A DNA stretch of 64,000 bases. Origin: Nitrospirota bacterium (lineage in GTDB: Bacteria; Nitrospirota; Thermodesulfovibrionia; Thermodesulfovibrionales; UBA6898). The stretch covers positions 1 to 64,000 of the forward strand of contig JAJXTV010000013.1 of assembly GCA_021783515.1 (NCBI GenBank). The letters are read 5' to 3'. The notes under the pieces are model-generated. The model made no database searches, was not told the origin of the DNA, and saw only the letters and a list, made by a program, of their open reading frames with translations. The position numbers were made by a program, and so were the translations under genes. This document shows positions 1-64,000 of this stretch, piece by piece. How positions within the stretch are numbered: the stretch's first letter is position 1; every line of letters starts with the position of its first letter.

Positions 1-1872
1 CGCATCATTGATGCCGTCTCCTAAAAATCCGACTACGTGGCCCTGCTCTTGCAATGCTTTAATAATACGCTCCTTATGGGCGGGAGACAGTTTGGCAAAG
101 ATTGTTGTTTGTTCAGTGACCTGTGCCAGCTCAGCATCAGTCATTTTTTCCAGCGTATTGCCCAGCAAGATATGATCAACGGAAAGCCCCACCTGTTTGC
201 ATATACTGCGTGTAATGATTTCATTGTCCCCAGTAAGGATCTTGACGTGAACATTATTCTGGCGCAGGTCTTCAAGGGCTTTAGCGGTTGACTCCTTTGG
301 CGGGTCGAGGAAGGCCAGAAAACCCAGCAGAATAAGTTCTGTCTCATCTCTGACACTGTATTCCTGAAAGGCCTCTGGCATCTTCTTGTAAGCCAGGGCA
401 ATTACCCGGAACCCCTGTTCGTTTAGTTTCCGGACCAATGTTACTGTCTTTGTATGGTGTTCATCAATAGCCATCGGGAGCACATTGCCTTGAATGTTTA
501 TCTGCGTGGAAAGGGCGAGGATTTCCTCAACAGCACCTTTACATATCAGTATATGCTGGTTTTGGTTGTCTTCGACGACCACTGACATGCGGCGGCGCAC
601 AAAGTCAAAGGGGATTTCATCAATTTTCCTGTAATGCTGCTCTTCGACTAACTGTTTTTCCAAATGCTTATGGTTTAGAACAGCAACATCCATCAGGTTC
701 TTCAGTCCGGTCTGAAAGTAGCTATTCAGGAAGCCAAAGCTCAGGATTTCATCTCGTTCATTGCCGTCAACATCTATATGCTTTATCAGCGCAATTTTCC
801 CCTGGGTGAGAGTCCCTGTTTTGTCTGTGCAAAGCACATCCATTGCACCCAAATTTTGAATTGAGTTCAGGCGTTTGACGATTACCTTTTTGCGGGACAT
901 ACTGATTGCACCCTTGGAGAGATTGACGGTAACGATCATCGGCAGCATTTCAGGTGTAAGACCGACGGCTACTGCCATGGCAAAGAGAAAAGCCTCAAGC
1001 CAATACCCCTTGCTCAGCCCGTTGAGGATAAAGACCAGCGGCACCATCACCACTATGAACTGGATCATTAACCAGGTGAATTTATTGACTCCCTTGTCAA
1101 AGCCGGTCAGTTCACGTTCACCTGAAATGCTGGTTGCAAGGGAGCCAAGATAGGTGCTGCTCCCGGTTTGGACTACTACCGCCGTGGCTGAGCCGACCTC
1201 TACGTTAGATCCCAAAAAACATATGTTCGGCATTTCTAACGGGTCCTGTGCAGAAGTGGCGGCACGCTCCGCTGATTTTGCAACAGGCAATGCTTCTCCG
1301 GTCAAGGTAGACTGGTTGATATGCAGATCTTTGGCCGAGATGAGACGTACATCAGCTGGCACCATGTCCCCTGCCGAGAGCAAAACGATGTCACCCGGCA
1401 CCAGTTCCTTCAGGGGGATTTCCCGCTTCTCTCCAGCGCGCAGGACAGTGGCTGAAGTGCTCACCATTGCCTTAAGTTTTTCCGCTGCCTTGTCAGAACG
1501 AAGTTCCTGAAAAAAACGCAGTAAGATCCCGAGTAACACCATAACTGAAATCATTATGGTCCCGCGTTTATCTCCGGTCATATAAGAGATCAGCCCCAGG
1601 ACCAGCAGTAAGACGACCAGAGGATTGTTGAAATTTAAGATTAGCCGCAAGAAAACTGATTTGTGCTTTTCTTTAGCCACCTCGTTTGGTCCATAATGTT
1701 TCCGCCGGTTTAGTGACTCTTCTTCGTTCAAGCCTTCCGCTTCTGAACGCAGTGTTTGCAGGACCACAGATACGTCAGCCTGCGCACTCTCCAACAGCCC
1801 GTTGGAAACGACTGGCTTGTTGCTGAGTGAGGAATCTATCGCAGGTTTGATAATAGAGGAAAGTTTAAACAA
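1..1872 (-). CDS. mgtA: Magnesium-translocating P-type ATPase, C-terminally cut by window edge
   Basis: Type IIIB P-type ATPase that imports Mg2+ across the inner membrane. The visible 624 codons include the actuator motif TGEALPVAK, the M4 signature PEMLPMIV typical of MgtA/MgtB, the phosphorylation loop CTDKTGTLTQG, the nucleotide-binding domain, and the hinge motif GDGINDA exactly at the window edge. The C-terminal transmembrane bundle lies outside. The start is a TTG (1870-1872) preceded at good spacing by GGAG; the nearby upstream ATG is out of frame and closes quickly. The gene is clearly more AT-rich than the hopanoid genes to the right and lies on the island side of the tRNA-Asn fragment, so I infer horizontal acquisition. 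Family assignment is firm; the ion specificity is inferred from the M4 motif. Confidence 0.93.
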   Translation of the reverse strand, partial: MFKLSSIIKPAIDSSLSNKPVVSNGLLESAQADVSVVLQTLRSEAEGLNEEESLNRRKHYGPNEVAKEKHKSVFLRLILNFNNPLVVLLLVLGLISYMTGDKRGTIMISVMVLLGILLRFFQELRSDKAAEKLKAMVSTSATVLRAGEKREIPLKELVPGDIVLLSAGDMVPADVRLISAKDLHINQSTLTGEALPVAKSAERAATSAQDPLEMPNICFLGSNVEVGSATAVVVQTGSSTYLGSLATSISGERELTGFDKGVNKFTWLMIQFIVVMVPLVFILNGLSKGYWLEAFLFAMAVAVGLTPEMLPMIVTVNLSKGAISMSRKKVIVKRLNSIQNLGAMDVLCTDKTGTLTQGKIALIKHIDVDGNERDEILSFGFLNSYFQTGLKNLMDVAVLNHKHLEKQLVEEQHYRKIDEIPFDFVRRRMSVVVEDNQNQHILICKGAVEEILALSTQINIQGNVLPMAIDEHHTKTVTLVRKLNEQGFRVIALAYKKMPEAFQEYSVRDETELILLGFLAFLDPPKESTAKALEDLRQNNVHVKILTGDNEIITRSICKQVGLSVDHILLGNTLEKMTDAELAQVTEQTTIFAKLSPAHKERIIKALQEQGHVVGFLGDGINDA

Positions 1873-2043
1873 GTAGTCTCCTGCCGCCTTCTTTTTTTAT
1901 CATGAATATAGTCTACTTTGAATAGGTTATTCTTTCTATAGGTAAGTTGTTCGCTCCAAACGGTCACAAGATCTTTTTAGCTGTCCATATTCTGTCCATA
2001 ACAATTATTTTTTACTTTTTTTTTCAATAGTTACTAGCTTCTA

Positions 2044-2094
2044 GGGCGGCTGTTAACCACCCTGTCGGGGGTTCGAAGCCCTCCCCGGGAGCCA
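2044..2094 (+). other. 3' half of a tRNA-Asn(GTT) gene, attachment-site footprint
   Basis: The segment folds as the 3' half of a tRNA: anticodon arm with loop CTGTTAA (anticodon GTT at 2052-2054; stem with one C-A mismatch), variable loop, T arm (stem 2067-2071 with 2079-2083, loop TTCGAAG), the 3' acceptor strand CCCGGGA, discriminator G and encoded CCA (2092-2094). There is no D arm or 5' acceptor strand in the AT-rich sequence upstream. Tyrosine-recombinase elements that integrate in tRNA 3' ends leave exactly this fragment at the distal junction, so this is probably attR of an element extending left of the window. It should not yield a functional tRNA. Confidence 0.8.
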
Positions 2095-2110
2095 ATTTTG
2101 GGGATCTCCT

Positions 2111-2233
2111 ATGCCGTTCTTCGTCTATATCCTTCGAAGTGAAACACCCGGACACTATCACGTCGGGCATACCGACAACCTCGAAAGAGGACTTGCCCAG
2201 CACAATGATCTTCATCTGCATTCCGCGAAGCGA
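2111..2233 (+). pseudogene. GIY-YIG nuclease N-terminal fragment
   Basis: The first ~35 residues read as the start of a small GIY-YIG endonuclease (UPF0213-like): FVYILRS, then HVGHTDNLERGLAQHN, corresponding to the usual VYILRS...YYVGSTxDLERRLxEHN. After residue ~40 similarity ends and the reading frame runs antisense into hpnI. It begins 17 bases after the tRNA-Asn fragment. I treat it as a truncated remnant; a decayed nuclease beside a tRNA junction fits past mobile-element activity. Confidence 0.55.
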
Positions 2234-2242
2234 CACAACCGC

Positions 2243-3394
2243 TTACGCCCGCGTTATCTTCCCACCCTTTTCGACCCGATACCGCCGCCCCCTCCAGGAC
2301 ACCCTCCTTCCCGCAAAACTCCACGCCCATATGCCGAAGGCCAGGAGGTCTCTCACAGGCAGAAGGACCGCCCACTTCAACCATCCCTTCTTCCGGATCA
2401 TCTTCTTGTGCACAAGAGCGGCGAGAGATATTCTCAGGGCCAGGACGCCGCACACGGCGGAGAGCGAGGCCGCAGTCGGCCCCTGAAGCAGAACAAAAAG
2501 ACAGGCAAAAAAGAAAGGATGAGTAATGCCGTAGCCGAAATACCCACCGGGCCTCGACGCATAGTACGTGCGCGCCCACCGCACCTGATGCGAAAGATGA
2601 GTGAAGACGTCTATCTCTACGTTCGTATCCTCAAGCACATACCGCGAAAGAAGGACCCTGCTTCCCCCCTTCGCGATTCTGTTTCCGACCTGGTAATCGT
2701 CGGCGAGATAATCAGCGATCGGGACCAGTCCGCCCGCCTCCGCCAGGCTCTCGACCGAAAAAAGCATCGAGGCGCCAAGTCCGAAAGTAATCCCTTCAAG
2801 CTTCCTCGCTACGAGGACCGAAGGGATGAAATCGACGGCAATCGCAAGCGATTCGAGGGCGGCGCCCACAGTGGCCGGAGAGCTGATCCTGTACGGCGAA
2901 GTGACCATCCCCACATTGTCTTCGCTCATGTACTCTTCAACGATTGTCCTCACATACCATCCGTCGACCTTCATATCGCAGTCGCTGACGGCAACGAGGG
3001 AATATTTCGCGGCGGCAATAAGCCCTTTCAGGTTCGACACCTTCTCGTTCGCGCCGATTGTCTCCCGCGTAATGACGACTCGTACCTTATCGGGATACGA
3101 ACCGGCGAGCGCCTTCGCGGCGGGTATCGCCTCGTCGTCTTCACCGACAAACCCTATGATGACTTCATATTCGGGGTAGTCCTGCCGGCAGAAGCTTTCC
3201 AGGTTTCGGCGGAACCCGGGATCGAACCCCTTTACCGGTTTAAGTATGGAGACCGGAGGAAACGTCTTCCGGTCCGGCCTGCGGCGACCCTTGCTGAAAA
3301 ACTCCGCCACGCAAAAAAATGCGAGGACAGTATAGGCACTTCCGCCGATTAAAAGAAGAGCAAGAATGCCCGTCACGAATCCGGAATATGTCAT
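2243..3394 (-). CDS. hpnI: Hopanoid biosynthesis glycosyltransferase HpnI
   Basis: Family 2 glycosyltransferase of the ceramide-glucosyltransferase type, known in this family to attach N-acetylglucosamine to bacteriohopanetetrol. The 383-residue product has an N-terminal membrane helix (TYSGFVTGILALLLIGG), the PVSILKPVKG donor-site start, the DxD-like SDCDMKV, the acceptor-site ADDYQVG and the HQVRWARTY (Q/RxxRW) motif, then two or three C-terminal membrane helices. Start chosen at ATG 3392-3394 because hydrophobic sequence begins there and a GGGAAGGGTGGG purine run precedes it; an in-frame start 19 codons earlier is possible. It diverges from hpnG. In the known pathway HpnK and HpnJ (both encoded nearby) act after HpnI. 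Confidence 0.92.
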   Translation of the reverse strand: MTYSGFVTGILALLLIGGSAYTVLAFFCVAEFFSKGRRRPDRKTFPPVSILKPVKGFDPGFRRNLESFCRQDYPEYEVIIGFVGEDDEAIPAAKALAGSYPDKVRVVITRETIGANEKVSNLKGLIAAAKYSLVAVSDCDMKVDGWYVRTIVEEYMSEDNVGMVTSPYRISSPATVGAALESLAIAVDFIPSVLVARKLEGITFGLGASMLFSVESLAEAGGLVPIADYLADDYQVGNRIAKGGSRVLLSRYVLEDTNVEIDVFTHLSHQVRWARTYYASRPGGYFGYGITHPFFFACLFVLLQGPTAASLSAVCGVLALRISLAALVHKKMIRKKGWLKWAVLLPVRDLLAFGIWAWSFAGRRVSWRGRRYRVEKGGKITRA

Positions 3395-3493
3395 ACCCAC
3401 CCTTCCCTGATATCTTCGGGAAGGCTTATCGCAAGCATACCCACGGCACATTATATCGTATCTCCCCTGCGAATACTGTTATAATTTTCTCAC

Positions 3494-4264
3494 ATGGGCG
3501 CAAAAGAGATGAGATTGATCGTACTGGGGGCACTCCCCAGGGAACTTGCATCCATCGTCAATGACTTGGGCGCGACGAAAAGTCCGGAGGGATGGAACTT
3601 CCCCGTTTATACCGCAAAGGCCGCGCCATCCGAGATCCTGATCGCCCAGACCGGAATGGGAATGGACCGGGCAAAGGCGGCCCTGGAGGCCGTACTCGAA
3701 AGATTCATGCCGGACTGTATCGTCTCGGTCGGATTTGCCGGCGCACTGTACGCCAATGCATCTGCCGGAGATCTCGTAGAGGGCTCCCGGCTCTTCAAAT
3801 ATACCCTCGCCGGTACGAGACCTTCTCATCTGTCGGCAGAGCTGAATCCGGCGCTTCCCCTTCCCGGGCCTTTCACCGCGAGACTTTCCGGAAACGCACA
3901 CCTGCACGAGGGAAGCATCATCACCCTGGAAAAGCCGATGGAGAAGAAAGGCCTCTCTCCCCATGTCCCCGGCGGACTCCCCTTCCCCGTCTGCGACATG
4001 GAGACTTTCGCGCTCGGAGAGGTCGCTGTCGCACGCGCCATCCCCTTCCTTGCCGTCCGTTCAATCAGCGACACGCTGGAGGAGGAGGTTCCCCCGGAGC
4101 TGATAGGCGTCGTCGACGAGATGGGACAGCCGAAGCTCGGCCGCCTCTTTCACGCGGTTACGACCAACCCAGCCCTGGTGACAGACGTGATCAGACTGAA
4201 AAGAAATTCGGAGGCTGCGTCGCAGAGCCTGGGGCGTTTCATGAAGGAATTACTGTCGGGCTGA
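3494..4264 (+). CDS. hpnG: Hopanoid-associated phosphorylase HpnG
   Basis: Member of the MTA/SAH nucleosidase and purine nucleoside phosphorylase superfamily; HpnG proteins remove adenine from adenosylhopane to give (phospho)ribosylhopane. Visible motifs are the N-terminal VLGALPREL, QTGMGMDRA, the SVGFAGAL core, CDMETFALGEVA (the Met-Glu pair that contacts ribose in this family) and VRSISDT. Length (256 aa) is normal. Transcribed rightward, divergent from hpnI, with its 3' end overlapping the convergent CruF-like gene by 15 bases. A perfect TATAAT at 3480-3485 lies only 8 bases before the first ATG, so the mRNA may be leaderless or translation may begin at ATG 3509. Confidence 0.9.
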   Translation: MGAKEMRLIVLGALPRELASIVNDLGATKSPEGWNFPVYTAKAAPSEILIAQTGMGMDRAKAALEAVLERFMPDCIVSVGFAGALYANASAGDLVEGSRLFKYTLAGTRPSHLSAELNPALPLPGPFTARLSGNAHLHEGSIITLEKPMEKKGLSPHVPGGLPFPVCDMETFALGEVAVARAIPFLAVRSISDTLEEEVPPELIGVVDEMGQPKLGRLFHAVTTNPALVTDVIRLKRNSEAASQSLGRFMKELLSG

Positions 4265-5116
4265 AACAGGCACTCTCGCATCAGGGAAATCCCGCCGATG
4301 TGCGTCAATCGCCCCGGCATCTTCCGGACCGGCCAGCCTCATCTTCACGATCGAAAACACCAGCACGGCGGGCAGGAGAAAGATAAACAGAGAGGACCAG
4401 GCGGTATTGTACTCTCCGATAAAAAACGCCATGAAGATATTGAACCCCGCGATACCCAAATATAATCCGGGGCCTATCAGATACCGTGACGGATATCCGT
4501 AGCCGACAACGTCTTTCTTCCCCTCAAGCCGTGTGTCAATCCACTGTATGAGCCATACCAGGAGGAATCCGACCAGCGCCCATCCGGCGAAGTTCGATAC
4601 CGGAATGCCGAAATAAACGCCGCCCCCGGGATATTCATAGAGCCGGCCAAGAAACCATTTTTCGCCCTGAAGCGCAACAGGATCGATAATGATATCCAGA
4701 TATACCATGAACAATGCGCCGAGTATCCGGGCGGCAAGAGATCCCCTGGTCTCCCTTGTCTCCAGCATGTACCACATCCCGCGATGCCCGATTGCCGGAC
4801 AGAGGACCAGAAGGGCAAGGGAGTAGCTCGCATAGGCGAGAAAGACGTAACTCAGGGAATCCATGAAAGGCACTCCGAGCACCCAGAGTTCCCTCGCGCT
4901 CGTCGAATCGATATACCTGTACCATCCGTACGGAAACCCGGTATGGATCGACGAATATTCGGACAGCCAGGTGAGGGCATAGCCGGCGGCACAGAAAATA
5001 AGCGCCCTCTTCAGCCCGAGATGCAGGGAACAGCCGATCAGATAGACGAGAAGAAAGATAAAGACATACGGCCTGAGGACGACGGTGCCCAGCAAAAGGG
5101 CGGGAACCGACTCCAT
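4250..5116 (-). CDS. CruF-like carotenoid biosynthesis family membrane protein
   Basis: Polytopic membrane protein of the Caroten_synth family (CruF, carotenoid 1,2-hydratase-like; formerly DUF422). About 288 residues with seven or so hydrophobic helices and family-typical stretches EYSSIHTGFPYGWYRY, VLGVPFMDSLSYVFLAY, DIIIDPVALQGEKW and the YFGIPVSNFAGW segment. Start placed at ATG 5114-5116, which overlaps the hpnH stop as TGATG, implying translational coupling. The Asp/His-rich membrane motifs are those of hydratases acting on isoprenoid tails. Its place in a hopanoid operon suggests it acts on a hopanoid or a C30 carotenoid sharing squalene-type precursors; the substrate is not evident from sequence. 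Confidence 0.85.
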   Translation of the reverse strand: MESVPALLLGTVVLRPYVFIFLLVYLIGCSLHLGLKRALIFCAAGYALTWLSEYSSIHTGFPYGWYRYIDSTSARELWVLGVPFMDSLSYVFLAYASYSLALLVLCPAIGHRGMWYMLETRETRGSLAARILGALFMVYLDIIIDPVALQGEKWFLGRLYEYPGGGVYFGIPVSNFAGWALVGFLLVWLIQWIDTRLEGKKDVVGYGYPSRYLIGPGLYLGIAGFNIFMAFFIGEYNTAWSSLFIFLLPAVLVFSIVKMRLAGPEDAGAIDAHRRDFPDARVPVSARQ

Positions 5117-6120
5117 CAGTTTTTCTTGAGGTTCCAGACGAGAAGTCTGAGGAGGTCCCGCGGGCTCGAAAAGGCGCATCTCATCGAGGTCGCCTCGTAC
5201 CCGCTGTGGACCATGCAGTTTCTGCAGCGCGGGTCGGCTCCGGTGCCGTACCGCTCCCAGTCGGTCTTCTCCATCATCTCATTAAAAGACGGGTAATAAC
5301 GGTCGGTGATCAGGTAACAGGGCGATTTCCAGCCGAGAGGGTTCCTCGTCGGATTTCCCCACGGCGTGCACCGCATCGACCGTTCCCCTTTCAGGAAATC
5401 GACGTACAGGGGGGAATTCAGAAACGGGAACCTGCCGAAGAAATCCTTCATCTCCCTGAACTTTTCCACCGCCTCTTCCCGGCTGAGAAAGATGTCGTCT
5501 CCCACGCTTTCATAACTGAATGCGGGAGAGATCAGGGTCCCGTCGACGCCCAGGTCCGTAAGCGTCTGAAAGAGCTTCTCCAGCTCCGTCAGGTCCGAAT
5601 TCTTGTAGACCGAGGTGTTCGTGCTCACGCGGAATCCTTTTCCCTTTGCCTTCCCGATATTTTCGATCGCCTTTTTGAACGTCCCCGGCTTGTTGGCTAT
5701 CCCGTCGTGGGTTATTTCGAGGCCGTCGAGATGGAAGTTGAGAGTCAGCCTCGGCTGAGGAGTAAACTCCTCGATGAAGGGCTCCGCCAGCAAACCGTTC
5801 GTGCAGAGATAGACATGCCGCTTCATCTCCATCAGCTCCCCCACGAGCGTTTTCAGGTGGGGATACAGCATCGGCTCCCCCCCCGTGACAGTCACCACCG
5901 GCGCCCCGGATTCCTTCACCGCCGCGATGCATTCGTCAAGGGTAAGATCTTCGCTCTGCGCATGGTTGTGCAGGCGTATCCTGTCGCATCCCGCGCACGC
6001 AAGATTGCAGCGATGGGTCGGCTCGAGCATCAGGACGAGGGGGAATCTCCTCCTTCCCTGGAGAAGGTTCCTCATAAAAAATGCAGTCAGAGAAGAATAT
6101 AGTGCAAGCGGAAAACGCAC
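5116..6120 (-). CDS. hpnH: Adenosyl-hopene transferase HpnH (radical SAM)
   Basis: Radical SAM enzyme that couples the 5'-deoxyadenosyl radical to diploptene, the first step toward extended C35 hopanoids. The cluster-binding triad is C38-x3-C42-x2-C45 (HRCNLACAGCDR), followed by VTVTGGEPM (SAM-binding GGE) and NTSVYKNS. C-terminal cysteines (MRCTPWG, SPCYLITD, CRNCMVHSGYEA) match the conserved HpnH tail. The 334-aa length is that of the family. It starts four bases after the DUF116 gene and overlaps the CruF-like gene, so it sits within the leftward hopanoid transcript. Assignment is very secure. Confidence 0.96.
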   Translation of the reverse strand: MRFPLALYSSLTAFFMRNLLQGRRRFPLVLMLEPTHRCNLACAGCDRIRLHNHAQSEDLTLDECIAAVKESGAPVVTVTGGEPMLYPHLKTLVGELMEMKRHVYLCTNGLLAEPFIEEFTPQPRLTLNFHLDGLEITHDGIANKPGTFKKAIENIGKAKGKGFRVSTNTSVYKNSDLTELEKLFQTLTDLGVDGTLISPAFSYESVGDDIFLSREEAVEKFREMKDFFGRFPFLNSPLYVDFLKGERSMRCTPWGNPTRNPLGWKSPCYLITDRYYPSFNEMMEKTDWERYGTGADPRCRNCMVHSGYEATSMRCAFSSPRDLLRLLVWNLKKN

Positions 6121-6124
6121 GCGC

Positions 6125-6955
6125 TTAACTCCTCCTCGATGGTTTCCGGCTTCTGCTCATTCTGATGAAGCCGAGCATTTCGTCCAGCTCCTCGGCCGAA
6201 AAGTCGGTATTCTTGCACGGCCCCTCGGGCCGCCTGTTGGGGATCGCCAGCACCGGGATCTTGTCGGCCACGTCCTTGATCCCGCTCATCAGGTCCCGCT
6301 CGCAGGCCAGGGCAAGTATGAGGGTCGGCCTCAGCTCACGGATCGCCTCGCGCGCCTCTTCCCCTCCGGCCACGGTCAGCACCTTGAGTGCGTCGCCGTC
6401 GACCTTCTCGACGAGCATGCTCCGGGCCTCTTTCTTCAGGCACCGCGGCAAAAGGATAAGAAGCCTTTCGGGATCAAGGCCGCTCCCGCTCCGGGTGAAG
6501 AAATTATGCACCCGGATGAAAGAATTTCCGACCCTGTCCCTGCTGATTCCGAGCTTTCCGCCGAGCCATATCGCCTTCGGAAGCACCGACAGAAGAAACC
6601 CTTCCATCACGCGATAGGGGAAGAAAGATATTCCGCACTTCAGGACCGCGATCCCTTCCATTGCCAGCAATACAAGCAGCGTCCCGGCGCTGACGATCAA
6701 CGCACGCTCCGCAAATGCGGCGACAAGCGGACTCAACAGCACAATCCTCGGTTTTACCAGATACCAGAGGACGGGAAGCAATGCGACGACGATAAGCACC
6801 ACGCCTGCCGAGAGAAAAAAGAAGGTCGTCATCTTTTCCTCTACGAGCTGGTCCCTCTCGTCGCCCTTCCAGTCGGACCATTCGTCGCCCAGTTTCCTGT
6901 CGCGGGGTTTGCCCGGACGAACGCCCCCTGTCTCCGCTTCGCCATGCCCGTTCAT
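6125..6955 (-). CDS. DUF116 family membrane protein in hopanoid operon
   Basis: A 276-residue protein of the DUF116 family. An acidic N-terminal tail precedes two membrane helices (about residues 45-65 and 85-105), followed by a cytosolic domain with VGNSFIRVHNFF and family cysteines in LLPRCLKKEA, ALACERDLMSGI and EGPCKNTDF, spacing compatible with metal or cluster binding. The function of DUF116 is not established. The start ATG overlaps the hpnA stop (ATGA) and the gene ends four bases before hpnH, so it is translated as part of the hopanoid chain. It may support a radical SAM or redox step, but that rests on context alone. Confidence 0.8.
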   Translation of the reverse strand: MNGHGEAETGGVRPGKPRDRKLGDEWSDWKGDERDQLVEEKMTTFFFLSAGVVLIVVALLPVLWYLVKPRIVLLSPLVAAFAERALIVSAGTLLVLLAMEGIAVLKCGISFFPYRVMEGFLLSVLPKAIWLGGKLGISRDRVGNSFIRVHNFFTRSGSGLDPERLLILLPRCLKKEARSMLVEKVDGDALKVLTVAGGEEAREAIRELRPTLILALACERDLMSGIKDVADKIPVLAIPNRRPEGPCKNTDFSAEELDEMLGFIRMSRSRKPSRRS

Positions 6956-7953
6956 GCGCGGCCTGCCTTTACATACCCGTTATTGGTAAACCAGTCAACC
7001 GCCTTCGCGATAGCTTCCTCAACAGGCCTCCGGGGCATCGCAAGCTCCCTTACCGCCTTCGAAACGTCGAAGAACATATACTTTCTCGCCATCCTGACTC
7101 CCGCAAGAGGTATCCTCGGACACCTTCCGGGGATGAGCCTCGAGATCGCCTCGTCGGCATAGGCGGCAATCAACACCGGAAGATACGGCAGCCGCACCCC
7201 GGGCGCCTTTCGGCCGGCGGCCTTCCCGAGCATCCCGAAGAACTCCTTCAGGGTAAGGTTCCTGTTGCCCAGGATATACCTCTCCCCCACCCTGCCCTGC
7301 TCCGCGGCAAGCCGGTGCCCCTCCGCGACGTCCTCCACGTCGACAAAATTCAGCCCGGTATCGAGGAAGGCAGGCATCCGCCCGTTGAGAAAATCGACGA
7401 TCATCTTTCCGGTCGGGGTAGGACGACGGTCCATGGTGCCGACCGGCGTCGAGGGATTTACGATTACCACCGGAAGTCCCTTCGCGATATAGCCGCGCAC
7501 TTCCTGTTCGGCGATGAATTTCGAACGCTTGTAATGCCCGACCATCTCCCCCATCCCGGCGGGCGTCGCCTCGTCGGCTGGCACGCCGTCCGGGCGCGCG
7601 GTCAGTGCCCCGACCGTGCTCGTATACACTACCCGTTCGACGCCGCGCCGCCGCGCCGCTTCCATCACGTTCTTCGTCCCCTGCACATTGATCTCATACA
7701 TCGTGTCGGGGTCGGGGACCCAGAGGCGATAGTCGGCGGCAAGATGATAGAGCCGTCCGCATCCCTCCAGCGCACGGTATACGGAGTCGTAATCCCTCAC
7801 GTCGCCCGCGACGATCTCGACGCCGAGCGCATCGAGCGCCTTCCGATCGCTTCCGTTTCTGACAAGGGCGCTGACACGTACGCCCTCCTCCCTCAGACGC
7901 CGCGCCACATGAAACCCGACGAAACCGGTCGCCCCGGTCACCAGTGCCTTCAT
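6952..7953 (-). CDS. hpnA: Hopanoid-associated NAD-dependent epimerase/reductase HpnA
   Basis: Extended short-chain dehydrogenase (dihydroflavonol-4-reductase-like) named HpnA in hopanoid clusters. It shows the Rossmann TGATGFVG motif at the N terminus, YHLAADYRLW, the catalytic STVGAL...YKRSK (Tyr-x3-Lys) pair, and VNPSTPVG. Length 333 aa is typical. Start codon overlaps the squalene-hopene cyclase stop as ATGA. Its exact reaction in hopanoid synthesis is not established; a sugar-like side-chain modification has been assumed for the family. Confidence 0.92.
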   Translation of the reverse strand: MKALVTGATGFVGFHVARRLREEGVRVSALVRNGSDRKALDALGVEIVAGDVRDYDSVYRALEGCGRLYHLAADYRLWVPDPDTMYEINVQGTKNVMEAARRRGVERVVYTSTVGALTARPDGVPADEATPAGMGEMVGHYKRSKFIAEQEVRGYIAKGLPVVIVNPSTPVGTMDRRPTPTGKMIVDFLNGRMPAFLDTGLNFVDVEDVAEGHRLAAEQGRVGERYILGNRNLTLKEFFGMLGKAAGRKAPGVRLPYLPVLIAAYADEAISRLIPGRCPRIPLAGVRMARKYMFFDVSKAVRELAMPRRPVEEAIAKAVDWFTNNGYVKAGRA

Positions 7954-9959
7954 GTCGCGGATCTCCGATCTTCGAACCTCGACGCGAACCTTCCAAGCGC
8001 CATCAGAGGGAAACAGTTCCTGTAATTATGATATTTCAGCATGAAATACTTCGGAAAACCAGTGCCGGTGAACCACTCCTCATCCCAGACGCCGTCAGGT
8101 CCCTGCCGTTTCAGAAGGTAGCGTATGCCCTTTATCACTCCTTCCGAAGACTCCTCGCCGGCCGCCATAAGGGCCAGCAGCGCCCACGACGTCTGCGAAG
8201 GGGTGCTTGCCCCGCTGCATTTGAGGTCCGATTCTCCGTAGGATTCGCAACACTCTCCCCAACCGCCGTCAGGCCGCTGGACCTTTCTGATCCATTCGAC
8301 TGCCTTCCTGATATAAGGACCCTTCATGTCCTCGCCAACAGATCTGAGGCCGCAGAGCACAATGCTCGTCCCGTAAATGTAGTTTACTCCCCACCTGCCC
8401 CACCAGGTCCCGTCCTCCTCCTGGGTCCTCAGGAGAAAGGCCATCGCGCGGCGCACCTGGGGATGTTCCCTCCCGTATCCGAGCATGCCGAGCAGCTCGA
8501 GAACGCGGCCGGTAATGTCCGGGGTGCTCGGATCAATCATCGCCTCGAGATCGCCAAACGGCAGCTGGTTCAGGATCTTCATGTCGTTATCGACATCGAA
8601 AGCGCCCCAGCCCCCGTCTTTGCCCTGCATCCCGAGTATCCACCGGACACCCCGCTCGATCTCACTGCGGCAGGCTGCCTGCTCGCCGGCATGCCGGCAG
8701 AGCAGCATAAGGACGACCGCGGTGTCGTCGATGTCGGGATACCAGCCGTTGTCGAACTCGAAGGCCCATCCTCCCGGCTCGAGTTCAGGCCTCTTGACGC
8801 TCCAGTCCCCCTTCGAGGTTATCTGTTTCGACACCAGCCACCTGCACGCGTCCGTAACCGAAGGATGCTCCCGGTCGAGCCCCGAATCGAGCAGCGCCAG
8901 CGACGTCAGGGCGGTGTCCCAGACAGGCGAGATGCAGGACTGAAGCACGATTTCGCCGTCCCTCTCGAGCGTAAACGTCTCCAGCGCCTTAAGCCCCTTT
9001 CTCACCGCCTCGTCGGAAGTATCATATCCCGCTGCGGCGAGTGCGAGCACCGAGTTGACCATCGCCGGCTGTATCCCTCCCCAATCGCCGGTATGCTCCT
9101 GATGCTCCCTGATCCAGTTCTCCGTGAAACTCCTCGCCCTGTTTCTGAGGACCCTCAGGGGCGAATCCTCCGTCGCCTTGAGCATTCCGTCGAGGAGAAC
9201 GAAGAATCTCTTCCACGAAATAACAGGCAGTTTCTTTGGCGTCAGGGAAGGGACAGCCTCCAGAGAAACATACAGATCCCGGATCCCCTTGAGTTCCGGC
9301 ATGCGCCTCACAGGTTTTGCGTCCAGGACCATCGAAAGCGGAACAAGCGTGGACCTCGCCCAGCTCGAAAAATTGTAGATATTCAACGGGAACCAGACAG
9401 GGAGAAGATTGATTTCGACAGGGATCGAGGGTATCGCCTTCCAGTCAAACTCCCCGAAAATAGCGAGAAAAATCTTGGTAAATACCCTCGCCTCTTCCAC
9501 TCCGCCCTTCTCCAGAATAAAGGCCCTCGCCTTCCGGAGTCTCTCATCGTCATCGGGATATCCGGACAATTTCAGCGCCGTATAGGCCTCGATAGTGGTA
9601 CCCAGGTCGCCGTCGCCTCCCCAGTGGATCGCCCAGGTGCCGTCTGACCTCTGATTTCTCAGTATATGCCGGGCAATCTTCCGGTCGCGCTCCGGGTCTT
9701 CGAGCCCCAGAAACCGCAGCAGCATCATGTATTCGGCGGTGATGGTCACATTTGACTCGAGTTCGTACCACCAATACCCTTCCTTCTCCTGATGGGCAAG
9801 GTAGTACGACTGGGTCTTTCCGATCGATTCAAGAATATCATCGAGAAGGCCGGACGTGGGAGAAAGCACCATGCCGCCGCTCTCGGCGGTCACCGAGCGA
9901 GAATGTCTCCTTAGATGTCCGCCCAAGATGTCTCCGTCTCTTCCTTCCGTTATATCCAT
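7950..9959 (-). CDS. shc: Squalene-hopene cyclase
   Basis: Cyclises squalene to hopene/hopanol at the inner membrane (also called HpnF). Contains the protonating DXDD motif as D409-I-D411-D412-T (PDIDDTAVV) and several QW repeats (for example GKDGGWGAFD, RPDGGWGE, EEDGTWWGRWG, GPDGVWDEEWFTGTGFP) with the C-terminal FMLKYHNYRN segment. Start chosen at ATG 9957-9959, preceded by GGGAGG; it gives 669 residues, the normal size. Longer in-frame starts lack a ribosome site. It is followed by hpnA with a 4-base overlap, and the small transporter gene lies 70 bases upstream. Confidence 0.96.
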   Translation of the reverse strand: MDITEGRDGDILGGHLRRHSRSVTAESGGMVLSPTSGLLDDILESIGKTQSYYLAHQEKEGYWWYELESNVTITAEYMMLLRFLGLEDPERDRKIARHILRNQRSDGTWAIHWGGDGDLGTTIEAYTALKLSGYPDDDERLRKARAFILEKGGVEEARVFTKIFLAIFGEFDWKAIPSIPVEINLLPVWFPLNIYNFSSWARSTLVPLSMVLDAKPVRRMPELKGIRDLYVSLEAVPSLTPKKLPVISWKRFFVLLDGMLKATEDSPLRVLRNRARSFTENWIREHQEHTGDWGGIQPAMVNSVLALAAAGYDTSDEAVRKGLKALETFTLERDGEIVLQSCISPVWDTALTSLALLDSGLDREHPSVTDACRWLVSKQITSKGDWSVKRPELEPGGWAFEFDNGWYPDIDDTAVVLMLLCRHAGEQAACRSEIERGVRWILGMQGKDGGWGAFDVDNDMKILNQLPFGDLEAMIDPSTPDITGRVLELLGMLGYGREHPQVRRAMAFLLRTQEEDGTWWGRWGVNYIYGTSIVLCGLRSVGEDMKGPYIRKAVEWIRKVQRPDGGWGECCESYGESDLKCSGASTPSQTSWALLALMAAGEESSEGVIKGIRYLLKRQGPDGVWDEEWFTGTGFPKYFMLKYHNYRNCFPLMALGRFASRFEDRRSAT

Positions 9960-10029
9960 CCCGCCTCCCGGCTCCTCCGAAAAAAACAATTGACGTCCGA
10001 AACAGGGCAAGTTCCCTCTGAAGTTCCCG

Positions 10030-10488
10030 TCATAGCGGACCCTCCTGCCTGTTGCGGCCCTCTGCGGCGCCGCTCTCTCTCTGCATATCATGCCTGCCGC
10101 CGTCGGCCGTACGCTGTTTTCCGTCGAGAGCCACGAGGGTGATGCCGGCGATAATCACCAGCGTCCCGACCCACCTCAGCCAGGTAACATCCTCGTTGAG
10201 AAAAAATTTGGCGAGAAAGGCCGCAAAAATGTACGACACCGCGGTAAGCGGCAGCACGAAACTCAGGTCGGCCCATGACAGCGCGACAAGATAAAGAAAG
10301 AAATACACCGCAAGAAAGAGCACTCCCGCAAAAATATACGGGTTGCGCACCACCGACAGGAAAAGGTTGACCCAGTGGGACGACTCCGTTACGTTCACCT
10401 CGCCGCTGCGCTTCATCGCAAAACTCAGCAGGGTTTCGCCGACCGCAGCGCTCAGGGCCGCCAGAAAGGCTATCACCATAGTCTTCAT
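10030..10488 (-). CDS. Small EamA/SMR-like transporter of the hopanoid operon
   Basis: 152-residue protein with four predicted membrane helices and drug/metabolite transporter features: FLAALSAAVGETLLSFAMKRSG at the N terminus, a conserved LSWADLSFVLPLTAVSYIF third helix, and NEDVTWLRWVGTLVIIAGI. The last ~25 residues are hydrophilic. The size is that of half-EamA/ArnE-type proteins, which work as dimers. Its start overlaps the hpnK stop (ATGA). A role in moving an activated sugar or lipid intermediate across the membrane for head-group decoration is plausible by analogy with ArnE/F, but unproven. Confidence 0.82.
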   Translation of the reverse strand: MKTMVIAFLAALSAAVGETLLSFAMKRSGEVNVTESSHWVNLFLSVVRNPYIFAGVLFLAVYFFLYLVALSWADLSFVLPLTAVSYIFAAFLAKFFLNEDVTWLRWVGTLVIIAGITLVALDGKQRTADGGRHDMQRESGAAEGRNRQEGPL

Positions 10489-11360
10489 GGTTTCTCCCAG
10501 GCCGAGCCCACAGCCGCCCGCGCGCCCTTCAGTTCCCCGTACCCGGCAAGAGAAATGCCGAGCGCCGAAGCCGCGTCCCTGACCGACGAAGAGGTCAGCG
10601 TCCCGAGCTCCCTCCGGCCCGCGTCAGTCGCCAGGTCCGGGTGCGCAAACATTTCGTCCACCGGGCCTTTCGTCCGCGCCAGCACCCGGAGAACATACGG
10701 CTCGTCGACAAAACCTGTCCTGGACAGGCCGAATACCCGTTTCGCGACATGCAGGCCCTGACGTTCCGCAGCTCTTTTGTGGCGCCCGCCCAGAAGACCG
10801 AAAACCGCCCATTCGAGAAAGGGCATGACGCCGCGCCGCAAAGAGCGCATATCGAACAGGGCCGGGAGCGGTTCACCGGGAATACGTATCCAGCCGATCC
10901 CCCTTTCCGAAGCCTCCCTGCAGAGGATATCGAAAATCACCGGGTGCATCTGAAGATGATGGTGGGCATCGATATGCGTGGGATGTATCCCCGCATCCGC
11001 CAGGCGGTCGAACTGGGCCTTCACTTCACTCGTTATCTGCGGCCTCAGTGCGCCCAAAGAGCACCGCAGCCACGCCTCTGCCGGATTCTTCGCAAAGCAT
11101 CCGTCTTCGCCGACCAGCCCGGCTATCCGGGAGGGGCCCAGCACCGCCTCGCCGTCGCAGAGCGTGATATGAATGCCGACGGAGAGCTCCCTGCGCACGT
11201 TCGCAATCCTTACCGCGTCATCGAACGCTTCCCCCCCGGCCATAAGACTCGCGGAGGTGAGGACCCCTCTGTCGTGCGCAGCGGCCACCGCGGCGTTGAC
11301 CGACGGGCTTTTTCCGAAGTCGTCGGCAACCGTCACGAAAAATCTCGAGAAAGCGCTCAT
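10485..11360 (-). CDS. hpnK: Hopanoid biosynthesis deacetylase HpnK
   Basis: YdjC/ChbG-type carbohydrate deacetylase; HpnK removes the N-acetyl group from the GlcNAc added by HpnI. Metal and catalytic motifs are visible: VTVADDFGKSPSVN (Asp pair), VGIHITLCDG and HPTHIDAHHHLQMHP (His ligands), and the late HPDL. The 291-residue length is usual. Start ATG overlaps the hpnJ stop (ATGA) and its own stop overlaps the transporter start, so three genes here are translationally chained. Confidence 0.92.
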   Translation of the reverse strand: MSAFSRFFVTVADDFGKSPSVNAAVAAAHDRGVLTSASLMAGGEAFDDAVRIANVRRELSVGIHITLCDGEAVLGPSRIAGLVGEDGCFAKNPAEAWLRCSLGALRPQITSEVKAQFDRLADAGIHPTHIDAHHHLQMHPVIFDILCREASERGIGWIRIPGEPLPALFDMRSLRRGVMPFLEWAVFGLLGGRHKRAAERQGLHVAKRVFGLSRTGFVDEPYVLRVLARTKGPVDEMFAHPDLATDAGRRELGTLTSSSVRDAASALGISLAGYGELKGARAAVGSAWEKP

Positions 11361-12784
11361 CGGGTCCCGACAGCTTCCTTCCTTTTCGCCATGAACGAAA
11401 AGAATTCCCTTCCCTCCCTGATCCTTCTGCCGAATTCGTCCTTGTCCTGAAGCATCTCTCTCAGAATTCTCAGGATCGGTCTGGGTCTCAGATAATAGCG
11501 CCGGTAAAACCTCTCGACCGCCCCGAAGATCTCCTCCCGGGAAAGATGCTCATACGAAATGGCGGCGTTCTGGATGCCGTCGCTCGTCAGGCCTTCGCCT
11601 TCACGCACGATCCAGCCCTCCTTCAGTCCCTGCGCATACAGCCCGGTCCCGGGATAGGGGGCCGCGAGAGAGACCTGAATGCTGTACAGGTCGAGTTCGA
11701 GGGCATACCGCATCGTCTCCTCGATCGTTTGCGCCGTCTCTCCCGGCAGGCCCAGGATGAAGGCCCCGTGAACGAGTATGCCGAGTTCCTTTGTCGCCCT
11801 GACGAACTCCCGGGCCTGCTCCACGCGGATGCCTTTTTTGACATTGTTCAGGATCTTCTGGCTTCCCGATTCGAACCCTACGGTGAGCAGGCGGAGCCCG
11901 GAGTCCTTCAACTCCTTCATTGTCTCTTTCGAGCTGTTCGCCCTTGAGTTGCAGGACCACGTCAGCCCGAGCCCTTTGATCCTCCGGGCGATCTCTACGG
12001 CACGGGCGGCGTTGTCGGTGAAGGTGTCGTCGTCGAAGAAGAGCTCCTTCATCTCCGGGAAAAGGTCCTTCGTCAGCGCCGTCTCTTCATAGACACTCCC
12101 GGCGCTCCTCACACGGTAGGCATGTCCCGAGATCGTCTGGGGCCAGAGGCAGAAGGTGCATCGTGCGCGGCATCCCCTGCCGGTATAAAACGACACGTAA
12201 GGATGTTTCAGATAACCGTTATAGTATTGACTGATGTCGAGGTCCCTCTTATAGATCGGGGTCACAAAAGGCAGGGCGTCGAGGTCTTCGAGCGGAGGCC
12301 TGTCTTCGGTCCGGCACACCCGCCCGTTCCTTCTGTAGACGATACCCGCCACCTTCTCCAGGGGAAGCCCGCCTGCAATCTCCGCCACCGCATAATCGAA
12401 CTCTCCGGTCGTCACGAAATCGATCGCCGCGGAGCTCTGCAATGTTTCCTCCGGCCGGACCACGGCATGGGGACCGACGACCCCGGTCATAATGCCCGGG
12501 CAGGCATCTTTTATCCTTTCGGCAAGGCGGACGTCGTGGCCGACGGTCGGCGTGCTCGTGCTCATCACGACCAGGTCATATCCCCGCGCCTCCTGTATCA
12601 CCGCGTCCGCCCCGATGCCGGCGACAGGTGCATCGAGAAGCCGGCTGCCCTCGATCATAGCGGCAGGATATGCGAGCCAGGTCGGATACCAGAAGGAGCG
12701 GATCTCCCGTCGGGCCTGGTACCGCGCCCCTGCACCGCCGTCGAATCCCCCGAATGAAGGGGGATTAAGCAACAAGGTCTTCAT
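11357..12784 (-). CDS. hpnJ: Hopanoid biosynthesis radical SAM protein HpnJ
   Basis: Radical SAM enzyme with an N-terminal B12-binding-like domain (VVMSTSTPTVGHDVRLAERI, VVGPHAV) and the cluster motif CRARCTFC following SFYTGRG. Later motifs GFESGSQKILNNVKKG and HGAFILGLPGET are those of the HpnJ/BchE class. In the known pathway it contracts the glucosamine ring to form the cyclitol ether head group after HpnI and HpnK. Start at ATG 12782-12784, preceded by AAGGAGATTG; ten extra upstream codons are open but lack support. A promoter-like pair lies just upstream. Confidence 0.93.
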   Translation of the reverse strand: MKTLLLNPPSFGGFDGGAGARYQARREIRSFWYPTWLAYPAAMIEGSRLLDAPVAGIGADAVIQEARGYDLVVMSTSTPTVGHDVRLAERIKDACPGIMTGVVGPHAVVRPEETLQSSAAIDFVTTGEFDYAVAEIAGGLPLEKVAGIVYRRNGRVCRTEDRPPLEDLDALPFVTPIYKRDLDISQYYNGYLKHPYVSFYTGRGCRARCTFCLWPQTISGHAYRVRSAGSVYEETALTKDLFPEMKELFFDDDTFTDNAARAVEIARRIKGLGLTWSCNSRANSSKETMKELKDSGLRLLTVGFESGSQKILNNVKKGIRVEQAREFVRATKELGILVHGAFILGLPGETAQTIEETMRYALELDLYSIQVSLAAPYPGTGLYAQGLKEGWIVREGEGLTSDGIQNAAISYEHLSREEIFGAVERFYRRYYLRPRPILRILREMLQDKDEFGRRIREGREFFSFMAKRKEAVGTR

Positions 12785-12846
12785 CAATCTCCTTCCCTGC
12801 AATGAAGGGCTCAAGCGCCCGGCGGCCGCTCGGCCTAAATATTACC

Positions 12847-12874
12847 ATTTTACCAGATCGCCCCCCTTTTTCAA
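12847..12874 (-). promoter_or_regulatory. Sigma-70-like promoter for hpnJ operon
   Basis: On the minus strand TTGAAA (12869-12874) and TAAAAT (12847-12852) are separated by 16 bases, in the 125-base gap between hpnN and hpnJ. This would start transcription of the hpnJ-hpnK-transporter-shc-hpnA-DUF116-hpnH-CruF chain independently of hpnN. Confidence 0.45.
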
Positions 12875-12909
12875 GCAAAACAACTGCATTCGGCAGAAGG
12901 GCGGACGCA

Positions 12910-15561
12910 TCAGGTGAATTCCTCGTCCGTAATGTGTCTTTCGGACAGCTTGAGCAGTGCCGGCAGGAGAACAAGCGTCGAAAATATCAGAAACCCCAGA
13001 CAGATCGTCAGGAGTATGCCGATGCTTGATATCCCTCTGTGGGCCGAGAAAGAAAGGCTCCCCGTGCTCACCATTGTGGTGAGAGAACTAAACAGGGCCG
13101 CCCTCGCGTTGCTCGTCATCAGCATGTTGCCCCCGGGAGGCGGCTGGGTCTGATACCGGACGACGAAAATGATGCCGCTGTGAACGCCGACGCCTAGCAT
13201 CAGCGGTACGACAATAACATTCGCGAAATTCAGCGGGACACCGAGCAGCACGGACGCCGCGCCGGTCAGGAGAGTTACGAGCAGCAGGGGGATAAGGATG
13301 AGGACGGTCACCCAGACGTTCTTCAGCTCGATCAGCAGAAACAGCAGTATCGCGAGAAACGCATACAGCGTCGCCTCCTTGAAAGAAGAAATGATGGCCA
13401 TCCCTGATTCATAGATGGAAACCGGGGCATCGGTGGCGTCCGGCGCAACCTGACGCACGGAGGCGACAAAACGTGCGAGCGCGCGTCTGTCGAGGATATT
13501 TTCACTCGGAAATACCTGGAGCCTGTACCTCCCGTCGGCCGCCCGGTAAAGCGACGAGAGGTCCTCCGGAATACTGCCGATATCGATGGGCGAAGCCTGG
13601 AGCGATTTGTCGAGGCCTGCGAACAAGACAGGAAGACCTGATAACACACCTTCCTGGAGCAGACCGAAGGCCCTCATCCCCGATTCGCGGTCTCGCAGTT
13701 GTTCGCCGAACTTTTGTATTCCCTTGTCGAGCCGTCCGAGCGGGAGATCTTCCCCTTCCGGGGCGCGATGGAGCGCCCTCTTCACCGCTCTTTCGAGGCC
13801 GCGAAAAGCCTCCATATCCTGCGCAAAGCTCATACCTTTCACCCTCAGCGTGTCTAGTCCTTCGGGCATCAGGAATCTCACGTCTGAGATTATGCCGAGT
13901 TTTTCCTTCTGCTTCTCCGGCGCGAAATCAAAGAGGGTCACCACCATTTTGACCTCTTTCAGCTGCCTCAGCCTCCCCGCAAGGTCCTTCGCCTCCCGCT
14001 CGCCCTTTACTAATACCGAGATCGTCCAGGGCGCGGCCCCGGGGTCGTCGAATATCTCCCTGATGGCCGATACCGCCTCCGACTTCTGATCGTAGAGGTT
14101 GAGGGGGTTATAATCGAAATAGACCTTCGGCACGATCATAGCAGAGCCGAGTCCCAGAAACAGCGAGATGGCGCAAATGGCCCGCGGGTACCGGTAAGGA
14201 ATCGCCGACAGTCCCCCCGCTGCCGGGGACCGCGATCCCGTTTCCGGCCTGACCGGCATAACGGCTAGAAGCGCGGGAAGCACGGTCAGGTTCGCAAAAA
14301 AACTTATGAACATCCCGGTGCCGGATATAAGGCCGAGTTGAGCAACGCCGGCATAGGCGGTGGGCAGAAAGGCATAGAACCCGATCGCGGTAGTGATACA
14401 GCTGAGCAGAAGGCTCCTGCCGACCCCCGTCGCGGTCGCGACGATGCTTTCTCCCTGCTGAGATGCGGAGTCCACCAGTTCCTTGTACCTGAGACAGAAC
14501 TGTATGCTGTAGTCTATGCCTAAACCGATGAAAAGGACCGCAAAGGTGATTGAAATCATGTTGAGGCTGCCGATGAATGCGATTGCGAATCCCGTAGTCC
14601 AGGCAAGGCCGACGAGCAGCGTCGCCAACCCCGCCGCGATAAGCCTGACGTTCCGGCCGAACCCCACGAAGAGGATGAGCCCGACCAGCGCAAAGGAGAC
14701 AAGAGTAGCGGTGCCCATGCTGTTGCGCACCTCCTCCAGGTTCTCCGCTGCCAGTGCCACATCACCCGTGACCCTCACCCGGACCCCTCCGGAATCCCGG
14801 TAGCCAAGTTCCCCGGCGGTGCGGATCACCTCCCTAAGGGGAACCTCCCCGGCGGAAAGATCGCCTGTGCCGAGATGCGGCCGGATGATAATGAACTGCC
14901 TCTTCTGCTGCGCGGCCTCCTTCTTCCCCATCATCAGCTCCTGCCACGACATCTCGGGAACGCGGTGGGAGGCCGCTGCCTCGAACGCCGCCCCCAACTG
15001 GGCATAAAGGGCTTCGACTTTGTCTCTTCCCCCCTCTGCTGCCGCCTCCGGCCGGAGCGTCTGTTGGATAGCCGAAAACAGTCCCCTCAGGCTCATGTCC
15101 TGAGAAAGCAGGCCTATGAGCGGTTGCGCCGCCGTCATCCTGTCCGAAAAATCCTCAAGCTGGCGGACGTCCAAAAAAAGGAGCCCCTCCTTTTCGAAAA
15201 AGCTTCCCGCTCCGGGCTCCGAGACGCTCCTGAAAAGGGCCCTCTCCCCTCTGAGTTTTTCCGCAAGCCGTTTCCGCGCCGAGACCGCGAGTTCGGCAGT
15301 ATCTCCGTCGACCACCACGACAATGCTGTCGGAGAGCTGGGGGAACGCCCGGTTGAAATCCTGCTCCAGCTTCCTGAAGCGGAGGCTGTCCGAGATCATC
15401 GCATTCATGTCGGTATCGATCTCGAAATGCCGGACGGAATAATAGACGACTCCGGCGGTGAGAAGCAGCACCAGCGAAAGGACCGTGCCGGCGCGCCGCA
15501 TCACAAACGTCACCCACGACCCGAGACTTCTTATGAGGACATTTTCGAAGCCGCTTTTCAT
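12910..15561 (-). CDS. hpnN: Hopanoid transporter HpnN (RND/MMPL family)
   Basis: Inner-membrane RND-superfamily transporter that carries hopanoids toward the outer membrane. The 883-residue protein has two repeated halves, each with one helix, a large periplasmic domain and five helices. Conserved membrane stretches include GLGIDYSIQFCLRYKEL in the first half and LMLGVGVHSGIIFVVRYQ in the second, and ITTAIGFYAFLPTAY / LTTMVSTGSLSFSAHRG. Start chosen at ATG 15559-15561, just before the first helix; upstream codons are cysteine-rich and lie in the region shared with hpnM. No strong ribosome site is seen. Divergent from hpnM with 59 bases between starts. Confidence 0.93.
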   Translation of the reverse strand: MKSGFENVLIRSLGSWVTFVMRRAGTVLSLVLLLTAGVVYYSVRHFEIDTDMNAMISDSLRFRKLEQDFNRAFPQLSDSIVVVVDGDTAELAVSARKRLAEKLRGERALFRSVSEPGAGSFFEKEGLLFLDVRQLEDFSDRMTAAQPLIGLLSQDMSLRGLFSAIQQTLRPEAAAEGGRDKVEALYAQLGAAFEAAASHRVPEMSWQELMMGKKEAAQQKRQFIIIRPHLGTGDLSAGEVPLREVIRTAGELGYRDSGGVRVRVTGDVALAAENLEEVRNSMGTATLVSFALVGLILFVGFGRNVRLIAAGLATLLVGLAWTTGFAIAFIGSLNMISITFAVLFIGLGIDYSIQFCLRYKELVDSASQQGESIVATATGVGRSLLLSCITTAIGFYAFLPTAYAGVAQLGLISGTGMFISFFANLTVLPALLAVMPVRPETGSRSPAAGGLSAIPYRYPRAICAISLFLGLGSAMIVPKVYFDYNPLNLYDQKSEAVSAIREIFDDPGAAPWTISVLVKGEREAKDLAGRLRQLKEVKMVVTLFDFAPEKQKEKLGIISDVRFLMPEGLDTLRVKGMSFAQDMEAFRGLERAVKRALHRAPEGEDLPLGRLDKGIQKFGEQLRDRESGMRAFGLLQEGVLSGLPVLFAGLDKSLQASPIDIGSIPEDLSSLYRAADGRYRLQVFPSENILDRRALARFVASVRQVAPDATDAPVSIYESGMAIISSFKEATLYAFLAILLFLLIELKNVWVTVLILIPLLLVTLLTGAASVLLGVPLNFANVIVVPLMLGVGVHSGIIFVVRYQTQPPPGGNMLMTSNARAALFSSLTTMVSTGSLSFSAHRGISSIGILLTICLGFLIFSTLVLLPALLKLSERHITDEEFT

Positions 15562-15620
15562 CGCCTGACGCCCGCAGCAGAAGCTTTCACATATTCCTCG
15601 ATTTCGGTTATCATGAGTAC

Positions 15621-16259
15621 ATGATATCAAAAAAGCAATCTGTTATTCACGCCGTGTCTGCCGTTGTGCCGCTCCTCGCCCTTCTTCTGCTGCCGTGCCG
15701 GTCTGTCGCCCTCGGGCAGCCGTCTCCCGGCGAAGTGATCAGGACCTTCAATGACGCATTGCTCGAAGCGATGAAGAAGGCAGACGAACTGGGATATTCG
15801 GGCCGTTATCGTCTCCTTGAGCCGGTAGTCAAAAAGACCTATGCGCTCTCCTTTATGGCCGCCCAGGCTACCGGCAGATACTGGAAGACCCTCACGAAAG
15901 AAGAACAGGCGAAGATAATCACGGCCTATGCCGACTGGACGACCTCGACCTATGCCGGGCGTTTTGACGGGTATGCGGGCGAGAAATTCGAGATCGCATC
16001 AGAGAACGGACCCCGGCAGGGCACCGTCACGGTAGTCAGCAGACTCGTCACGTCCCACGGAGAAGAAGTGAGTTTTCATTATCTTCTCGGGAAGGTCGAC
16101 GGCTCCTGGCGTGTTATGGACATCCGGATATCGGGCGTCAGCCAATTGGCGCTGACGAGGGCCCAGTTTACCGCCGTCATCAGGACCAAAGGGGTCCAGG
16201 GGCTCATCGGGATGCTCGATAAGAAGATACAGGGGTTCGAAAAGGGGGCGAAAGAGTAA
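15621..16259 (+). CDS. hpnM: Hopanoid-associated periplasmic protein HpnM (MlaC/Ttg2D family)
   Basis: Secreted phospholipid-binding-type protein of the MlaC family, called HpnM in hopanoid loci. A signal peptide is evident (basic start, AVVPLLALLLLPCRSVALG), then the family body with VVKKTYALSFMAAQATGRYW, FDGYAGEKFEI, VVSRLVTSHGEEVSFHYLL and WRVMDIRISGVS. 212 aa is standard. Divergently transcribed from hpnN, its probable functional partner in carrying hopanoids through the periplasm. Confidence 0.92.
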   Translation: MISKKQSVIHAVSAVVPLLALLLLPCRSVALGQPSPGEVIRTFNDALLEAMKKADELGYSGRYRLLEPVVKKTYALSFMAAQATGRYWKTLTKEEQAKIITAYADWTTSTYAGRFDGYAGEKFEIASENGPRQGTVTVVSRLVTSHGEEVSFHYLLGKVDGSWRVMDIRISGVSQLALTRAQFTAVIRTKGVQGLIGMLDKKIQGFEKGAKE

Positions 16260-16291
16260 GCCAGCTATCCGGGCAACCCCGGGAATATATC

Positions 16292-17131
16292 TTATTCGGC
16301 CATTCTGACGGAGTGAATCCTCAGTTTATCCGCCGCAAAATATTTCCTGCAATACCCGGTCAGACGTTCGATGCTATACCCTTTCGTCTCGAGATTGCGG
16401 TTGATATGAAACTCGGCCGAAAGAAAATCTATTCGCCCGAGAGACCGCGTCGAAAGGAGCATTTCATGCTCCGACCCCTCGCAGTCGATCTTCAGCAAGC
16501 GGCACCGTTCTATATTATTCGCCGCAAACACCTCATCGAGCGTAATCGATCTCACTCTGTGGTACTCGTGGCCTTCCGGCCTCATGTTACCAAGGCATGC
16601 GGTAGCGCCGCCTGTGTTGCTGGCGGGGTGGACGACCATATCGATGTCTCTCCCATCGCCTGTAACGGCAACATTGAAAGCGCGGATGTTGCCCACTCCG
16701 TTGTTCCCGATATTCTGCAACAGATGGGCGTAATTGGCCGGAATGGGTTCGTATGCATAAACGGTGACGTCGGGGAATTTCCTGGCTATATAAAGCGAGA
16801 CCATGCCGATGTTCGCCCCGATATCTATCACGATGTCCTTGCTGCAAAAAGCGACTGTCTCGATTCCATACAGATCGTCTTCGAGAGCGGCGGCGACTTC
16901 ATCGCGCACAACAGAGGTAGGATGATCGGCAAGATCAAGGGCGATGCCGTTGACCTTTACGGTTCTCCTCGGAACTCTTTGCGGCAGATAACGTCTGCCT
17001 GCCCTCCTGATCGTATTTACGACTCCCGGAAAAAAGCGTTTCATTCGGCTTTCCGCCGTATCCCGGTCCCCCGTATATGCCGCTCTGTCGCCTTCATCAT
17101 TCACCCGCCTTTGATGCAGAGTAGCACACAT
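16292..17131 (-). CDS. FkbM family methyltransferase
   Basis: SAM-dependent O-methyltransferase of the FkbM group. It has the SAM-binding motif DIVIDIGANIGMVSLYIA, the YAYEPIPANYAHL segment, and the LLKIDCEGSEHEMLL motif that defines the family. Full length is 279 residues from the first start; a GTG at 17104 (after AAAGGCGG) or ATG 17044 could be the true start, since the first 29 residues look non-homologous. It is convergent with hpnM. FkbM enzymes methylate sugars and polyketides; a glycan or glycolipid substrate is possible, not shown. Confidence 0.85.
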   Translation of the reverse strand: MCATLHQRRVNDEGDRAAYTGDRDTAESRMKRFFPGVVNTIRRAGRRYLPQRVPRRTVKVNGIALDLADHPTSVVRDEVAAALEDDLYGIETVAFCSKDIVIDIGANIGMVSLYIARKFPDVTVYAYEPIPANYAHLLQNIGNNGVGNIRAFNVAVTGDGRDIDMVVHPASNTGGATACLGNMRPEGHEYHRVRSITLDEVFAANNIERCRLLKIDCEGSEHEMLLSTRSLGRIDFLSAEFHINRNLETKGYSIERLTGYCRKYFAADKLRIHSVRMAE

Positions 17132-17143
17132 CTTGCCCGCTTC

Positions 17144-17716
17144 TCAACTCTCCCCTGAAAGGACGAAGCGATCGTCAGTCGCCCGCAGAAGCCCCTGTTC
17201 GGCCATGCGCTCCACGGCAATAGCGAGCCACGGCGTATACGCCCCCCTCTTGTCCCTCGTCTCGCGGATCAAACGCGCCGGGGAGATCGTCCGGACCTCT
17301 GAAATCTCGTCTCCGTCAGGAATAATGCTCCCCCCATCGATGCCGGTCACGGCCGTGACCGCGCATATCTCATGCTCCGCGCCGACGCCCTTATATCCTG
17401 CCCGGTAGCAGAACTTGAAAAGATACCGCACCTGGTCGGTCGCCAGCCCGATTTCCTGCTTCAGCCTCCTCTTCGAGGCCTGCTCATAATCCTCTCCCGT
17501 CCGGACGTGGCTGGCGACGGTGCCGTCCCAGAAACCAGGCCAAAGCCGTTTTCGGGCGCTCCGGCGCGTCAGGAAAAGCTCGCCCCGCCGATTAAACACC
17601 ATGGCGAGAAATCCGCGATGCAGAATGCCGTCTCCGTCATGGCATTTTTCCTTGTCCTCTTCCCCGATGTAATTGTCTTCCTCGTCGACTATCACGATCT
17701 GTTCCATGTTCCGCAA
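17144..17716 (-). CDS. Nudix hydrolase, isopentenyl-diphosphate isomerase-like
   Basis: Nudix-fold protein closest in layout to type I IPP isomerases: HRGFLAMVFNRRGELFLTRRS, WPGFWDGTVASH, and the box-like EDYEQASKRRLKQEIGL, with YRAGYKGVGAEHE after it. The catalytic cysteine of true isomerases (WTNSVCGHP) is replaced by alanine (WDGTVASHV), and two acidic residues of the Nudix box are changed (RRLKQEIG for RELxEExG). It is more likely a Nudix pyrophosphatase or a degenerate homologue. A TTG at 17714-17716 sits four bases after GGAGG; ATG 17705-17707 is the alternative start. Confidence 0.75.
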   Translation of the reverse strand: MRNMEQIVIVDEEDNYIGEEDKEKCHDGDGILHRGFLAMVFNRRGELFLTRRSARKRLWPGFWDGTVASHVRTGEDYEQASKRRLKQEIGLATDQVRYLFKFCYRAGYKGVGAEHEICAVTAVTGIDGGSIIPDGDEISEVRTISPARLIRETRDKRGAYTPWLAIAVERMAEQGLLRATDDRFVLSGES

Positions 17717-17811
17717 GCGACCTCCGGATTATGATAACGCCCACCTGCCAGTGCGTCTTTTCTCCATCTTATCCGAGGCGGTGCGGTCTGTCAAAAATAA
17801 ATTGTTCAGGG

Positions 17812-18126
17812 GGATAACGTTGTGGTAAAAGTCGGGCTGCCCGGCATGAGGAAAGAAGAGATGAGCGTCGATTTCTCGGCGGCACCGTTATCGTATTCGG
17901 GGAAAAGAAGCATGAGGAAAAGGTCGAAGGGATGAATTACCGCATGCGGGAGCAGTCCTGCGGGTCCTTCAAAAGAAGCGCCCGCATGCCGGTCGAGATG
18001 CAGGCAGACTAGGCAAAGGCGGCCTACAGGAACGTCATCCCCGATATTCGGGCGCCGAAGACTGAAGAGGCCAGGAAAAAGGAGAAAACGATTCCGGTGG
18101 AAGAAACTCATCCGCAGCCATGGTCA
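17812..18126 (+). pseudogene. Hsp20/alpha-crystallin heat-shock protein remnant
   Basis: Conceptual translation reads VVVKVGLPGMRKEEMSVDF, then after a frame change GGTVIVFGEKKHEEKVEG, GSFKRSARMPVEMQAD, an in-frame TAG at 18010-18012, AKAAYRN, IRAPKTEEARKKEKTIPVE. This is the small heat-shock protein domain (VKVELPGVKKEDV...LPKTEEAK...IPVE) in order, but broken by a frameshift near 17876, a stop codon and a short deletion before the final strand. No intact frame covers it. It occupies the otherwise empty interval between the Nudix gene and rpsU. Confidence 0.82.
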
Positions 18127-18209
18127 TCACCGGCCGTGGCCGCCTTTTCCCCCTTCTCAGCGCACCGTTTTCGCGCTACGGGACAGCAACAGTCCCCCCT
18201 GCAGAAAAA

Positions 18210-18395
18210 CTAACGGGACCTCATCGCCTTGGCCCGCTTCCGCGCCGCCTCTCTCTTTTTCCGCTTTTCCTTCACCGAAGGCTTTTCGTAGAAGCTTCTT
18301 TGCTTGATCTCTTTGAAGAGGCCTTCCTTCTGGAGTTGCCGCTTAAGCGATTTAAGCGCCCTTTCAACGTCATTTCCGTGGACTTTGATATCCAA
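18210..18395 (-). CDS. rpsU: 30S ribosomal protein S21
   Basis: 61-residue basic protein with the S21 pattern: HGNDVERALKSLKRQLQKEG, FKEIKQRSFYEKPS, then a lysine/arginine-rich tail KEKRKKREAARKRA. Binds the 30S platform and helps mRNA engagement. It lies three bases after the RRM gene and probably shares its transcript, pairing an RNA-binding protein with S21 as in some cold-responsive loci. Confidence 0.95.
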   Translation of the reverse strand: MDIKVHGNDVERALKSLKRQLQKEGLFKEIKQRSFYEKPSVKEKRKKREAARKRAKAMRSR

Positions 18396-18398
18396 TGT

Positions 18399-18728
18399 TT
18401 ATCTCCGGTCCCTTCCGAAACCCCTGCCGCCCGAGAAGCCGCCTTTTCCCCTGCCGCCGAAGCCCTGATGTTCTCTCGGCTGCTGAGGCCTTGCCTCGGC
18501 AACAGAAAGTGTCCTATCCATGAAGGTAGTGCCGTTGAGCGCCTCGATCGCCTTTGAGGCGTCTTCATCGGTCGTCATCTCGATAAACGCGAAGCCTTTC
18601 GGGTTTCCCGTATGCCTGTCCGTAATAATCTTTACCGACTCAACTTCCCCGCTCTGAGAAAAGAGTTCTCTGAGGTCTTCCTCACTGGCCTTGAACGAAA
18701 TGTTGCCCACATAAATCTTCTTTCCCAT
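18399..18728 (-). CDS. RRM-domain RNA-binding protein
   Basis: 109-residue single-RRM protein. RNP2 is KIYVGNISF at the N terminus and RNP1 is KGFAFIEM about residue 40-50; a glycine/arginine-rich tail (GGRGKGGFSGGRGFGRDRR) follows. Start at ATG 18726-18728, preceded by GAGGAGAATTGC. Similar bacterial proteins act in cold response and mRNA handling. It is followed immediately by rpsU. The mRNA leader of about 85 bases contains an attenuator-like hairpin, annotated separately. Confidence 0.93.
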   Translation of the reverse strand: MGKKIYVGNISFKASEEDLRELFSQSGEVESVKIITDRHTGNPKGFAFIEMTTDEDASKAIEALNGTTFMDRTLSVAEARPQQPREHQGFGGRGKGGFSGGRGFGRDRR

Positions 18729-18754
18729 GCAATTCTCCTCTTTCTTCTTTGGGG

Positions 18755-18794
18755 AAATAAAAGACCCCCGGACTTTTAAAGACTCTGAGGGTCT
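18755..18794 (-). promoter_or_regulatory. Terminator-like hairpin in the RRM gene leader
   Basis: On the minus strand AGACCCTC (18794-18787) pairs with GGGGGTCT (18769-18762), one G-U pair, and the stem is followed by TTTTATTT. It lies between a TATACT-like -10 (18819-18824) and the RRM start codon, so it would act as an intrinsic terminator inside the leader. This suggests regulated read-through, for example by temperature or by the RRM protein itself (inference). Confidence 0.5.
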
Positions 18795-18881
18795 CATGAC
18801 TCCAAAAGTTTGTTTTATAGTATAGTACAATCTGCTCCCCGGTGTAAACCATCCTCCGGCAGATATTCCGGGAGCCGCTCA

Positions 18882-18910
18882 TTGAAGGGGTCGGGCGGTT
18901 GTGATATAAT
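18882..18910 (+). promoter_or_regulatory. Sigma-70 promoter for the DUF3617 gene
   Basis: TTGAAG (18882-18887), 17-base spacer, TATAAT (18905-18910), about 55 bases before a gene with a strong AGGAGGAATCACC ribosome site. Confidence 0.6.
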
Positions 18911-18964
18911 CCGCTATCTGCTCGGCAGCAGGCGCTGGCCGACACAATAAAGGAGGAATCACCA

Positions 18965-19387
18965 ATGAAGAAAAGAATGAGTAGTATCCTGGCCGGGGCG
19001 GTAGTCGCACTCTGGGCGGGAGCGGCGATTGCCGGGCCGAACATGGCGGACGGGAAATGGGAAATCACCTCGAAGATGGAAATGGAAGGCATGCCTATGG
19101 CGATGCCTCCGGTCAAGACGACCATGTGCCTCACCGCCAAGGAGGCGGTCCCCCAGAAGGCCCCGAAGAACCAGGACTGCAAGATGATCAGCAACAAGAT
19201 CGAAGGCAACACGGTGACATGGGTTATGCAGTGCAAGGACAAGCACGGCACGGTGGACAGCAAAGGCAGGATTACGTACAAGGGAACCAGCTTCGACGGC
19301 AAGGTCGTCATGAACATGACAAATGAAAAAGGAAGCCGGACAATGAAGCAGGATATGAGCGGACACCGGATCGGGGACTGCAAGTAA
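18965..19387 (+). CDS. DUF3617 family exported protein
   Basis: 140-residue secreted protein: signal peptide MKKRMSSILAGAVVALWAGAAIAG, then DGKWEITSKMEMEGMPMAMPPVKTTMCL, a methionine-rich DUF3617 signature, and paired cysteines in DCKMISNKIEGNTVTWVMQCK and the C-terminal GDCK. Function of the family is unknown; periplasmic location is expected, and the Met-rich stretch could bind a soft metal (inference). It is a single-gene unit with its own promoter and an intrinsic terminator. Confidence 0.88.
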   Translation: MKKRMSSILAGAVVALWAGAAIAGPNMADGKWEITSKMEMEGMPMAMPPVKTTMCLTAKEAVPQKAPKNQDCKMISNKIEGNTVTWVMQCKDKHGTVDSKGRITYKGTSFDGKVVMNMTNEKGSRTMKQDMSGHRIGDCK

Positions 19388-19402
19388 CGGCCCGCATCGC
19401 TG

Positions 19403-19433
19403 AAAGGGCCGGGAAGTCTCCCGGCCCTTTTCT
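19403..19433 (+). terminator. Rho-independent terminator after the DUF3617 gene
   Basis: AAGGGCCGGGA / TCCCGGCCCTT stem (10-11 base pairs, loop AGTC-like) ending in TTTTCT, 16 bases after the stop codon. Confidence 0.85.
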
Positions 19434-19563
19434 CCGGCTTCCGCCCGCTGTATTTTTTGCTGTCTGCCTCCTGCCGGAACCCGCCTTATTTGAAAAATTT
19501 CCGGTCAACAGCGATAATGAAGAGGCATCTTGTGGATCCTGAAGCGCGAGGGGGAAATGTGAG

Positions 19564-19998
19564 ATGATGCGGTTTTTCTTCAAGGCATCACCGTTCATTC
19601 TGCTACTGTTCCTTCTTTCGGCGACGACCGAGAAGGGATGTTCGGTGCCCCGCGTGTCGATGGTCACGACGGATCAGTTGCGGGCCATGCTTGGGGACCC
19701 GGAGGTGGCGCTCATTGATCTCCGGATAAATCGTGACTGGAACAGTGCGGACCGGGAGATCCCGGGCGCTGTTCACGAGGACCCCGACAATATCCGGGAC
19801 TGGGCAAAAAAGTATCCGAAGGACAAAAAGATCGTTCTGTACTGCGCATGACCGGACGAAAGAACGAGTGCCGGTACGGCACTGGATCTGATGCAGATGG
19901 GGTACCAGCACGTCCTGGTGCTCAAAGGCGGATGGAACGGCTGGTTGAAGGCAGGGTTGCCTGTGGAGAAGAAGATGCAGGACGCCGGCCGGCCCTGA
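19564..19998 (+). CDS. Probable selenocysteine-containing rhodanese, exported
   Basis: Single-domain rhodanese (sulfurtransferase) with a hydrophobic N-terminal export signal (FFFKASPFILLLFLLSA). Domain body: MVTTDQLRAMLGDPEVALIDLR, then KKIVLYCA, then an in-frame TGA at 19849-19851, then PDERTSAGTALDLMQMGYQHVLVLKGGWNGWLKAGLP to a second TGA. In close homologues the motif is YCACPxExTSA, so the TGA falls exactly on the nucleophilic cysteine of the active-site loop (C-x4-T). The frame downstream is intact and rhodanese-like to its natural end. A SECIS-like hairpin follows the TGA at bacterial distance. I read it as a 144-residue selenoprotein with Sec at residue 96. A nonsense mutation is the alternative; selenocysteine machinery is not in the window. 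Confidence 0.7.
19867..19883 (+). promoter_or_regulatory. Candidate bacterial SECIS hairpin
   Basis: AGTGCC (19867-19872) pairs perfectly with GGCACT (19878-19883), with apical loop GGTAC. The loop opens with GG and begins 21 bases after the TGA, inside the spacing window known for bacterial SECIS elements (roughly 16-37). The stem lies in coding sequence, as expected for SelB-dependent decoding. Confidence 0.6.
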
Positions 19999-20061
19999 TC
20001 GGGGGATAATCCCGGCGGATTTGGGTCTTTTTGCACACACGAAAGAATCAGGAGACGGGAA

Positions 20062-20334
20062 ATGGACATTGCCGAGTTCGTCGGAGCAGCCTCCGCTTTT
20101 ATACGGGAGAACCCGCTCCTTGGGCTCATCGCCGGCGCGATTATCCTTTTTGCCTTTTACCGCCGGCCGGGCCTGTCGTTTTTCGTCCTCTCCGTTATTG
20201 TCCTTCTCGCGGCGATCTATTACATAATCATGAGCATGTCTTCGGGCGCGGTGTCCGAGAAGAAGCAACTGCTGAAGAAGAGCACCGTTCCCCAGGAGAT
20301 ATTGCAGATCGACGTTTCCCGCATTCTTCGCTGA
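20062..20334 (+). CDS. Small two-helix membrane protein, unknown
   Basis: 90 residues: a short amphipathic start, helix NPLLGLIAGAIILFAFY, a turn of YRRPG, helix LSFFVLSVIVLLAAIYYIIMSM, then a cytosolic tail rich in Lys/Ser. A GGAGACGGGAA purine run precedes the ATG. It lies 63 bases after the rhodanese in the same direction and could be co-transcribed. I do not recognise a named family. Confidence 0.65.
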   Translation: MDIAEFVGAASAFIRENPLLGLIAGAIILFAFYRRPGLSFFVLSVIVLLAAIYYIIMSMSSGAVSEKKQLLKKSTVPQEILQIDVSRILR

Positions 20335-20464
20335 ATATATCGCCCTATTCTTGAAATCTCGCTTCTTGTCGCATATGATATCCCCATGGACCCGGCACAC
20401 CGCCCGGGTCTTGGAGTGAAGGATAGTCCCTGACGCATACAGCCCAGAACAAAGGCGGTCTTTT

Positions 20465-21535
20465 ATGAAAGGCAGTGAACCGATAACGATTGCGGGAGCC
20501 GGGCCTTCCGGTCTTGCCGCTGCTATTACCCTTGCCCGCAGCGGACGCCGAGTCGTCGTATACGAAAAAAACGCGGACGTCGGGATGAGGTTTCACAACG
20601 ACTTTCAGGGTCTCGAAAACTGGACTACGGAAGGCGATGTCCTCGATTTCTTCAGGATGATGCCGATCGAAGTCGACTTCTTCTGCAGACCCGTATACGG
20701 GGGTCTGTTGCAGGGGCCGACCGACCGCGCGCAGGTCCGCTCCGACGAACCCCTTTTTTACCTCGTCAAACGAGGCAGCGGAGAAGGCACGCTCGACCGC
20801 TCCCTGAAGCGTCAGGCGATCGATTGCGGAGTCCGTATCGTATTCAATTCTCCTGTCTCTGCGGGGCAAAGCGACGTAATCGCGACAGGCCCCCGCAAAC
20901 CCCGCATGTTCGCAGCGGGTGTGGTATTCGATACCGCCATCGCGGACACGGCGGCGATCATTCTCGACAATGACATCGCGCCGAAAGGGTATGCCTATCT
21001 GCTGGCCGCCGAAGGGAGGGCCACGCTTGCGACCGTGCTGTACTCACATTTCGACCGCTGCGAGCACTACCTGGAAAAGGCGGTAGCCGCGTTCCGGAAC
21101 ATATTGCCGCTTGAACTGGGAAACCCGACAAAATTCAGCGGGTTCGGGAGTTTTTTCCTGAGGAAGACCGCTGTTGAGAAAGGACAGCGCTTTGTGGGGG
21201 AGGCGGCGGGATTTCAGGATTTTCTTTTCGGGTTCGGCATTCGTTACGCAATCACCTCGGGGCATCTTGCCGCAAAGAGCATCATCGAAAACGTCGACTA
21301 TGACCGGCTCTGGAAGCTGCGGCTCAATAAACAACTGAAGGCGTCTGCGCTGAACAGGCGGCTTTACGAGATGTTCGGCAATGTCGCCTACACCCACCTG
21401 ATCAAAAAGACAAACGCAAGCAGCGACCCGCGCGGCCTCTGGCGCCGGTTTTATATCGCCTCGTTCCGCGGGCTTCTGTCGACATCCGGTGAAAAAGCGC
21501 CGGTGTGCAACGCGTCTCCCGGCTCCGGACTTTAG
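20465..21535 (+). CDS. FAD-dependent oxidoreductase, geranylgeranyl reductase-like
   Basis: 356-residue flavoprotein. The N terminus has the dinucleotide-binding ITIAGAGPSGLAAAITLARSG followed by VVYEKNADVG. Mid and late motifs KGYAYLLAAEGRATLATVL and FVGEAAGFQDFLFGFGIRYAITSGHLAAKS (second FAD motif, GEAAG) match the geranylgeranyl reductase/lycopene cyclase-type p-hydroxybenzoate hydroxylase fold. It probably reduces or modifies an isoprenoid chain, compatible with the hopanoid/CruF context 15 kb away, though the substrate is unknown. The stop codon overlaps the stop of the convergent neighbour. Confidence 0.8.
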   Translation: MKGSEPITIAGAGPSGLAAAITLARSGRRVVVYEKNADVGMRFHNDFQGLENWTTEGDVLDFFRMMPIEVDFFCRPVYGGLLQGPTDRAQVRSDEPLFYLVKRGSGEGTLDRSLKRQAIDCGVRIVFNSPVSAGQSDVIATGPRKPRMFAAGVVFDTAIADTAAIILDNDIAPKGYAYLLAAEGRATLATVLYSHFDRCEHYLEKAVAAFRNILPLELGNPTKFSGFGSFFLRKTAVEKGQRFVGEAAGFQDFLFGFGIRYAITSGHLAAKSIIENVDYDRLWKLRLNKQLKASALNRRLYEMFGNVAYTHLIKKTNASSDPRGLWRRFYIASFRGLLSTSGEKAPVCNASPGSGL

Positions 21536-22413
21536 ACCGGCTGCGGCTGCGGCCAGCGTCCAAAGGCCTCCCTTTTTATCTCATTCCCGGCCTTGTCCCG
21601 GTAGATAAGCTCGTCGGTTTCGAGGTCGTACTCGGGTATCCCCGTATCATGCCACCGGTCGAGGAAATACTGGTAGAACGGATTGTAGAGACACCCCGGC
21701 GAACGGCCGTGCCTGAAAACATACTCCGGCATCGATCGCACATCCGCCCCGGGATGGTAATGCCGGAGGAAGATGTAGTCGCCCAGAACGGCCAGCTTGA
21801 GAAAGGGGACGTCACGGTACAGCTTCAGCCTGATATCCTTCTGCTTTGACTTCAGCATTTTTAGGAATTCTATGCTTTTCATGATCTGCCGGCTGAAATG
21901 CTCGGCATCAACGCCGAGTGACGGGATACTCCGCGAGCGGTAACTCGCCCCCTCGCTCAAAGGGTCCAGGAGCATGATCTTGGCCTCGCGGCATTTCTGC
22001 AAAACCCGGTGGAGGTCTGCCGAAGGGTCAACAAAGGTGGTAAATCCGGTCGACCCGATGAGGAGAATATTTCTGCCGAAACCGTTTTTCTCCTTGAGCG
22101 CCTTCAGCCTCGTCCTGTCGATGCGGCGGTCGGCCCGGCCCATCGAATACAGGCCTGCCTCCCCTGCGGCCTTGAGGAGTTTCCTGCTCTTCAGGCCCCT
22201 CATAAACGCGTTAAAGAGCAGAATGAGCAGGATTGCGCTCGTTATCTCGATCGACACGAGAAAGACCTTTTCATTTTCGACGAGCGCCCAGTGGGCCAGA
22301 AACTTCTCGGCGACGAACCTGACGGTAAACGGCAGCGACAGCGCAACCGCGGCGCTCAATACCACAACAGCGATGTGATAGGCAATATGGCTAATGTTCC
22401 TCAGCGTCTGCAC
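21532..22413 (-). CDS. Membrane-anchored protein of unknown function
   Basis: 293 residues with two N-terminal helices (ISHIAYHIAVVVLSAAVALSL and VFLVSIEITSAILLILLFNAFM) and a cytosolic domain: NILLIGSTGFTTFVDPSADLHRVLQKCREAKIMLLDP, RLKLYRDVPFLKLAVLGDYIFLRHYHPGADV, then a Tyr/Trp-rich tail. The domain resembles the stand-alone phospholipase-D-like fold of regulatory proteins, including an H-x-H-like RHYH, but lacks a clear HKD motif. The initiator is upstream of the first helix. Function unassigned. Confidence 0.65.
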   Translation of the reverse strand: MQTLRNISHIAYHIAVVVLSAAVALSLPFTVRFVAEKFLAHWALVENEKVFLVSIEITSAILLILLFNAFMRGLKSRKLLKAAGEAGLYSMGRADRRIDRTRLKALKEKNGFGRNILLIGSTGFTTFVDPSADLHRVLQKCREAKIMLLDPLSEGASYRSRSIPSLGVDAEHFSRQIMKSIEFLKMLKSKQKDIRLKLYRDVPFLKLAVLGDYIFLRHYHPGADVRSMPEYVFRHGRSPGCLYNPFYQYFLDRWHDTGIPEYDLETDELIYRDKAGNEIKREAFGRWPQPQPV

Positions 22414-22456
22414 GGATGATCACCTCCCAAAACAAGATTGGCCCCGGCCGCCCCGC

Positions 22457-22810
22457 TCACGACAGGACGATAAGAGCGCTCACGAGAAAGAAGGCGATGT
22501 CCCCACCTACCGAACTGTCATCGAGGGGGATCCTCTCGCAGAGGGCCGAGATAAGACGTATCTCGCGGTCTCCCATGCCATGGAGCTTCTCTTTAGACTT
22601 TTCGACAAGCCGCCTGTCCGCCATCTTTTCCTCCAGGACCGGGATTATCCTGGGCATCTCCTTCTTGAGGAGACTTTCGTGCGAAGGGGCCTGCCTCGGA
22701 GCGGCAACGGCACCAGCCGCCGGGGATTGCGAGATGAAAAAGAATGCGATGGCGGCCGCAAAGAGAAACAGCCACGGCATTCTTCCTGCTCTGAACATTC
22801 CTTTTCTCAT
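22457..22810 (-). CDS. Small membrane protein resembling the PA2779 family
   Basis: 117 residues: signal-type helix (MPWLFLFAAAIAFFFISQSPAAGAV), a charged middle with EKLHGMGDREIRLISALCERIPLDDSS, and a C-terminal GGDIAFFLVSALIVLS helix. The order signal helix, 'MGxxDxEIRxxIxxL...P...GGD' and terminal hydrophobic helix is that of PA2779-type proteins, function unknown. It lies 43 bases upstream of the two-helix protein in the same direction. Confidence 0.6.
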   Translation of the reverse strand: MRKGMFRAGRMPWLFLFAAAIAFFFISQSPAAGAVAAPRQAPSHESLLKKEMPRIIPVLEEKMADRRLVEKSKEKLHGMGDREIRLISALCERIPLDDSSVGGDIAFFLVSALIVLS

Positions 22811-23055
22811 GGTTACCCCCTTTTATCGTTATGCGTTTCACCCCGATACCGCGCCATGCAACGAAACCGGTCACAGGTCTCCGGACGCATCTTTCTCACA
22901 GGAAAGTGTACGTGCGGAAGATTAAAAGGCGGTGAAAAACGTATTAAAATAAGTTAATTCCGGCAGGGTAACCCTTATCGTTGCAAAACGGCTGGGAGAG
23001 CGTGCATGGCGCTATTTATGCAGTGGGATAGTAAACGCCGCGTATTATGCCGAAG

Positions 23056-23712
23056 CTACCCTCTATCCTCCCGGCGCTCGAGGAGCCCCACCCTGTCAAT
23101 GAAGTTCCGATAATTCACCTCCGGCCTTCCATGAAGGAATATCCTGCTCCCGACGCAGGCATAATCGACGCCGCTATCGACAAAGGCCTCCAGATTATCC
23201 AGCGATACGCCCCCGTCGACTCCGATAATTTTCCCGGCGAAGACCTTGCGCGCCTCCTTCACTTTGGCAAGGACTTCCGGCCTGAAGGGACTTCCGTAGC
23301 TCCCCGGATCCACCGTCAAAAAGAGCAGGGTCCCGACTCCCTCGCCGGCCCCCCGAACCTCTTCGAGCGTGGTCCCGGGTTTCACCGCCAGACCGGCATC
23401 GATGCCCCGTCCCTTCAGCACCCGGACGATCTCTTCATGATTCGCTCCGGCCTCGAAATGATAGATCACTTTCTTCATCCCGGGGTGGCGTATCTCCGCA
23501 GCAACCGCCGCCGGAGAGCGTGTCATCAAGTGCACTTCGAAACCGAGGGCCGTCTTTACGCCGCTTATCCTTTCCGCCGGGAAGCTCTTCGTGCCTACAA
23601 ACGTCCCGTCCATGATATCGATCTGTACATAATCCGTAAAGGCCTCGGCCTGCGCCAGTCTGAGCAGGAAATCGTCGTAGGTGTCGGAGAGGATCGAGGG
23701 GACGATCTTCAC
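23056..23712 (-). CDS. rpe: Ribulose-phosphate 3-epimerase-like protein
   Basis: TIM-barrel of the ribulose-5-phosphate 3-epimerase family, interconverting ribulose-5-P and xylulose-5-P. KIVPSILSDTY starts the protein; VQIDIMDGTFV, VHLMTRSP, HFEAGAN, LTVDPGSYG and KIIGVDGGVS follow the family. In standard enzymes the first metal ligand is the His of HxDxMDG; here it is Gln, although the Asp, the second His and the late Asp remain. Start chosen at GTG 23710-23712, which overlaps the pgl stop (GTGA) and gives the canonical MKIxPSIL; a GTG three codons earlier is possible. Activity may be altered by the His-to-Gln change. Confidence 0.85.
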   Translation of the reverse strand: MKIVPSILSDTYDDFLLRLAQAEAFTDYVQIDIMDGTFVGTKSFPAERISGVKTALGFEVHLMTRSPAAVAAEIRHPGMKKVIYHFEAGANHEEIVRVLKGRGIDAGLAVKPGTTLEEVRGAGEGVGTLLFLTVDPGSYGSPFRPEVLAKVKEARKVFAGKIIGVDGGVSLDNLEAFVDSGVDYACVGSRIFLHGRPEVNYRNFIDRVGLLERREDRG

Positions 23713-24461
23713 GCTCCACACCTTCTATCGGCAGACAGAAGCGACGCTGCCTCCGCATCGGCAAGAAAGAACAGCTCTCCGTTCTCCGGCCTGACCGCGG
23801 ACGCGGGGAACACCGTATCCGCCTTCTCTGCCACCCCGAGAAGCGCCTCCGCCTTTTCTCTCCCGGTCACAAGAAACAAGATGTTTCGCGCCCGGTTGAT
23901 GACCGGAAATGTCAGGGTGATCCGGTCGAGTTTTCCTCCCGGACTGACGGCAGCAACAAGCTGGTGATGCTCCTTCAGCGCCCCGGTCCCGGGAAAAAGC
24001 GAGGCAGTATGCCCGTCGGTCCCGAGCCCAAGGAGGATCAGGTCGAACTCCGGGATGCCGCCCGTCCTGACTTTGAAGAAAACGGCCAGGTCTTTTTCGT
24101 ACTGTTTCGCGGCCGCGGCCGGATCGGGAAGGTCCGTCGGGACGGGGTGGACGTTGGAAACCGGGATATCCACCGAGGCCAGGAGAGTTTCCCGGACCAT
24201 CCGGATATTGCTCTCGGCATCCGTCGCCGGGACGAAGCGCTCATCGGCCATGAATATGACAGTATTGTCCCACCTGCGGGTCCCCGACGCTGCGGCCAGT
24301 TTGCGGTACAAAGGTATCGGAGTATGCCCTCCTGAAAGGGCGACCGAGAAATAGCCTCTTTGGCTGATCGCCTCCGATGCAATCCGCTCCCATTCCGTCA
24401 TCGCATAATCGGCCATCTTTTCCGGATCGGGAAAGACGATCACGGAGCCCCCGGCCATCAT
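23709..24461 (-). CDS. pgl: 6-phosphogluconolactonase
   Basis: Hydrolyses 6-phosphogluconolactone in the oxidative pentose-phosphate pathway. Conserved stretches are FSVALSGGHTPIPLYRKLA, VIFMADERFVPATDAESNIRMVRETLL and FDLILLGLGTDGHTASLFPGT, all diagnostic. About 250 residues from ATG 24459-24461; the frame is open further upstream but without homology. Directly followed by the rpe-like gene with a 4-base overlap. Confidence 0.92.
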   Translation of the reverse strand: MMAGGSVIVFPDPEKMADYAMTEWERIASEAISQRGYFSVALSGGHTPIPLYRKLAAASGTRRWDNTVIFMADERFVPATDAESNIRMVRETLLASVDIPVSNVHPVPTDLPDPAAAAKQYEKDLAVFFKVRTGGIPEFDLILLGLGTDGHTASLFPGTGALKEHHQLVAAVSPGGKLDRITLTFPVINRARNILFLVTGREKAEALLGVAEKADTVFPASAVRPENGELFFLADAEAASLLSADRRCGA

Positions 24462-24698
24462 GCCGTCCGTCCATAGCAGGAGAATGTCATTGAGTCCATT
24501 GCACCGCTGCGCATCATAATCAGAAAATGGCCGAATGCCGAACACACCCGGCGTCCACCACTTATCCTATTAAGCCACGTCCTATATTCGCTGAGGCGCA
24601 ATACAGCGCTCTCCCCGCCGGTTTTGGATACAAGCGCGTTCATCACTATTTCACAGGCGAACAGTATTTAACGTTTACCACAGAGTCGGCGCAACGGT

Positions 24699-25160
24699 TC
24701 AGGACTTCATATATTCCCGTTCGATCTTCTTTATCTTCCCCAGTCTCCTTACATGTCTCTCCAGGCCGGAGAAGCGGGCGGCAAGAAACCGGTCGACGAT
24801 TTCCTTGGCCAGTTCGGTCCCGACGATCCTTTCTCCCATACAGAGGACGTTCATGTCGTCGTCCTCCACTCCCTGATGGGCAGAGAAGGTATCATGACAG
24901 ATCGCGGCCCTAACCCCCGGAAACTTGTTCGCGGCAATAGAAGCGCCGACGCCGCTTCCGCAAATGAGTATGCCCCTGTCGGCCTCGCCGTCCCGCACCG
25001 CGGCAGCCACCGCCCCCGCAAAGTCCGGATAATCGGACGGCTCAGCGTTCTTTGCGCCGTAATCGAGCACTTCATAACCCTTGCCCGCAAGATACCGTGC
25101 AATCACCTCCTTGAGGGCAAAACCCCCGTGGTCCGCTCCAAGCGCAACCTTCGCCTTCAT
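24699..25160 (-). CDS. rpiB: Ribose-5-phosphate isomerase B
   Basis: RpiB/LacAB family sugar isomerase, 153 residues. VALGADHGGFALKEVIARYL begins the fold; ILICGSGVGASIAANKFPGVRAAICHD carries the active-site Cys and anion-binding loop, followed by EDDDMNVLCMGERIVG. The start ATG overlaps the transketolase stop as TGATG, so the two are translationally coupled. Confidence 0.95.
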   Translation of the reverse strand: MKAKVALGADHGGFALKEVIARYLAGKGYEVLDYGAKNAEPSDYPDFAGAVAAAVRDGEADRGILICGSGVGASIAANKFPGVRAAICHDTFSAHQGVEDDDMNVLCMGERIVGTELAKEIVDRFLAARFSGLERHVRRLGKIKKIEREYMKS

Positions 25161-26989
25161 CACAATTCCCTCACCTTGGCGACAATGGCATCCTTCGATA
25201 TCTCTTCGTAATGGAGAAGCTCGCCGGGCTTTCCGCTTTTCGGCATCTTCCGGACTGCAAGACAATATACCGGCACGTCGATGTCGGCCACGGCGGTCCT
25301 CACCGCTTCACCCATCCCCCCCTCCGCATAGTGGTCTTCTACCGTAATGAAGGCCTGGCAGACGTTCGCCGCCTTCCGGAGGGTCTCCGTGTCCACGGGC
25401 TTGACACTGTAGAGATCGATCACCCGGATGAATATCCCTTCTTTCTTCAGCTCCTCATAGGCGGCGATCGCCTCGTGGAGCGTAATCCCGGCAGCGATGA
25501 CGGCGACCGCGTCCTTGTCGCTCTGCTTCAGCACCTTGGAGCCGCCTATCGGGAAATCCTCGTTGACCCGGTAGATGATCGGCGTCTCTTTTCTCGTGGT
25601 CCGGATATAAACGATCCCTTTATGTTTCGCCGCCTCTTCGACCGCCTTCTCCGTTGCGATCGCATCGGAGGGATACAGCACCACACTGTCCAGTATCGTC
25701 CTGAACATCGCGATGTCCTCCAGCCCCATCTGAGACGGACCGTCCTCGCCGATCGATACCCCCGCATGCGAGCCGGCAAACGTGATATTCCCCTCCGAAT
25801 ACCGGCTCATCCGTATCTGGTCGAACGCACGCGTGAAAAAGGCGGCAAAGGTCGAAACGAACGGCAGTTTCCCCCTGCAGGAGAGCCCGAGCGCGGCCCC
25901 CGCCATGTTCTGCTCCGCGATATACATCTCAAAAAACCTCTCCGGGTATTTCTCCTTGAAGACATCGGAATAGGTCGAGTTGCTCACCTCCGCGTCAAGG
26001 ACGACCATTTCGGGGTATTTCGGGAAGAGGCGCGCCAGGGCGTTGCCGTAGGCCTTCCTCGTAGCCACGGGCTTGTCGGTAAGATAGAGAAGCTTCTGGA
26101 GAGGCTGCGACTGCGGCGCAGGGACTCCCAGGTTCTCGGGTGTCCTGATTTCGCCCCGCAGAGACTTGTCCACCTCTCCCAATTCGGACAGGGCCTGCCC
26201 GAGTTGCTCTTCGCTGAGTGGCTTGCCGTGCCAGCCGTTTCTGTCTTCGATAAAGGAAACGCCCTTGCCTTTTACCGTCCGCGCCAGTATCATCACAGGC
26301 CTGCCCTCCGTCTTCACCGCAATCTCATATGCGGCAAGGACCGCCTCGATATCATGCCCGTCTACTTCGATCGTCTCCCAGCCGAAGGCCGACACGCGTG
26401 TTCGATATGCATTGAGATCATGCCCGTACATCGTCTCGCCCCTCTGCCCGAGCCGGTTCACATCGAGAATTCCGACGAGATTGTCGAGCTTGTAATGGGC
26501 CGCCAGCTGGAGCGCTTCCCACTGCGAGCCCTCGGCCATCTCGCTGTCTCCCAAAAGCACGTAGGTACGATAAGGCAGCTTGTCGACATACTTTGCGTTC
26601 AGCGCCATCCCGAGCCCGATGGGAAGACCCTGACCGAGCGAACCGGTGGCGGCCTCGGCATATCGAAACGCCGGGGTGGGATGTCCCTCAAGGGGGCTTC
26701 CGAATTTTCTCAGGGTCATCAGCTCTTCCTCAGAAACCTTCCCGGCCGCCGCCCAGAGGGCATAAAGGAGCGGCGAGGCATGCCCTTTCGAGAAAATAAG
26801 CCGGTCGTTATTGGGATGTCCCGGCGCGTCCGGATCGAATCTGAAGACGCCGCCGAAGAAAAGACAGGTCATCAGGTCTGTTGCCGAAAGTGACGACGTC
26901 GGGTGGCCGGAACCGGCCGCTGTTGTCGAAACGAGAATATAATAGCGGATCAATCTTGCAAGCGCTTTCACCTTTTCACTGCCGGCCAT
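25160..26989 (-). CDS. tkt: Transketolase
   Basis: Thiamine-diphosphate-dependent transketolase, 609 residues. N-terminal half: GSGHPTSSLSATDLMTCLFFGG, the GDSEMAEGSQWEA ThDP-binding motif ending at NRLGQRG, DGHDIEAV. C-terminal half: EVSNSTYSDVFKEKYPERFFEMYIAEQNMAGAALGL and SHAGVSIGEDGPSQMGLEDIAM. Start chosen at ATG 26987-26989 because GGAGGA lies three bases upstream. First gene of the pentose-phosphate group with rpiB, pgl and rpe-like downstream. The single chain contains both halves; split forms exist in other bacteria. Confidence 0.95.
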   Translation of the reverse strand: MAGSEKVKALARLIRYYILVSTTAAGSGHPTSSLSATDLMTCLFFGGVFRFDPDAPGHPNNDRLIFSKGHASPLLYALWAAAGKVSEEELMTLRKFGSPLEGHPTPAFRYAEAATGSLGQGLPIGLGMALNAKYVDKLPYRTYVLLGDSEMAEGSQWEALQLAAHYKLDNLVGILDVNRLGQRGETMYGHDLNAYRTRVSAFGWETIEVDGHDIEAVLAAYEIAVKTEGRPVMILARTVKGKGVSFIEDRNGWHGKPLSEEQLGQALSELGEVDKSLRGEIRTPENLGVPAPQSQPLQKLLYLTDKPVATRKAYGNALARLFPKYPEMVVLDAEVSNSTYSDVFKEKYPERFFEMYIAEQNMAGAALGLSCRGKLPFVSTFAAFFTRAFDQIRMSRYSEGNITFAGSHAGVSIGEDGPSQMGLEDIAMFRTILDSVVLYPSDAIATEKAVEEAAKHKGIVYIRTTRKETPIIYRVNEDFPIGGSKVLKQSDKDAVAVIAAGITLHEAIAAYEELKKEGIFIRVIDLYSVKPVDTETLRKAANVCQAFITVEDHYAEGGMGEAVRTAVADIDVPVYCLAVRKMPKSGKPGELLHYEEISKDAIVAKVREL

Positions 26990-27227
26990 ATCTCCTCCTT
27001 GCGCGGAATCCTCGGATGTCTTCATGCGGCGTTACATACGTTCCTATTGTAACAGTCCCCTCCCTCATGTCAACAATGCAACGCGGATTGCCTCATCGCG
27101 AATCACGCCGGATTCCTGCGGCCGCGGCAACCTCCGCCTTTTTCGGCGGTAAAGCCGACGGTCGCCGCTTCTAAGAAACAGCCGCCATATGATATGATAA
27201 AAGACTTTTTTATATCGGGAGGAAGAG

Positions 27228-28295
27228 ATGTCCAAGACATACAGGATTGGGGTGATTCCGGGCGACGGCACGGGACCGGAAGTGGTTGCCGAAGGCATTA
27301 AGGTCATGAATGCGGTGTCTCAGCGGTTCGGCTTTAAGACCGATCTCACCTATTTCGATTTCGGGGGAGACCGTTACCTGAAGACAGGCGAGGTCCTGCC
27401 GGCCGACGCGGTCGAGCAGCTGCAGAAGTTCGATGCGCTCTACCTCGGCGCCATCGGCCACCCGGACGTCAAACCCGGCATCCTCGAAAAAGGGATCCTT
27501 CTGAAGCTTCGCTTCGACCTCGACCAGTATATCAATCTCAGACCGGTGAAACTCTACCCCGGCGTCGAATGTCCCCTGAAAGACAAGAGGCCCGAGGACA
27601 TCGATTTCGTCGTGGTTCGGGAGAATACGGAAGGGCTGTATGCCGGCGCCGGCGGCACCCTGAAGAAGGGCACAGCCGACGAAGTGGCGATACAGGAGTC
27701 GATCAATACCAGAAAAGGCGTCGAGCGCTGCATCCGTTATGCCTTTGAATACTGCCGGAAGCGGAACAAGATGAAAAAACTCACGCTCTGCGGAAAGACG
27801 AACGTCCTCACCTTCGCCTTCGACCTCTGGGAGCGGACGTTTTACGAGGTGGCCAAGGAGTATCCCGACATCAAAGCGGATTACGCGCACGTCGACGCCA
27901 TCACAATGTGGTTCGTGAAGAATCCCGAATGGTTCGACGTCATCGTCACCGACAACATGTTCGGAGACATCATCACCGATCTCGGCGCCATGATCCAGGG
28001 AGGAATGGGCATTGCCGCAGGAGGCAACATCAACCCTCAGGGCGTCTCGATGTTCGAACCGATAGGCGGATCGGCGCCGAAGTACAAGGGGAAGAACGTC
28101 ATCAACCCGCTGGCGGCGATCTGCGCGGGCGGGATGATGCTCGAATATCTCGGCGAGGACGAGGCAGGCAAGGCGGTGGAAAAGGCGGTCATGGAAGTGA
28201 CCGGCAAGCACATCAGGAGTCTTGCCGCGGGTCAGATGGGGCTGAGTACTGCGGAGGCCGGAGACCTGGTCGCCAAAATCGCAGCGACGATCTGA
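27228..28295 (+). CDS. leuB: 3-isopropylmalate dehydrogenase
   Basis: Decarboxylating dehydrogenase of leucine biosynthesis (isocitrate/isopropylmalate family). Motifs: [55 protein letters not shown], and the metal-site [31 protein letters not shown], then [19 protein letters not shown]. 355 aa. A TATGAT box and GGGAGGAAGAG precede the ATG. leuC and leuD lie 22 kb to the right, so the pathway genes are split. Tartrate/isocitrate specificity cannot be fully excluded but leuCD presence favours LeuB. Confidence 0.9.
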
Positions 28296-28304
28296 GAAAC
28301 GGAT

Positions 28305-30545
28305 TCAGCCGGCGATCCGCTTTTTCGACAGCGCCGTCCGTATCGATGCGGCGATGTCGCTTTGGCCGAAGGGTTTCTGCAGAAAACCCGCTGCGCCGTC
28401 CCGGATGAGCTCCTCCATCCCTTCATACCCGTCCCGGCTGTAGCCGGAACAGAGCAGGATCGCAACGTCGGACCGGATCGCCTTTAGCATGCGGTATGCT
28501 TCCGTCCCGCTCATTTCCGGCATCATCATATCGAGGATCACCAGCGCTATCTCATCCTTCATTTCCCTGAATATCGTCAGTCCCGAGGCCGCCCCTTCCG
28601 CCATCATCACCGTATAACCCAGAGGAGTAAGCATGTCCCGGTATATGTCCCGCACGGAGGCGTCATCGTCAATCACCAGGATGGTTTCCGCCCCTCTGAT
28701 TTCCCCGCGGTCCGCGACGTCGTCGCAGCAGCCGTCTCCCGCGGGAAGGAAGACATGGAATCGGGTCCCCTTGCCGGTCTCGCTATGGAGATGGATATAG
28801 CCCCCGTGGTTCTCGACAATCGAATGCACCATATAAAGACCGAGCCCCGTCCCCTTTCCCGCTTCCTTGGTGGTATAAAAAGGCTCGAATATCCTTTCCT
28901 TCGTCGCTCCGTCCATTCCCGTGCCGGTATCGGAAACCGTCAACTCCACAAAGCGGTCGCCATCCTCCCGGCCGTTCGGAGGGGCATCCCCCTGCTCTGC
29001 CGGCACCGAGGTCCCGATCGTCAGCCGCCCACCGTCAGGCATCGCGTCGCGGGCGTTCACGGTCAGATTCAGGACCACCTGCTGCAGCTGCGAAGGGTCC
29101 GCCGCTATCTTCGGCAGGCCTTCCCCGTAATGCACCTCTATCTCGATCGTCTTCGGGATGCTTCTGCCGAGGAGTTCGACCGCCCCTTTCACCACTTCGT
29201 TGATGTCGACGCTCTTGATCTCCATCTTCTCTTTGCGTGTGATCGAAAGAATTGTCTTGGTGAGTTCGGCGCCCCTCTTCGCTGCGTGATGAATGATCTT
29301 CACGGGGTGATGGAAAACGTCTCCTTCCTGCGTCATATCGAGCAGCATTTCCGAATACCCGAGTATCGCCTGCAGCAGATTGTTGAAGTCATGCGCGATA
29401 CCCCCCGCGAGGGTGCCGACCGCGGTGAGTTTCTGCGACCTCAGAAGCCTTTCCTCCAGGCCCTTCTTCTCTGTGATGTCGATCAGGTATCCGTCGTACC
29501 CTTTCAGGACGCCGTTTTCCGCCGTCGCGGGGTAGAGAGACAATAACACGGTCAGTTCGTCCGAATCCCTCCCGCGGACGCTTTCCTCAAGATGTTCGGC
29601 GTTTCCGGCCTGCGCCTTCCGAAAACAGACCGTCACCCTCTCCTCTCCCCTCAGGATATCCGAAAAACGGGCCGCTTCTCCGAAGAGGTCGCGAAATTTT
29701 GAATTCGCCTCGACAATGGCGCCGCCGGCATCAAGTCTGAAGATCGCATGCTCGACCCGATCGAAAAGCTCCCGGATCCTGTTTTCGGAATCGACAAGCT
29801 TCGACTCCCTTTCCTTGATCGCCATGCTCATCTTGTTGAAGGCCGCCCCGAGCGCCCCCACCTCGTCGGCCGAAGAGACGTTCCTGACCTCGGGATACTC
29901 ACCCCTTTCGATTCTCTTTGCGGCAAGGGAAAGGGCCACAAGAGGTTTCGTAGCAATCGTCATGAGAATGAAGACGGCGATGCTGCTGCCGATAGTAAAC
30001 AGCAGCGCAAGCAGAAAGCCCCTCACCACGATCTTCTTCGCACCCTCATTCATGACGTCTTTCGAAAAACCGAGCCTCACCCATCCGATATGCTCCCTCA
30101 GTTCGCCGGACCCCGGATCGGAGTGAAAAATATCGATATCCTCCTTCGGCCTCACGCTGAAAATCGGGGCGTAGAACACAAGCATGTTACCGACGTCCTG
30201 CATGGCGATCGGGACGTCCGCAGAAAGAGAAGGGTCCCGGCCCGGAACTGCGGCGCCATCCTGGATGAGGAGATTCATCCTGTCGTCGAAAAAGGCGAGC
30301 GAGGAGACTTCGGAACTGGCCCTGACCGTCGTCACGACACCCCGGAGAAGCTCGGGATTGCCGGAAAGGACGGGCAGCTCGCCCGCCCTCGTCGCCAGGG
30401 TGGTGATCGCCTCGGCCCTCTTGATGATCTCGGTCCGGACGATATTTTTTTCGGTCTTGATGGCATCGAAGGTATAGACCGCCGACACGATGCCGAGGAT
30501 AGGAAGGATGAGGAGGAGCGCCTTTTTCCTGAAGGTCATTCTCAT
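28305..30545 (-). CDS. Hybrid sensor histidine kinase (HAMP-PAS-HisKA-HATPase-REC)
   Basis: 746-residue membrane sensor. Order: helix 1 (ALLLILPILGIVSAVYTF), periplasmic domain to about residue 180, helix 2 (FLLALLFTIGSSIAVFILM), HAMP (about 205-255), PAS (about 265-365), HisKA with phospho-acceptor LAGGIAHDFNNLLQAILGYSEML, HATPase with N box LNLTVNARDAMPDG, G1 DTGTGM and GTGLGLYMVHSIV, and a C-terminal receiver with acidic DDDAS, phospho-Asp in LVILDMMMPEMSG and Lys in QKPFG. No output domain, so the signal must pass to a partner encoded elsewhere. Ten bases separate it from the upstream binding-protein gene, implying the two work together as a sensor pair. Confidence 0.93.
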   Translation of the reverse strand: MRMTFRKKALLLILPILGIVSAVYTFDAIKTEKNIVRTEIIKRAEAITTLATRAGELPVLSGNPELLRGVVTTVRASSEVSSLAFFDDRMNLLIQDGAAVPGRDPSLSADVPIAMQDVGNMLVFYAPIFSVRPKEDIDIFHSDPGSGELREHIGWVRLGFSKDVMNEGAKKIVVRGFLLALLFTIGSSIAVFILMTIATKPLVALSLAAKRIERGEYPEVRNVSSADEVGALGAAFNKMSMAIKERESKLVDSENRIRELFDRVEHAIFRLDAGGAIVEANSKFRDLFGEAARFSDILRGEERVTVCFRKAQAGNAEHLEESVRGRDSDELTVLLSLYPATAENGVLKGYDGYLIDITEKKGLEERLLRSQKLTAVGTLAGGIAHDFNNLLQAILGYSEMLLDMTQEGDVFHHPVKIIHHAAKRGAELTKTILSITRKEKMEIKSVDINEVVKGAVELLGRSIPKTIEIEVHYGEGLPKIAADPSQLQQVVLNLTVNARDAMPDGGRLTIGTSVPAEQGDAPPNGREDGDRFVELTVSDTGTGMDGATKERIFEPFYTTKEAGKGTGLGLYMVHSIVENHGGYIHLHSETGKGTRFHVFLPAGDGCCDDVADRGEIRGAETILVIDDDASVRDIYRDMLTPLGYTVMMAEGAASGLTIFREMKDEIALVILDMMMPEMSGTEAYRMLKAIRSDVAILLCSGYSRDGYEGMEELIRDGAAGFLQKPFGQSDIAASIRTALSKKRIAG

Positions 30546-30555
30546 TCCCGCCCCT

Positions 30556-31455
30556 CTAGGGATATGCCTTCCTCGCCTTTTGCAGGAGCTCGGCAGGCAG
30601 ATGGATCTTCATCTTTGCTGCGGTCGACTTGTTGACATACAACACGAAGTTCCGGGGAGGAGAAGACGGTATCCGGCCGATGTCGACTCCACGCATCGCC
30701 TCGGATGCATCCTCACCGATATGCCGGCCAACATGGACCGGGTCAAAGACCAGCGCAAGGAGCGCCCCTTCCTTTACGCTTCTTTCCGAAACCCCCAGGA
30801 CGGGTATCCCCTTTCTGAAGGAAGAGAGATAAATTTCCTCGAGGGCCGCTGTGGTCAGCAGGGCGACGTCCGGAAGAAGGAGGATCGCGTCGCATGAATC
30901 GAGCTTCCTGACCGCCTCGACAAGCTCGATGGTACTCTTTACGCGGTGTGGCATCACCTGCGGATCGTCTCCGTCTTCAAGGGTCCGGAGAAGACCGGAG
31001 CTTCCGACGACGGCAATCCGCTTCACGGAAGGGATGTATCTCCTGATAAGGGCCGAATATTCCCTGACAGGGGTCGCCATATAAAAACCGGTGGTATTCG
31101 GCCTCGACACGGGAGGAGGAGTCACGACAAGGTCGTAAATCACGGGGGTCGACGCGGGGAGACGCAGCGCCTCCTGCAGCGCCTCCCTCCCGAGCGCCAC
31201 GACAACCTTCGCATCCTCTTTCTGGGCGATGCGATTCAGCCGGTCTCTCGCATCCGAAGGGGAATATACCTTGACCGTCGCATCGAGGGTCTCCCTGATG
31301 CCCGATATGATTTCCACTACGGGCGAGAGGCGAGTATCGCCGATGACGAGCACGTCAGCGGCCTCGGCCGTTGAGAGAAGGAGAAGGACGACAAACAAGA
31401 CAAGGGGAAATAACTCTCTTTTTTTAAATTGCCTCAGAACCCTCGCCCCTGACAT
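30556..31455 (-). CDS. Periplasmic ABC-type substrate-binding protein, sensor-associated
   Basis: 299-residue exported protein of the ABC_sub_bind (TrpX-like) type. Signal peptide KRELFPLVLFVVLLLLSTAEA, then two Rossmann-like lobes: DVLVIGDTRLSPVVEIISGIRE, VVALGREALQEAL, VIYDLVVTPPPVSRPNTTGFYM, KRIAVVGSSG, CDAILLLPDVALLTTAALEEI. No ABC permease or ATPase is encoded nearby. It is directly followed by the hybrid kinase, so I infer that it delivers a ligand signal to the kinase periplasmic domain. A dedicated promoter lies upstream. Ligand unknown. Confidence 0.82.
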   Translation of the reverse strand: MSGARVLRQFKKRELFPLVLFVVLLLLSTAEAADVLVIGDTRLSPVVEIISGIRETLDATVKVYSPSDARDRLNRIAQKEDAKVVVALGREALQEALRLPASTPVIYDLVVTPPPVSRPNTTGFYMATPVREYSALIRRYIPSVKRIAVVGSSGLLRTLEDGDDPQVMPHRVKSTIELVEAVRKLDSCDAILLLPDVALLTTAALEEIYLSSFRKGIPVLGVSERSVKEGALLALVFDPVHVGRHIGEDASEAMRGVDIGRIPSSPPRNFVLYVNKSTAAKMKIHLPAELLQKARKAYP

Positions 31456-31493
31456 ATAGTCCGCCCTGCTACCCCCGATTCAAGAAGTGACCT

Positions 31494-31522
31494 ATTATAA
31501 ACATCCCAGGGGAAAAGCTCAA
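31494..31522 (-). promoter_or_regulatory. Sigma-70 promoter for the binding protein-kinase pair
   Basis: Minus strand TTGAGC (31517-31522), 17 bases, TATAAT (31494-31499), about 40 bases before the start codon. The -35 box overlaps the last codon and stop of the MFS gene. Confidence 0.6.
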
Positions 31523-32076
31523 TTGTTTTTTGGCTCCTGTATGAAGAAGAGAAGCGCGGTAGAACATACGATGACGATTGCGCCGAAATAAAATATCGCC
31601 TTCAGGCCGTAATACTTCGCGAGATACCCCCCGAGGATGAACCCCGCCGCGGTAAATACGCTCACCAGGGCGTTGAACCTCCCGATCTCAGAGCCCCTGT
31701 TGTCGGCCCGGGTGAGGTCGGCAAGCAGCGAGCCCCTGATGGTAAGGCTCACCGCGTTCGTCACGCCCAGAAGCGCCTGGAGGATATAGATCTGATATGT
31801 CTGACTGACGACCGTATACGAGAAGAGGACAAAGGCGTCGATGTAGGCCATACCAAAGAGAAAGGGCTTCCTCCCGAGCCTGTCCGAATAGCGGCCGACG
31901 TAATATGAAGAGGCCGCCTGCACGAGGATCATGATGCTGAAGGCATAGCCGAGCTTCTCCATGCCGCCGCTCTTCCCGGCGATGTAGAGGGTATAGAAGG
32001 GGCCGATCATGCCGTAGACCACGCCCCAGACGGAATTGACGAGGGTGAAGACGAGGAGGCTGCTGATCTTCCTCAC
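31519..32076 (-). CDS. Half-size MFS transporter in the peptide-maturase operon
   Basis: 185-residue protein with six helices equal to the N-terminal half of a major facilitator: TLVNSVWGVVYGMIGPFYTLYI, the loop 2-3 motif YVGRYSDRLGRKPFLFG (motif A), and a sixth helix ending FFIQEPKNN. Only 63 bases separate its stop from the next gene, so a second half is not hidden downstream. The first codon is GTG, 10 bases after the radical SAM gene. Either a truncated gene kept by chance or a half transporter that dimerises; export of the modified peptide is the natural contextual role. Confidence 0.8.
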   Translation of the reverse strand: MRKISSLLVFTLVNSVWGVVYGMIGPFYTLYIAGKSGGMEKLGYAFSIMILVQAASSYYVGRYSDRLGRKPFLFGMAYIDAFVLFSYTVVSQTYQIYILQALLGVTNAVSLTIRGSLLADLTRADNRGSEIGRFNALVSVFTAAGFILGGYLAKYYGLKAIFYFGAIVIVCSTALLFFIQEPKNN

Positions 32077-32086
32077 GGGGTGGCGC

Positions 32087-33394
32087 CTATGCTCCCTTTG
32101 TCTTGCGCCGGTATCTGATATCCTGCTTGACCATCGCTCCCAGGGTAGCGTCCAGATAGGGTTTCTTGCAGTCCTTGCGGTCGACCCTCCCCTCCCGCAG
32201 ATAGGTCATATATTTGCAGCCGCCGAAACACAGCGGCAGGTATTCGCAGCCGAGGCATTCGTCGTCTTTCCAGATGTCGAGTTTATGCGAATCGGAATAG
32301 TCGGTCATCCCCTCCCTGACGTTTCCGGTCTCGAAGCCCTTCTTTCCGATAAAACCGGGACACTTATAGAGGGTCCCGTCGAAATGCACCACATAAAAGT
32401 TCTTCAGCTCCACCTGGCAGGGCATCGGCAATATCTTCGGCGTGGAATAGCCCCGCTTCAATATCTCTTCCCTCAGATAAAGCCCAGCCTCAACGAGCCA
32501 GGGCTCGTTTATGGACATGCAGCCGTCGACGAAATCGGCGGGCGACGTGTCACCCTTTTCGCGGCCCATCACCGGGTCGAACTTCACCTGAGAAATCTTG
32601 CCGGGACCGAGACCTTCGCCTTCGAGATAGTCGAGAAGCCTCGGGAAGTCCTTGAAATTCTTACGGCCGAAGTTTCCGCCGATGCCGACCTTCACGATAT
32701 CGCAGGTATCCTTTATGTTCCTGATCAATATGTCAAAGCTCCCGCCTCCGCCCTTAAAAGGCCTGCATCTGTTATGCAGTTCGGCGGTGCCGTCGAGCGT
32801 GATCTTGACGTTTTGCATCCCGAGCGCCTTCAGTTCCCCGGCCACCTTCCGCTTAAAGAGAGAGCCGTTCGATACGAGGCTGAAGGTATATTCGGCCCCC
32901 TTCGATTCAGCAAAGGACTTTACGGCGCGGGAGATATAGACGATCAAGTCCTTGCTCAGGAGAGGCTCGCCGCCGAAGAAGTCTATATTAATCGACTTCT
33001 TCGTTTCGCTGAATCTATTCTTTATGAACTCAACGACATGGTCCGCCGTTTCCAAAGACATGTAAAGCTTGCCCTTCATGTCTCCCTCATAGCAGTATAC
33101 GCAGGCGAAGTTGCAGTCCATGTTCAGGACGACGGTAACACTCATTCCCGTGTCGCTTCTGTTGATGCCGTCGATGAAGCCGAGCATCGATCTCTTCTCG
33201 TCCATCCCTTCGGAAATAATGACACCAAGGTCGGATAGGGTCGCCAACGATTCGGAAGACAGTGAGCCCCTCTCTGCCGATTCGAGAAGCTGTTTTTTAA
33301 GGACCGAGACCGACGCCTTCTTTGTCGAATAAACGAGAATGCTTTCGGGCTTTTCTTCGAGGGGGTATATTTTTATGTATTTAGATACGTGCAT
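32087..33394 (-). CDS. Radical SAM/SPASM peptide maturase
   Basis: 435-residue radical SAM enzyme. An N-terminal ~90-residue region precedes NMDCNFACVYCYEG (Cx3Cx2C cluster motif), FFGGEPLL (SAM-binding GGE), SNGSLF and TLDGTAELHNRCRPFKGGGG. The C-terminal SPASM region has CQVELKN, DGTLYKCPGF and the cysteine-rich CLGCEYLPLCFGGCKY ... DCKKPY, ligands for auxiliary 4Fe-4S clusters. Such enzymes modify ribosomal peptides (thioether or related cross-links). It resembles, from memory, maturases annotated with 'geopeptide' precursors in Geobacter. Start at ATG 33392-33394, just beyond the attenuator; a 33-residue Cys-containing precursor is encoded 69 bases upstream. Confidence 0.92.
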   Translation of the reverse strand: MHVSKYIKIYPLEEKPESILVYSTKKASVSVLKKQLLESAERGSLSSESLATLSDLGVIISEGMDEKRSMLGFIDGINRSDTGMSVTVVLNMDCNFACVYCYEGDMKGKLYMSLETADHVVEFIKNRFSETKKSINIDFFGGEPLLSKDLIVYISRAVKSFAESKGAEYTFSLVSNGSLFKRKVAGELKALGMQNVKITLDGTAELHNRCRPFKGGGGSFDILIRNIKDTCDIVKVGIGGNFGRKNFKDFPRLLDYLEGEGLGPGKISQVKFDPVMGREKGDTSPADFVDGCMSINEPWLVEAGLYLREEILKRGYSTPKILPMPCQVELKNFYVVHFDGTLYKCPGFIGKKGFETGNVREGMTDYSDSHKLDIWKDDECLGCEYLPLCFGGCKYMTYLREGRVDRKDCKKPYLDATLGAMVKQDIRYRRKTKGA

Positions 33395-33410
33395 CACAAA
33401 TTCTTTCTGC

Positions 33411-33441
33411 AAAAAAAAAGGAGAGATGTCTCCATCTCCCC
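33411..33441 (-). terminator. Attenuator/terminator between precursor peptide and maturase
   Basis: On the minus strand GGGGAGATG (33441-33433) pairs with CATCTCTCC (33428-33420), loop GAGA, one G-U pair, followed by nine T residues (33419-33411). It lies between the peptide stop and the maturase start. Partial termination here would give many peptide transcripts per maturase transcript, the stoichiometry expected for RiPP precursors. Confidence 0.8.
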
Positions 33442-33463
33442 GTCTCCGGTATTGCCTCTTTTC

Positions 33464-33565
33464 CTACTTGATAGGTATAAGGGCGGCGCCGCAGCATGCG
33501 CCCATCGGGCCGACAACCGTCAGGTCGATGCCGCCATCGAGCACTTCGATCTCTTCTTTTACCAT
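33464..33565 (-). CDS. Precursor-like peptide of the radical SAM system (33 aa)
   Basis: Begins MVKEEIEVLDGGIDLTVV (leader-like, acidic) and ends GPMGACCGAALIPIK, a core-like tail with adjacent Cys24-Cys25 among Gly/Ala. Start ATG 33563-33565 has an ideal ribosome site (GGAGG, five-base spacing) and a consensus promoter 57 bases upstream; stop is TAG at 33464-33466. Too short for most gene finders. It is followed by a terminator-like hairpin and then the radical SAM/SPASM maturase, and sits downstream of a TonB-dependent receptor. Sequence, signals and context together make it very likely the maturase substrate. The modification (Cys thioether to Gly/Ala/Asp, or other) and the mature product are unknown. 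Confidence 0.85.
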   Translation of the reverse strand: MVKEEIEVLDGGIDLTVVGPMGACCGAALIPIK

Positions 33566-33621
33566 TGGATCCTCCTTTTAATGATGTGGTACTAATCGGG
33601 GTTGCCTTGATAAGTTATGCA

Positions 33622-33650
33622 AATATACCACAGGAAATATGACTTGTCAA
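33622..33650 (-). promoter_or_regulatory. Consensus sigma-70 promoter of the precursor peptide
   Basis: TTGACA (33645-33650), 17-base spacer, TATATT (33622-33627) on the minus strand; expected transcription start near 33614, leaving a leader of about 50 bases. Close to perfect, so strong expression of the short peptide message is likely. Confidence 0.8.
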
Positions 33651-33718
33651 GGGAAATATGCAAAAAAATAATATCCGAATGTCACCCATCAAAAAGTCGT
33701 ATTACGAAGCGATAAACA

Positions 33719-35650
33719 CTAGAACTTCACCCTCAACCCCGCCTCAAGCCATCTCCGCGGGTTCTTCTCCAGGCCGCTCGTATAATATGACCCGTTGAAT
33801 ATATTATGGGCGGTTGCGAAAATCTCCGCATTGACCTTCTCAGATGAAAAAAGGCTCTTCCGCACGTTCATGTCCCAAATGAAGGTATCGTATTTCGCGC
33901 CAGAATCTTCCGCGAGGTCCCACCAGGCGTAATGGCCGAAGAGCTGCGCCATAAGGCCCTTCCTGTCGTCGTACTTTATCCCGATGTTGCAGGCATAATT
34001 TACCGTCGGGTCGGTCTCTTCGGAGGCCCTCTTGTGGATATAGGCGAAGCCGGCCTTCAGCGATACGTTATAAAAGGGCACCGTCTCCGCCTCGACCTCC
34101 ACTCCCTGCCTCTTCACGTTCCCGTCATTGACGTAAATGACATTGCCTGACGGCAGGGAGCCCTTCCCAATTGAGTCGCTCAGGTCATAGCGAAAGATCG
34201 TCGCCTTCGTCCAGAGAAAATCGGTCAGGTTCGATTCCACACCGACCTGATAGGACCAGACGCTCTCCTGAGCAAGACCGGGATTCGGGTCGGTGAAGAG
34301 CCCCCCGCCACTGGTCCAGGAAAGCGGCGGTATGGTGAAGCCCCTCGAAACGGAGCCCCTCAATATCGTCTTTTCGGCAAGCTTATATGTCACCCCAAGG
34401 CTCGGGCTCGTGAAAGAGCCGGTGACATTGTTATGGTCGAACCGTACGCCCGGCGTAACCGTAAAATCTCCCAACGAGATCGTGTCGTTTGCGTACACCG
34501 CCCATTTGTCGATCGAGGGATTGGCATTAAGCATATAAATTCCGTCAAAGTTCTGGTCGAGGCTGCCGTGGCTGAAATCCAGGCCGATGACGCCGGTCGC
34601 AATGCCATGCTTCCAGACGAGCTTTCCGCTTCCGGCGGTCGTCTCTTCGTCGAAAATGATATGCAGGAAAGGTTCGCCGGTGCTGAGAAAGTCATTCAGC
34701 TGGACAAATCTGTTCTTGAAGGTATAGAACATCGCCTGGAGGCTGAGCTCCGGGGATATCACCGCGTCGACCGATCCTGTCACGAAGAGCGTGCGGGCCA
34801 CACCCTTCGAGCTGAGGTCGAAGTCGACCGAATCGAGGAACTTTTCATGCGGCTCGCTGTATCCCGCGGTCAAACCAACGTTCACGTCCCTGGAGATGTC
34901 GAACCTGAGTTTAGAATAGAGGCTGTAGCTCTCGAAGTCCCTGTTGTCCCTGAGGCCGTCGGACCTCTGCTTACCCGCAAAGAGATAATATCCGAGAGGC
35001 CCGGCCTTTCCCGATACCTCGCCGTTATAGTCCTGCGTACCCCTCTCGCCAATAGATCCGCTGAGCGTCCCCGAAGGAACCGGCGAACTTCCCGCATTCT
35101 TTGTAATGATATTGACGACACCGCCGAGGGACGAGCCCCACGAAGAAGATGCCGGGCCTTTGATGATCTCTATGCGGTCGATGATCCTGACGGGTATCGT
35201 ATTCGTCTCGGCGCTGCCCTCGTTAAGAAAGTTCCATGTCACCCCGTCCACGAGGACGAGGACATGCCTTCCCTCGGAACCCTGAATGTGCAGGATGGAC
35301 GAGCTGCCGAAGTCCGTCGTCCCGAAATCGACAAAGACGTCGGTAACCCTGTTGAGCACCTCGGCGACGGTATGGGCGTTCATGTCCTCGATCTCTTTGG
35401 CGGTGACAACGGTCATATTCTCGGCCACCTGCGAGATCGATTTCTGAGACCTCGTCGCCGACTGGACATAAAGGTCCTTCTCGTCCCAGAAGAGAAGGAG
35501 CTCGGCCTTCGTCAGCTCGGCCGGAGACATCTTACTCGTGTCCGGCTGATCGTTGCTGCCTTCCGCGGCATAAGAAAAGCGTGCACCGGGGAATATGAAT
35601 AGACAGAGGATTAATGCTGAGGCAGCGGCGAAGAAGCATTTCTTTCCCAT
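33719..35650 (-). CDS. TonB-dependent outer-membrane receptor
   Basis: 643 residues: signal peptide (FFAAASALILCLFIFPGARFSYA), plug domain with TVVTAKEIEDMNAHTVAEVLNRVTDVF, RHVLVLVDGV, RIIDRIEIIKGPASSSWGSSLGGVVNIITK, then a 22-strand-type barrel ending in the outer-membrane signature RRWLEAGLRVKF (terminal Phe). Imports a ligand through the outer membrane using TonB energy; no TonB/ExbBD genes are present. The BtuB/CirA-like plug does not reveal the ligand. It has its own promoter and lies directly upstream of the peptide/maturase unit, suggesting that it takes up the modified peptide, a metal complex of it, or the ligand whose use the system governs. Confidence 0.95.
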   Translation of the reverse strand: MGKKCFFAAASALILCLFIFPGARFSYAAEGSNDQPDTSKMSPAELTKAELLLFWDEKDLYVQSATRSQKSISQVAENMTVVTAKEIEDMNAHTVAEVLNRVTDVFVDFGTTDFGSSSILHIQGSEGRHVLVLVDGVTWNFLNEGSAETNTIPVRIIDRIEIIKGPASSSWGSSLGGVVNIITKNAGSSPVPSGTLSGSIGERGTQDYNGEVSGKAGPLGYYLFAGKQRSDGLRDNRDFESYSLYSKLRFDISRDVNVGLTAGYSEPHEKFLDSVDFDLSSKGVARTLFVTGSVDAVISPELSLQAMFYTFKNRFVQLNDFLSTGEPFLHIIFDEETTAGSGKLVWKHGIATGVIGLDFSHGSLDQNFDGIYMLNANPSIDKWAVYANDTISLGDFTVTPGVRFDHNNVTGSFTSPSLGVTYKLAEKTILRGSVSRGFTIPPLSWTSGGGLFTDPNPGLAQESVWSYQVGVESNLTDFLWTKATIFRYDLSDSIGKGSLPSGNVIYVNDGNVKRQGVEVEAETVPFYNVSLKAGFAYIHKRASEETDPTVNYACNIGIKYDDRKGLMAQLFGHYAWWDLAEDSGAKYDTFIWDMNVRKSLFSSEKVNAEIFATAHNIFNGSYYTSGLEKNPRRWLEAGLRVKF

Positions 35651-35675
35651 GAGGCCCCCCTTTAATCAGTGCCAT

Positions 35676-35704
35676 AAAATATCACGCGAGGCCGGATTTG
35701 TCAA
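35676..35704 (-). promoter_or_regulatory. Consensus sigma-70 promoter of the TonB receptor gene
   Basis: TTGACA (35699-35704), 17 bases, TATTTT (35676-35681), then GGGGGGCCTC before the ATG. Upstream, at 35749-35778, a TGCCGG/CCGGCA inverted repeat could be a regulator site. Confidence 0.7.
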
Positions 35705-36081
35705 CGCTATAATGCCGCGCAATCGAGCGGTTACGCAGTTTCTATACCTGGCATCATTGCCGGTGTTTCGCGGTGGCCGGCAGTGTCGTGCGTCATTAGG
35801 CTCACAGGCAGAGGCTGATGACCAATATTTTCCGACTTCGCGTCCGTCACGCAAGGCCCCTGCCCGCCGCGTATCCCCTTACCAATGCGTCCCTTTTTTC
35901 TCCATGCCGAATCCACCGGGCGGATGGTACGAAAATTGATATGCAAAGCGTAAGGATCAACGCAGCGGAGGAGGGACGCATCGCCTTTATCGTTCATATC
36001 ATTTCTCTGCTTGCCGAATCCATGCGCCTGACCTGAGGAAGGATTTTCCTTCCTGAACCCCTGACTTAAGAGGAGAACGAG
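35705..36081 (+). other. Intergenic region between TonB receptor and BNR protein
   Basis: About 380 bases without a convincing gene. It holds the TonB-gene promoter edge, the inverted repeat near 35749-35778 and, at 36038-36054, GGAAGGA/TCCTTCC, a perfect hairpin without a T-run, just before the ribosome site (AAGAGGAGAACGAG) of the BNR gene. I found no cobalamin-type riboswitch consensus on the minus strand. Confidence 0.5.
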
Positions 36082-37554
36082 ATGAAGAAGCATGAGGTAT
36101 TGGCAGTGGTTCTATTCCTGGTCGGTTGTCTGGCTTTCACGGGGGCCGAAGCGTTTTCCGCGGCCCCGGCCATAGGCCCGGTAACCCTCGTGTCCGGACC
36201 GAGTCCCTTCGCGCAGGGCTGCGACGGCGGCCCGTCCCTCGGTTTTCTCAACTATCATAACTATGAAGTCGAGCCGTACGTCGCGGTAAACCCCGTCGAC
36301 CCCCTCACCATCGTCGTCAGCTGGCAGCAGGACCGCTGGCAATGGGGAGGCGCAAATGGATTTGCCGCGGCGGTCACCCACGACGGAGGCGCCACATGGA
36401 GCCGGTATGCCTTTCCCTACCTCACCGTCTGCTCGGGCGGGCACTCGCAGCGCGGAGGCGACCCCTGGCTGTCCTTCGCCCCCAACGGCGACCTCTACCA
36501 TGCCGGCCTGATGATGGACGCCTATATGGTTAACTCGGGCGTCATGATAAGCAAATCCGTCGACGGCGGAGATACGTGGAGCGGGCCGACAACGCTCGAT
36601 TTCAGGTCGACGCCGAACGCGATTGCCGACAAGCCTTCGATCACCGCAGACCCGGCAGATTCACGCTATGTGTATGCGGCATGGGCGCAGAACCAGTTCG
36701 GCTCGGGCGTGCAGCCCTCCTACGGCCCGCGCGGATCCAGCGCCTACAAGATGACGTCATGGTTTTCGAGGACGACCGACGGCGGGCAGACCTGGGAACC
36801 GGCGCGCATGATTTACGACCCGGGCGAACACAGCTATTGCCTCGGTCATCAGATAGTCGTCCTTCCCGACGGCGAACTCCTGAACGTCTTTCATATCCAG
36901 ACCGATAAGAAAAACGCCCATGGACAGCGCGGCTTACGGCTGGCGATCATGCGCTCGGCCGACAAGGGAGAAACATGGGGCGGTCCCGCCATCGTCGATA
37001 CCATGGAACCGGTGACGATAGACGATCCCACCACCGGCGAAATGGTATTCACCGGGGCCACGCTCCCCGACGTCGCCGTCGACGGCGGGAGCGGCAACGT
37101 CTACCTCGTATGGGAAGATGGCAGGTTCAGCGGCGGAGTGAGAGACGGGATCGCATTTTCAAAATCCACGGACGGGGGCCTCACCTGGTCGGCGGCGGTC
37201 AAGGTGAATAAGGCGTCGGCCGCGGCATTTACGCCGTCTGTCGCGGTCTCCGCCGACGGCACGATCGCCGTGACCTATTATGACCTCCGAAACGATACCT
37301 CCGATCCGCTTATACTCCAGACCGACTATTGGGTCGTCGTATCTCACGACGGGGGAGAGACGTGGGAAGAGGCCCATATTGCAGGCCCGTTCGACATGAG
37401 AAGCGCGCCCGAGCCGGGAGCACCATGGTATTTTGTCGGCGATTACGTCGGGTTGGCCGCAGCGGGCAATTCCTTTATCACGGCCTTCCCGATGGCGAAC
37501 TTCGAAACGCCCTCGAACCCCACGGACATATTTGTATCGACCATAACGCCATAA
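36082..37554 (+). CDS. Exported BNR-repeat (sialidase-like) beta-propeller protein
   Basis: 490 residues with a signal peptide (LAVVLFLVGCLAFTGAEAFSAAP) and six Asp-box motifs SxDxGxTW-like: THDGGATWS, SVDGGDTWS, TTDGGQTWE, SADKGETWG, STDGGLTWS and SHDGGETWE, with propeller strands such as VYLVWEDGR between them. This is the exo-alpha-sialidase/BNR fold, but the sialidase arginine triad cannot be confirmed by eye, so glycosidase activity is not assured. Periplasmic or extracellular. Stands alone between divergent and convergent neighbours. Confidence 0.88.
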   Translation: MKKHEVLAVVLFLVGCLAFTGAEAFSAAPAIGPVTLVSGPSPFAQGCDGGPSLGFLNYHNYEVEPYVAVNPVDPLTIVVSWQQDRWQWGGANGFAAAVTHDGGATWSRYAFPYLTVCSGGHSQRGGDPWLSFAPNGDLYHAGLMMDAYMVNSGVMISKSVDGGDTWSGPTTLDFRSTPNAIADKPSITADPADSRYVYAAWAQNQFGSGVQPSYGPRGSSAYKMTSWFSRTTDGGQTWEPARMIYDPGEHSYCLGHQIVVLPDGELLNVFHIQTDKKNAHGQRGLRLAIMRSADKGETWGGPAIVDTMEPVTIDDPTTGEMVFTGATLPDVAVDGGSGNVYLVWEDGRFSGGVRDGIAFSKSTDGGLTWSAAVKVNKASAAAFTPSVAVSADGTIAVTYYDLRNDTSDPLILQTDYWVVVSHDGGETWEEAHIAGPFDMRSAPEPGAPWYFVGDYVGLAAAGNSFITAFPMANFETPSNPTDIFVSTITP

Positions 37555-37666
37555 CGTCCCGGAAGGTCATCCCGATCGCGGCGCCGCGAGACGGCGGCGC
37601 CGCAGGCTCCCCGGCAGCGCGGCATTACGCATACGGCAGCCGCCTCCCCTGCCCCGGAGGAGGGGA

Positions 37667-38311
37667 TCACTTCAGGGCCGCCGCCGGCAGTGTGATCCAC
37701 TTCTTTCCCTTTCCGTAGTAATAGACCTCGCCGTCCTGCCTGATCACCATCGACTCCTCGTTTTCGGCCATGAAGGCCGTTTCCGGGATGCCGGCGATCA
37801 CTTCTTTCGTCAGCATCTCGTCCCGGCCGAACGCAGACGACGAGAGAAAAGACTTCAGAAGGTAGGAAATCGCCAGATAGCTCGCCGGCCTGGAAACCGT
37901 AATCTGCCGCGAAATCGGGGAAATGCCCGGACCGATAAGCTTGATCCCGACCGGCACCGTCGTGATCGCCGGAAGCGGTATCTCCCGGATGTCGGGTGAC
38001 TGGATGCTGCTTCCGCGCAGGGCCATGCCGTGCTCGGGGACGAAAACGACGACGAAGTTCCTCCCGCTGGCCTCGAGCTTCCCCAAAAACGCATCGATGT
38101 TGCCGAAAAGGCGAAGGCCGAACTCCCGGTAGAGCACGGAGGGCTTCTTTCTCCACCACTCGCTGTCGTCGGCCCAGTGGGCGCCTCCGTGCATCGTCGT
38201 GATGTCCATATAGAGAAAGGCCTTCTTCTCCCGGGAATCCTCCCTCATTTTCCACCAGCGGTTCAGTATCTCAAGGTCGTCATAGATGGGGGAGTAGTCC
38301 CGCGTGTCCAC
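37667..38311 (-). pseudogene. bcsG: C-terminal fragment of BcsG-like phosphoethanolamine transferase
   Basis: 214 codons matching the last part of BcsG (alkaline-phosphatase/sulfatase fold; decorates cellulose with phosphoethanolamine): DTRDYSPIYDDLEILNRWW, FLYMDITTMHGGAHW, VVVFVPEHGMALRG and LREIPLPAITTVPVGIKLIGPG. BcsG is about 550 residues with N-terminal helices; here the frame starts at a GTG and is closed by an in-frame TAA about 20 codons further upstream, so the membrane part and the nucleophile region are missing. No other bcs gene is nearby. Most likely a decayed remnant. Confidence 0.75.
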
Positions 38312-38528
38312 AAAGACGTGAAAAAGCGTCTTTTTCCGGCATGCGACATAAATAAAGCAGCCTCCTTATAAATGCAGTGTCCGGCGCCGCCCGGATTCGG
38401 GTCGGAAGCATGCCTGTCCTGACAGCAACCGAATTGGCGGCGTATCTACCAGTGTAACGCCCTCCCGCATGGCGCAAACCGGCCCGCCGCCCGGTTTTCG
38501 CCGCTGTGCAAAGATCCGGCGCTTCGAG

Positions 38529-38534
38529 TATAAT
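38529..38534 (+). promoter_or_regulatory. -10 box upstream of asd
   Basis: Perfect TATAAT 32 bases before the asd ATG with a strong GGGGGAG ribosome site between; the -35 region (GTGCAA near 38506) is weak. The rest of the 255-base gap upstream shows nothing I can assign. Confidence 0.5.
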
Positions 38535-38566
38535 ATTGAATTCTACTACTGTGGGGGAGTAAACGT

Positions 38567-39679
38567 ATGATGCGAGTGGGTGTGATAGGCTGGCGGGGCA
38601 TGGTGGGTTCGGTGCTGATGAGCCGCATGCGCGAAGAAAAAGACTTCGACCGGATTGAACCGGTCTTCTTTACTACATCGAATGTAGGGGGGAAGGCGCC
38701 CGAGGTAGGCAAGCCGGCGCCGGCGCTCAAAGACGCAAAGAATATCGACGAACTGAAGGCAATGGAGGCGATCGTCTCCTGCCAGGGCGGCGATTATACG
38801 AAGGAAATATTCCCGAAGCTGCGGGCGGCGGGATGGAACGGTTACTGGATCGATGCCGCTTCGGCGCTCCGAATGGAAAGAAACGCCCTCATCGTCCTGG
38901 ATCCGGTCAACATCGCGGCGATCAGGGAGGGACTTTCGAAGGGGATAAAGAATTACGTCGGCGGCAACTGCACCGTATCTCTTATGCTTATGGCGTTGGG
39001 CGGGCTGTACAAGGCAGGGCTGGTGGAATGGATGTCGGCCATGACCTATCAGGCGGCATCCGGCGCCGGCGCGCAGAACATGCGCGAACTGCTTTCTCAG
39101 ATGGGGTCGGCGCACGGCTCAGTGCGCGGCCTTCTCGATGACCCTTCGAGCGCAATCCTCGAGATCGACCGTGCGGTGGCAGAACATGTCCGCTCGGACT
39201 CCTACCCGACTAAGTTCTTCGGTGCCCCGCTGGCATGTTCGCTCATACCCTGGATCGACGTTCAGCTCGACAACGGGCAGAGCAAGGAGGAATGGAAAGG
39301 CCAGGCGGAGACAAACAAGATCCTCGGCCGCGAAGACAGCCCGATCCCGATCGACGGAATATGCGTACGCATAGGCGCGATGCGCTGCCACAGCCAGGCG
39401 ATTACCGTGAAACTCACGAAAGACGTGCCTCTCGACGAGATCAACGGCATGATCGCGGGGCATAACGAGTGGGTAAAGGTGGTGCCGAACGAGCGTCAGA
39501 TCACGGTGCGCGAGTTGACGCCCGCCGCGGTTACCGGCACGCTCACGGTACCCGTCGGCAGGCTTCGCAAGATGAACATGGGGCCGCAGTATCTCGCCGC
39601 CTTCACCTGCGGCGACCAGCTCCTCTGGGGCGCGGCGGAGCCCCTCAGGAGGATGCTCCGGATACTCGTGGAAAGATAA
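38567..39679 (+). CDS. asd: Aspartate-semialdehyde dehydrogenase
   Basis: NADPH-dependent enzyme of lysine/threonine/methionine/diaminopimelate synthesis. N-terminal [28 protein letters not shown], the catalytic cysteine in [25 protein letters not shown] and the late RCHSQA histidine are those of the Gram-negative (E. coli-like) class. 370 residues, full length. Two adjacent ATGs are possible starts. Confidence 0.96.
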
Positions 39680-39750
39680 TCAAGGCCAAACATGTCGAAG
39701 GGAAGAAGGGCGGCGCATCCTTAATCCTGAGCTATAGACAGCGGTAAGTC

Positions 39751-41079
39751 ATGAAGTCGAATGCCGATATCATAATCAGAGCCGATCATATCCTCACGAT
39801 GGACGATGATCTTGCCGTCATCGAAACCGGCGCTGTCGCCGTGAAAGACGGCAGGATCGCTGCAGCAGGGCCTGCCGACGAGATCGTTGCGCGGTACGAA
39901 TCGCCGAAGGTGATTGGGGGAAAAGGGTTCGTCGCCTTCCCGGGGCTTGTGAACACCCATACCCATTCTCCGATGGTCTATTTCAGGGGACTTGCCGACG
40001 ACCTGCCTCTGAAAGAGTGGCTCGAAAAACATGTTTGGCCGGCAGAGGAAAAATGGCTGAGTCCTGAGTTTGTCGGGGACGCGGTCGAACTCGCCTGCCT
40101 GGAAATGATCAAGTCGGGGATCACCGCCTTCAACGACATGTACTTTTACGGCGACCGGATCGCGGCGACGGCAAAGGAGATCGGCATGCGGGCCGTTGTC
40201 GGAGCGGGGATCCTCGACTTCCCGACGAGGACCGCTCAGACCCCCGCCGAATACCTCGAAAAGGCTGAATCCTTCATCAGGGACTGGAAAGGCGACGGAT
40301 TCATCACGCCCTGTGTGGCGCCCCATTCCGCCTATGCCTGCAGTCCCGACACTCTGCGCAAGGCGAAGACATTGTCGGAGGCGCACGGCGTGCCGCTCCA
40401 TATCCATATCTCCGAGACGGAATGGGAAGTCGCGCACCTTATGGCCCTCCACCGCACCCGGCCGGTTACATTCCTCGACTCTATCGGCTTCCTGGACAAA
40501 AGCGTCACCGCCGCCCACTGCGTCTGGATCGAAGACGAAGAGATCGATATCCTCGCAAAAAAAGGGGTTGCGGTCAGCCACTGCGTGGAGAGCAATCTGA
40601 AACTTGCGTCCGGCTTCGCTCCCGTGGTCCCGATGCTGGCGGAAGGCATCAGGGTGACCTTCGGGACCGACGGGGCGGCAAGCAACAACGACCTCAGTCT
40701 CCTGAGCGAAATGGGCACCGCGGCGAAGGTCCACAAGGCGCTCGCAAAAGACCCCACCGCTCTCGGCGCGCGGCAGGTTGCGCTCATGGCGACCCGCTGG
40801 GGGGCGGAGGCGCTCGGCATGGGAGACCGGACGGGGAGCATCCAGCAGGGGAAAGACGCCGATATCGTCCTGGCTGATATCAGAAAGCCTCACCTGGCCC
40901 CCATGTATGATGTCTACTCCCATCTCGTCTATTCTATGAACGCCGCCGACATCGACACGGTGATCGTCGGCGGCAAAATTATTCTTCAGGGGCGGCGGCT
41001 TCTCTCGGGCGATGAGGATGAGATATTGCGAAAAGCCTCTTCATGGTGCGAAAAAATCAGGTCCGCGAATACTGCTTAG
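39751..41079 (+). CDS. mtaD: 5-methylthioadenosine/S-adenosylhomocysteine deaminase
   Basis: Zn-dependent amidohydrolase of the MtaD/SsnA group, 442 residues. Metal ligands: GLVNTHTHSPM (HxH), HIHISETEWEV, AAHCVWIEDEEI, and FGTDGAASNNDLSLL. Deaminates adenosine moieties in MTA, SAH or 5'-deoxyadenosine to inosine forms. The radical SAM enzymes in this window (HpnH excepted, which consumes it) release 5'-deoxyadenosine, so a salvage role fits. Overlaps nothing but is followed 17 bases later by the SGNH hydrolase start. Confidence 0.93.
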   Translation: MKSNADIIIRADHILTMDDDLAVIETGAVAVKDGRIAAAGPADEIVARYESPKVIGGKGFVAFPGLVNTHTHSPMVYFRGLADDLPLKEWLEKHVWPAEEKWLSPEFVGDAVELACLEMIKSGITAFNDMYFYGDRIAATAKEIGMRAVVGAGILDFPTRTAQTPAEYLEKAESFIRDWKGDGFITPCVAPHSAYACSPDTLRKAKTLSEAHGVPLHIHISETEWEVAHLMALHRTRPVTFLDSIGFLDKSVTAAHCVWIEDEEIDILAKKGVAVSHCVESNLKLASGFAPVVPMLAEGIRVTFGTDGAASNNDLSLLSEMGTAAKVHKALAKDPTALGARQVALMATRWGAEALGMGDRTGSIQQGKDADIVLADIRKPHLAPMYDVYSHLVYSMNAADIDTVIVGGKIILQGRRLLSGDEDEILRKASSWCEKIRSANTA

Positions 41080-41096
41080 GAAGGGACAACGGGGCA

Positions 41097-41624
41097 ATGC
41101 GGCTTCTTTTCATCGGCGATTCACTGATAGAGTTTTTCGACTGGGAAACGCGCTTTGCGGGACATGAAGTCTATAATTTCGGTGTCGCGGGAGAGACCGT
41201 AGAGGGGCTCTACCGAAGACTCCCGGCTATCGTTGCGAAGGTGCCTTTCCCCGACTTCGTCTTCGTCATGAGCGGCATCAACAACCTTGCCATGGAAGAC
41301 AGTGGCTTTATCACTACATACGGCGCGGTCATCGAACGGCTGAGACATGCCTGGCCGTCGGTCCGTATCTTCGTCCACAGTCTCCTGCCGGTGGGCACCC
41401 CTTTTCTTTCGAACGACGAGATCAGGGCAATGAACAGTCGCCTGCGCGCACTCGCGGAACAGGAACGGGCGGGATATGCTGACATCCATCCCCTGTTTCT
41501 CGACGAAAGCGGTGTCCCGAACGCATCGTGCCTTCTGGAGGACGGCGTCCACCTCAGCGACACGGGATACCGGCTCTGGTCGGCGAGGATAGAAGAGATC
41601 ATTACGCGCACGATCGAAGGTTGA
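41097..41624 (+). CDS. SGNH/GDSL-type hydrolase
   Basis: 175-residue esterase/lipase fold: block I FIGDSLIEFFDW (Ser nucleophile), block II GVAGETVEG (Gly), block III MSGINNLA (Asn), block V DGVHLSDTGY (Asp-His). Start ATG 41097; the frame is open earlier but that stretch overlaps the mtaD end. Substrate unknown; small cytosolic SGNH enzymes act as acyl-esterases or deacetylases. Same direction as asd and mtaD. Confidence 0.9.
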   Translation: MRLLFIGDSLIEFFDWETRFAGHEVYNFGVAGETVEGLYRRLPAIVAKVPFPDFVFVMSGINNLAMEDSGFITTYGAVIERLRHAWPSVRIFVHSLLPVGTPFLSNDEIRAMNSRLRALAEQERAGYADIHPLFLDESGVPNASCLLEDGVHLSDTGYRLWSARIEEIITRTIEG

Positions 41625-41759
41625 CCATATCGTTGCATAGCGGCGATATATATGCAGCAAAAGGGTTGAACGGCCCGGCCCTTGGGTTTTCAAAAAGATA
41701 CCGGGATGTTGTAGATTACATCACTGAGTGAAGGTAGACCAGAAAAGGAGGCTGCGATT

Positions 41760-41939
41760 ATGAGCGTTCTGCCCCAGGGCGAACAACTGAGAAGGGCCAT
41801 CAAATGGATATCAGACCGGCAACTGGAGGATCCGAAGGCGACGCTCCCTGCGCTGATCGGCGAGGCCTGCCTGAAATTCGATCTCTCCCCGAAAGACTCG
41901 GACCTGCTGGTGAACTTCTACGCCGAGCAAAAGAAGTGA
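41760..41939 (+). CDS. 59-residue conserved-looking small protein
   Basis: Starts MSVLPQGEQLRRAIKWISD and ends KFDLSPKDSDLLVNFYAEQKK. Helical, charged, no membrane segment. The ATG is preceded by AAAAGGAGG with good spacing. Small proteins with an xxGEXXRRAxKWIS ... FDLSPKDxDFL pattern occur in related bacteria, from memory; function unknown. Confidence 0.72.
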   Translation: MSVLPQGEQLRRAIKWISDRQLEDPKATLPALIGEACLKFDLSPKDSDLLVNFYAEQKK

Positions 41940-42013
41940 AACAGGGATAACGATTCTTCACCCGCCGGCCGGGCATTCTCCTTAACCTGCCGGGAGGACT
42001 GAAGCCCCCGCCG

Positions 42014-42604
42014 TTACAGGTCCCTCCTGCCTTCGAGCGCCTTCCCGAGAGTCACCTCGTCGGCGAACTCGATGTCGCTTCCCATGGGCAGGCCGTAGGC
42101 GATGCGCGTCACCCGCACCTGAAGCGGGGCAAGCACCTCTTTCACGTATTGCGCGGTGATCTCGCCCTTGGTGTTGGGGTTGGTTGCCAGTATCACCTCT
42201 TCGATCCCCCCGCCCCTGACCCTGTCGACCAACTCCCCGATCCTCAGACGGTCCGGCGTTACACCGTCTATCGGCGAGAGCGCGCCGAGCAAGACGTGAT
42301 ACAGACAGTGGAAGCTCTTTACCCGCTCCAGGACGAGGATATTGCTCGGCTCTTCGACGACGCAGATCCTGCTCCGGTCGCGCGACTCGTCGCTGCATAT
42401 CTCGCAGAGGTCCTTCTCCGTGATATTGAAACAGTTCCGGCAGAACCTCGCCTTCTCCTTCACCCTCTCGATCGCCTTTGCGATCGAAAGGGCTTCGACC
42501 TCGGGCATCGAGAGGATAAAAAAGGCGAGCCGCTGGGCGGACTTTCTCCCGATGCCGGGCAGCCGCGTCAATTCAGTTACCAGATTCTCGATAATTCCAT
42601 GCAT
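42014..42604 (-). CDS. recR: Recombination protein RecR
   Basis: 196 residues: helix-hairpin-helix LTRLPGIGRKSAQRLAFFIL, four-cysteine zinc finger CRNCFNITEKDLCEIC, then a Toprim domain with CVVEEPSNILVLE and NPNTKGEITAQY, HYVLLGALSPIDG-like LLGALSPIDGVTPD. Acts with RecO/RecF in gap repair. Last gene of the ffs-dnaX-ybaB-recR series; a repeat-bearing 225-base gap separates it from ybaB. Confidence 0.97.
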   Translation of the reverse strand: MHGIIENLVTELTRLPGIGRKSAQRLAFFILSMPEVEALSIAKAIERVKEKARFCRNCFNITEKDLCEICSDESRDRSRICVVEEPSNILVLERVKSFHCLYHVLLGALSPIDGVTPDRLRIGELVDRVRGGGIEEVILATNPNTKGEITAQYVKEVLAPLQVRVTRIAYGLPMGSDIEFADEVTLGKALEGRRDL

Positions 42605-42640
42605 TACACACTACCTGCCTGCCTCTGCAAATTCAAATAC

Positions 42641-42677
42641 GGGAAAAAGGCGAATGTGCTGAAAAAGGTCCATAACC
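42641..42677 (+). repeat. Dispersed repeat, copy A
   Basis: Core AAGGCGAATGTGCTGAAAAA followed by GGTCCATAACC. Found inverted at 42778-42815 (identical over the first 21 bases of the core) and in diverged form at 50674-50713. Confidence 0.75.
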
Positions 42678-42777
42678 TGAGGCACCGCAACGCCCTGACG
42701 ACTGACAATACCGTCCTTCCCATTTCATAAAACGGCACTGCCTCGTTTACGTGATCGCAAAACAATATCCGCCGAAT

Positions 42778-42815
42778 TTATGGACTTTTTCAGCACATTC
42801 GCCTTCTCCTTTTGC
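42778..42815 (-). repeat. Dispersed repeat, copy B (inverted relative to A)
   Basis: On the minus strand GGAGAAGGCGAATGTGCTG then AAAAAGTCCATAAA. With copy A it flanks 100 bases of non-coding sequence between recR and ybaB, forming a roughly 175-base unit with inverted ends, MITE-like in shape. Confidence 0.75.
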
Positions 42816-42828
42816 GCGGCGACAAGGC

Positions 42829-43170
42829 CTATTTGCCGAACATGTTCCCGAGTCCGCCCATTCCCGGGATCTGCAGGCCGCCCGTCAGCCTCGACATATC
42901 CTCGTTCACAAGGTCACGCCCTCTCCTGAGCGCCTCGTTCACCGCGGCGAGGACGAGGTCCTGGAGCATCTCGACGTCTTCGGGGTTTACCACGTCTTTC
43001 TCTATCCTGATCGAGACGACCTCTCCGGCGCCGCTCGCCACCACCGCGACCATCCCGCCGCCCGACGTCGCCTCGACCGTCTTTTTCTTCGCCTCCTCCT
43101 GCGCCCGCATCATCTCTTCCTGCAGTTTCTGCGCCTGGCGCATCAAATCTCCCAACATCTTCTTTGACAT
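42829..43170 (-). CDS. ybaB: YbaB/EbfC family nucleoid-associated protein
   Basis: 113-residue DNA-binding protein: LGDLMRQAQKLQEEMMRAQEE helix, VEATSGGGMVAVVASGAGEVVSIRI, DVEMLQDLVLAAVNEALRRGR, and a Gly/Met-rich tail (GLQIPGMGGLGNMFGK). ATG 43168-43170 follows GGAGG and begins just one base after the dnaX stop. Typical dnaX-ybaB-recR order. Confidence 0.96.
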   Translation of the reverse strand: MSKKMLGDLMRQAQKLQEEMMRAQEEAKKKTVEATSGGGMVAVVASGAGEVVSIRIEKDVVNPEDVEMLQDLVLAAVNEALRRGRDLVNEDMSRLTGGLQIPGMGGLGNMFGK

Positions 43171-43171
43171 G

Positions 43172-44911
43172 CTATCCTCCGTTCTGTGTAGTGTCACTGC
43201 CCTCGGCGGGGGTCACATCCACGATCCTTCCCTCGAAAAGCTCCAGCGCCTCCTTGATCAGGGGCTCGTCCCGCACCTTCTCCTTGAGGTCTTTCTTCCT
43301 CACGCTTTTCTTGTTCGCCGTCGCCAGTTTTATCCTGAGCTTTCTGCCGGCCTCTCCGGAAAGAATGCCCTCTACGGTCTTCAGTTCCTTTCTGATCGAT
43401 TCCTCAAAGAGCGCCTGACCTCCGTTGAGGGTAAGCAGAAGCTCTCCCCCCCGGATTTCCGCCTCCGCCTGCGCAAGCTTCGACGCAAGCCGGTGCTCCA
43501 CCTTCGAAAGCGTCCTTTGCCATATGTCCCGCTCGTCGTCCGCAGCCCCGCTTCCCGCCTCCCCGCTGTCGTCCGCGGCGGAGGCCTCGGCGGCGTCTTC
43601 TCCGGTCATCGTCCCCGCAGGCATCCCGACATCTTCGCCGTCCGCTTCTTCCGGCGGCTCCTCCGTTATCGCGACATCCTCCGTCTGCTGCTCCTGCGCA
43701 GCCGCCTCCGGCTTCGAACGAGATTCGACTTTCTCCCTCTTCGTTTCCGGAAGCTTCGTCCGCGCGGCAGGAGGCCGTCCGGCAAGGCGATTGATATTTT
43801 CGATAACTTCGCCTATCGGCTTCAGCGCGCTGAGGAAACTCGCCCTGATCAGCGCCATTTCGAAGGCAAGACGGGGAGACGAAGAACTCCTCACCTCGGC
43901 CTCCGACTTCATGATCTCCGAAAGCATCAGCGTCAGCTGTTCCTCCGAGGAAGCCGACACGATTTCAGCAACCGCCTCGATCTCTTCCGGGGCCATATCG
44001 AGCACCTCCTGCGGCTTCTTCAGAACACTCGCCACGAGAAGGTCCCGGAAAAACTGGGTCAGCTCTTTTGAAAAAGACCTGATGTCGGTCCCCTGTTCCA
44101 CGAGGTCCTCGACCGCCCCGAGTATCCCGGCCCTGTCGCCGTCGATGAGCGCCCGGGAGATCTTCGCCAGGAACCCGAAATCGGCGATGCCGAGAAGTCC
44201 CTTGACGCTCTCTTCGGTCACCTCCGCGGAAAAAGCCGACACCTGGTCGAGTATCGTGAGGGAGTCCCGCATGCTGCCGTCGGCGGCGCGCGCGACGAGT
44301 CCGAGCGCCGCAGGGGAAATACCAATCCCCTCCGCCTCCGCGATCCCTTTCAGCCTGCCCCTGATCACGTTGCTCGAGATCCTCCGAAAAGGCATATGCT
44401 GGCACCGGGAAAGCACGGTAGCGGGGATCTTCTTCATCTCGGTCGTCGCGAGGACGAAAATGACATGCGCCGGCGGCTCTTCCAGCGTCTTCAGCAGTGC
44501 GTTAAAAGCGGAGCCGGAAAGCATATGGACCTCGTCGATGATGTACACCTTGTATCTGCCGCCGGAGGGGGCGTACTTGACCCGTTCCCTGAGGTCCCTG
44601 ATATCATCGACGCTGTTATTTGACGCGCCGTCGATCTCGCTCACGTCGACGGAAGACCCGTCGGTGATCGCCGCGCAGGATGCGCAAACGCCGCACGGCG
44701 ACGGAGTCGGCCCTTCCTGGCAGTTGAGCGCCTTGGCGAGGATCCGCGCCGAAGACGTCTTTCCCACCCCGCGGGGACCCGAGAAGATGTAGGCGTGAGC
44801 GATCTTCCCCTGCGCGATCGCATTCTTCAGAATGCGCGTAATCGGCTCCTGGCCGACAAGGTCGTCAAACCCTTTCGGCCTCCATTTTCTTGCTAATACG
44901 AGGTAGCCCAT
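43172..44911 (-). CDS. dnaX: DNA polymerase III subunits gamma/tau
   Basis: Clamp-loader ATPase, 579 residues. Walker A GPRGVGKTSSARILA, zinc ligands CQEGPTPSPCGVCASC, Walker B KVYIIDEVHMLS, sensor FVLATTEMKKIPATVLSRC. A Glu/Ala-rich linker (about residues 395-465) leads to a tau-like C-terminal domain. I saw no obvious programmed-frameshift slippery run. Followed immediately by ybaB; the SRP RNA gene lies just upstream. Confidence 0.97.
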   Translation of the reverse strand: MGYLVLARKWRPKGFDDLVGQEPITRILKNAIAQGKIAHAYIFSGPRGVGKTSSARILAKALNCQEGPTPSPCGVCASCAAITDGSSVDVSEIDGASNNSVDDIRDLRERVKYAPSGGRYKVYIIDEVHMLSGSAFNALLKTLEEPPAHVIFVLATTEMKKIPATVLSRCQHMPFRRISSNVIRGRLKGIAEAEGIGISPAALGLVARAADGSMRDSLTILDQVSAFSAEVTEESVKGLLGIADFGFLAKISRALIDGDRAGILGAVEDLVEQGTDIRSFSKELTQFFRDLLVASVLKKPQEVLDMAPEEIEAVAEIVSASSEEQLTLMLSEIMKSEAEVRSSSSPRLAFEMALIRASFLSALKPIGEVIENINRLAGRPPAARTKLPETKREKVESRSKPEAAAQEQQTEDVAITEEPPEEADGEDVGMPAGTMTGEDAAEASAADDSGEAGSGAADDERDIWQRTLSKVEHRLASKLAQAEAEIRGGELLLTLNGGQALFEESIRKELKTVEGILSGEAGRKLRIKLATANKKSVRKKDLKEKVRDEPLIKEALELFEGRIVDVTPAEGSDTTQNGG

Positions 44912-45007
44912 ATCCGGAAACTGCGCGTGAGACAGAACGGATGCGGATTAAGCCCGTCATCTCCTCCCGTTCTTTGTCCCCGGCAATGCGTCCTTTTTGC
45001 AGCCCGC

Positions 45008-45103
45008 GAGCGACTTGCTGCGGCACACAGAAAAAAATGCTTATCGCTGCTTCCTTCCGGACCTGACGAGATTCACACCTTTCTGTTGCGCAGGGCCGCC
45101 CGT
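45008..45103 (-). ncRNA. ffs: Signal recognition particle RNA, small bacterial type (4.5S)
   Basis: The minus strand carries the universal SRP hairpin GTCAGGTCCGGAAGGAAGCAGC in order (GGTCCGGAAGG tetraloop region), flanked by arms that pair: CTGCGCAACAG on the 5' side with CTGTGTGCCGCAG on the 3' side. About 100 nucleotides without an Alu domain. Located just upstream of dnaX as in many bacteria. Ends are approximate. Confidence 0.92.
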
Positions 45104-45127
45104 AGACTGCAAAAAAAACGCGCCCTC

Positions 45128-45157
45128 GTCATACTCCCCCTTCTTACGGAGTATGAC
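45128..45157. terminator. Perfect 10-bp inverted repeat between ompA-like gene and ffs
   Basis: GTCATACTCC (45128-45137) and GGAGTATGAC (45148-45157), 10-base loop. On the minus strand a T8 run follows nine bases after the stem, so it may terminate the upstream OmpA/response-regulator/kinase transcript; spacing is longer than ideal. It could also be a regulator site for ffs. Confidence 0.5.
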
Positions 45158-45221
45158 CCCGAGAAACAGTTTTTTATTTTAGCATATCTCCTCCGCCATT
45201 GGGCACTGTCCCGAGACCGGC

Positions 45222-45866
45222 CTAGTTCACGTATTTCCTCAAGCGCTGAAGTACCTCGATATGAAGCTGCTCGCTCGGCACGATCCTGAACTCTATTCTG
45301 TTCTCCTCGCCCGTCCCGGGAGCTGCCGGCATGGACGCCGACGCAAAGTAAGGCGCGTATCTCCCTTGCAGAAGGGGCTCGGCATTGTACAGCGCCTCGA
45401 GGACCTTTTCCGCCCGCGCCTCCGACGCCAGCCTCATCTGACCGTTCGCCCGCGTGTCTTCGCCCAAAGGGTACCGGGCCAGGACCAGCACCATATCCGA
45501 GTGAGAACGGAGGTAATCGTTGTCCAGCGTCGAAAGAAGCACCCTGCCCAGTTTCTTCATCACCTGGGAGGAGGAAGCGTCCGGGCGCCCGTCCCTGGGG
45601 AAAAGCACGGCGGTATCGACGACGATCGAGCCCATCGCAAATCTGATCCCCCGGATGCCGGCCGGACCGAACTCTTTCTTCAGCAGGGAGTTGATCGCAT
45701 CGGTAAATTCGCTTCTCGGCTGCGATATGGCGAGCGCGGGCTCGAGAAACCGCTGGATCTTCACCGCTCGATAATAGAGGAGCCCTCCCAGAAACATGAC
45801 CCCCGCAAGCATGACCATCATGAGCGGACCCGGCGGCAGGATACATCTCCTCAATCCGCTCCTCAT
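45222..45866 (-). CDS. OmpA/MotB-like envelope protein
   Basis: 214 residues: N-terminal membrane helix (MMVMLAGVMFLGGLLYY), a short linker, then an OmpA-like peptidoglycan-binding fold: RFAMGSIVVDTAVLFPRDGRPD, LRSHSDMVLVLARYPLGEDTRANGQMRLASEARAEKVLEAL (the TDxxG...NxxLSxxRA motif in altered form), ENRIEFRIVPS. Start ATG overlaps the response-regulator stop (TGATG), so it belongs to the same operon. Probably anchors to the cell wall from the inner membrane. Confidence 0.8.
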   Translation of the reverse strand: MRSGLRRCILPPGPLMMVMLAGVMFLGGLLYYRAVKIQRFLEPALAISQPRSEFTDAINSLLKKEFGPAGIRGIRFAMGSIVVDTAVLFPRDGRPDASSSQVMKKLGRVLLSTLDNDYLRSHSDMVLVLARYPLGEDTRANGQMRLASEARAEKVLEALYNAEPLLQGRYAPYFASASMPAAPGTGEENRIEFRIVPSEQLHIEVLQRLRKYVN

Positions 45867-46753
45867 CAGAACCTAGCCTCGAGCAGCCGCAGGCTCTTGA
45901 CGGCCGAGTCGAAATCCTGCTCCGACATCTGGCTGGGATGATGGATGGCCTTGTTTCTGAGTCTCAGCACCTGCTGGAAGAGTCCCTTCTTGAACTCTCC
46001 GATGCGATGGGTCCTCTCCAGTTCCTTCAGGCACTCATAGAGCCCCGGAGAGGAATGCCCGAGCACCTTCTTCGTAAACGTCCGCAGCCGGGTCTCCAGG
46101 TGATGGCCGAGCACGAGTGACGCCACCACCGTCTCGCCTCTCCGGTAAAATTCCTTCGCCTGCTCCGCCGAGACGGCCCCCCTGAAGATATTGATATTCT
46201 CGCCCGACTCCGCCTCGCCGGGTGCCAGCTTCTGGATCCTCTGGTATACCTCGAGGCATTTGTCCAGTTCGTCCTTCTCAAGATAGGATTCGGCAAGGAG
46301 GAAGAGGTCCCTGATCTTGTCGGAAACGCCCTTCTGTCCCGACGCAAACGCATATGCCCGGCGCAGCGCCTCCTTCTTGTCGTCCTTCTTGTCGAGCACG
46401 TCGAAATGCCTCGCCCACCGCTTGCTTTTCAGGACGTTGTCTTTCGTGAACCTGAAGAGCCTTTCGGAGACCTCACCTTTGTTCAGCTTCCCGCTCACCA
46501 CAATGAGGTTGAGGGTAGGATAGCTCTCGAAGATCTCCGGCAGGTCGTCTATCCCTTCGTTCATGCGGTCGAACTCGATATCAAGCGTCATCAGGTCGAA
46601 CAGCTGGTTCTTCAGGATCTCCTTCGCCTGCTTCATGCTCACCGCCTCGTAAAAGCGCAGGTCCTCCTCCTCATGTCCGAGCGCCCGCTCGATCTCGAGC
46701 TTCAGGAGCTCACGGTCTTCATAGTCGTCGTCGGCGATCAGGACCTTAAACAT
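45866..46753 (-). CDS. Response regulator with TPR-like middle and HEPN-like C terminus
   Basis: 295 residues. Receiver domain: VLIADDDYEDRELL (acidic pair), TLDIEF (phospho-Asp) and VLKSKRW near its end. Then a helical segment with a TPR-like repeat (LFLLAESYLEKDELDKCLEVYQRIQKLAPGE) and a C-terminal helical bundle with LGHHLETRLRTFTKKVL and LRLRNKAIHHPSQMSEQDF, where RNKAIH fits the R-x4-H motif of HEPN domains. No DNA-binding output domain. Start ATG 46751-46753 overlaps the kinase gene by eight bases. The kinase upstream is the obvious partner; output may be RNA- or protein-directed (inference). Confidence 0.82.
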   Translation of the reverse strand: MFKVLIADDDYEDRELLKLEIERALGHEEEDLRFYEAVSMKQAKEILKNQLFDLMTLDIEFDRMNEGIDDLPEIFESYPTLNLIVVSGKLNKGEVSERLFRFTKDNVLKSKRWARHFDVLDKKDDKKEALRRAYAFASGQKGVSDKIRDLFLLAESYLEKDELDKCLEVYQRIQKLAPGEAESGENINIFRGAVSAEQAKEFYRRGETVVASLVLGHHLETRLRTFTKKVLGHSSPGLYECLKELERTHRIGEFKKGLFQQVLRLRNKAIHHPSQMSEQDFDSAVKSLRLLEARF

Positions 46754-47798
46754 ACAGCGACTCTTCCACATAGGGGAGATTGATAATAATTTCGGTGCCG
46801 CCCCCCGGCTTTGTATACTCTTTCCCGACCCTGATCTTACCGGCATGAAGACCGACCACATACTTGGCGAAATAGAGTCCTTCGCCCCATCCCCCCGCGG
46901 AACCTTTTCCCTTGTAAAAACAAAGGTCCGCCTGCAGGTCGTCCATCCCCTCCCCCTCGTCCCTGAACGAGAGGGAGACATACCTCCGAATTCCGTCGAA
47001 ATCGACCGCGCACACGATCCCGATGCGGGCGCGCTGCTGTTGCGGCTTCTTGTACTTGATAGCGTTATCGACAAGGTTCTCGAAGACCGTCCTCAGAAGG
47101 GTCTGGGAAGCGTATATCACCGGCGGCCTCATCTGCGGTTCCTTCCGGAAGGAGACCTCTGCCAGGTCGCCAAACTGCTGCGCCAGCGCCGAAAGCATCG
47201 CATTAAGATCGACCATCGTGAAATCCACAAGCCCTGCCTCCCGTTCGTCCGAAATCTTCTTGAAGATGTCGATGTCCGCAAAGAGCTTTTCGAATGTGCC
47301 GTCGATACGCGTTTTGGCGTCGTCGGGAAGGCCGGACAACAGATCGATCCTCCGTTTGATCCGCCCCAGGTTGTTCTTGAACTCGTGCCCGATCGTGGCC
47401 GAGATATACCGGATGAACTCATTTCTTCTCGCGATCTCGCGGTTCTTCAGCAGGAGGAGCCGGTTTTCGTGGGTCTTCCTCTGTCTCTGCTGATAGACGA
47501 GCGTCAGGTAGACGCTGAAAAGCGCAAAGGAACCCGCGAGCACCGCCAGCGAGTAGCCGGCCACGCGGTTTGAGGAATCCACGAGCCCCTGCATGATCGA
47601 AAGCCGCTCGCCCAAGGTGGAAGTGGGCGGGATCTTCCCGAGTCCCTTCCAGGGCATCAGCACCGGCAGGATGCGGTCGAAGGGGGGAAAGAACCGCTCA
47701 AAGTAAACCATGCCTGCGATGAGCCAGACGACCGCAGTGAGGAAAAGCATCGCGACATACCGCGCGAAGACGAAGGCGAAAGAGCGGGTCATACTCAA
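46746..47798 (-). CDS. Sensor histidine kinase
   Basis: 350 residues: helix 1 (FARYVAMLFLTAVVWLIAGM), a ~45-residue periplasmic loop, helix 2 (GYSLAVLAGSFALFSVYLTL), then HisKA with SATIGHEFKNNLGRIKRR and HATPase with ENLVDNAIKYKKP (N box), RDEGEGMDD and GGWGEGLYFAKYVV. The short periplasmic loop suggests membrane or envelope-stress sensing. It is the first of three overlapping genes (kinase, regulator, OmpA-like). Confidence 0.92.
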   Translation of the reverse strand: MSMTRSFAFVFARYVAMLFLTAVVWLIAGMVYFERFFPPFDRILPVLMPWKGLGKIPPTSTLGERLSIMQGLVDSSNRVAGYSLAVLAGSFALFSVYLTLVYQQRQRKTHENRLLLLKNREIARRNEFIRYISATIGHEFKNNLGRIKRRIDLLSGLPDDAKTRIDGTFEKLFADIDIFKKISDEREAGLVDFTMVDLNAMLSALAQQFGDLAEVSFRKEPQMRPPVIYASQTLLRTVFENLVDNAIKYKKPQQQRARIGIVCAVDFDGIRRYVSLSFRDEGEGMDDLQADLCFYKGKGSAGGWGEGLYFAKYVVGLHAGKIRVGKEYTKPGGGTEIIINLPYVEESLYV

Positions 47799-47800
47799 TT

Positions 47801-48883
47801 CTACCTAATAGCGGCGGGCTTTTTCATCCGGACGGGCAGCGCCCCCCCCGAAGGAGGCATCCCGCAGATCAGCCTCGCCAGTTTTACGTTCTTGTCATGC
47901 GCCAGAACGGACATCCTCAGCAGCGGGGCATCAGAGTCCTCTGCAGGGCGGTACTCGCGAACGATGAAGCCGGCCCTGAGCAGGCAGGAGGAAAACTGTT
48001 CGCACCACCCCTTAAATCCGAGAAGATATACATTGGCGTCCGAATCGAAAAAGGTGATGCGTCCGTCCCTCCCGAACGCCCGTGAGAGGAGGAGTTTTTC
48101 CTCGTCAAGCAAGCGCTTCACCTCTGTCTTATACGCCCCGTCGCTCAGCGCCGCTTTCGCCGCCTCGACCGAAAGCCTGTTCGGCGCGCTGCATCTTCTT
48201 GTCCTCATCCCGGCGATCGTCTCCGCCCCCGAGACCGCGTAGGCAAGCTCGAGCCCGGCCAGCCCGTAATAACTCGCGGTAGTGCGCAGTGTGGTGACAT
48301 TCTTTCCCTGCGCGGCGATTCCTTCCCGTCCGGTAAACTCCATGAGCGTTTCGTCGATGACGAGCTCCAGCTTCCCCTTGCCCGCCATGTCGCGCAGTCC
48401 CGTCAGCACGCCATCCCCGAGCAATCTTCCGGTCACCCGATCGGGATTCGATACGATCACCACGTCCGCCTCCCCGGCGGCCCTCATCAATTCGTCGGGC
48501 CCTGCGGCAAAAAAAGGGGCCTCCCCCGAAACGAGGTAACGCGGCTTTATCGACGCTCCCGGCGTCTCCTCGCCGTAGAGTCCCGGCAACGCACCCGCGA
48601 CCAGGACTTTTTTCGGCCCGCGGGATGCAAGGAGAGCTCCCGAAAGCTCCCTCAGCGAATTCGCAAAAAGGAGGCTCCCCGCAGGGACACCGTATTTCGA
48701 GAAGAAAAACCGTTCAAGCCTCCTCACGGCGTCGTCGGCAGAAACACCTATCTCCTTGATCGCCTTCCGCAGGGCTGTCTTGACCCTCCGAGAAGGGCCG
48801 AGGGGACATACTCCGGCGCTCACGTCGATGATCCTGCCCCTGCCCGCAACCGGCCTTCCGTTCGTCATCTCGTTGTCCTTCAA
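47801..48883 (-). CDS. Aminotransferase-fold protein lacking the PLP lysine (HisC/CobD-like)
   Basis: 360 residues with the fold-type I class of HisC/CobC: DVSAGVCPLGPS, VVIVSNPDRVTGRLL (NPxxPTG position), LVIDETLMEFTG (pyridine-N Asp) and LRTTASYYGLAGLELAYA. In active enzymes the last motif is TFSKxxGLAGLRxGY; here Lys is Ser204 and the phosphate-binding Arg is Glu. Thus it probably cannot hold PLP as a Schiff base. It could be a pseudoenzyme with a structural role. TTG 48883 after GGAGGAGAG is the likely start, with ATG 48868 an alternative. Only two bases separate it from the kinase gene, so the two are probably co-transcribed. Confidence 0.78.
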   Translation of the reverse strand: MKDNEMTNGRPVAGRGRIIDVSAGVCPLGPSRRVKTALRKAIKEIGVSADDAVRRLERFFFSKYGVPAGSLLFANSLRELSGALLASRGPKKVLVAGALPGLYGEETPGASIKPRYLVSGEAPFFAAGPDELMRAAGEADVVIVSNPDRVTGRLLGDGVLTGLRDMAGKGKLELVIDETLMEFTGREGIAAQGKNVTTLRTTASYYGLAGLELAYAVSGAETIAGMRTRRCSAPNRLSVEAAKAALSDGAYKTEVKRLLDEEKLLLSRAFGRDGRITFFDSDANVYLLGFKGWCEQFSSCLLRAGFIVREYRPAEDSDAPLLRMSVLAHDKNVKLARLICGMPPSGGALPVRMKKPAAIR

Positions 48884-48921
48884 CTCTCCTCCGTCCGTAA
48901 AGTGGAGTTATTATATCATCA

Positions 48922-49875
48922 ATGCCGCTCGGGGAATACGCCTGGAGCGGCCCGGCGGCCTTGATTAAGGGCTTCCCGTTCGCAGATAATAGAAACGAAC
49001 TGAAACCGATGGACGATATTCTCACTCAATTGGTCTCCCTCAACGCCAGCCTTCAGCGGCTGGCGGACTCGCTGGCGCCTGCGACTGATCCGGCGGTTTT
49101 CCGCGAATTCGAGGCCTGCCGCGTCTCTTCCCGAAACGGCGCCCTTATGGCAAGACAAATCGACCTGCCAGATCCGATCACCTTCGAAGAACTGAGGGGG
49201 ATCGACGACATCATCGCCGGTCTTCGCGGCAATACGGAGCAGTTTATTGCCGGGCTTCCCTGCAACAACGTGCTCCTCTACGGTCCGAGAGGAACAGGAA
49301 AGTCCTCTGCGGTAAAGGCGCTTTTCAACGAATACAGCGGCAGCGGGCTCAGGATGATCGAGATGCAGCGGGACGCCCTCGTGCATATCCTCGAGGTGGC
49401 CGAGATATTGGCCGGAAGGAAGGAGAAGTTCATCATCTACTGCGACGACCTCTCCTTCGAAGAAGACGAGAGGTCCTACCGGCAGATCAAGACGGTGCTC
49501 GAGGGAGGGCTCGAGATTCGCCCGTCTAACATGCTGATCTACGCCACGTCGAACCGGAGGCACCTGATGCCGGAGAAGACGGCCGAAAACGTCCCGGTCT
49601 TCGACGGGGGAGAATTGCACCCTGGCGAGGCGGTCGAGGAAAAACTCTCGCTGAGCGACCGGTTCGGCATAAGGTTCGGCTTTCCCCATTTCGTCGCCGA
49701 AACCTACCTGGAGATTATCGAAAATTACGCGTCGCTGAAGAAGATCAGAATGAACCGGAAGCAATTGCGGAATGAGGCGATGCAGTGGGCGCTCTCCCAC
49801 GGCAGCTACTCCGGCCGCACGGCCCGCCAGTTCATCGACGACCTGGAAGGGAGGATTCGGATCAGGAGGCGATAG
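48922..49875 (+). CDS. DUF815-type AAA+ ATPase
   Basis: 317 residues: Walker A VLLYGPRGTGKSSAVKAL, Walker B KFIIYCDDLSFEEDE, sensor-like MLIYATSNRRHLMPE, and the family segment EKLSLSDRFGIRFGFPHF followed by GRTARQFIDDL. DUF815 ATPases are cytosolic and of unknown target. The first ATG lacks a ribosome site; ATG 49009 (start of MDDILTQLVSL) is an alternative giving 288 residues. Divergent from the aminotransferase-like gene. Confidence 0.88.
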   Translation: MPLGEYAWSGPAALIKGFPFADNRNELKPMDDILTQLVSLNASLQRLADSLAPATDPAVFREFEACRVSSRNGALMARQIDLPDPITFEELRGIDDIIAGLRGNTEQFIAGLPCNNVLLYGPRGTGKSSAVKALFNEYSGSGLRMIEMQRDALVHILEVAEILAGRKEKFIIYCDDLSFEEDERSYRQIKTVLEGGLEIRPSNMLIYATSNRRHLMPEKTAENVPVFDGGELHPGEAVEEKLSLSDRFGIRFGFPHFVAETYLEIIENYASLKKIRMNRKQLRNEAMQWALSHGSYSGRTARQFIDDLEGRIRIRRR

Positions 49876-49936
49876 CTCATCTTCTCCGTGAACGTACGAC
49901 AGGGCGGCTCCCCGGCCGGCAGGCAGAGAGAAAACG

Positions 49937-50398
49937 CTACTCCTTCACCTCGAAGATAAACGATATCTCCACGGGCGAATTAAGAGGGAGAATATTCACT
50001 CCGACGGCGGTCCGCGCATGTCTGCCGGACTCTCCGAAAACCTCGAAGAGGAAATCGGAGGCTCCGTTGACGACCTTCGGCTGGTCGGTGAATTCTCCGG
50101 CGGACGAGACATATCCTTCGACCTTGACACAGCGGACCACCTTGTCGAGCCCGCCGATCGCCGACTTCAGCACAGTAAGGCCGTTTATCGCGGCGACTTT
50201 GGCGAGTTCGGCAGCCTCCTCGAGAGAGACAGTCTCCCCCACCCTTCCGGTCTTCATCAACTTCCCCTCCCGCATCGGCAGCATCCCGCTCAGATAGACG
50301 AGGTTCCCCGCCCTCACAAACGGCACATAGGAGCCGAGTGGTTTCGGGACTTCAGGCAAGGCAATGCCGAGTGATTGAAGTTTTTCATCAGGTGTCAT
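49937..50398 (-). CDS. ridA: RidA family protein (enamine/imine deaminase type)
   Basis: 153 residues from ATG 50396-50398, which follows GGAGG. Family motifs PLGSYVPFVRAGNLVYLSGMLPM, AAINGLTVLKSAIGGLDKVVRCVKVEGYVSSAGEF and GRHARTAVGVNILPLNSPVEISFIFEV, the last with the key Arg. It is of the longer RidA subgroup (YjgH/TdcF-like). Such enzymes hydrolyse reactive 2-aminoacrylate-type intermediates of amino acid metabolism. Confidence 0.92.
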   Translation of the reverse strand: MTPDEKLQSLGIALPEVPKPLGSYVPFVRAGNLVYLSGMLPMREGKLMKTGRVGETVSLEEAAELAKVAAINGLTVLKSAIGGLDKVVRCVKVEGYVSSAGEFTDQPKVVNGASDFLFEVFGESGRHARTAVGVNILPLNSPVEISFIFEVKE

Positions 50399-50721
50399 AG
50401 ATCCTCCTGTGTTTCTCCCGCGTGATATGGACAACCATCACAATTTACTCTCCAGTTGCATACATATCGTCACGGAGGCGAGGAGGGCGGTCCGAAAAGC
50501 CTTTCGTAGCGATTCCTTGGCGCATCGGAAGCCACGTCCAAAGTCCCTGACCGGGACATAACTTTTCGTGAAGTCCTGTCTTCTCGACGCCATGCCCCAT
50601 CAAATTCTATCGCACCAGAAAGGATGTGAGGGACACCCTCCATGCCGGTTTATCCCGGCGCACCAATGTTAGGGGTTATGGCCTTTTACAGTATGTTCGC
50701 CTTCTCCTAACGCACCGAATC
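50399..50721 (+). other. Intergenic region with dispersed repeat
   Basis: About 320 bases between ridA and the leuD stop codon with no credible gene. It contains a GCCGG/CCGGC hairpin near 50643-50660 and copy C of the dispersed repeat. Confidence 0.5.
50674..50713 (-). repeat. Dispersed repeat, copy C (diverged)
   Basis: Minus strand reads GGAGAAGGCGAACATACTG then TAAAAGGCCATAACC, matching copies A and B at most positions. Flanked by GTTAGG/CCTAAC inverted hexamers (about 50669-50674 and 50705-50710) and placed just downstream of leuD. Confidence 0.7.
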
Positions 50722-51243
50722 TCAATACTTCGCGTCGGCGAAATCGACCCATCCTCCGGCCTCGACGAGCGCCTTGTCGAAGCCCGAGATCGGATAATCG
50801 AAGGTCTCCTTCCCCTTCGCCGATTCTATCGTCAGCCTGTCGTTCTTGAAGTCGACCGAGATCTTCGCCCCGCCGCGATGGGCGAACAGCTTCTCTATCG
50901 TCTCCCCGGGCAGTTCTATCGCGAGCATTCCGCAGTTGAACATATTCTGCCTGAATATCCGCGCATAGCTCGACGCAATCACGACGTTGATGTCGTTTAC
51001 CTCGAAGACCCACGGCGCATGCTCCCTGGACGAGCCGCAGCCGAAATTCGCCCTCGTCACGATCACCCCGGCCTCCTTCGCCTCCGGCGAACGGGGATCG
51101 AACCCTTCGAGTTTGAGATCTTCGAGCATGTGCGGCTTCAACGCCTCCTTCGAAATCTCGGTAAGGTACTTCGCAGGTATTATCTCGTCCGTGTTGATGT
51201 CGGACCTGTCGAGAAAGAGGACCTTGCCTCCGAACTCCTTCAT
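50722..51243 (-). CDS. leuD: 3-isopropylmalate dehydratase small subunit
   Basis: 173 residues: DRSDINTDEIIPAKYLT, RANFGCGSSREHAPW and SSYARIFRQNMFNCGMLAIELP are the swivel-domain motifs of LeuD/aconitase small subunits. Start at ATG 51241-51243 overlaps the leuC stop (ATGA). Forms the heterodimer with LeuC. Confidence 0.95.
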   Translation of the reverse strand: MKEFGGKVLFLDRSDINTDEIIPAKYLTEISKEALKPHMLEDLKLEGFDPRSPEAKEAGVIVTRANFGCGSSREHAPWVFEVNDINVVIASSYARIFRQNMFNCGMLAIELPGETIEKLFAHRGGAKISVDFKNDRLTIESAKGKETFDYPISGFDKALVEAGGWVDFADAKY

Positions 51244-52538
51244 TTCACGCCTCCCTTGCCGTATTTCCGCGGGTCCGCGATCCTGCCCTCGATCGCCGTC
51301 ACCGCCGCCACCGCCGGGCTCATGAGGTGCACCATGCCCCCCTTGCCCATCCTTCCGTTGAAGTTCCTGTTCGTAGTCGAGGCACAGACCTCGCCCGGCG
51401 CCAGCACCCCGTTGGACATCCCGAGGCAGGCCCCGCAGGTCGGGTTCGTCACGCAGAAGCCGGCATCCATGAATATCCTGATGAGGCCTTCCTCGTCCGC
51501 CTGCCTGAAGACCCTCGGCGTTGCCGGAGAAACGACCCCCCTCACCGTCGGCGCAATCGTTCTGCCCTTCAGATAGGAAGCCGCGACCCGAAGGTCTTCG
51601 ATCCTTCCGTTCGTGCAGGACCCGATATAGACCTGGTCTACAGCGGTCCCTTCGACCTCGGAGACGTCCTTCACCTGGTCCGGCTTGTAGCCGACGGTGA
51701 CCTGGGGAGACATCCCCGTTACGTCGATGTCCAGGACCTTCACATATTGGCAGCCCTCGTCGGACCGCCACTTTTCGAAGTCTTTAAGTGCCTCCTTTTT
51801 GTCCTTGTACCCGGACGAGATGAACGGCCATAGGTAATCGACGGTCACCTCATCCGGCATGCAGACCCCAGACGTCCCTCCGGCCTCGATCGCCATGTTG
51901 CAGAGGGTCATCCTTCCCTCCATCGACATCGCGTTGACGACTTCTCCGTGGAACTCGATCACGCAGTCGGTAGCGCCGTTCACCGTCAGCTCCTTTATCA
52001 CCCTCAGGATGACGTCCTTGGCATGGACCCCCTCGGGCATCCTGCCGTTGATATTGACCCGGATCGTCCTGGGCTCCCTGAAGGCGCAGACACCCTTGAG
52101 GATGCCGACCTCCAGATCGGTCGTTCCGACGCCGGCCGCAAACGCGCCGAACGCCCCGTGAGTGCAGGTGTGAGAGTCTCCCATGATCACCGTATATCCC
52201 GGCCGTATAAACCCGCTTTCAGGAAATATCGCGTGGCAGACCCCGTTTCTTCCGATGTCGAAGAAGTCCCTGATGCCCTGCCGCCTCGCCCAGTCTCTCA
52301 GTATCTTGCCCTGCTGGGCGGTCTTCGTGTCCTTTGCGGGCGTGACGTGGTCGATTACGACCTTGATCTTCGCCGGATCGAAGACCCTGTCTTTTCCCCT
52401 CGCCACAAGGTCGTTGATCGCGATCGGCGTCGTGATCTCGTGGCACATCACCACGTCGATGCCGAGCACCTTCGTCCCGGGAAAAGGCTCATCCCTCAGA
52501 TGGGCCCGAAATACTTTTTCCGAAAGTGTCATTGCCAT
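51240..52538 (-). CDS. leuC: 3-isopropylmalate dehydratase large subunit
   Basis: 432 residues, aconitase superfamily. VMGDSHTCTHGAFGAFAAGVGTTDLE, QVYIGSCTNGRIEDL and FVTNPTCGACLGMSNGVL-like VTNPTCGACLGM provide the three Cys ligands of the 4Fe-4S cluster. Isomerises 2- to 3-isopropylmalate. Divergent from the LysR gene, its likely regulator. The methanogen/thermophile-type length (about 430) distinguishes it from the longer E. coli type. Confidence 0.95.
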   Translation of the reverse strand: MAMTLSEKVFRAHLRDEPFPGTKVLGIDVVMCHEITTPIAINDLVARGKDRVFDPAKIKVVIDHVTPAKDTKTAQQGKILRDWARRQGIRDFFDIGRNGVCHAIFPESGFIRPGYTVIMGDSHTCTHGAFGAFAAGVGTTDLEVGILKGVCAFREPRTIRVNINGRMPEGVHAKDVILRVIKELTVNGATDCVIEFHGEVVNAMSMEGRMTLCNMAIEAGGTSGVCMPDEVTVDYLWPFISSGYKDKKEALKDFEKWRSDEGCQYVKVLDIDVTGMSPQVTVGYKPDQVKDVSEVEGTAVDQVYIGSCTNGRIEDLRVAASYLKGRTIAPTVRGVVSPATPRVFRQADEEGLIRIFMDAGFCVTNPTCGACLGMSNGVLAPGEVCASTTNRNFNGRMGKGGMVHLMSPAVAAVTAIEGRIADPRKYGKGGVK

Positions 52539-52665
52539 GTTCTTGTCCTCTCGTACTCATAAAGTTGCTCTGCCGTCAAGCTCTTGACTCGTTTTCAGAT
52601 TTAGAATATCATAGGTTTATGTATTATTCAAATTCATTATTTTCATTTATATTATAACTTTAGGT
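52539..52665. promoter_or_regulatory. AT-rich divergent promoter region, leuCD / lysR
   Basis: 127 bases, strikingly AT-rich from 52595 to 52665 in an otherwise GC-rich setting, with TATTATAAC-type boxes toward lysR and T-rich stretches that could hold LysR-type T-N11-A sites. The usual arrangement for a LysR regulator controlling its divergent target. Confidence 0.55.
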
Positions 52666-53574
52666 ATGGATTTCTATCAGCTTTCCTATTTCAGAAAGGT
52701 CGCCCGGACAAGAAGCATCAGCCGGGCTGCCGAAGAGCTTTTCATCACCCAGCCGGCGGTAAGCAAACAGATGCGGGCGCTCGAGGAGGAACTCGGGGAA
52801 AGACTCTTCGACCGCATCGGCAAAAAGATATTCCTGACCAAGACAGGGGAAGTCCTGCTCGCGCATGCCGAGAAGATACTCCGCGCGATCGCAGAGGCGA
52901 AGACCGCCGTGCGTGACCTCTCCGGCGAATGCGCAGGGGAGCTCGTTATCGGCACGAGCGACCATATCAGTCTCCACCGGCTGCCGAATATCCTCAAGGC
53001 ATATATCACGGCGTTCCCGAAGGTCGACCTGAAGCTCCGCTGCCACCGGTCCGAGACGGTGATCGAGATGGTGTCAAAGAACCTCGTCGACCTCGGCGTC
53101 GTTACCCTTCCAGGGATCGCGCCGAATCTCAGGTCGAAGGTAATATGGGAAGACCCCATGTCGCTTGTATTCCCGAAAGGCCATCCCCTTGCCTCACTGG
53201 AGAAGATCACCGTCCATGACATTGCGGCCCTGGGAATGATCCTTCCCGAGGCCGGTACGACCACCAGAAGAAAGATCGACGCCGCCTTCGAAAAGAAACG
53301 GCTGCCGCTGAAGGTCTCGATGGAAGTCGCCTATATCGAAACGATCAAGGGCCTTGTAAAGGCCGGCCTCGGCATATCGATCCTGCCGGACAAAGCGGTG
53401 GAACAGGAGACGAAGGCGGGGGGCCTCGTTAAGGCGTCCATCCAGGGCGTCTCGTTCTCGAGAGAGCTCGGCGTGGCTTACCTGAAAGACAAATTCCTTT
53501 CCCGGCCGGCGGTCGAATTCATGAAGCTCCTGGAAAGAAAGCAGGATTCCCCGGCCGGAATCTCCAGCCTGTGA
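52666..53574 (+). CDS. LysR family transcriptional regulator
   Basis: 302 residues. N-terminal helix-turn-helix: YQLSYFRKVARTRSISRAAEELFITQPAVSKQMRALEEELGERLFDR. C-terminal two-lobed sensor domain: GELVIGTSDHISLHRLPNILKAYITAFP, DLGVVTLPG, LVFPKGHPLA, IKGLVKAGLGISILPDKAV. CysB/CysL-like layout. Divergent from leuCD, so I infer control of leucine synthesis, with a pathway intermediate as possible effector. Confidence 0.94.
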   Translation: MDFYQLSYFRKVARTRSISRAAEELFITQPAVSKQMRALEEELGERLFDRIGKKIFLTKTGEVLLAHAEKILRAIAEAKTAVRDLSGECAGELVIGTSDHISLHRLPNILKAYITAFPKVDLKLRCHRSETVIEMVSKNLVDLGVVTLPGIAPNLRSKVIWEDPMSLVFPKGHPLASLEKITVHDIAALGMILPEAGTTTRRKIDAAFEKKRLPLKVSMEVAYIETIKGLVKAGLGISILPDKAVEQETKAGGLVKASIQGVSFSRELGVAYLKDKFLSRPAVEFMKLLERKQDSPAGISSL

Positions 53575-53635
53575 AAAAAAAAGTTGTAATCTCCCGTTTA
53601 ACGTCTATACTGAGTGAAGGACACGTGAGGCCGGG

Positions 53636-53851
53636 ATGAAGGCAGTCAATTGTTGGGAGTACATGCAATGCGGCACGGAAGTAATGGAAGAATGTCCGGC
53701 ATTCCCCCATAGCGGACGTTGCTGCTATCTGATTTCGGGCACCATGGGCAACCATGAAGTGCAGGGGTCCTATCTGCTGAAAATCCCCCGGTGCCGTCAG
53801 TGCGAATTTTATCGCCTGCTGCAAAAGGAGCAGGGCCGCAAGCCCCATTAG
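53636..53851 (+). CDS. Small Cys-rich two-CW-motif protein
   Basis: 71 residues: NCWEYMQCG, then CPAF, GRCCYLISG and a terminal CRQCEFYRLL. The CWEYxxCG plus CxxCxFY pattern is that of the 'two-CW domain' proteins common in Geobacter-like bacteria, presumably metal-binding. The ATG follows GAGGCCGGG. Function unknown. Confidence 0.8.
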   Translation: MKAVNCWEYMQCGTEVMEECPAFPHSGRCCYLISGTMGNHEVQGSYLLKIPRCRQCEFYRLLQKEQGRKPH

Positions 53852-53881
53852 CCTGCCGTTTACACGCACCCCCTTATCGGT

Positions 53882-54226
53882 TCACTGCGGGCGCGATTCC
53901 GGTATCCCGATCTCTTCTCCGACTTCCCCGACGAGCTTCTTGTCGTGTTTGAGGATGTTCATGCAGGGCGCTCCCTGGCAGGTCACCCCCTTTACGAGAT
54001 CGTCAATGGTGCGGTATTTCTCCTTTATCCGCCGCTTGTCGATCACAACCTTCCCGTTAAGCACCGTCTTTCCGTCATGACAGGCCTCGCACATCCGTTC
54101 CCAGAGGCTTACCTTCTGGTCCCCGTAGCTGAGTCCGGCCACCAAGAGACCGGGCAGAAGCACCGCGGCCAGGCAGATTCCCCTCCTTCCCCCACCTTTC
54201 GGTTCCGCAGACAGGTTCCGCAACAT
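53882..54226 (-). CDS. Exported monohaem cytochrome c-like protein
   Basis: 114 residues from ATG 54224-54226 (GGGAGGTGGG upstream): signal helix ICLAAVLLPGLLVAGLSYG, one haem motif CEACH in SLWERMCEACHDGKTVLNGK, and a later CQGAPCMN cysteine pair and methionine that may serve as the distal ligand or disulfide. Periplasmic electron carrier or sensor; partner unknown. Confidence 0.82.
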   Translation of the reverse strand: MLRNLSAEPKGGGRRGICLAAVLLPGLLVAGLSYGDQKVSLWERMCEACHDGKTVLNGKVVIDKRRIKEKYRTIDDLVKGVTCQGAPCMNILKHDKKLVGEVGEEIGIPESRPQ

Positions 54227-54465
54227 GTCGCCCACCTCCCTTTCCGTTTCAAGAGCTCCCCTTATTCCGATTATACCAGCAATCGTCCGCCCCGAACAGC
54301 CGGCTCTCATTCCCGGCGGTCGGTCCTTGCGGAGGGTTTCAACGGCATTCCCGGCATGTCGGGCCCGGCCCCGCGCGAAGGCAGGTTTACCTGTCCCGAA
54401 TTATTGATTAGAATAGACAAGGTGCATATGCGCGTTTACCCAGCTGTCGACAGAGGAGGTCCGTT

Positions 54466-55692
54466 ATGACCCGGGCAATCGTATATTCGGTCCTGCTGGT
54501 TCTCATCGTCCTGACGGCGTATGTATACATAGAAAGGCAGAAATCTCCTCCGGTGGTGAAAGAGGCCCGCGAACAACTTCCCGCCGCGCCTTCGTCGTCT
54601 CCTCCACCTCCACCTCCCCCTCCCTCTGCTCTTCCGCCGCCTGCCTCGCTGCCGGACGCGCCGCCCTTCCCGGAGCTGAATCCGGCAGATCCGGCCAAAG
54701 TCGCCGTTTCCGGAGAGGACATCGAAAGCGTGAAAGCGGCGGTGAGAAAAGTGAACGAGGGCGACTGCGCCGGCGCCGCAGCCCTCTTCGGCAAGGTCGC
54801 CTCGATAGAAAAGGTATCTCTGAGCGGCCTCGGTCTCTGCTATTTCAAGACGGGGGACTACCAAAAGGCGATATCCTATCTGACACGCGCGGTCGAATAT
54901 AACGGAAACGACTTCATCTCCCTCAAACTGCTCGCCTTCTCGTATTACCGGACCGACGAACTCGAAAAGAGCCTTCGGAGCGCGGAAGCGGCCCTTGCGC
55001 TGAAACGCGACCCCGACGTCGAGTCGCTCCTCACGAAGCTGAAGAAGGAGACGCGTGTTCAGGACGATTACAATAAGGAAAGCTCTTCTCACTTCACGAT
55101 CTATTACGACGGCTACGCGCACGGGGGGATAGACCGTCAGGTGATCAGCATACTGGAAGACGCCTACCGGTCGGTAGGGAAGGGACTCGATTACTACCCC
55201 CCGGAGGCGGTTACCGTCATTCTATACGGGAACAAGGATTTCTTTGACATCACCCGGACTCCCTCCTGGACGTCCGGCTACTATGACGGCAAGATCCGGA
55301 TCCCCGTGAAGGGGCTCGAGAATCAGTCCGGCCAGCTGAGAAGGGTGCTTTATCACGAATACGCGCATGCGGTCATCCGTTCGATCACGAAAAGCTGTCC
55401 CCTCTGGATCAATGAAGGCCTTGCAGAGTACTTTTCAGCCGGAGATCAGGGGAAGACCGGGCAGGTCATTCCGCTCAGGGCGCTTGAAACGTCCTTTGCC
55501 GGGCTCGGGGCGGCAAGCGCCCGCACCGCCTATCAGGAGAGTTATTCCGCCGTCTCCTCTCTGATAGATACATACGGCATGTACCGGATGAAGGACCTCC
55601 TCGTGGCGCTTTCGCGGGGCGAGGCCCCCAACAAGGCCTTCGAAGACTCGTTCGGGATAACCTATGACGAATTCGTCAGGACGTGGAAATAG
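54466..55692 (+). CDS. TPR and peptidase-MA domain protein
   Basis: 408 residues: N-terminal helix (IVYSVLLVLIVLTAYVYI), a proline-rich linker (SSPPPPPPPPSALPPP), TPR-like repeats (AAALFGKV..., GLCYFKTGDYQKAISYLTRAVEYNG, FSYYRTDELEKSLRSAEAALAL), then a gluzincin domain with LYHEYAHAVIR (HExxH) and WINEGLAEYF (third ligand Glu). Membrane-anchored periplasmic zinc peptidase. Starts after AGGAGG. Substrate unknown. Confidence 0.92.
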   Translation: MTRAIVYSVLLVLIVLTAYVYIERQKSPPVVKEAREQLPAAPSSSPPPPPPPPSALPPPASLPDAPPFPELNPADPAKVAVSGEDIESVKAAVRKVNEGDCAGAAALFGKVASIEKVSLSGLGLCYFKTGDYQKAISYLTRAVEYNGNDFISLKLLAFSYYRTDELEKSLRSAEAALALKRDPDVESLLTKLKKETRVQDDYNKESSSHFTIYYDGYAHGGIDRQVISILEDAYRSVGKGLDYYPPEAVTVILYGNKDFFDITRTPSWTSGYYDGKIRIPVKGLENQSGQLRRVLYHEYAHAVIRSITKSCPLWINEGLAEYFSAGDQGKTGQVIPLRALETSFAGLGAASARTAYQESYSAVSSLIDTYGMYRMKDLLVALSRGEAPNKAFEDSFGITYDEFVRTWK

Positions 55693-55787
55693 CCCGGGAC
55701 TAAGGCCCTGAGGGCCATGCCAACCGGACGAGATATATGGTAAAGAAACCGCGTCTCGCGTAAGCAGCCATTCCTTCAGGAGGACGA

Positions 55788-56762
55788 GTGGAATATTTCT
55801 CTATGCTTTTCCCTGTCTCGGGGGTGAAGACTTATGTCTTCGTCCCGCCGCTCGTCGCCCTCGTCGTTTCGTTCTTCACTTCAATGGGCGGGGTATCGGG
55901 CGCGTTCCTTCTTCTGCCCTTCCAGATGAGTTATCTCAACTTTACGAGCCCCGCCGTCAGCTCAACCAACTTTCTTTACAATATCGTCGCCATCCCGAGC
56001 GGCGTCTACCGGTTCATCAGAGAAGGCAGGATGGCATGGCCGCTCACCCTTGTCGTGATCCTCGGGACGCTTCCGGGCGTCTTCATCGGCTACTACCTGA
56101 GGGTCCTCTATCTCCCCGATCCGAGGTCGTTCAAGCTTTTCGTCGGCTGCGTGCTTCTGTACATCGGCAGCCGTCTCCTCTACGAGCTTTCCAGCAGGGC
56201 AGCCGCCGGAAAATCACGGATGAGGGCGCTCGAAGACAAATTCAGACAGCGGAGCGCGCAGATGAGGGAGTCTCAGAATTCTCGCGTGGCCGCAGGACTG
56301 CCGGCGGAGGCCGTCGTAAAGACGCTCTCTTTCACCGTGCGGGAGGTCGTCTTCGAATTCTGGGGAGAGACGTTCCGGTTCAGCACCGCCGCGATGTTCA
56401 TCCTCGCCTTTGTGGTCGGTATCATCGGGGGCACCTACGGCATCGGAGGGGGGGCTATCATCGCGCCGTTTTGCGTCGCGGTCTTTCATCTGCCGATATA
56501 CGCTGTTGCGGGAGCAGCGCTCATGGGCACCTTTCTCACCTCGATCGCCGGTATCGTCTTCTATAGCGTGGCTCCCGCCAAAGGCGGGGGCGCCACCTCT
56601 CCCGACCTGCTGCTCGGCCTTCTCTTCGGACTGGGCGGGTTCGTCGGCATGTACCTCGGCGCGCGGCTCCAGAAGTTCGTCCCTCAGAGGTTCATCAAGC
56701 TGATGCTCGGAGGCCTGATCCTCTCCGTGGCAGCAAAATACATCATCCAGTTCTTCTCATAG
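55788..56762 (+). CDS. TauE/SafE family sulfite/organosulfur permease
   Basis: 324 residues, eight or so helices in two repeats: SFFTSMGGVSGAFLLLPFQM and the second-half FVVGIIGGTYGIGGGAIIAPFCV signature, with NFLYNIVAIPSGVYRFIREGRM. A ~60-residue basic/acidic loop separates the halves (about residues 130-190). Likely exports anions such as sulfite or sulfoacetate; substrate not determined. Followed eight bases later by the phosphodiesterase. Confidence 0.9.
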   Translation: MEYFSMLFPVSGVKTYVFVPPLVALVVSFFTSMGGVSGAFLLLPFQMSYLNFTSPAVSSTNFLYNIVAIPSGVYRFIREGRMAWPLTLVVILGTLPGVFIGYYLRVLYLPDPRSFKLFVGCVLLYIGSRLLYELSSRAAAGKSRMRALEDKFRQRSAQMRESQNSRVAAGLPAEAVVKTLSFTVREVVFEFWGETFRFSTAAMFILAFVVGIIGGTYGIGGGAIIAPFCVAVFHLPIYAVAGAALMGTFLTSIAGIVFYSVAPAKGGGATSPDLLLGLLFGLGGFVGMYLGARLQKFVPQRFIKLMLGGLILSVAAKYIIQFFS

Positions 56763-56770
56763 GAGGTATC

Positions 56771-57250
56771 ATGCTCATTGGGGTCATCTCGGACACGCAC
56801 GACAACATGCCGCAGATCGACAAAGCGGTCGATCTCTTCAATGCAAGGAAGGTCGGACACGTCATCCACGCCGGGGATTTCACCTCGCCTTTTACGTTCA
56901 GGATACTGAAGAACCTCGACGCGGCCTTCACCGGCGTCTTCGGAAACAACGACGGGGACAAGCTGCTGCTGAGCAAGATGTCGGGCGGCCGTGTCTTTCC
57001 CCAGCCTCACACCTTCCAGCTGGCGGAGAAAAGAATAGTCGTCATCCATGAGCACCATATCGCGGAGGCGCTTGCCGACAGCGGCCATTACGATCTCGTA
57101 ATCTACGGACATACCCATAAGCCGGTCGTAAAAAAAATGAAAGAAACGCTCGTCGTCAACCCCGGCGAGGCCGGCAGCTGGCTCTACGGCAAATCGACCG
57201 TGGCGCTCATCGACCTCGGGCCGATGCAGGCCGAGATTCTTCCTCTATGA
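56771..57250 (+). CDS. YfcE-type metallophosphoesterase
   Basis: 159 residues with calcineurin-like motifs: GVISDTHDN (D-x-H), VIHAGDF (GD), GNNDG (GNHD position), VVIHEHH and IYGHTHKP. The final Asn/His pattern is that of MJ0936/YfcE phosphodiesterases. GGAGGTATC precedes the ATG. Co-directional with the permease. Confidence 0.93.
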   Translation: MLIGVISDTHDNMPQIDKAVDLFNARKVGHVIHAGDFTSPFTFRILKNLDAAFTGVFGNNDGDKLLLSKMSGGRVFPQPHTFQLAEKRIVVIHEHHIAEALADSGHYDLVIYGHTHKPVVKKMKETLVVNPGEAGSWLYGKSTVALIDLGPMQAEILPL

Positions 57251-57275
57251 CGATCACCAGGCCGCGGGCCGGGTT

Positions 57276-59174
57276 CTACTGCTCCGCCCACGCTGCGTAT
57301 TTCTTCCGCACCGTATCCTGAACGGACAGGATGAATCTGAACGTCTCCTTCAAAACGGCCTTCTCCACGTTCGAAAGCCCGCCCGGATCGATATAATTGT
57401 CCGGCTCAATCCCGTCCCGGATCTGCCGGAACTGGTGGCTCAGCCTGAGCGACATGAGAAACTCGAACGCCTGTTCGAGCTCGCGCGAACATCGGGCAGA
57501 AGCGGCGTCCCGCTCGGCAAACCCTGCAAGCCTCGCAAGCGTCGAGGTATGATAAGGCCCCGATTCGAGCGCGGACAGCCTTGCGATATCGATAACCGGG
57601 CAGAGGCCGTTCACCTTGATATTGAAGCGCCCCTTGTGCGGACCTTTCCTTTCGCTGCTCAGCCTTCCGATAAAGTCGAGCGGGGGCCTGTTTTTTAGGA
57701 TGGCTCCCGCCATCTGTCCGAGAAAACGGCTGTTTCCCTTCGCCTCGTGGACGAGGAACGACCGGAGTTTCTCCGCAAGGAGGGAGTCGCCGTAGACCGC
57801 CCGGAAATCGAAGAAGATGAGCGAGCTGAGCACCGCCTCCGGCGTGGGGCTGTTCACCCAGCCCGAAAAATATTCTTTCCAGACGCGAAGCGGCTGCCGC
57901 CATCGGGGATTGCTCGCCATATAGTCGGCGCAGCAGGGGGGGATGCCGCACCTCGAGAGCGCGTCCCTCATCTGCATGCCCAATTCGGCAAAATATTCGG
58001 TCGTCTTCTCCCCGCCTTCTTCCGGGTCTTCGTAGATGAGGGCGTTGTCCTGGTCCGTCCTGAAGGTCTGCTCTTTCCTTCCTTCGCTGCCGAATACTAT
58101 CCAGCAGTAACCGACCGGCGGCGGACCCAGTTTCGACTCGGTGATCTCAAGCGCCTTTCTGAGGAGCCTGTCATTGATCTCTGTCATGATCCGGGTGATA
58201 TGGCCGGCCTTCGCCCCTTCCCTGATCAGCAGCGTGACGATCGTATCGATCTTCCGGGAAACCGGGACAAGACCGTCGATCGTATCACGTCCCTCGATCT
58301 CCCTCGCGACCGACAGGGGGGACCTGCCCTGGAGCATCATGAGGTCGTGGCTGGTGATGATCCCCTTCATACGGCCTTTATCGACGACGAGCAGATGGTG
58401 AATACGGTACCGCATCATCTTCAGAAGCGCCTCGAAGCAGTGATCCCCCGCCTCGGCCTTGATAACCGTAACGCTCATAATGTCTCCGACCCGTCCGCGC
58501 GTGTCCCTTCCCCTGGCGACGACCTTCTTTCTCAGGTCCCTGTCGGTGATCATCCCGGAGGGGAAGCCATGGGAGTCGAGGAGGACGAGCGAGCTGATGT
58601 TGCGGTCGGTCATAATCTCTGCCGCCTCCCGCACGCTTATCTCTTCGGACGCGGTGACTACCTCTTTCGTGGCGAGGTCGTCGAGGATATTCGTAAAGAG
58701 CAGTTTGTCGCCCCCGCCGTAGAGGAGGGTCCTGTCGCGTATCTCGCGATAGGTCATGTCAACGAGTCGCTTCAGCCGCGTCCTGAAGCAGAATTCTGAA
58801 AATCCCGCATGTTCCCTCATCAGCCCAAGCACGGTCTCTTTCCTGATCAGGAGACACGACGTATCTTCCTCGGCGACAATCGTGTCCCTCGCGAGATCGC
58901 CGCAGGCAAAGGAAAGCAGGCCGAAGAAATCTCCTGCCGTCCGGTAGTCCACGAGCACCTCTTCTCCCTCGTTCGTCCTGACAAATACCTTCACCGCCCC
59001 GGCCCGTATAATATTGAGGTGCTCCGGGGCCGGACCGTTCTGATGGTGCGCGATCTGTCCCTTCGGATAGAACTGTTCCACCGCATCCTGCGCGACATTC
59101 GCCAGGAGGGAATCGTCCAGCAGATTGAAAGGCGGGGTCTCCCTGAGAAGAGTGATTGCGTCCCGGGCCGGCAT
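57276..59174 (-). CDS. cNMP-binding / CBS-pair / nucleotidyltransferase regulatory protein
   Basis: 632 residues from ATG 59172-59174. Order: cyclic-nucleotide-binding fold (VEQFYPKGQIAHHQNGPAPEHLNII ... DFFGLLSF), a pair of CBS domains (VREAAEIMTDRNISSLVLLDSHGFPSGMITDRDL; FEALLKMMRYRIHHLLVVDKGRMKGIITSHDL), DUF294 putative nucleotidyltransferase with WIVFGSEGRKEQTFRTDQDNALIYED (GS...D-x-D), and a C-terminal helical domain (SLRLSHQFRQIRDG). A soluble signal-integrating protein related to those placed near acetate or C4-dicarboxylate transporters. The response regulator gene ends eight bases upstream. Confidence 0.92.
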   Translation of the reverse strand: MPARDAITLLRETPPFNLLDDSLLANVAQDAVEQFYPKGQIAHHQNGPAPEHLNIIRAGAVKVFVRTNEGEEVLVDYRTAGDFFGLLSFACGDLARDTIVAEEDTSCLLIRKETVLGLMREHAGFSEFCFRTRLKRLVDMTYREIRDRTLLYGGGDKLLFTNILDDLATKEVVTASEEISVREAAEIMTDRNISSLVLLDSHGFPSGMITDRDLRKKVVARGRDTRGRVGDIMSVTVIKAEAGDHCFEALLKMMRYRIHHLLVVDKGRMKGIITSHDLMMLQGRSPLSVAREIEGRDTIDGLVPVSRKIDTIVTLLIREGAKAGHITRIMTEINDRLLRKALEITESKLGPPPVGYCWIVFGSEGRKEQTFRTDQDNALIYEDPEEGGEKTTEYFAELGMQMRDALSRCGIPPCCADYMASNPRWRQPLRVWKEYFSGWVNSPTPEAVLSSLIFFDFRAVYGDSLLAEKLRSFLVHEAKGNSRFLGQMAGAILKNRPPLDFIGRLSSERKGPHKGRFNIKVNGLCPVIDIARLSALESGPYHTSTLARLAGFAERDAASARCSRELEQAFEFLMSLRLSHQFRQIRDGIEPDNYIDPGGLSNVEKAVLKETFRFILSVQDTVRKKYAAWAEQ

Positions 59175-59182
59175 AACCCGAT

Positions 59183-59557
59183 CTACCTGCCGCCCGGCTT
59201 GTCCAGGGCGTTTCTGACCGCCCTCTTCATCTCGTCGTGCATGAGGGGTTTCACGAGAAAGTCGCACGCGCCGGCCTTGATCGCCTCAACGGCAGCTGCC
59301 ATCGACCCGTAGGCGGTGATGATGATCACCTTCTGCGAGGGGTTTTGCCTCCGGTACTTCGTCAGGAGCTCGATGCCGCTGATGCCGGGGAGGATGATGT
59401 CGGTGATAATCAGGTCGTAAGACTTATCGGAGAGAAGCTTAAAGACCGCTTCGGCGCTGTCAGCCCTGTCGACATCATAGCCCTCCGCCCTGAACACTCT
59501 TTGCAGAGACTCGCAGAGGGTGTCTTCGTCTTCGACCAGGAGCAGCCTTTCCGCCAT
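59183..59557 (-). CDS. Single-domain response regulator
   Basis: 124 residues from ATG 59557 (an in-frame ATG at 59590 is also possible). Receiver: RLLLVEDEDTLCESL, LIITDIILPGISG (phospho-Asp), IIITAYGS and FLVKPLMHDE. No output domain; NtrC-receiver-like. Directly upstream of the cNMP/CBS gene, so it may feed phospho-signals to it. Confidence 0.9.
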   Translation of the reverse strand: MAERLLLVEDEDTLCESLQRVFRAEGYDVDRADSAEAVFKLLSDKSYDLIITDIILPGISGIELLTKYRRQNPSQKVIIITAYGSMAAAVEAIKAGACDFLVKPLMHDEMKRAVRNALDKPGGR

Positions 59558-59736
59558 TTCGCCCGGGAACGCCCTGTTTATATCTCGCATTGCCGGACAG
59601 CATCTTCCGGCAACCTTCCCCCCTCTTTATCTCATTATAGCACCAGACTCCTCCAGCAGTCCGGTTTTCGTACGGAACGCTCCTTACCTCCCGCGGGCGG
59701 CAGTGCCGTCTCTTCCGCGGCGCTCAGCAGAAATCC

Positions 59737-62241
59737 CTAATAGTTGTGACATGCGTAGCACTCGCTATACCACCATCGGTACGGCAATCCCCACTTAACG
59801 GACGTCTGCTGCATATGGCATGAGACATTCGAGCAGGTCTTCGTTGCCGAATCATATGAGGCGTTGGTCAGCCACATCGGGACATTGCCGTAGAGATATG
59901 TAGGATAAACAAATGGGGTACCTCTGTCGAAGGCCACGTCGTTTACGCCGTTGACATGTTTCGAGTAATTGGCGATCGGCACGTCCCCGTAAGTCGTCAC
60001 GCCCATCCCGTCCCTCGTCCACGTATTAAATTGGCTCACGGTATCATTATGACAGTACCTGCAGCTGAGCGGGTCAAAGGACATGTTGTACGAGTGAAGA
60101 TTGTCGTATCCATATGGATCGATCCATGAATGGCTGTTGCCCGTTCCTCCGTCGTTATCGGGAGAAAGCGACCTCGGGGGATTGGCGTGGCAGCCGGAGC
60201 AGGAGAGAGACGGGCCGCCCCACGTGACGGACCGATAGATCCTGGTGATCACGAGGTTGGGCGGCAGAGAGTCCGTTGTCCATTCCGGTACGCCGCCCGG
60301 CGTCTTCCAGTCCGTGTAGCTGTGGCAATAGACATTCGAGCAGGTCCCGTCGGTATACGTGAACCCCCTGCTGTCAGTGAATACGTTCCCCCCTGCGGCA
60401 TATGCCGCCGACGGCGGGTTCAGGGCCTTAAGCGAGCCAGCGGCCGCCAGGGAGTTGTAAAGCTCCACTTCGATCACTCCATCCCCGTGTCTGGCAGGAT
60501 CCAGGGGATGGCAGTTGCCGCAATTCATCATGTAGGACGCGGCAGTCGGAGTAAAGTCCTGCGCGATTCTCGTATCGCCGTATCCCGCCTGGGCGACTGT
60601 CCCGCCGTAATGCCTGAGGTGCGACGTGGTGTCCGGCGGGCAGCCGTGGCACTCGTCACAGGCCAGGGTGCCGCCCCACACCGCGCTGCCGCTGCCGTGA
60701 CAACTGATAGTTGCGCAGGCGCCTCCCGGAGAAGCGAAGGAATAAGAAAAGGACACCCCCGCGCCCGGATCGAGGTTATATGCGCCGTTGACATGTGCCG
60801 TCTTGTCCGAGATCGTGACCCCGTCATTCGTCGTGACACTGTGACATTTGTCGCATGTGAAGGCAAGATGCTGAGGATGGCTGTTGGCCTTGGGGGCTCC
60901 GTTTGAATACGCCGGAGAATAGCCGTGGCAGGTGCTGCAGACGGCGGTCCCGCCTGCCCATGCGGGCGAGGCGTTGTCGGGGATCGTCCCCGTCGACACG
61001 GAAGTGCCGTTACTGTGGCAATAGAGATTCGAGCAGGTCAAAGAACCGCCTGTTGCGATTACCGTGCCGTTTGTCCCCTCGTAACTGTACGGGGCGTTGA
61101 GCGTGCCGCCGTCATACGAGCCTCCCCCGGCTCCGAGCACATTGAAGCCTATCTGAACCATATTGTTGCCGCTGACCGCCGAGGTCGGCATGCCGCCGTA
61201 GTGGCATGTATTGCACGGATAACCCATTCCCGCAGGAGTCGCATGTTTGGCGTGGGCGCCCGCAGACGAAGATCCCGTCGGGGAAGGCGTAACCACAAGC
61301 CCGTCCGGCGTTCCCGGCGTATCGACGACGGGTGGGTTGCCGTGACAGACGTTACACGCCACCTTAAAGCCCATTATATGGAGGTGGCAGCTCGTACAGT
61401 CCGTTCGGTCGTTATGGGCGGTATCGCCCGCCGTCGACCAGTGCGACGTCAGCCTGTGACACACATAACATACGCTGGTCGCGGTATTGGCCGAATCCCC
61501 GGGGCCGTTGTCGCCATCCGGCCGGAACAACTTTACCGTTCCCCCCACCGTTGTGCCGGCGGGATTTTTGTAACTTATCGCCTCCCTGACATTCCTCCCG
61601 TAGACGATTGCATATCCCGGCCCACCGGCCTTCGTGAGATCGACGGCGCCCTTCACGTAAACCTTGTCGGTATTCGTCGTATCCGAGACTATGTTGTAGA
61701 AAGCGAGAGTGGTCCAATTAGGCATCATGTGATATCCGAAGTAGTTGTTCGCGATCGTGCTCATTACCGTGATCTCGGTCGAATTTGCGATGGTATCCCA
61801 ACTGCCTATTGACGCGGGCGGCGCGCCCGCAACAAGGTGGGTCGCCGCTCCGTATACCCTTGTCTGCCGCTGCTGATGGCCGTCGTGGCAGGTGGCGCAC
61901 TCCGTCGTCCATCCGCCGACCGTCGACCAGTATGAACTCCCTGTCGTCGATGAGGAATGCGTCTTCACCGCGGGGACGTCCGCCCTGCTGCCGTCATGGC
62001 AGGCGTAACACCTTCTGTTGTTAAGGGTGTTGTCGGCGGCGTCGGGAAGGTTTGGCAGCGTCCCCCAGGGCAGTCCGGCAACGCCGTTGTGGGTCCAGTG
62101 GCAGGTGCCGCATTCGATGTTATAGCCGGGGGTATTTGTGTGCGGGGCGTCTAGCGCGAAAGCGTGCAAGGGGCACTGGCTTATCGACGCCGCAAGGAGG
62201 GCCAGGATGTACTTCATGTAACGGCTCGTCCGATGCTCCAT
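59737..62241 (-). CDS. Large multihaem cytochrome c with CX4CH and CXXCH motifs
   Basis: 834 residues, signal peptide KYILALLAASISQCPLHAFA. By eye there are 14 CXXCH sites (CGTCH, CYACH, CATCH, CYVCH, CTSCH, CNVCH, CNTCH, CSTCH, CDKCH, CDECH, CGNCH, CSGCH, CRYCH, CYACH) and four CX4CH sites (CSNLYCH, CATISCH, CSNVYCH, CSNVSCH), so up to 18 haems. Repeated CSNxYCH ... AxWGG ... CxxCHG units match the CX4CH-CXXCH domain first defined in Geobacter sulfurreducens proteins. Probably periplasmic or extracellular, in long-range electron transfer. Start ATG 62239-62241 follows GGGAGGAT. Confidence 0.94.
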   Translation of the reverse strand: MEHRTSRYMKYILALLAASISQCPLHAFALDAPHTNTPGYNIECGTCHWTHNGVAGLPWGTLPNLPDAADNTLNNRRCYACHDGSRADVPAVKTHSSSTTGSSYWSTVGGWTTECATCHDGHQQRQTRVYGAATHLVAGAPPASIGSWDTIANSTEITVMSTIANNYFGYHMMPNWTTLAFYNIVSDTTNTDKVYVKGAVDLTKAGGPGYAIVYGRNVREAISYKNPAGTTVGGTVKLFRPDGDNGPGDSANTATSVCYVCHRLTSHWSTAGDTAHNDRTDCTSCHLHIMGFKVACNVCHGNPPVVDTPGTPDGLVVTPSPTGSSSAGAHAKHATPAGMGYPCNTCHYGGMPTSAVSGNNMVQIGFNVLGAGGGSYDGGTLNAPYSYEGTNGTVIATGGSLTCSNLYCHSNGTSVSTGTIPDNASPAWAGGTAVCSTCHGYSPAYSNGAPKANSHPQHLAFTCDKCHSVTTNDGVTISDKTAHVNGAYNLDPGAGVSFSYSFASPGGACATISCHGSGSAVWGGTLACDECHGCPPDTTSHLRHYGGTVAQAGYGDTRIAQDFTPTAASYMMNCGNCHPLDPARHGDGVIEVELYNSLAAAGSLKALNPPSAAYAAGGNVFTDSRGFTYTDGTCSNVYCHSYTDWKTPGGVPEWTTDSLPPNLVITRIYRSVTWGGPSLSCSGCHANPPRSLSPDNDGGTGNSHSWIDPYGYDNLHSYNMSFDPLSCRYCHNDTVSQFNTWTRDGMGVTTYGDVPIANYSKHVNGVNDVAFDRGTPFVYPTYLYGNVPMWLTNASYDSATKTCSNVSCHMQQTSVKWGLPYRWWYSECYACHNY

Positions 62242-62692
62242 ATCCTCCCGTCCGACATCCCAGATTATCCGCCCTTTTTCCGGGTGGGATCGATACTCAC
62301 AGCCAGCCTGCGTCTGCCGCCAGCTCGCCTCAGGAAATCAAAAGCCGCCATGCAGGGAATTGATCAACATCCCTGTTAATATATTTCTTCAACTTTCGTG
62401 CCTGCAACGTGCCGCGGCGCCGACTTTTTTTCGCGGAAAAATCACGCAGCTCGTTTATTGATGTTCTAAGCGCACTTGGATGACGGAGTACCGAAAAGTG
62501 AAGTCTTCACGCCCTTCGGAAAAAGTCTCTTGAGCTCCGCGGGACGCGGGGGCTCAGGGAAGCCCCCTCCGGAAATAGAGCCTTTTTGCTCACCCTGCGG
62601 TTTTTCCCTCACTCACCAACTCCCCTCCCCCGAGAACCTGTTTCTGGGCCTCCATCATTCTTTGAACCATTCCTTCATGCAGCCCTCGCCCC
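62242..62692. other. Intergenic region beside the multihaem cytochrome gene
   Basis: About 450 bases without a supportable gene. It contains a GGGGGCT/AGCCCCC hairpin near 62548-62567 with no T-run directly after it. I compared it in mind with the c-di-GMP-I riboswitch consensus and found no match. Confidence 0.4.
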
Positions 62693-62722
62693 TTGACAGA
62701 GACTGAAAACTTCTGCTTTAAT
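62693..62722 (+). promoter_or_regulatory. Sigma-70-like promoter for the zinc-ribbon gene
   Basis: TTGACA (62693-62698), 18 bases, TTTAAT (62717-62722). It leaves a leader of about 195 bases before the ATG at 62923, in which I see no clear structure. Confidence 0.5.
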
Positions 62723-62922
62723 CGTTCAGACCGGGCCTGGCAAGACTATAGTTGCCGGCATACGGGCACGGGAGGGAATGGGTATCGGGCCGCTAACAAT
62801 CAGAACAGTCGTTTCTTTGCTCCATCAGCCGGCCAACACGCTTTCTGTCCCCTGCTCCACCCCGGCATCCGTTCCGCTCCGGAATTGCCGAACAGGACGC
62901 ACCATCTCAGAGGAGGGTTGAA

Positions 62923-64000
62923 ATGAAGACATCATGCAAGAAATGCGGCAAGGATTATTTCTTCGACGACTCACGGATACCGGAAGGGGGCTTCACGTAC
63001 AAATGCCCGCGATGCGGAAACGGGGTCCCGTTCGTGAAGGATGACGGCATCGGAGAGCAGACGGCCGGCTCCGGCACGAACCCTGTCGTGACCGGTGCAT
63101 ACGCAGGGGCGCTTGGGGGGCTCGGCTGTGCCCTGCCTTTGATCGCAATGATGATGCTCGGGATAGGTTTCCTGTCCCTGGGGATGAATGTCCCGGGATA
63201 CGGCGCCGCAGCCGCAATTCTTATCGTCCTTCTCAAGATGCTTTCTGCCGGGGTGCTGATCGGCATCTCACTCGCCTTCATAGGGGCTAAGACCGAGATA
63301 AACGTCTGGTCTTTTCCCGGCGCCTTCATCGGCGCCTTCATCGGCGGCGCGATCGGCCTGATCAGCGGCTTATTCCTTGGAACCGGGATCGGAGGAGTTT
63401 TCGGTACGGCATTGATCTTTGGATCGGTGGTCGGATGGGTGGTGAAGGCCGTCCTCGTGTCGGCCGTCGTGATTCTTTTCAGAAACTTCGTTCTTTCCTC
63501 CGGCGATGAGGGGCCTCTGTCCGCGCCCCTTTCCGCGAAACAGATGACTACGGTCGGCCTGCTTTTCTTCCTCATGGTCTTTACGATCGTGATGGACATG
63601 AAGGCGCAGCATTCCGTAAGAGCGGCAATCGCAGAGACAAGGCAGGGCTTATCCGCCGAAGGACTCCGGGTGGCGGACCAGCAGAGTTCCCTCAACGATC
63701 AGGGCGATCTGGTCGTCTCGGGGAAGGTCATGAACAACTCGAAAGACGATAAGATGGGATGGCTGCTCATCGCCGAGATGCGCGACGAAAGCGGCGCTGT
63801 CCTCAAGAAAGCGATGATGATGAACGGCATCCAGATGCACAGCATGCGGGACGCCGAGATATTCCGGAAGCGCAATCAGTCCGTCCCGAGGCCGGAGCCA
63901 GGCGATCCGAAGACTGCCCCGCTCATCAAATCGGGGGAATCGGTCCCCTTCGAGCTCACCTTTCTCGAGCCGCCTAAGGAATACAAGGAGGTCTCCTTCG
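62923..64000 (+). CDS. Zinc-ribbon membrane protein, cut by window edge
   Basis: At least 359 residues. N-terminal MJ0042-type zinc ribbon: CKKCGKDYFFDDSRIPEGGFTYKCPRCG. Then a glycine-rich membrane region of about five helices (GAYAGALGGLGCALPLIAMMMLGIGFL ... SFPGAFIGAFIGGAIGLISGLFLGTGIGGVFG ... VVKAVLVSAVVILF, VGLLFFLMVFTIVMDM), then a soluble part beginning QSSLNDQGDLVVSGKVMNNSKDDKMGWLLIAEM that looks like a DUF3426/FxLYD-type beta-sandwich. AGAGGAGGG precedes the ATG. The C terminus is outside the window. Function unknown. Confidence 0.8.
   Translation, partial: MKTSCKKCGKDYFFDDSRIPEGGFTYKCPRCGNGVPFVKDDGIGEQTAGSGTNPVVTGAYAGALGGLGCALPLIAMMMLGIGFLSLGMNVPGYGAAAAILIVLLKMLSAGVLIGISLAFIGAKTEINVWSFPGAFIGAFIGGAIGLISGLFLGTGIGGVFGTALIFGSVVGWVVKAVLVSAVVILFRNFVLSSGDEGPLSAPLSAKQMTTVGLLFFLMVFTIVMDMKAQHSVRAAIAETRQGLSAEGLRVADQQSSLNDQGDLVVSGKVMNNSKDDKMGWLLIAEMRDESGAVLKKAMMMNGIQMHSMRDAEIFRKRNQSVPRPEPGDPKTAPLIKSGESVPFELTFLEPPKEYKEVSF

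Follow-up and report, generated by a model that had tools for sequence, protein, structure and literature searches.

A conserved geopeptide locus with a TonB-dependent receptor, a periplasmic binding protein, and a histidine kinase in Nitrospirota and Desulfobacterota

What role might a 33-residue peptide with two adjacent cysteines play when its gene lies between those of a TonB-dependent receptor and a radical SAM/SPASM maturase? The locus raising this question lies in a window of 64,000 nucleotides, the whole stretch of DNA analyzed here (Nitrospirota bacterium, GenBank assembly GCA_021783515.1, contig JAJXTV010000013.1, positions 1 to 64,000). A sequence-only reading had placed a RiPP-like system at positions 31519 to 35650, composed of a receptor, a peptide, a hairpin, a maturase, and an MFS half. 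All of these elements were found on the minus strand, within one six-gene run extending from 35650 down to 28305 (Table 1); the proposed interval was too short and left out the PF04392 binding protein and the hybrid histidine kinase at the end of the run. The interpretation held for the RiPP-type geopeptide precursor/maturase pair, the dedicated TonB receptor, and the half-size MFS protein, which is real, and fell short in overlooking a widely conserved binding protein and kinase.

Table 1. Features of the geopeptide locus, in the order of the gene run
Feature	Position	Strand	Basis
Receptor's promoter-like site, TTGACA-17-TATTTT	35676..35704	-	Sequence match
TonB-dependent receptor, dedicated to the geopeptide locus	33719..35650	-	Pfam Plug and barrel
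Peptide's promoter-like site, TTGACA-17-TATATT	33622..33650	-	11/12 match
Precursor peptide (geopeptide), 33 aa, MVKEEIEVLDGGIDLTVVGPMGACCGAALIPIK	33464..33565	-	Recurrence at homologous loci, purifying selection
Hairpin and T-tract separating peptide from maturase, probably a partial terminator	33412..33441	-	Fold z-score, recurrence
Radical SAM/SPASM maturase, 435 aa, N-terminal RRE-like fold	32087..33394	-	TIGR04280, Foldseek, cysteines
Half-size MFS protein, 185 aa, limited to the six N-terminal helices	31519..32076	-	Pfam MFS_1, homologue sizes
PF04392 (ABC_sub_bind) periplasmic binding protein, without transporter	30556..31455	-	Pfam
Hybrid histidine kinase, 746 aa	28305..30545	-	Periplasmic sCache-like region, HAMP, PAS, HisKA, HATPase, receiver

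Recurrence of the locus in two phyla

From receptor to kinase, the intergenic gaps along the run were 153, 69 (to the maturase ATG), 10, 63, and 10 bases. Maturase homologues were collected from 396 genomes of the window's phylum (Nitrospirota), 40 of which had a match above the TIGR04280 cut-off, and from a second sample of 395 genomes of the phylum Desulfobacterota (31 above the cut-off). Genes at the compared loci were called mechanically as longest open reading frames, and many loci are fragments of metagenome-assembled genomes. Clustering of the neighbors of 98 maturase loci returned a TonB receptor at 79, a kinase or regulator at 70, a PF04392 protein at 57, and the half-MFS at 11; at the 47 loci with a maturase of >300 bits and at least 5.5 kb on each side, the receptor was present at 43, the PF04392 protein at 36, the kinase (by motif) at 32, and the half-MFS at 6. 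By this recurrence, the conserved module is the receptor, peptide, maturase, PF04392 binding protein, and kinase, with the half-MFS as an optional part. Gene order varies, the partners lying downstream in the window's relatives and divergently upstream at many loci of the other phylum, and NtrC- or LuxR-type response regulators are present at part of the loci. The recurrence of this gene set over two phyla suggests an undescribed peptide signaling or scavenging system.

The partners also diverge together. Maturase distances correlated with those of the receptor (Mantel r, 0.83), the PF04392 protein (0.57), and the kinase (0.68), and no value this high arose in 500 permutations. Two diverged loci are present in each of nine genomes (maturase identity, 43 to 55%), so shared species history is not the sole cause of this co-divergence. 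Variation in the peptide core followed that in the receptor and binding protein weakly beyond shared history (partial Mantel r, 0.08 to 0.14), and for the receptor, the peptide leader did at least as well as the core in the same test.

Precursor peptide, maturase, and expression signals

The peptide gene is preceded by an AGGAGG ribosome site. A small same-strand open reading frame with a CC tail was found just 5′ of the maturase at 73 of 94 homologous loci. The corresponding counts, each out of 94, were 8 for the reverse strand, 5 for the downstream side, and about 4 for shuffled sequence; for maturases scoring >300 bits to the window enzyme, the counts were 69/82 upstream and 7/82 on the reverse strand. 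Because the CC pair was itself the search criterion, it does not count as independent evidence, unlike length, position, and the leader motif. Further CC peptides lie just beyond the scanned stretch (L017 [downstream], L020, L055, L088, L156, and L164), several loci hold two precursors (L063 and L161), and no recognized peptide was found near good maturases in one clade, L148, L149, L153-L155, and L157. Pooled over 14 pairs of related peptides, pN/pS was 0.31 (uncorrected). The sequence-only reading had made the peptide's standing depend on its conservation beside orthologous maturases and on purifying selection on its codons; both were found, and the comparison indicates that the peptide is a genuine gene.

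The conserved pattern consists of a leader motif, [IVL]x[IVL][ILVF]xxG, followed mostly by 8 to 12 residues, the CC pair, and a tail mostly of 7 to 10 residues. Among 69 distinct ordinary-class peptides, the leader motif occurred in 60 and a tail of 7 to 10 residues after CC also in 60, with G at CC+2 (31/69), P at CC+6, and R at CC+8 as the commonest residues. The leader is steady and the core variable between close species (the window versus the same-genus genome G320). The tail motif suggested earlier for database searching, GPxxACCGxAxIPIK, proved too narrow against this pattern, and the search was dropped because the core is too variable among close species. The peptide had no match in NCBIfam (18950 models) or Pfam, and no precursor model for geopeptide was found in either collection.

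Another 12 peptides were classed as lysine-rich, of which 11 combine K/A/T-repeat leaders with a tail as in the ordinary class and the twelfth (L101) is borderline under the classing rule. One lies in the window's own genome, at a second geopeptide locus (contig C6), where the peptide has 88 aa (...KKTTRKATAAPCCRGVVMTVR) and a leader similar to the HC2 family of histone H1-like proteins (31.8 bits, under the 40-bit cut-off). The lysine-rich pair L084/L090 had a pN/pS of 0.18. On the maturase tree, the lysine-rich label requires 4 changes, so leader type changed more than once, which raises the question of how such different leaders can both be read by a single maturase family.

The maturase matched the NCBIfam family TIGR04280 ("geopeptide radical SAM maturase") over its full length (552.3 bits; cut-off, 400; profile positions 1 to 428 of 428), and the next-best families (CefB, TIGR04463, and PapB-type peptide maturases) fell far under their own cut-offs. 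ATG 33394 was preferred to TTG 33412 as the start, since the profile and the homologues begin at MHVSK. The enzyme has a radical SAM motif (CX3CX2C at C94/98/101) and a complete seven-cysteine SPASM pattern (C326-x13-G-x4-C345 ... C380-x2-C383-x5-C389-x3-C393 ... C409; TIGR04085, 54.9 bits; cut-off, 27). An AlphaFold model built from 11 sequences (mean pLDDT, 77.8; pTM, 0.80; weak near the cluster-binding loops) aligned to CteB over the whole chain and placed three strands and then helices at residues 7 to 55 (pLDDT, 84 to 89), which we describe as a putative leader-binding domain of RRE-like type. Foldseek ranked CteB first (5WHY; E value, 3.7e-19), followed by TigE, anSME, SuiB, and ChlB, and CteB was also the nearest PDB entry by sequence (5WGG, 2.2e-22). 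CteB is the thioether-forming maturase of SCIFF peptides. Because it is nearest by both fold and sequence, thioether formation is the likeliest chemistry; by analogy with the nearest relatives PapB, CefB, and CteB, the product would carry a cysteine thioether cross-link.

Promoter-like matches around the window locus were in no excess (4 found versus 3.3 expected in shuffles). Across loci, sites matching at least 10 of 12 positions preceded the TonB genes at 21 of 76 (3.8 in shuffles), strong sigma-70 sites upstream of the peptide were not clearly enriched (6 of 75; 2.5 in shuffles), and sigma-54 sites upstream of receptor and peptide showed no convincing enrichment, including at loci with NtrC-type regulators. 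The hairpin and T-tract in the window (33441 to 33412) had a fold z-score of -4.3, and an element of this kind separates the peptide from the maturase in 53 of 75 cases; shuffled sequence gave 1 and a coding control gave 2. It would fit an abundant peptide transcript with partial read-through into the enzyme gene.

Receptor, binding protein, kinase, and half-size transporter

The receptor matched Pfam Plug (76.5 bits) and barrel (119.7 bits) only, and no N-terminal signaling domain of the FecA transducer type was matched by Pfam. It is neither BtuB (130 bits on TIGR01779; cut-off, 599.7) nor PqqU (49 bits on NF041535; cut-off, 1200). By family searches, the window's own genome (3.16 Mb, 98.7% complete) has three TonB plugs, two of them within its two geopeptide loci; likewise, two of its three PF04392 proteins are in those loci. 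Such rarity makes the association of both families with geopeptide loci a strong one. The third TonB receptor adjoins cobalamin genes (read from translations) and, at 26% identity, is the most distant from the window receptor among the receptors of this genome, whereas geopeptide receptors from genomes of the same family are 40 to 74% identical to it. In genomes G093 (100% complete) and G384 (82%), the geopeptide-locus plug was the sole one found.

The window binding protein scored 58.3 bits on PF04392 (cut-off, 25.9). Neither an ABC permease nor an ATPase turned up among the recurrent neighbors, so the protein looks like part of a sensor. A sister system points the same way. Eight maturases that score under the TIGR04280 cut-off group in a supported clade of their own, with no CC peptides upstream; at least 7 of the 8 loci instead have, just 3′ of the maturase, a single-Cys peptide of 23 to 25 residues (e.g., MKIIKKGEKKVKSTPVHCTFLIG). 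These peptides have good ribosome sites and a common leader pattern, I-x-K-K-G, that of L099 lying within a longer frame, and they are followed by a PF00496 (SBP_bac_5, OppA/DppA-type) binding protein and then a kinase. OppA/DppA-type proteins commonly bind peptides. The joint switch of peptide type and binding-protein family supports the view that the binding protein may read the peptide.

The MFS protein matched the N-terminal half of MFS_1 only (positions 9 to 177 of 347), and its 185 aa together with this half-profile match ruled out a complete twelve-helix transporter. Its ten best homologues in 392 genomes were all half-size (frames of 191 to 268 codons, stop to stop), and all ten adjoin a TIGR04280-type maturase; the next homologues were full-size (391 to 432) at 26 to 28% identity. 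The aligned half-size proteins share an end right after the sixth helix, and a broken gene was rejected since half size is kept at 33 to 89% identity. We regard the protein as a conserved half-transporter, presumably acting as a dimer, which would make it an uncommon candidate for an MFS exporter that works as a homodimer.

Possible roles and comparison with known systems

The genes, their conservation and linkage, and the selection on the peptide are matters of sequence comparison; the cross-linking, cleavage, export, import, and sensing that we infer from them can be arranged as follows. The reading we prefer, tentatively and at a little short of an even chance, is a pheromone, a peptide signal produced by the bacterium itself, with TonB gating its re-entry. 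The peptide would be made in excess through the partial terminator between the peptide and enzyme genes, and its leader motif (IEVLDGG in the window) would dock onto the RRE-like domain of the enzyme, which would join both adjacent cysteines to nearby residues via thioether bonds. A protease would release a C-terminal core of roughly 12 to 15 residues, which would exit the cell, via the half-MFS (probably as a dimer) where present. Too large for porins, the product would re-enter through its own TonB receptor and, once in the periplasm, bind to the PF04392 protein, which would report to the histidine kinase in the manner of LuxP-LuxQ or TorT-TorS. This reading is supported by the linkage of the receptor, PF04392 protein, and kinase to the maturase and their divergence with it, by the pairing of a different peptide with a PF00496 protein in the sister subfamily, by the variation of the core between close species while the leader stays steady, and by CteB as the nearest structure, given that SCIFF-derived ranthipeptides have been reported in quorum sensing (in a title cited in PMC8326336). 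Against it stand the presence of the half-MFS, the candidate exporter, at just 11 of 98 loci, the weakness with which the core tracks the receptor and binding protein beyond shared history, and the absence of a common regulator site, none having been found upstream of receptor or peptide across the loci; the kinase could also sense some other ligand. We hold somewhat more loosely the wider proposal that signaling of this kind is widespread in Nitrospirota and Desulfobacterota, with radical-SAM-modified Cys-Cys autoinducers (single-Cys in the sister branch), dedicated TonB re-entry, and a binding-protein/histidine-kinase readout, together with a half-MFS homodimer as exporter in certain lineages and lysine-rich, histone-like leaders in others.

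The signal reading is preferred over a metallophore or scavenger, which we consider unlikely yet a serious contender. Here, a secreted Cys-Cys peptide would bind a metal (or cofactor) and return via the TonB receptor, with the binding protein and kinase sensing the loaded form, as a radical-SAM counterpart of methanobactin. TonB receptors chiefly import metal chelates and cobalamin, and a vicinal cysteine pair (invariant here by the search pattern) is a good soft-metal ligand if not cross-linked, although cysteines that are both held in thioethers, as in the CteB group, would be poor ligands. In methanobactin operons, a TonB receptor with signaling of its own accompanies maturases, an exporter, and a short precursor containing Cys (PMC3621798), but MbnB/MbnC and metal transporters are absent from the identified recurrent neighbors, and metal regulation does not usually run through a kinase and a binding protein. 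The metal- or cofactor-binding product proposed by the sequence-only reading is possible, with no metal-handling gene among the identified recurrent neighbors to favor it.

A cofactor or cell-bound redox peptide of the cytoplasm or periplasm, with the receptor and sensor genes serving another imported ligand (corrinoid or haem), seems improbable. PQQ and mycofactocin show that radical-SAM RiPPs can serve as cofactors, most loci have no adjacent exporter, and the receptor has its 130-bit similarity to BtuB; against this, cobalamin genes in the same genome have a separate TonB receptor beside them, no recurrently adjacent enzyme could use a cofactor, and the receptor tracks the maturase closely at paralogous loci within genomes. 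Least probable is an antimicrobial, a microcin-like peptide entering competitors via TonB receptors while the local receptor and kinase detect rivals: several sactipeptides and microcins are antimicrobial and microcins do use TonB receptors, but the receptor sits in the producer's own operon, conserved at 79 of 98 loci, and neither an immunity gene nor a dedicated ABC exporter is conserved. Should the receptor and sensor act on the peptide itself, the locus would represent a TonB-gated peptide signal, or else a radical-SAM metallophore, in bacteria whose cell-cell chemistry is little known and among which are relatives of metal- and sulfur-cycling groups. What had been just an HMM name, "geopeptide," becomes a six-gene module with testable partners.

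Among known systems, the maturase/peptide pair is already named in NCBIfam, and the core of the locus is thus of a known kind. The full-length maturase match and the short CC peptide immediately upstream of the window maturase agree with TIGR04280, whereas the receptor, binding protein, and kinase, the half-MFS, and the lysine-rich leaders were not found described with it. A literature search on geopeptide and TIGR04280 found no paper, which is weak evidence, as subscription journals lay mostly outside the search; on the same weak evidence, no description was found of the whole module, the half-MFS, the lysine-rich leaders, or the sister system. Methanobactin operons also bring precursor and partner genes together but are defined by MbnB, with MbnC in most families (PMC3621798). 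The geopeptide locus has a radical SAM enzyme instead, and a methanobactin operon was rejected because, by Pfam, the genes near the peptide in the window belong to the radical SAM, MFS, PF04392, and kinase families and not to MbnB; signaling differs as well, with a sigma/anti-sigma pair in methanobactin and a kinase and binding protein here, beside a receptor lacking a matched signaling N-domain. The SCIFF/CteB ranthipeptides share the layout of RRE (putative in the geopeptide maturase), radical SAM, and SPASM domains and a Cys-bearing C-terminal core, but SCIFF has six cysteines and geopeptides two adjacent ones (one in the sister system), and the geopeptide locus is Gram-negative, with a TonB receptor and a periplasmic sensor pair. 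PqqU is a TonB receptor that imports the radical-SAM RiPP product PQQ and sets a precedent for such import, yet the window receptor is not PqqU. LuxP-LuxQ and TorT-TorS are periplasmic binding-protein/histidine-kinase pairs for other ligands, and the geopeptide locus resembles them in placing a transporter-less periplasmic binding protein next to a membrane-bound histidine kinase that has a periplasmic region; it differs in the PF04392 fold family, the co-encoded TonB receptor, and a modified peptide as the presumed source of the ligand.

Peptides and transporters beside the maturases

Sister maturases, a separate clade scoring below the TIGR04280 cut-off, are directly followed (3') by unannotated single-Cys peptides of 23-25 aa (e.g., MKIIKKGDRKENSKPVYCMFFIM); on the far side of the peptide come a binding protein of the OppA/DppA type and a kinase. 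These loci are a second peptide system, related to the geopeptide one. Some geopeptide precursors carry a histone H1/HC2-like lysine-alanine repeat as their leader, with the Cys-Cys tail unchanged. The half-size MFS family was found only next to geopeptide-type maturases.

Features in the window and in compared loci (L, locus; C, contig)
Feature	Location	Strand	Remark
Single-Cys peptides	L098, L099, L100, L102, L103, L104, L107, L108		just downstream of maturase
Lysine-alanine-leader geopeptide precursor	L090:7600-7866		own genome, C6
Further lysine-alanine-leader precursors	L054, L056, L059, L077, L079, L081, L082, L084, L085
Half-size MFS	window 31519-32076; L017, L019, L052, L060, L063, L064, L071, L089, L101, L173
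214-aa ORF	window 37667-38311	-	matches PF11658 positions 319-516
Third PF04392 protein region	L189:4518-9533		own genome, C13

Other maturases

No recognisable Cys-Cys peptide was found near the maturases of loci L148, L149, L153, L154, L155, and L157 (396-440 bits to the window enzyme), some of which adjoin a full-size MFS and long reading frames; their precursor may lie elsewhere in the genome. Four related radical SAM maturase-like genes stand in tandem on one strand in genome G397 (record titled Desulfobacterales; contig C194:1534-6804), scoring 199-203 bits and less against TIGR04280.

BcsG-like ORF and third PF04392 locus

The match of the 214-aa ORF to the cellulose biosynthesis protein BcsG is confined to the C-terminal region of that protein; the ORF is either a fragment or a short variant. 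At the third PF04392 locus of the window's own genome, which has neither maturase nor peptide, an outer-membrane barrel (weakly MtrB/PioB-like) precedes the PF04392 protein, and a 691-aa ORF follows it in the position of the kinase, perhaps the same sensing layout for a different ligand.
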